A DNA stretch of 14,092 nt from an uncultured Veillonella sp. (GTDB lineage Bacteria > Bacillota > Negativicutes > Veillonellales > Veillonellaceae): the NCBI GenBank assembly GCA_900552445.1, contig URZS01000007.1, positions 1 through 14,092 on the forward strand, read 5' to 3'. The notes under the pieces are model-generated. The model was given only the letters and a program-made list of their open reading frames with translations. It had not been told where the DNA came from and ran no database searches. Positions 1 to 14,092 of this stretch are shown here, piece by piece (position 1 is the first letter of the stretch; every line of letters starts with the position of its first letter). The translations under genes were made by a program, and so were the position numbers.

Positions 1-32
1 TGTTAACTATATCATACGTACTTGTATTACTC

Positions 33-64
33 AATAAAAAAGCAACCCCAAATGGGGTCGCTTT
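33..64 (-). terminator. Intrinsic terminator after ilvC
   Basis: On the minus strand an 11-pair stem (arms 54-64 and 39-49, one G·U pair, loop ATTT) is followed by a run of T broken by a single A. It lies about 40 bases past the ilvC stop and closes the ilv operon. Positions 1-32 show nothing recognisable. Confidence 0.9.
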
Positions 65-105
65 CAGTAAGCCTATGCTTATCAAGAAATTACTACAATA
101 ATCTC

Positions 106-1206
<1,101 letters not shown>

Positions 1207-1255
1207 TTAGTATCAGTAAGCTAAGTTCTAAGCCTCTGATAACAAAATTTGATAA

Positions 1256-2041
1256 CTACCGAACAATCACCCACGGGCGATCATCCTTCCACACTACTTG
1301 TACGGGAATACCAAACACATCGGATAGATTTTCATCTGTTAATACTGAGTGTTTAGGCCCCGCATGTATCATCTTGCCCTCTCGCAAGATGGCTACATGT
1401 GTAATCGCTGGTAGTATCTCTTCAATTTGATGTGACACATAGATAATCGGTGTCTGTTGCTCCTCAACCAAGTTAGCTACTGTACGCAAGAATTGTTCTC
1501 GCGCCGGTAAGTCTAATCCAGAGCAAGGCTCATCCAAAATTAGTAAATCTGGATTTGCCATGATGGACCGTGCCAATAATACACGTCGCTGTTCCCCAGC
1601 GGACAAAGTATGGAAGCGATGTCCTTCTAAGTGGCTCAACCCAAACTCAGCTAATAATTGCATACCTCGCTCACGCACCTCTGGTGCAACCTCTTGGTAT
1701 ATACCAATGCTACTGAAAGCACCAGAAATGATGACATCCTCTACCACTTGCTTATCCAAGGTAGACTGAAACTGCCCCAGAGCAGAGCTGACAAAGCCTA
1801 ATCTCGATTTGATTTTAGGCCATGCATATTTCCCAAATTCATGACCGAAGACACGCAAGGTGCCCGTCGTCGGAATTTGGTAGGCCGGTATCATGCTGAG
1901 AAGCGTCGATTTACCAGCCCCGTTGAGCCCTAAGAGGGCCCAATGTTCACCTTCCTCTATATGCCAATTTACATTATCTAGGATATGTCTGCCATCACGA
2001 CGAAAGCAAACATTTTCATAATGGAGTAATTCATTCCCCAC
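1256..2041 (-). CDS. Orphan ABC-type ATPase, YlmA/ModF-like
   Basis: A complete single ABC nucleotide-binding domain of 261 residues. Visible motifs: Walker A GLNGAGKST (38-46), signature LSAGEQ (146-151), Walker B LLILDE (166-171), D-loop SGLD (174-177) and H-loop H204. The Q-loop region (VSSALGQ, 84-90) is atypical and resembles ModF/YlmA-type ATPases. There is no membrane segment, and no permease or binding-protein gene beside it. The start is GTG at 2041, with AGGAG 8 bases upstream; part of that ribosome binding site is the TAG stop of ilvN, so translation is probably coupled. It sits between ilvN and ilvC, so it is co-transcribed with branched-chain amino acid synthesis. Its substrate, if any, cannot be read from the sequence. 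It could energise a permease encoded elsewhere or act as a soluble, non-transport ATPase. Confidence 0.85.
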   Translation of the reverse strand: MGNELLHYENVCFRRDGRHILDNVNWHIEEGEHWALLGLNGAGKSTLLSMIPAYQIPTTGTLRVFGHEFGKYAWPKIKSRLGFVSSALGQFQSTLDKQVVEDVIISGAFSSIGIYQEVAPEVRERGMQLLAEFGLSHLEGHRFHTLSAGEQRRVLLARSIMANPDLLILDEPCSGLDLPAREQFLRTVANLVEEQQTPIIYVSHQIEEILPAITHVAILREGKMIHAGPKHSVLTDENLSDVFGIPVQVVWKDDRPWVIVR

Positions 2042-2052
2042 TCTATCATCTC

Positions 2053-2541
2053 CTACATTTTTTCTCCACGGCTCATCGCTGTAATACCAGTTTTTGCAAT
2101 TTCAAGAATACCATAGGTTTCCATAATTTGGATGAAACCGCGCAACTTTTCAACACTACCGATGACTTCAATAATCATGGACGTAGGAGAAATATCAAGT
2201 ACATTGCCGCGATATACATCGGCAATTTGTACAATTTGAGAACGTGTTGTAGCGGTCGCTTTTACCTTAATAAGCATCAATTCACGACATACTACATCAT
2301 GATCTTCAAAGACTTTAACCTTTACAACGTCAATAAGCTTGTAAATTTGCTTTTGAACTTGATCTAAGATGCGGTCATCCGCCTCAACGGTGAGGGTAAT
2401 ACGCGCATACCCCGGCTTATTAGTAATGCCAGAGGTCATTTTTGTAACGTTAAAACCACGACGATTAAAGAGTGCCAAAATACGTGTACCAATACCTGGT
2501 GTATTTTTTGCAATTACTAAGACTTGATGTTCTTTAGCCAT
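2053..2541 (-). CDS. ilvN: Acetolactate synthase regulatory (small) subunit
   Basis: Regulatory subunit of acetohydroxyacid synthase. It binds the catalytic IlvB subunit, stimulates it and, in the family, confers valine feedback inhibition. The 162-residue protein has an N-terminal ACT domain (about residues 5-75, with NTPGIGTRILALFNRRGFN) and the usual C-terminal AHAS small-subunit domain (about 85-160). The length is normal for the full-size form. Its ATG overlaps the TAA of ilvB by one base (TAATG), a standard sign of translational coupling and fixed stoichiometry. The stop TAG is embedded in the ribosome binding site of the next gene. The symbol ilvH would be equally acceptable. Confidence 0.96.
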   Translation of the reverse strand: MAKEHQVLVIAKNTPGIGTRILALFNRRGFNVTKMTSGITNKPGYARITLTVEADDRILDQVQKQIYKLIDVVKVKVFEDHDVVCRELMLIKVKATATTRSQIVQIADVYRGNVLDISPTSMIIEVIGSVEKLRGFIQIMETYGILEIAKTGITAMSRGEKM

Positions 2542-4250
2542 TATAGCACCCCTTTCTTACCCATCATGCCGCTTACAGTGCCGCCTGCTGGAATCATTGG
2601 CAATACATTGTCTTCACGCTCAACGCGACAATCTAGGACAATGCTTTCATCAGACGTAATGTAAGATTTAAAATCTTTATTGAAAGTTTCTACATTATCG
2701 AGACGAGCCGCTTTCAAATTGAATGCATCAGCCAATTTCAAGAAGTCTGGACTCATTTCCAAATCTACATAGGAGTAGCGACGATCGTTAAAGATTTGTT
2801 GCCATTGACGAACCATGCCAAGGTAACCATTGTTGATGATTACAATTTTGATTGGCAAGTTGTATTGACGAACCATCATGAGTTCTTCGCAAGTCATTTG
2901 GAATCCACCATCACCTACAACAAGAACTACTTGTTTCTTAGGAGCCCCAACTTGTGCACCAATAGCCGCCGGTAAACCATAACCCATAGTACCTGCACCA
3001 CCAGATGTAACGATGGTATGAGGTTTTTTATGTGTTAAGAATTGGGCTGCCCACATTTGATGTTGACCTACGTCAGAAACGATAATGGCATCATCTTTCA
3101 CAATTTTATTAAGCTCAGCTAATACATATTGTGGATGCAATTCACCATCAGTAGATTCTGGAATAGCAATAGGATACTCCTCTTGCCACTGGCGAATTTG
3201 CTCAAGCCAAGCTTCATGTTTTGCGGGCTCCACGAGTGCGTTAAGTTCTGTTAATACTCGTTTCAAATCGCCTACGATAGGCACATCGATAGTAACGTTC
3301 TTGTCGATTTCAGCTGGGTCGATATCGATGTGAATGATCTTAGCTTTTTTACAGAAGAAATCAGGATGACCTGTAATGCGATCGTGGAAGCGAATACCTG
3401 CCGCAATTACAACATCTGCCTCATCTGTACTATTATTAGCCGCCACAGAACCGTGCATACCTACCATACCAAGCGCCAATTCATGGTCCCCAGGGAAACC
3501 ACCAAGGCCTACTAAAGTATTTGTTACAGGAATATGAGCTGTTTCAGCCAATGCTTTAAGCTCATCTACAGCACCGGATTTCAATACGCCAGCACCAGCT
3601 ATGATAAGAGGACGCTTTGCATTTTTAATGAGTGTAGCAGCCTTCTTAATTTGACCTTGATGACCTTTATACGTTGGATCATAGCCTTCAAGTTGAATCG
3701 GTACTTCATATAATTTATTGTATTCTGTCATGGATATTTTTTCTGTTTGAATATCCTTTGGAATATCGATAAGTACTGGACCTGGACGACCTGTACCTGC
3801 AATAAAGTACGCTTCTTTAATGATGCGAGGCAAATCATGAATATCTTGGACAAGATAGTTATGCTTTGTAATCGGCATTGTAATACCTTGAATATCCGCC
3901 TCTTGGAAGGAGTCCTTACCGATGAAAGGACGACCAACCTGACCAGTAATGGCTACCATTGGTACGGAATCCATGTACGCAGTCATAATGCCTGTTACGA
4001 GATTTGTCGCACCAGGACCAGACGTAGCAAGACATACACCTACACGACCAGATACGCGAGCATATCCGTCTGCTGCATGTGCTGCACCTTGTTCATGACG
4101 AACGAAATAATGTTTAATTTCAGGGAAGCTATAAATTTCATCGTAAATTGGAATTACTGCGCCACCTGGGTAGCCGAACATATCAGTTACGCCAAGGCGA
4201 TGCAATGTTTCAAGGACAATGCGTGCCCCATTGATTGTTTCTGCGCTCAT
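2541..4250 (-). CDS. ilvB: Acetolactate synthase catalytic (large) subunit
   Basis: ThDP-dependent enzyme that condenses pyruvate with pyruvate (to acetolactate, for Val/Leu) or with 2-ketobutyrate (to acetohydroxybutyrate, for Ile). The 569 residues include the N-terminal PYR domain with the activating glutamate E53 (RHEQGAAHAADGYA), a central FAD-binding domain (about 195-345, with GIRFHDRITG at 285-294), and the C-terminal PP domain. That last domain has the ThDP/Mg motif GDGG at 446-449 ending in NN at 473-474. Full length and intact. The ATG at 4250 follows AAGGG with a 5-base gap, and ilvA ends 18 bases upstream. Supplied with 2-ketobutyrate by the adjacent IlvA, it feeds IlvC and IlvD. 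Confidence 0.97.
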   Translation of the reverse strand: MSAETINGARIVLETLHRLGVTDMFGYPGGAVIPIYDEIYSFPEIKHYFVRHEQGAAHAADGYARVSGRVGVCLATSGPGATNLVTGIMTAYMDSVPMVAITGQVGRPFIGKDSFQEADIQGITMPITKHNYLVQDIHDLPRIIKEAYFIAGTGRPGPVLIDIPKDIQTEKISMTEYNKLYEVPIQLEGYDPTYKGHQGQIKKAATLIKNAKRPLIIAGAGVLKSGAVDELKALAETAHIPVTNTLVGLGGFPGDHELALGMVGMHGSVAANNSTDEADVVIAAGIRFHDRITGHPDFFCKKAKIIHIDIDPAEIDKNVTIDVPIVGDLKRVLTELNALVEPAKHEAWLEQIRQWQEEYPIAIPESTDGELHPQYVLAELNKIVKDDAIIVSDVGQHQMWAAQFLTHKKPHTIVTSGGAGTMGYGLPAAIGAQVGAPKKQVVLVVGDGGFQMTCEELMMVRQYNLPIKIVIINNGYLGMVRQWQQIFNDRRYSYVDLEMSPDFLKLADAFNLKAARLDNVETFNKDFKSYITSDESIVLDCRVEREDNVLPMIPAGGTVSGMMGKKGVL

Positions 4251-4268
4251 AGGAACCCTTTCAACCAG

Positions 4269-5492
4269 CTATTCAGACAAGGTCTCGCTGGAATTTAAAC
4301 GTTTAATAATGTAACCATTATTTTTGAAAGTATCAATAATCTGTTGGATGTGTTCTTCACCATTTGTCTCTACTGTTACTTGCAATTCCACTTCATGGAA
4401 GCGGTCAAGGTTTTTAAACTGATTGTGATCCAGCTTAATTACGTTTGCATCCGCATCTGCCAACATTTGAGATACAGCTACCAATTGACCTGGTTTATCA
4501 GGCAAGTTAACGGAGAAGGTGAAAATACGACCACGTACGACAAGACCTTTATTAATCATAGAGGAAATAGTCAGTACGTCGATATTACCACCGCTGACGA
4601 TAGCCACAACCTTTTTACCAGTGCAGTTTAATTTTCTAAGACCTGCTAATGGTAAAATACCAGAGTTTTCTGCTACTAATTTATGTTTTTCTACGAGTAG
4701 CAAGAATGCTTCCATCAACTCGTAATCAGAAACAGTAATAATATCATCTACATATTGTTTGATATATTCTAATGTAGTTTCTCCAATTTGGCGTACTGCG
4801 GTACCGTCCGCAATAGTTGCCACTTCATCAAGGGGAACTGGATGGTCAGCCTTTAACGCCGCTAGTGCACTAGCAGCACCTTCTGGTTCTACACCGATAA
4901 TCTTGACGCGCGGATTTTTTAATTTAGCTGCTGCTGCAATACCAGATACGATACCACCGCCCCCAACAGGAACGAGCAAGATCTCCGCATCAGGAAGCTC
5001 TTCAAGAACTTCAAGGGCAATCGTACCTTGTCCTTCGATTACATCTTCATCATCGAAAGGATGAACAAACACATAGCCGTGTTCTTGTTGGAGCTCTATC
5101 GCCTTTTGGTAAGCTTCATCGTAAATCTCGCCGTGTAGTACGACCTCTGCGCCATATTGTTTTGTCGCTTTAACCTTGATGAGAGGTGTATGTTTTGGCA
5201 TTACGATGGTCGCTTTGATACCGAGGCGTTTTGCGGCAAGGGCCACACCTTGTGCGTGGTTGCCAGCAGAGGCAGCGATAACGCCGCGCGCCTTTTCCTC
5301 TTCCGTCAATTTTGCAATTTTATTATAAGCTCCACGGACCTTAAAGGAGCCTGTTATTTGCAAGTTTTCTGGCTTGATATATACATCATTGCCACACTCG
5401 TCAGAAAACACATCACTATGAAGCAATTTTGTTTTTACCGTGATTGTGCTTAATCGCTCACGAGCCTCCATAAAATCATATAATTTATGCAT
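4269..5492 (-). CDS. ilvA: Threonine ammonia-lyase (dehydratase) with C-terminal ACT domain
   Basis: PLP enzyme that deaminates threonine to 2-ketobutyrate, the entry step to isoleucine. Seen from the upstream in-frame ATG at 5501, the PLP lysine is in GSFKVRGA (K54), the phosphate-binding glycine loop VGGGGIVSG is near 180, and a C-terminal ACT domain spans about 325-405 (SVNLPDKPGQL). The total of about 407 residues fits the single-ACT form rather than the ~510-residue E. coli IlvA. I place the start at the ATG at 5492 because the AGGAG box lies 9 bases upstream of it, whereas the ATG at 5501 directly abuts that box. It lies between ilvD and ilvB, which supports a biosynthetic rather than catabolic (TdcB-like) role. 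The ACT domain suggests allosteric control by an amino acid, probably Ile or Val. Confidence 0.93.
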   Translation of the reverse strand: MHKLYDFMEARERLSTITVKTKLLHSDVFSDECGNDVYIKPENLQITGSFKVRGAYNKIAKLTEEEKARGVIAASAGNHAQGVALAAKRLGIKATIVMPKHTPLIKVKATKQYGAEVVLHGEIYDEAYQKAIELQQEHGYVFVHPFDDEDVIEGQGTIALEVLEELPDAEILLVPVGGGGIVSGIAAAAKLKNPRVKIIGVEPEGAASALAALKADHPVPLDEVATIADGTAVRQIGETTLEYIKQYVDDIITVSDYELMEAFLLLVEKHKLVAENSGILPLAGLRKLNCTGKKVVAIVSGGNIDVLTISSMINKGLVVRGRIFTFSVNLPDKPGQLVAVSQMLADADANVIKLDHNQFKNLDRFHEVELQVTVETNGEEHIQQIIDTFKNNGYIIKRLNSSETLSE

Positions 5493-5533
5493 CTGCACCA
5501 TCTCCTCTAGTTAGTATTAATGAAAGTCTACTA

Positions 5534-7204
5534 TTAGTCTTCAAATACTTCGATAGCACCTTGTGCTGCAGAGGATACGTGAAGAGCGTATTTTTTAAGG
5601 TAACCAGTTACATTGGATTTGAATGGTTTCAATGCCGCTTTACGACGAGCGATTTCCTCATCGGATACAGCCAATTCCAATTTACCGTTCGGAATATCGA
5701 TGTTGATGATGTCACCATCTTCAACAACGGCGATTGTGCCACCTGCGGCTGCTTCTGGAGATACGTGACCAATGGATGCACCACGAGTAGCACCAGAGAA
5801 ACGACCGTCAGTCAACAAGGCTACGTCTTTATCTAAACCCATACCTGCGATCATAGATGTTGGTGTCAACATTTCACGCATGCCAGGACCACCTTTAGGG
5901 CCTTCGTAGCGGATAACTACCACGTCGCCTTTTATGATTTTACCGCCTGTAATAGCTTCAACTGCTTCTTCTTCGCTGTTGAATACTTTAGCTGGACCAG
6001 AGTGAACGAGCATATCTGCATCTACAGCACCAGCTTTTACAACGGAACCATCTTCCGCAAGGTTCCCTTTAAGTACAGCAATACCACCAGTTTCGTGAAC
6101 TGGATTATCCCAAGGATGAATTACATCCTCATCAGCTACATACGCAGCCTCAGCAATTTCACCTTGTGTTTTAAGAGCTACTGTTTGACATTCTGTATGA
6201 AGACGACCATTTTCTGCTAATCGTTTTAATACCGCAGATACGCCACCTGCTGCGTACAAGTCTTCGATGAAGTAGATCCCAGATGGGGACAATTTAGATA
6301 ATTGTGGTGTAATTTGAGCAATGCGATCGAAATCGTCTAAGGACAAAGGCACACCTGCTTCATGAGCGATGGCTGGCAAGTGAAGCGCCGTATTAGAAGA
6401 ACCACCTAACGCCATATCAAGAGCTACCGCATTTTCAAAAGCTTCGCGAGTCATAACATCTTTTGGACGAAGATTCGCTTTTAATACTTCTACTGCTTGC
6501 ATACCTGCTAATTTAGCAAGACGTAAACGTTCAGAGTATACAGCAGGAATTGTACCGTTACCAGGAAGGCCCATACCAAGAGCCTCTGTTAAGCAGTTCA
6601 TAGTGTTTGCTGTGTACATACCAGAGCAAGAGCCACATGTAGGACATGCATTATTTTCAATGCTTGCCAACTCTGCGTCGCCCATTTCGCCAGTTTGATG
6701 TTTACCTACTGCTTCGAATACGTCGGACAAACCAATTTTTTTGCCTTTATGAACACCAGCGAGCATGGCACCGCCAGACACGAATACAGATGGAATGTTA
6801 AGGCGAGCCGCCGCAATTAACATACCTGGTACTACTTTGTCGCAGTTTGGAATGAATACCATCGCATCGAATGGTGTTGCCATTGCCGTTGCCTCAATGG
6901 AGTCAGCAATAATATTGCGTGTAACCAAGGAGTATTTCATGCCGATGTGGTTCATTGCGAGACCATCGCAAATGCCGATTGTATTGAACTCGATTGGCAC
7001 ACCACCTGCGTTGCGGATGCCGTCTTTTACGGCTTGTACAATATTTTTCAGGCCTACGTGACCAGGGATAATTTCATTGAAAGAGTTCGCAATACCAATG
7101 ACTGGTCTGCCCATTTCTTCGTCAACGAAACCCAGAGCTTTTAGCAAAGATCTGTGTGGTGCACGTGCTACGCCTGTTTTTAAATTGTCACTTCTACAAC
7201 TCAT
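5534..7204 (-). CDS. ilvD: Dihydroxy-acid dehydratase
   Basis: Iron-sulphur enzyme that dehydrates 2,3-dihydroxyisovalerate and 2,3-dihydroxy-3-methylvalerate to the keto acids of valine and isoleucine. The 556-residue protein has the family cysteines in GICDG (C79), PNCDK (C121) and CPTCGSC (187-193), plus the C-terminal [20 protein letters not shown] segment. The [10 protein letters not shown] stretch has glycine where plant-type [2Fe-2S] enzymes have cysteine, so the cluster may be of the E. coli kind; this is inference. I place the start at 7204 because AGGAG lies 6 bases upstream and [11 protein letters not shown] is a normal N-terminus; an in-frame ATG at 7249 would begin inside the leader. 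It is the first structural gene of the operon and is preceded by an attenuator terminator 53 bases upstream. The ilvA gene follows after a gap of about 40 bases. Confidence 0.97.
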
Positions 7205-7256
7205 GTTAATCTCCTTACTTTTGAAAGCATCCACTTGGACGGCTTTCATAACGCAT

Positions 7257-7285
7257 AAAAAAAGACGATTCCTATGAATCGTCTT
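7257..7285 (-). terminator. Attenuator terminator upstream of ilvD
   Basis: On the minus strand a perfect 10-pair stem (5' arm 7276-7285 AAGACGATTC, loop ATAG, 3' arm 7262-7271) runs into seven consecutive T residues. It lies after the leader ORF and 53 bases before the ilvD ATG. A full intrinsic terminator between a promoter and its first structural gene is the hallmark of transcription attenuation. The 5' arm can alternatively pair with 7426-7437. Confidence 0.88.
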
Positions 7286-7437
7286 AAAAGTTTACAAATG
7301 ATATTCCTTTTGTTTACAGAATTCCTATATACATAAATAGACCTATGTACCCCTTGGAAAATATACACATAAGAAACAAACTATAAAGCCAAAATCTTAT
7401 TGATTGTATATTAACCCATTCGCGGAACTTCTAAGAC
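7281..7437 (-). promoter_or_regulatory. Candidate antiterminator pairing of the ilv leader
   Basis: In the minus-strand RNA, 7426-7437 (GUCUUAGAAGUU, leader codons 31-35) is complementary to 7281-7292 (AACUUUUAAGAC) over 12 bases with one G·U pair. Two more pairs can be added at one end (U·G and U-A). The pairing uses up most of the 5' arm of the terminator, so the two structures exclude each other. I found it by eye. No folding energy was computed, and no strong protector hairpin for 7426-7437 was found. Confidence 0.65.
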
Positions 7438-7528
7438 AAAAACGTGTTAAGTTGTTGTTCATAATTCGAATGTCATTAATAATCACGACTAGCGCAATAA
7501 TCAATAAGCTAATGACTAAACCTAACAT
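7397..7528 (-). CDS. ilvL: ilv operon leader peptide (attenuation sensor)
   Basis: A 43-codon ORF starting ATG at 7528 and ending TAA at 7397-7399, with a perfect AGGAGG at 7533-7538, 4 bases before the ATG. The peptide begins MLGLVISLLIIALVVII. Fifteen of residues 1-22 and 19 of all 43 are Ile, Leu or Val, using mixed codons (TTA, TTG, CTA, ATT, GTC, GTG). The composition and the run VISLLIIALVVII closely recall E. coli IlvL, which senses charged tRNAs for the three branched-chain amino acids. It lies between the operon promoter and a terminator, with an antiterminator segment inside its 3' half. The role is inferred: ribosome stalling on these codons when Ile, Leu or Val is scarce would favour read-through into ilvD. 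Alternatively it could be a small single-span membrane protein, since residues 2-17 are hydrophobic. The tail from residue 24 on is polar and looks non-functional as protein. The symbol is by analogy. Confidence 0.82.
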   Translation of the reverse strand: MLGLVISLLIIALVVIINDIRIMNNNLTRFCLRSSANGLIYNQ

Positions 7529-7568
7529 GTTTCCTCCTAAAATAATCTGTAATATTAATCACGGAATA

Positions 7569-7597
7569 ATAATAACACGTTACATTATCCTGTGCAA
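7569..7597 (-). promoter_or_regulatory. Promoter of the ilv operon
   Basis: On the minus strand -35 TTGCAC (7592-7597) and -10 TATTAT (7569-7574) have a 17-base spacer, and TGT just upstream of the -10 gives an extended -10 element. A start near 7562 is predicted, giving a leader of about 360 bases before ilvD. An inverted repeat, ATTATC and GATAAT, flanks the -35 box (about 7584-7603) and could be an operator. Confidence 0.75.
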
Positions 7598-7618
7598 GAT
7601 AATTCGCTATAAATTCTA

Positions 7619-7676
7619 TAGATTTACTATAGTTTTTTTATGAAGTTCACCATACAAAAAAGCTATAGCAAATCTA
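7619..7676. repeat. 58-base imperfect inverted repeat
   Basis: Arms 7619-7642 and 7651-7676 are inverted copies of TAGATTTRCTATAGYTTTTTT plus ATG, around an 8-base centre. As minus-strand RNA it folds into a stem of about 22 pairs with one mismatch and a small bulge. It sits between the transporter's terminator and the ilv promoter. It is not a typical terminator on the minus strand: the stem is AT-rich and the T run is inside the arm. It may be a palindromic intergenic repeat. Confidence 0.6.
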
Positions 7677-7706
7677 TTTAGGTATAAAAAACGTTGCCAT
7701 AACAAG

Positions 7707-7736
7707 AAAAATCCCCCACCGCAGTGAGGGATTTTT
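7707..7736 (-). terminator. Intrinsic terminator after the anion symporter gene
   Basis: On the minus strand a 13-pair stem (arms 7724-7736 and 7707-7719, one G·U pair, loop TGCG) ends in five T residues. It starts 4 bases past the symporter stop and isolates it from the ilv operon. The A run on the other arm means it may also work in the plus direction. Confidence 0.92.
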
Positions 7737-7739
7737 ATA

Positions 7740-9143
7740 TTATAGGATACCAAAGATCCACATACCAAGGGCGCCGCCCCAGAAGTGAATGAGGAAGCTC
7801 ACCACGGAAATGGCAAGACCTACGCGCCACCACGTACCTTGCGGTACATAACCAGCGCCAAAGAAGATCGGCGTTACACCAGAGCTATAGTGAGTTAATG
7901 TACAACCAGGGCTGTTCATCAAACCAAAGAGCAAGATGGTAAACGGAATTGGTGCACCCATCGCCACAAGAATGGCTGCAAAGGCGGAGAACAATGCGGT
8001 AATACGCGCCGTACCACTAGCGAAGAAGTATTGGGAGTATACAAAGGTTGCAGAGATAATAAAAGATGCCCAGAACCAGTCGATGCCTGCAAGATGTTGG
8101 CTAACAAAATCTGCAAAGACGGCTACTACACCGAGTTTACCGAGTAAGCCTGCCATGCCAACCAGAGTGCCCATCCAAATGAGAATATCCCAACCAGTAC
8201 GCTCACCTAGGATATCATCCCACGTAAGGGAACCCGTTACGACACATGCAAGAACACCCATCATAGCAACTACCGTTGGGTGAAGCTTCGTCCAAATCGC
8301 AGTAGCCCAAAGCAAGATACAAAGCACAAAGATAATAGCTACAGAAATTTCTGCTTTTGTAATAGGACCAAGAGCATCTAACTCTTTTTGGGCCATCGCC
8401 GCCGCTTGTGGTGTTTCTTTAATTTCTGGTGGATAGATTTTATAGATGAACCAAGGCATCAAAATCATACAAATCACACCAGGAATCACGCCCGCTTGGA
8501 ACCATTCCCACCAAGAAATATCGTAACCAAATAATTTTGCCCCTAACGATGTAATGAGCAAGTTACCACTACATGCAGTTAAGAAGATGGTTACAGTAAT
8601 GGTGTTAATGGTATGAGCTGTCGTCATCAAGTACGCCCCGATGCGACGAGCTGTCTTGCCATATGGTTCAGAATCAAAGGCTAACGAAATATTTTGCACG
8701 ATTGGAAATACGATACCGCCCCCACGCGCTGTATTAGATGGCGTCGCTGGAGAGATAATCAAATCAGTACAAGCTAATGCATAGGCTAGTTTCAAAGAAC
8801 TTGTACCAAAAGAACGAATCAAAGTATAGGCAATGCGCTTACCAAGACCAGAATTAATAATACCTCTAGAAAAGAATACGGCCGCTACGATAAGCCACAC
8901 ATTCGCCTCTGCATAACCACCTAGAGCTTGCACCATAGTAATAGACTTTGTCGTTACCGCCGCAACGATACCAAAGAGTGCCATAATGCCAGTCGGCCAA
9001 GGGCGTAAAATAAAGCCCACAATGGTAGCCGTAAAGATAGCTAATAAATGCCACCCTTCAGGCTTAATTGCCTCCGTGTGAGGCAAGAACCAAATCACTA
9101 AGCCCACCAAAACGGTAAGGGCCGCACGCGTAAAAGTATTCAT
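7740..9143 (-). CDS. DASS-family (SLC13-like) anion:Na+ symporter
   Basis: Inner-membrane carrier, 467 residues, almost wholly hydrophobic with a dozen or so membrane segments. It carries both family signature repeats: SNT at 136-138 (within PATPSNTARGGG) and SGT at 376-378 (within FFASGTARITA), the substrate and sodium binding hairpin tips of the DASS fold. THYSSGVTPIFFGAGY at 417-432 is also typical of the CitT/TtdT branch. The likely substrate is a di- or tricarboxylate such as malate, succinate, 2-oxoglutarate, citrate or tartrate; the sequence alone does not decide. The ATG at 9143 has GGGAGG 4 bases upstream. It appears monocistronic, with its own terminator. Its upstream region contains a long hexanucleotide tandem repeat that may tune expression. 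Confidence 0.9.
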   Translation of the reverse strand: MNTFTRAALTVLVGLVIWFLPHTEAIKPEGWHLLAIFTATIVGFILRPWPTGIMALFGIVAAVTTKSITMVQALGGYAEANVWLIVAAVFFSRGIINSGLGKRIAYTLIRSFGTSSLKLAYALACTDLIISPATPSNTARGGGIVFPIVQNISLAFDSEPYGKTARRIGAYLMTTAHTINTITVTIFLTACSGNLLITSLGAKLFGYDISWWEWFQAGVIPGVICMILMPWFIYKIYPPEIKETPQAAAMAQKELDALGPITKAEISVAIIFVLCILLWATAIWTKLHPTVVAMMGVLACVVTGSLTWDDILGERTGWDILIWMGTLVGMAGLLGKLGVVAVFADFVSQHLAGIDWFWASFIISATFVYSQYFFASGTARITALFSAFAAILVAMGAPIPFTILLFGLMNSPGCTLTHYSSGVTPIFFGAGYVPQGTWWRVGLAISVVSFLIHFWGGALGMWIFGIL

Positions 9144-9176
9144 AGAACCTCCCTATCAAACTACACAAATCAACTA

Positions 9177-9232
9177 TTACAGTTACAGTTACAGTTACAG
9201 TTACAGTTACAGTTACAGTTACAGTTACAGTT
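9177..9232. repeat. Hexanucleotide tandem repeat (TTACAG)n, 9.3 copies
   Basis: Fifty-six bases of perfect TTACAG repeat (AACTGT reading on the minus strand) with no interruption. It lies 33 bases upstream of the symporter ATG and directly downstream of a TATAAT box. It is outside any gene, so copy changes would alter the length of the promoter or 5' leader, not a reading frame. The copy number given is that of this assembly only. Confidence 0.98.
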
Positions 9233-9233
9233 G

Positions 9234-9239
9234 ATTATA
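9234..9239 (-). promoter_or_regulatory. Candidate -10 box for the symporter gene
   Basis: TATAAT on the minus strand, 6 of 6 to consensus, just past the hairpin that follows the cupin gene. No good -35 is seen at 16-18 bases. If used, transcription would begin at the start of the hexamer repeat, placing all the copies in the first 60 or so bases of the mRNA. Confidence 0.4.
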
Positions 9240-9244
9240 AAACG

Positions 9245-9275
9245 ATATGGCGGTCATCACACATAACCGCCATAT
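9245..9275 (-). terminator. Hairpin after the cupin gene, probable weak terminator
   Basis: A perfect 10-pair inverted repeat ATATGGCGGT / ACCGCCATAT with an 11-base loop, starting 3 bases after the cupin stop. On the minus strand it is followed by CGTTTTAT, a short T run, so termination may be partial. Confidence 0.6.
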
Positions 9276-9278
9276 ATA

Positions 9279-9722
9279 TTAGCAACTTTCTAAGAATTCT
9301 TTGATCTTAGGATTTGCCTGTAATGTTTCCATTTCTTCTGGAGATAATAATTTAACCTTATCCCGCTCTTGGTTTACCAAGCATAAGAAGCCAATATAGT
9401 CCCCTTTATTAGCGCGGAACTGATGAATTGTCTTGCCTGGAATTTCAATGAAATCACCAGACTCAACATCATGGATTTCGTCGCCTAATAAAAGTTGACC
9501 TTTGCCGCGGAATATCATAACCATATGCGTATGCTCGTGATATTCTAATGTGGAATAACCACCTGGCAAACATTCAAAATAACGGAATTGGCATGGAATA
9601 TCATAAGCACCATCGTATAGTACTTGACGTGTTACATCTTTAAAAGGACTACCATCTTGTTTATATACCAAGGTGTCAACGCCATCCCACTTGAAATTTA
9701 TAGCATCAAACTTGCGTATCAT
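9279..9722 (-). CDS. Small single-domain cupin protein
   Basis: A 147-residue cytosolic protein with one cupin barrel. Motif 1 is around GGYSTLEYHEHTH (54-66), giving metal-ligand candidates H62, H64 and H66; the usual acidic ligand a few residues later is not evident (MVMIFRGKG). Motif 2, G89-x5-P95-G-x3-H100-x3-N104, is well formed. Function unknown: cupins of this size include sugar isomerases, dioxygenases and sensor domains. GAGG lies 7 bases before the ATG at 9722. It is downstream of the tatA cluster but separated from it by a strong terminator, and no convincing promoter is visible, so its transcription is unclear. Confidence 0.85.
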   Translation of the reverse strand: MIRKFDAINFKWDGVDTLVYKQDGSPFKDVTRQVLYDGAYDIPCQFRYFECLPGGYSTLEYHEHTHMVMIFRGKGQLLLGDEIHDVESGDFIEIPGKTIHQFRANKGDYIGFLCLVNQERDKVKLLSPEEMETLQANPKIKEFLESC

Positions 9723-9739
9723 ATATTACCTCTTCATAC

Positions 9740-9778
9740 AAAAAAGTGCTGCATCGAAACAATGTTTCAATACAGCAC
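9740..9778 (-). terminator. Intrinsic terminator after the metal-binding protein gene
   Basis: On the minus strand a 15-pair stem (arms 9764-9778 and 9746-9760, two G·U pairs, 3-base loop) is followed by six T residues. It ends the pgl-tatA-metal-binding cluster, 11 bases past the stop. Confidence 0.92.
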
Positions 9779-9789
9779 CAAAGGTTCGA

Positions 9790-10098
9790 TTATTTGAAGA
9801 AACGTTTCAAGGTTCCCATTAAACCATGACTATGTTGTTGTATCCCATCTGCAACGCCAGTTACTTCAAAACCAGTTTTTTCAATGGCCGTAGAAATAAC
9901 CTCTACAGCAGTTTTAGTAGGATCAAAAGAAATTGTTACAGTTTTATCGTCCAAATTTACTTCTGAACTCAATACGCCTGGTAGCGCAAGAGATGCCCCT
10001 TCTACTGCTTCCTTACAGTTGTTGCACATCATACCAGGTACATTAAATACCTTGGTTACAACGCCATTTTCTTCGCCACAACCACAATCTTTACACAT
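9790..10098 (-). CDS. Heavy-metal-associated (HMA) domain protein
   Basis: A 102-residue protein with one HMA domain (about residues 15-80). The metal site is G-M-M-C25-N-N-C28, the GMxCxxC motif of copper chaperones and P-type ATPase N-termini. It also has extra cysteines at the very start (CKDCGCGE), which may form a second metal site, and a histidine pair (QQHSHG) near the C-terminus. The likely role is binding or passing on Cu(I) or another soft metal in the cytosol. AGGAGG lies 7 bases before the ATG at 10098. It begins 14 bases after tatA and is followed by a terminator, so it is the last gene of that cluster. No metal ATPase gene is in the window. Confidence 0.85.
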   Translation of the reverse strand: MCKDCGCGEENGVVTKVFNVPGMMCNNCKEAVEGASLALPGVLSSEVNLDDKTVTISFDPTKTAVEVISTAIEKTGFEVTGVADGIQQHSHGLMGTLKRFFK

Positions 10099-10112
10099 AG
10101 TGATACCTCCTA

Positions 10113-10355
10113 TTAATCGTTAGCTTCTTTATGTTTGTCGTCGTTCTTAGCCCCTGCTGTTACATCGATAGTAGTCGCTTTTTTAACGGCTTCTTTCGTT
10201 TCGTCAACAGCCTTTTTAGGCCCAGAAATAGCATCCTTAAACTCATTGATGCCTTTGCCAATAGCTTTGCCCACTTCAGGCAATTTACCAGGACCGAAGA
10301 TAACTAGAGCAATCACTAATATAACTATTAATTCAGGTGTTCCTATAGACCCCAT
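10113..10355 (-). CDS. tatA: Sec-independent translocase component TatA
   Basis: An 80-residue protein with one N-terminal membrane segment (about 5-20), the FGPGKLPE hinge (20-27), an amphipathic helix ([15 protein letters not shown]) and a charged, lysine-rich tail. This is the normal TatA/TatE layout. TatA oligomers form the channel-like part of the twin-arginine pathway for folded proteins in the inner membrane. AAAGGAG lies 6 bases before the ATG at 10355. No tatC or tatB is in the window, so the partner is encoded elsewhere. It lies 36 bases after pgl and 14 before the HMA gene, so the three are probably co-transcribed. Confidence 0.93.
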
Positions 10356-10391
10356 ATGTATCTCCTTTATTATATCTAATACTTACACTCT

Positions 10392-11147
10392 TTAGTGTAC
10401 ATCATCATAGGCAGACTTGTCCACATACCAGGTGATTGCTTCTTGTGAAAGCACTGCACCAGGCAATACGCGACCAATACGTTTTTCCCAAGGTAAGTCC
10501 TCATAGTCCTCCCGTTGGTACAACACCTTTGTAAGTGCCGTTTTCTTGCTTTCACCGGTCACAGTGAACCAAACAGCATCGGATTTAGCAAGGAAAGAAA
10601 AGGTCATAGAAATACGTTCCCATACCTTGCCATCCTCTACGGCCACTACCTCTTGATCTGCCACGCGAAGTGCATGAGAGCCTGCGAACAGTCCCGCCGT
10701 ATGACCATCTTCACCTAGATCGAGCAACGCTAAATCAAGACCAGATTTCTTGCAAGCCTTGAGCACATTCTTAACCTCTTTCTGATATTCCTCAGCCGCC
10801 TCGACAACGGTTCTAGAATCCGTATTGATCGGCAAGAAATGGGCCGCCCCTTTTGCCTTACAGAGCAAATGCGGTTTAACGCGATTAAAGTAATTATCCT
10901 CGTGAGCCTGCGGCAAGAAACGCTCATCAGTCCACATAAAGAATACACGCTCCCAGTTGAGGCGTTCAATATATTCAGGGGAATTGAGCAATTCTAATAA
11001 ACCATTAACAACAGTGCCACCTGTGATACCAACAATGCACGTTTCCGTGCGGCTGATCTCTTCATTGGTGAAAGCAATGAAATCCTCCGCTAATGCTTGG
11101 ACTACATCACTAGGACTGTCATAACATTTAATTGTATCTTGAGCCAT
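10392..11147 (-). CDS. pgl: 6-phosphogluconolactonase
   Basis: Hydrolyses 6-phosphogluconolactone in the oxidative pentose phosphate pathway; cytosolic. The 251-residue protein has the family motifs GGT (43-45), WTDERFLP (72-79) and the catalytic-loop signature LGEDGHTAGLF (144-154). The same fold includes glucosamine-6-phosphate deaminase, but the GEDGHTA form and the length fit the lactonase (devB type). I place the start at the ATG at 11147 because AGGAGG lies about 10 bases upstream; an in-frame ATG at 11246 would add 33 residues running through the promoter and the upstream terminator. No glucose-6-phosphate dehydrogenase gene is adjacent. It is the first gene of the pgl-tatA-HMA cluster. 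Confidence 0.88.
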   Translation of the reverse strand: MAQDTIKCYDSPSDVVQALAEDFIAFTNEEISRTETCIVGITGGTVVNGLLELLNSPEYIERLNWERVFFMWTDERFLPQAHEDNYFNRVKPHLLCKAKGAAHFLPINTDSRTVVEAAEEYQKEVKNVLKACKKSGLDLALLDLGEDGHTAGLFAGSHALRVADQEVVAVEDGKVWERISMTFSFLAKSDAVWFTVTGESKKTALTKVLYQREDYEDLPWEKRIGRVLPGAVLSQEAITWYVDKSAYDDVH

Positions 11148-11183
11148 GTAATAATGACCTCCTAAAACTATTATAATAGTACT

Positions 11184-11212
11184 ATTATATACACTTTTGC
11201 ATCGTAATGAAA
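11184..11212 (-). promoter_or_regulatory. Candidate promoter of the pgl cluster
   Basis: On the minus strand TATAAT (11184-11189) has a weak -35 TTTCAT (11207-11212) at 17 bases. Two overlapping perfect palindromes, ATAATAGTACTATTAT (11173-11188) and ACTATTATAATAGT (11167-11180), cover the -10 box and the predicted start site, a position suited to a repressor. Confidence 0.5.
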
Positions 11213-11214
11213 GC

Positions 11215-11253
11215 AAAAACCGATGTAACTCAATATAGGGAGCCACATCGGTT
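11215..11253 (-). terminator. Intrinsic terminator after the crotonase-family gene
   Basis: On the minus strand a 14-pair stem (arms 11240-11253 and 11218-11231, two G·U pairs, 8-base loop) is followed by a run of five T residues. It stands 65 bases beyond the stop of the upstream gene. Confidence 0.85.
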
Positions 11254-11317
11254 CGAATTATATTAGTAACTGCTTATAAATTACATGATATTTAGTACAA
11301 TTACAAGAGGATAATTA

Positions 11318-12109
11318 TTATTTTTGACCAAATTTAGGACGACGACGCTCTGTGAAAGCTAGAACCCCCTCTTTGAAGTCCTCAGAAAGACCTAATTCAC
11401 ATTGCTTTTCTACTTCAAATTTCTTGTATTCTTCCCAGCCAGCTAAGAAGCTATTCCACATCATTTCCTTCATAACGCGGTAAGATTGTGCAGGGCCTTT
11501 AGCTAACTTCTCTACAAGACGTCTTGTAGCCGTTTGTAAATCTTCTAATTCACAAACTTTATATACAAAGCCAAGTTCTTTACCTTTTTCAGCAGATACG
11601 GCTTCACCAGTCATAACGATATGCATAGCACGATTCATACCAATGGAGCGAGTTAATAAGAATAAACCGCCTGCATCAGGAGCAAGACCTACGTTTACGA
11701 AAGCTTGAATAAAGCGTACGTTATTAGCAGCTACAACAAAATCGGCAGCTAACGCCATGTTAAAGGCCGCACCTGCTGCAGCACCTTGAAGACTCATGAT
11801 AACAGGTTTAGGTAAACGTTTCAGAGCCATAGAAATCTGAGCTACTAACTCAACGATTTCAAACAAAGACTCTGTATCCCCTTCGTTTACAGCGCGTTCC
11901 ATTTCTGTTAAATCGCCACCAGCAGAGAATACCTTGCCTTCTGCATTGATAAGCAATGCACGAACACTTTCATCTTTATGTGCTTTATCTAAGACCTCAA
12001 GAATCTCCTTGCACATCTCAATATTAAAACCATTCGCCACAGTTGGACGATTAAATGTCAACGTACCAATGCCGTTGTCCACTACATATTGAACTGTATT
12101 ATAAATCAT
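11318..12109 (-). CDS. Enoyl-CoA hydratase/isomerase (crotonase) family protein
   Basis: A 263-residue crotonase-fold enzyme acting on an acyl-CoA. The oxyanion-hole segments are visible: FSAGGDL (61-67) and GAAAGAAFNMALAADF (109-124). The active-site loop reads VGLAPDAGG (140-148). It has D145, as in PaaG-type isomerases, and lacks the usual hydratase glutamate pair, so an isomerase or another crotonase reaction is as likely as hydration. Substrate unknown. AGGAG lies 7 bases before the ATG at 12109. It appears to be transcribed alone, with a near-consensus promoter and its own terminator. There are no neighbouring fatty-acid oxidation genes. Confidence 0.9.
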   Translation of the reverse strand: MIYNTVQYVVDNGIGTLTFNRPTVANGFNIEMCKEILEVLDKAHKDESVRALLINAEGKVFSAGGDLTEMERAVNEGDTESLFEIVELVAQISMALKRLPKPVIMSLQGAAAGAAFNMALAADFVVAANNVRFIQAFVNVGLAPDAGGLFLLTRSIGMNRAMHIVMTGEAVSAEKGKELGFVYKVCELEDLQTATRRLVEKLAKGPAQSYRVMKEMMWNSFLAGWEEYKKFEVEKQCELGLSEDFKEGVLAFTERRRPKFGQK

Positions 12110-12163
12110 ATGATTTCTCCTATATAAAATCTATTTTCGAAAAAATTCGATTATTATATATCT

Positions 12164-12192
12164 ATTATAGGAGAATTAAATGTCCCTGTAAA
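12164..12192 (-). promoter_or_regulatory. Promoter of the crotonase-family gene
   Basis: On the minus strand TTTACA (12187-12192, 5 of 6) and TATAAT (12164-12169, 6 of 6) are separated by 17 bases, giving a start near 12157 and a leader of about 50 bases. The leader holds a short inverted repeat, TCGAA and TTCGA (12137-12150). Between this promoter and the rpsI terminator (12193-12300) I see only a short direct repeat. Confidence 0.8.
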
Positions 12193-12265
12193 TGATAGAA
12201 TTACATAACCCAATAAATTCAAAATAATACTGTTATCCTATAAGGCAAAAACTAAAAATAAGCCC

Positions 12266-12290
12266 TAAGCTAGAAGGTATAAGCTAGAAG
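12266..12290. repeat. Short direct repeat, two copies of TAAGCTAGAAG
   Basis: TAAGCTAGAAG occurs at 12266-12276 and 12280-12290 (14-base period) in the gap between the rpsI terminator and the crotonase promoter. No function is apparent. Confidence 0.7.
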
Positions 12291-12303
12291 TAGTCTATAA
12301 TGC

Positions 12304-12334
12304 AAAAACACCTGCAGACATTGTCTGCAGGTGT
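12304..12334 (-). terminator. Intrinsic terminator after rpsI
   Basis: On the minus strand a perfect 12-pair stem ACACCTGCAGAC / GTCTGCAGGTGT with a 3-base loop is followed by a run of T, 20 bases past the rpsI stop. Confidence 0.95.
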
Positions 12335-12354
12335 AGTAACCTGTATTCCAAATA

Positions 12355-12747
12355 TTAACGTTTGGAGAATTGGCTTGCTTTGCGGGCTTTTTTAAGACCG
12401 TATTTTTTACGTTCTTTCATACGTGGGTCACGAGTCAAGAAGCCAGCTTTTTTCAAAGATTGACGAAGTTCGCCATCTACGTCCAATAACGCACGGGAGA
12501 TACCGTGACGAATTGCACCAGCTTGACCGGAAGGACCGCCACCAGCTACAGTTGCAATAACGTCGTATTGTTCAACTGTGTTAGTCAAATTCAAAGGTTG
12601 TTTTACGATCAATTCCAAAGTTTGGCGACCGAAATAATCATTAAGTTCACGTTTGTTAACAGTGATTTTACCTGTGCCCGGTACCAGACGAACTCTAGCA
12701 ACGGAAGATTTTCTACGACCAGTGCCGTAATATTGTGCTACTGCCAT
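12355..12747 (-). CDS. rpsI: 30S ribosomal protein S9
   Basis: A 130-residue small-subunit protein whose C-terminal tail reaches the P-site tRNA. The family start ([16 protein letters not shown]), [19 protein letters not shown] (about 69-87), and the basic end RKASQFSKR are intact. It follows rplM by 20 bases with a GGGAGG site, the conserved L13-S9 pair found across bacteria, and is closed by a strong terminator. Confidence 0.98.
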
Positions 12748-12767
12748 TATATGTTCCTCCCTCTAGA

Positions 12768-13208
12768 TTATCGTACGGAAATTTCTAATACTTCTGGTTT
12801 TTGAGCTGCATGTGGATGCTCAGGACCAGCGTATACGTTTAATTTACGGTATTGTTGTGCACCCAATTTATTTTTTGGAAGCATACCACGAACTGCCATC
12901 TCAACAACACGTTCAGGTTGTTTTTCAAGCATCATAGCCAATTTAGTGAAACGAGCACCACCTGGATAACCAGAATGACGGAAGTATTCCTTTTGCTCTA
13001 ATTTTTTACCAGTTACGCGAATTTTTTCTGCGTTTACAACGATCACATGGTCACCAGTATCTACGTGTGGTGTGAAAGTTGGTTTATTTTTGCCCCGAAG
13101 AACTTTTGCAACTTCGGCAGCAAGGCGTCCTAAAGTTTTACCTTCAGCGTCAACAACATACCATTTCCGTTCGATTGTGTTCGGATTGGCCATAAATGTA
13201 GTTTTCAT
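12768..13208 (-). CDS. rplM: 50S ribosomal protein L13
   Basis: A 146-residue large-subunit assembly protein. It begins [20 protein letters not shown], the start usual in Firmicutes-type L13, contains [16 protein letters not shown] and MLPKNKLG, and ends [15 protein letters not shown] lies 9 bases before the ATG at 13208. It is first in the rplM-rpsI operon, with a near-consensus promoter and a structured leader that may mediate feedback control. Confidence 0.98.
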
Positions 13209-13249
13209 GCTGCATATCCTCCTAATAACGTCATAATTCTACCAAAATC

Positions 13250-13294
13250 AGCTTGTCCTTTGCTTCCGGGGCTAATGGAAACACGACTAAAGCT
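13250..13294 (-). promoter_or_regulatory. Candidate rplM leader hairpin
   Basis: In the minus-strand leader RNA, AGCUU (13290-13294) pairs with AAGCU (13250-13254), GUC with GAC, and GUUUCC (13277-13282) with GGAAGC (13262-13267, one G·U) around a loop. It lies between the transcription start and the rplM ribosome binding site, where an L13 autoregulatory leader is known in other Firmicutes. I could not match it to that family's consensus from memory. Confidence 0.4.
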
Positions 13295-13304
13295 TACTCA
13301 AAAT

Positions 13305-13333
13305 AGTATACAGATTTTGGTGTCCTATGTCAA
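13305..13333 (-). promoter_or_regulatory. Promoter of rplM-rpsI
   Basis: On the minus strand TTGACA (13328-13333, perfect) and TATACT (13305-13310, 5 of 6) have a 17-base spacer. This is the strongest promoter match in the window and gives a leader of about 90 bases before rplM. Confidence 0.88.
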
Positions 13334-13380
13334 TTGTTTTTTACACTGCTATAGCCCATTAACAGCAACATGTCATAAAG

Positions 13381-13408
13381 AAAAAACCACCCAATTCTGA
13401 GTGGTTTT
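13381..13408 (-). terminator. Intrinsic terminator after rpsD
   Basis: On the minus strand a 10-pair stem (arms 13399-13408 and 13383-13392, one G·U pair, 6-base loop) is followed by TTTTTTC. It lies 15 bases past the rpsD stop and separates rpsD from the rplM promoter. Confidence 0.92.
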
Positions 13409-13720
13409 CCCATAAGCGCCAAATTATTTGGAGTACAATTCGACGATAAGTGTTTCGTTAACTTCGATAGGAAGTTCTTCACGTTGAGGAAGACGAGTGA
13501 AAGTAGCTTTGAAGCCTTCCAAGTCTTTTTCAATGTAAGGAAGTTCGAAAGAACGAAGTTCTTGGAAGTTAGTTTTGAACATTTCGTTGTCGCGGGAAGC
13601 TTCACGAAGTTCAATAACGTCACCTGGTTTGCAGGAGTAGGATGGAATGTCTACACGACGACCATTTACCAAAATGTGGCCATGGTTTACCATTTGACGA
13701 GCTTGACGAATGGAGTTACC

Positions 13721-13787
13721 GAAGCCGATGCGATATAGATCGGAAGAGCACACGTCTGAACTCCAGTCACGAGGCCGATGCGATATA
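13721..13787. repeat. Duplicated 17-base flank around the adapter
   Basis: GARGCCGATGCGATATA occurs at 13721-13737 and again at 13771-13787, exactly 50 bases apart, differing only at the third base (A versus G). The left copy gives the expected Phe codon of S4 (RIGFGN); the right copy gives Leu. The right copy is therefore the altered one and the duplication is an assembly product. Confidence 0.9.
13737..13770 (+). other. Illumina TruSeq adapter sequence (assembly contaminant)
   Basis: Thirty-four consecutive bases match the TruSeq read-1 adapter, beginning AGATCGGAAGAGCACACGTC and ending at CTCCAGTCAC, where the index would start. Translations of this stretch ([20 protein letters not shown]) are recurring contaminant peptides in draft assemblies. 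It is not part of the organism's DNA. Confidence 0.98.
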
Positions 13788-14092
13788 CAAGGTTATCAAG
13801 ACGTTGTTCCAAAAGGATCAACATGTTTTCACCTGTAACACCTTGCATTTTTTTCGCTTTATCATAATAGCGTACGAACTGGCGTTCTAGCAAGTTGTAG
13901 TAAGCTTTAACTTTTTGTTTTTCTAATAATTGTGTGCCATACTCAGACATTTTTTTCTGACGTTGGTCTTTTTTGACGCGATTCAAGGCTTTTGCGTGAC
14001 CGAATACGTTCACACCAAAGCGACGACAAAGTTTGAATCGAGCCTCTCTTCTCGTTGCCATGTGATTATCACCTCATAAGATTAAAATAAAC

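Follow-up and report, generated by a model that had tools for sequence, protein, structure and literature searches.

Organization of the ilv locus

The window, i.e., the whole stretch of 14,092 nucleotides analyzed, carries an ilv operon on its minus strand in the order ilvD, ilvA-like, ilvB, ilvN, ABC ATPase and ilvC: (i) ilvD as first operon gene (5534–7204), with its most likely start at 7204 (AAGGAG followed by ATG), (ii) an ilvA-like threonine dehydratase gene with PALP and ACT domains (4269–5501), (iii) genes for the ilvB-like large subunit (2541–4250) and the ilvN-like small subunit (2053–2541) of acetolactate synthase, (iv) an ABC transporter ATPase gene (1256–2041) located between ilvN and ilvC, and (v) an ORF for an ilvC-like ketol-acid reductoisomerase (106–1188), the true start of which is probably internal. 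By sequence resemblance, we take genes (iii) and (v) to be ilvB, ilvN and ilvC. The ABC ATPase was unmatched, at E values up to 1e-15, in the 10-kb loci of four relatives (L173–L176). On the other side of ilvD, a gene of the sodium:sulfate symporter family (7740–9143, Pfam) is followed by a terminator-like site (7736–7707), and the leader region extends between this site and ilvD.

The leader of the window is 99 % identical to that of the nearest genome compared, and IlvD of V. parvula SKV38 is 97 % identical; by these identities, the window derives from a Veillonella that is a near relative of V. parvula. Within a gene presumed to be rpsD-like, an adapter-like stretch (13737–13769) lies between repeated flanks and breaks the reading frame; it is presumably identical to the Illumina TruSeq adapter, and the insertion is an assembly artefact.

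Anatomy of the leader region

A sequence-only reading of this DNA had described an extended -10 promoter, a Shine-Dalgarno (SD)-led ORF of 43 codons with 15 Ile, Leu or Val among its first 22 residues and a terminator of 10 base pairs, and each of these elements was found again in its place on the minus strand. The promoter consists of a -35 element, TTGCAC (7592–7597), and an extended -10 element, TGTTATTAT (7569–7577), 17 nt apart. Most Veillonella leaders inspected likewise have a TTGC-type -35 element and a spacer of 17 nt, the -10 element being TGnTATTAT-like in parvula-type leaders, and TTTACA-17-TGnTATAAT is found in many Leptotrichia-type leaders; a good match is absent at some loci, e.g., L108 (all by consensus scan without a null model). 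Five promoter-like sites in the 1-kb region compare with 3.5 expected and are by themselves no evidence.

The leader ORF (MLGLVISLLIIALVVIINDIRIMNNNLTRFCLRSSANGLIYNQ; 7397–7528, start 7528, end 7397) is preceded by the SD sequence TAGGAGGA (7532–7539), and its residues 1–22 comprise 7 Ile, 5 Leu and 3 Val. No Pfam match was obtained for the ORF. The intrinsic terminator (7257–7285) is formed by 10 perfect pairs (7276–7285/7262–7271) around the loop ATAG, with seven T residues at 7257–7263; its stem begins 111 nt after the leader stop codon, and a further 57 nt separate the stem from the probable start of ilvD (7204). Counting this terminator, four terminator-like sites are present in the 1-kb region versus 0.5 expected.

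Three further pairings are predicted within the leader transcript. The antiterminator joins an arm within codons 30–35 of the leader ORF (TTGTCTTAGAAGTT; 7426–7439) to a 3' strand (AACTTTTAAGACGA; 7279–7292) that overlaps the 5' arm of the terminator. This alternative helix had been noticed before and is real, but measures 14 pairs including G-U (7426–7439/7279–7292) rather than the 12 bases originally given. In the pairing designated P1, the SD sequence together with the start codon and codons 1–3 (7519–7542) opposes codons 25–33 along with most of the antiterminator arm (7429–7453). In P2, the Ile/Leu codons 7–10 (CTTATTGATT; 7499–7508) oppose a strand that includes the leader stop codon (AATCAATAAG; 7396–7405). 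Folding of the 308-nt leader gave z = -3.87, none of 100 shuffles being as good.

In agreement with the sequence-only reading, no T-box (Rfam RF00230) was matched in the window, and the same holds for 20 leader loci. At gathering score, the Rfam search of the window returned neither tRNA, T-box or other known RNA families nor any of the enterobacterial amino-acid leader families; at E values up to 1 there were just three window matches, all far under their gathering scores. No Rfam family reached its gathering score in the leader loci searched, either.

Occurrence of the leader ORF in relatives

Upstream regions of ilvD were gathered from 28 genomes of the Veillonella family, from 15 genomes of other families of the same order (18 loci, 17 of them usable because L126 lacks upstream sequence), from all 54 of 98 searched Fusobacteriota genomes with an IlvD match at E values up to 1e-200, and from a further set of 80 named loci, among the matches listed. 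A leader was called if an SD sequence preceded an ORF of 14–75 codons with at least 50 % Ile, Leu and Val (ILV) over a 20-residue stretch; for the last nine Fusobacteriota genomes a similar, not identical, rule was applied. The rule was met by 80 of 171 real ilvD upstream regions as compared to 105 of 3320 shuffled ones. From these 80 matches (window included), seven judged false by eye (L047, L048, L054, L060, L079, L093 and L170) were dropped, and L015 was removed as a duplicate, being a second match in the genome of L014. The remaining 72 loci encode 50 distinct peptides, and since some genomes are present twice (e.g., L013/L131 and L014/L098), counts were made on the latter.

An ILV-rich leader ORF with SD sequence is present upstream of ilvD in 27 of the 28 Veillonella-family genomes, and for the 28th (G020) just 260 nt upstream of ilvD were available. 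Upstream sequence was likewise too short to show a leader at L019 and L104 (260 nt) and at L167 and L034 (152 nt). Among the 54 ilvD-bearing Fusobacteriota genomes, 32 have an ILV-rich leader before ilvD and 22 are without one of the Veillonella type. None of the 17 same-order loci from other families passed the rule. The conservation of the small ORF, on which the sequence-only reading had staked its interpretation, was borne out, the leader bearers beyond the family being Fusobacteriota.

Across the 50 distinct leaders, which are 29–56 residues long, ILV make up 70.9 % of residues 2–23, and Phe, Trp, Met, Ala, Gly, Cys, Thr and Tyr together 8.4 %. The predicted leader ORFs begin at an ATG served by an SD sequence and contain codon runs for the end-product amino acids of the operon. 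One family genome has a second IlvD copy (L109, G024:C3; 44 % identical), ahead of which the rule detects no ILV leader.

A T-box precedes ilvD in two of 14 scanned loci of same-order, other-family genomes (L114:996–1231 and L123:380–619), and T-boxes occur elsewhere in the genome in all 28 Veillonella-family genomes. T-box control is therefore available to the family, and its ilvD has a different regulator.

Conservation of terminator and antiterminator

The terminator rule finds a site in all 72 loci, yet also in 1454 of 1500 shuffles; the bare count was rejected as evidence because the rule is too lax, and strength alone is informative. Only 6 of 1500 shuffles equalled the strength observed between leader stop codon and ilvD; for 44 of the 50 leaders, not one of 30 shuffles did so. 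An intrinsic terminator thus lies between the leader and the first structural gene.

For 49 of the 50 distinct leaders, no more than 11 of 200 shuffles gave an antiterminator pairing as good (no more than 2 of 200 for 34 of the 50), and for the nearest genome (L001) none of 200 did. The 5' strand of the antiterminator is typically situated at codons 23–38, i.e., late in the ORF, and pairs with the 5' arm of the terminator; on paper, this pairing excludes the terminator by taking the arm. The exception is Fusobacterium gastrosuis (L021), which has no usual antiterminator (122 of 200 shuffles as good) despite possessing leader and terminator, and which may use another fold. The L021 leader has 85 % ILV over one 20-residue stretch.

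Since the arm region of L011 and of the L018 group was misplaced in the MAFFT alignment, no pairs were counted on it; a per-row table, anchored counts and tests of cognate versus non-cognate strands were used in its place. At offset +3 of the 38 alignable arms, the pair is U-A in 14, C-G in 22 and U-G in one. At some Fusobacteriota loci, e.g., L166, the two antiterminator strands look unlike those of Veillonella in sequence and still pair. For the cognate test, 20 lineages were hand-picked from the 50 leaders, the permutation floor being p = 0.00001. Cognate antiterminator strands pair at -16.0 kcal/mol versus -10.2 kcal/mol for non-cognate ones (p = 0.00001, the test floor); the cognate excess per lineage is -5.48, as compared to -0.28 for shuffled leaders and +0.73 for a negative-control segment. 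Shuffling of the 5' parts cut the cognate excess to 5–17 % of that observed for antiterminator, P1 and P2, and the negative-control segment showed none. In relatives, the alternative pairing is conserved with compensating change, a result in favour of the sequence-only reading.

The arm RNA GTCTTAGAAGTTC is read in two frames, as CLRSS in the window and as VLEVP in L011, L012 and L013. It is the RNA rather than the peptide that is conserved in the arm, the former being retained even across an indel that displaces the frame.

Candidate protector pairings

The sequence-only reading had cautioned that a ribosome reaching the stop codon would no longer cover the antiterminator arm, so that a protector pairing or kinetic control would be needed. 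This caveat was borne out, since most leaders expose the arm once the ribosome has reached the stop codon; the distance from the first 14 nt of the arm to the stop codon has a median of 50 nt (range -3 to 75). P1 and P2 are candidate protectors that the sequence-only reading had missed. Since the arm is common to P1 and the antiterminator, and P2 would cross the latter, the three would compete.

P1 outperformed dinucleotide shuffles (at most 10 of 200 as good) in 19 of 50 leaders, namely in 15 of 19 from the Veillonella family and in 4 of 31 others (L141, L158, L166 and L169; L159 at 17 of 200); L006, L010, L013 and L108 missed this level. Against permutations of synonymous codons, at most 10 of 200 was reached in just 2 of 50 leaders, which is not significant. 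The cognate preference of P1 over the 20 lineages (p = 0.00001, the test floor) is carried by nine lineages and is not seen in the other 11 (p = 0.45; the split was chosen after seeing P1). P2 surpassed shuffles in 27 of 49 leaders, has a cognate preference over the 20 lineages at the test floor (p = 0.00001), and leaves a residual of -6.85 versus -1.11 with shuffled codons. An A-U pair of P2 in the window is replaced by G-C through a double change in L013. In L012 and L013, an indel shortens the leader to 38 and 36 codons, respectively; the 3' strand of P2 then lies past the stop codon and still pairs. In Leptotrichia-type loci, P2 takes the form of a long hairpin between the ILV strand and the remainder of the ORF.

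A local hairpin directly upstream of the arm was rejected as a general protector, its z being near zero in most leaders; values of -1.8 to -3.6 are confined to the group of L022, L024, L026, L106 and L111.

Folding and ribosome footprint models

When the whole leader is folded at equilibrium, the terminator prevails in nearly every state. In snapshots taken before the terminator forms, the window-like leaders L001, L005 and L009 show no switch (predicted probability of the antiterminator 0.83–0.97 in all states), and this probability falls in L006 (0.59) and L010 (0.72) with a ribosome at the stop codon only, not in free RNA. Equilibrium folding as proof of a switch thus failed for the group of the window. 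Because of this lack of an equilibrium switch, control in this group, if the attenuator interpretation is right, would be kinetic.

Before the 5' arm of the terminator exists, opening of the antiterminator arm has a median cost of 8.4 kcal/mol in free RNA and 8.0 kcal/mol with a ribosome at the stop codon, as compared to 4.3, 3.8 and 2.5 kcal/mol with a ribosome at codon 14, 18 or 22 and a second one on the SD sequence. The corresponding costs in L001 are 8.8 and 8.7 versus 5.2, 3.8 and 1.4 kcal/mol, and the free-minus-stalled difference exceeds 1 kcal/mol in 44 of the 50 leaders. These favourable energies presuppose the queued second ribosome on the SD sequence: a single ribosome at codon 10 yields a median of 6.8 kcal/mol (L001, 8.8), and a ribosome at the stop codon plus an initiating one 5.4 kcal/mol (L001, 5.2, equal to the stall at codon 14), which blurs the contrast. 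In direction, the modelled footprints agree with the mechanism proposed below.

Proposed mechanism and alternatives

Taken at a probability of about 0.88, the region represents a ribosome-mediated leader-peptide transcription attenuator of the ilv operon, as the sequence-only reading had proposed; the conserved small ORF and the conserved, compensating alternative pairing support this interpretation. Its anatomy, its conservation, the co-variation within particular lineages and, on paper, the mutual exclusivity are shown; the following course is inferred as regards translation and stalling of the ribosome, the sequence in which the RNA folds and the effect of Ile, Leu and Val. Transcription would start probably about 34 nt before the leader ATG, and a ribosome would translate the leader ORF while RNA polymerase continues. 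With charged Ile-, Leu- and Val-tRNAs plentiful, the ribosome would clear the ORF and P1/P2 would close behind it, holding the antiterminator arm, so that the terminator forms and transcription ends before ilvD. In case any of the three amino acids is short, the ribosome would stall within codons 2–22 and block P1/P2, whereupon the arm (codons 30–35) could capture the emerging 5' arm of the terminator and the operon would be transcribed.

Least certain within this model is the protector step, which, taken alone, has only somewhat better than even prospects. P1 and P2 could answer the caveat on the uncovered arm, and both co-vary; against this, folding models provide no proof and no equilibrium switch in the group of the window, and the null of synonymous codons fails for P1. 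In a variant of the model, P1 and P2 have no role, attenuation being governed purely kinetically by the positions of ribosome and polymerase. Such a variant would account for snapshot folding without a switch in the window's group, for the missing support of P1 by synonymous codons and for its absence from 11 of 20 lineages. Against it stands the cognate-specific pairing of P2, and of P1 over all lineages pooled, and without a protector the arm would be free once the ribosome has moved on to the stop codon, by a median of 50 nt. We regard the variant as rather unlikely, although with an appreciable share. A protector that sequesters the SD sequence constitutes a concrete prediction amenable to mutation.

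Far less probable is a riboswitch. The ilvD (WRC-18-2) motif, described solely from Veillonella upstream of ilvD as a weak riboswitch candidate, has 73 Veillonella representatives, some of them with a terminator (PMC8632094); the section describing it mentions no reading frame. By location, this motif is very probably the same RNA as the Veillonella leader. Its authors themselves point to unusually long stems and little covariation (PMC8632094). In Veillonella, the longest predicted stem is the hairpin that involves SD sequence and start codon of the leader ORF, pairing persists between lineages though sequence does not, ILV coding persists as well, and there is no Rfam match at gathering score in the window or the leader loci searched. 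The evidence on the motif thus favours a ribosome-mediated attenuator over a riboswitch, which has at best a slim chance; an orphan candidate thereby gains a probable mechanism, and no ligand hunt would be needed.

Phe, Ala and Gly are common in membrane helices. The least probable view, i.e., a functional small membrane protein with incidental terminator and complementarity, would suit the 43 codons, the strong SD sequence and the first 22 residues, which in our judgement are hydrophobic enough for a membrane helix, but it is hardly reconcilable with the low contents of Phe (1.4 %), Ala (1.5 %) and Gly (2.4 %) in the leaders, with a C-terminal half that switches frame over unchanged RNA and with the strong terminators downstream, and the ORF was rejected as a protein gene for want of a Pfam family.

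Relation to known attenuators

The ilvL leader of the ilvGMEDA operon in E. coli encodes an Ile/Leu/Val-rich peptide, exerts multivalent control and ends in a terminator before the operon. The ILV-rich leader and the position of the terminator are shared with the Veillonella leader, a likeness by description; unlike in ilvL, the leader ORF here contains the antiterminator arm, which in Veillonella has the SD sequence of the leader itself as a possible partner.

Attenuation upstream of ilvD outside the enteric bacteria is less new than the heading of the sequence-only reading implies, as it is already on record for Listeria (PMC5864092) and Staphylococcus (PMC5794164), and the mechanism is of a known kind. 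Rli60 of Listeria monocytogenes is an experimentally supported branched-chain amino acid (BCAA) leader attenuator, mutation of its ATG or ribosome-binding site lowering ilvD transcription ("super-attenuator"; PMC5864092). It resembles the present leader in the downstream gene, the BCAA-rich peptide and the overlap of terminator and antiterminator, and differs by a leader of 13 amino acids (29–56 here) and by being under CodY, the likeness again being one of description (PMC5864092). In the attenuator of Staphylococcus aureus, supported by suppressor mutants, ilvD is likewise preceded by an Ile/Leu-rich leader ORF, the stop codon of which is followed after 52 nt by a terminator (PMC5794164). 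Its proposed antiterminator pairs with the poly-U tail and leaves the terminator stem intact (PMC5794164), whereas that of Veillonella takes the 5' arm of the terminator.

Two other orphan ilv motifs, ilvB-OMG and Leptospira ilvB, were reinterpreted as attenuators with BCAA-rich upstream ORFs in a later report from the same laboratory as the ilvD motif (PMC10272879); these concern genes and organisms different from the Veillonella ilvD leader, and the words ilvD, Veillonella and Fusobacter- are absent from the main text. Leaders for His are described from some Firmicutes (PMC2965389 and PMC9413887). In the open-access literature, among the matches listed, no paper besides PMC8632094 deals with an ilv leader of Veillonella or Fusobacteriota. 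What appears to be new is therefore the occurrence in Veillonella and Fusobacteriota, to which ilv leader-peptide control is added, the likely reassignment of the motif, a history that spans two phyla, and a candidate protector in which the ribosome-binding site of the leader itself takes part.

History of the operon

In a midpoint-rooted IlvD tree of 43 rows, the seven Veillonellaceae rows form one clade (support 100/97), the sister of which comprises Leptotrichia, Sebaldella and F. gastrosuis (joint support 100/97). Both clades are nested in a larger, otherwise fusobacterial clade (100/100), and the same-order relatives (families f2 and f3) fall among Clostridia and a few others. The order ilvD-ilvA-ilvB-ilvN is shared by the window with a Leptotrichia locus (L173), with an extra ORF between ilvD and ilvA, and with a Sebaldella-like one (L174), with an additional ilvN-like match; a further Fusobacteriota locus (L176) has ilvD-ilvB-ilvN-ilvC without ilvA.

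The most likely source of the Veillonella operon, leader included, is a Fusobacteriota-like donor, the direction of transfer being deduced rather than read from the tree because of its midpoint rooting. One gene family would thus be equipped with either a T-box or a leader peptide, both readers of charged tRNA, which were apparently exchanged laterally. As a tentative joint scenario, to which we give somewhat less than an even chance, the attenuator would have crossed phyla together with the ilv operon from Fusobacteriota to Veillonella, taking the place of an ilvD under T-box control, and its logic would have outlasted a complete turnover of the sequence; within one branch, the arm of the antiterminator would have become the anti-SD sequence of its own leader, a single segment choosing between ending ribosome loading and rescuing the operon from termination. 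If the arm indeed acts as anti-SD, about one ribosome would read each transcript.

A second leader type in Fusobacteriota

When a relaxed rule was applied to 16 leaderless loci, L172 was the sole plausible case and led to a second, unrelated leader of compact form, in which five or six Ile codons follow one another, e.g., MNKFKNLFTIIIIICFWVWI. It is found upstream of ilvD in seven Fusobacteriota genomes (L172 and L177–L182), together with a terminator-like hairpin and a T run.
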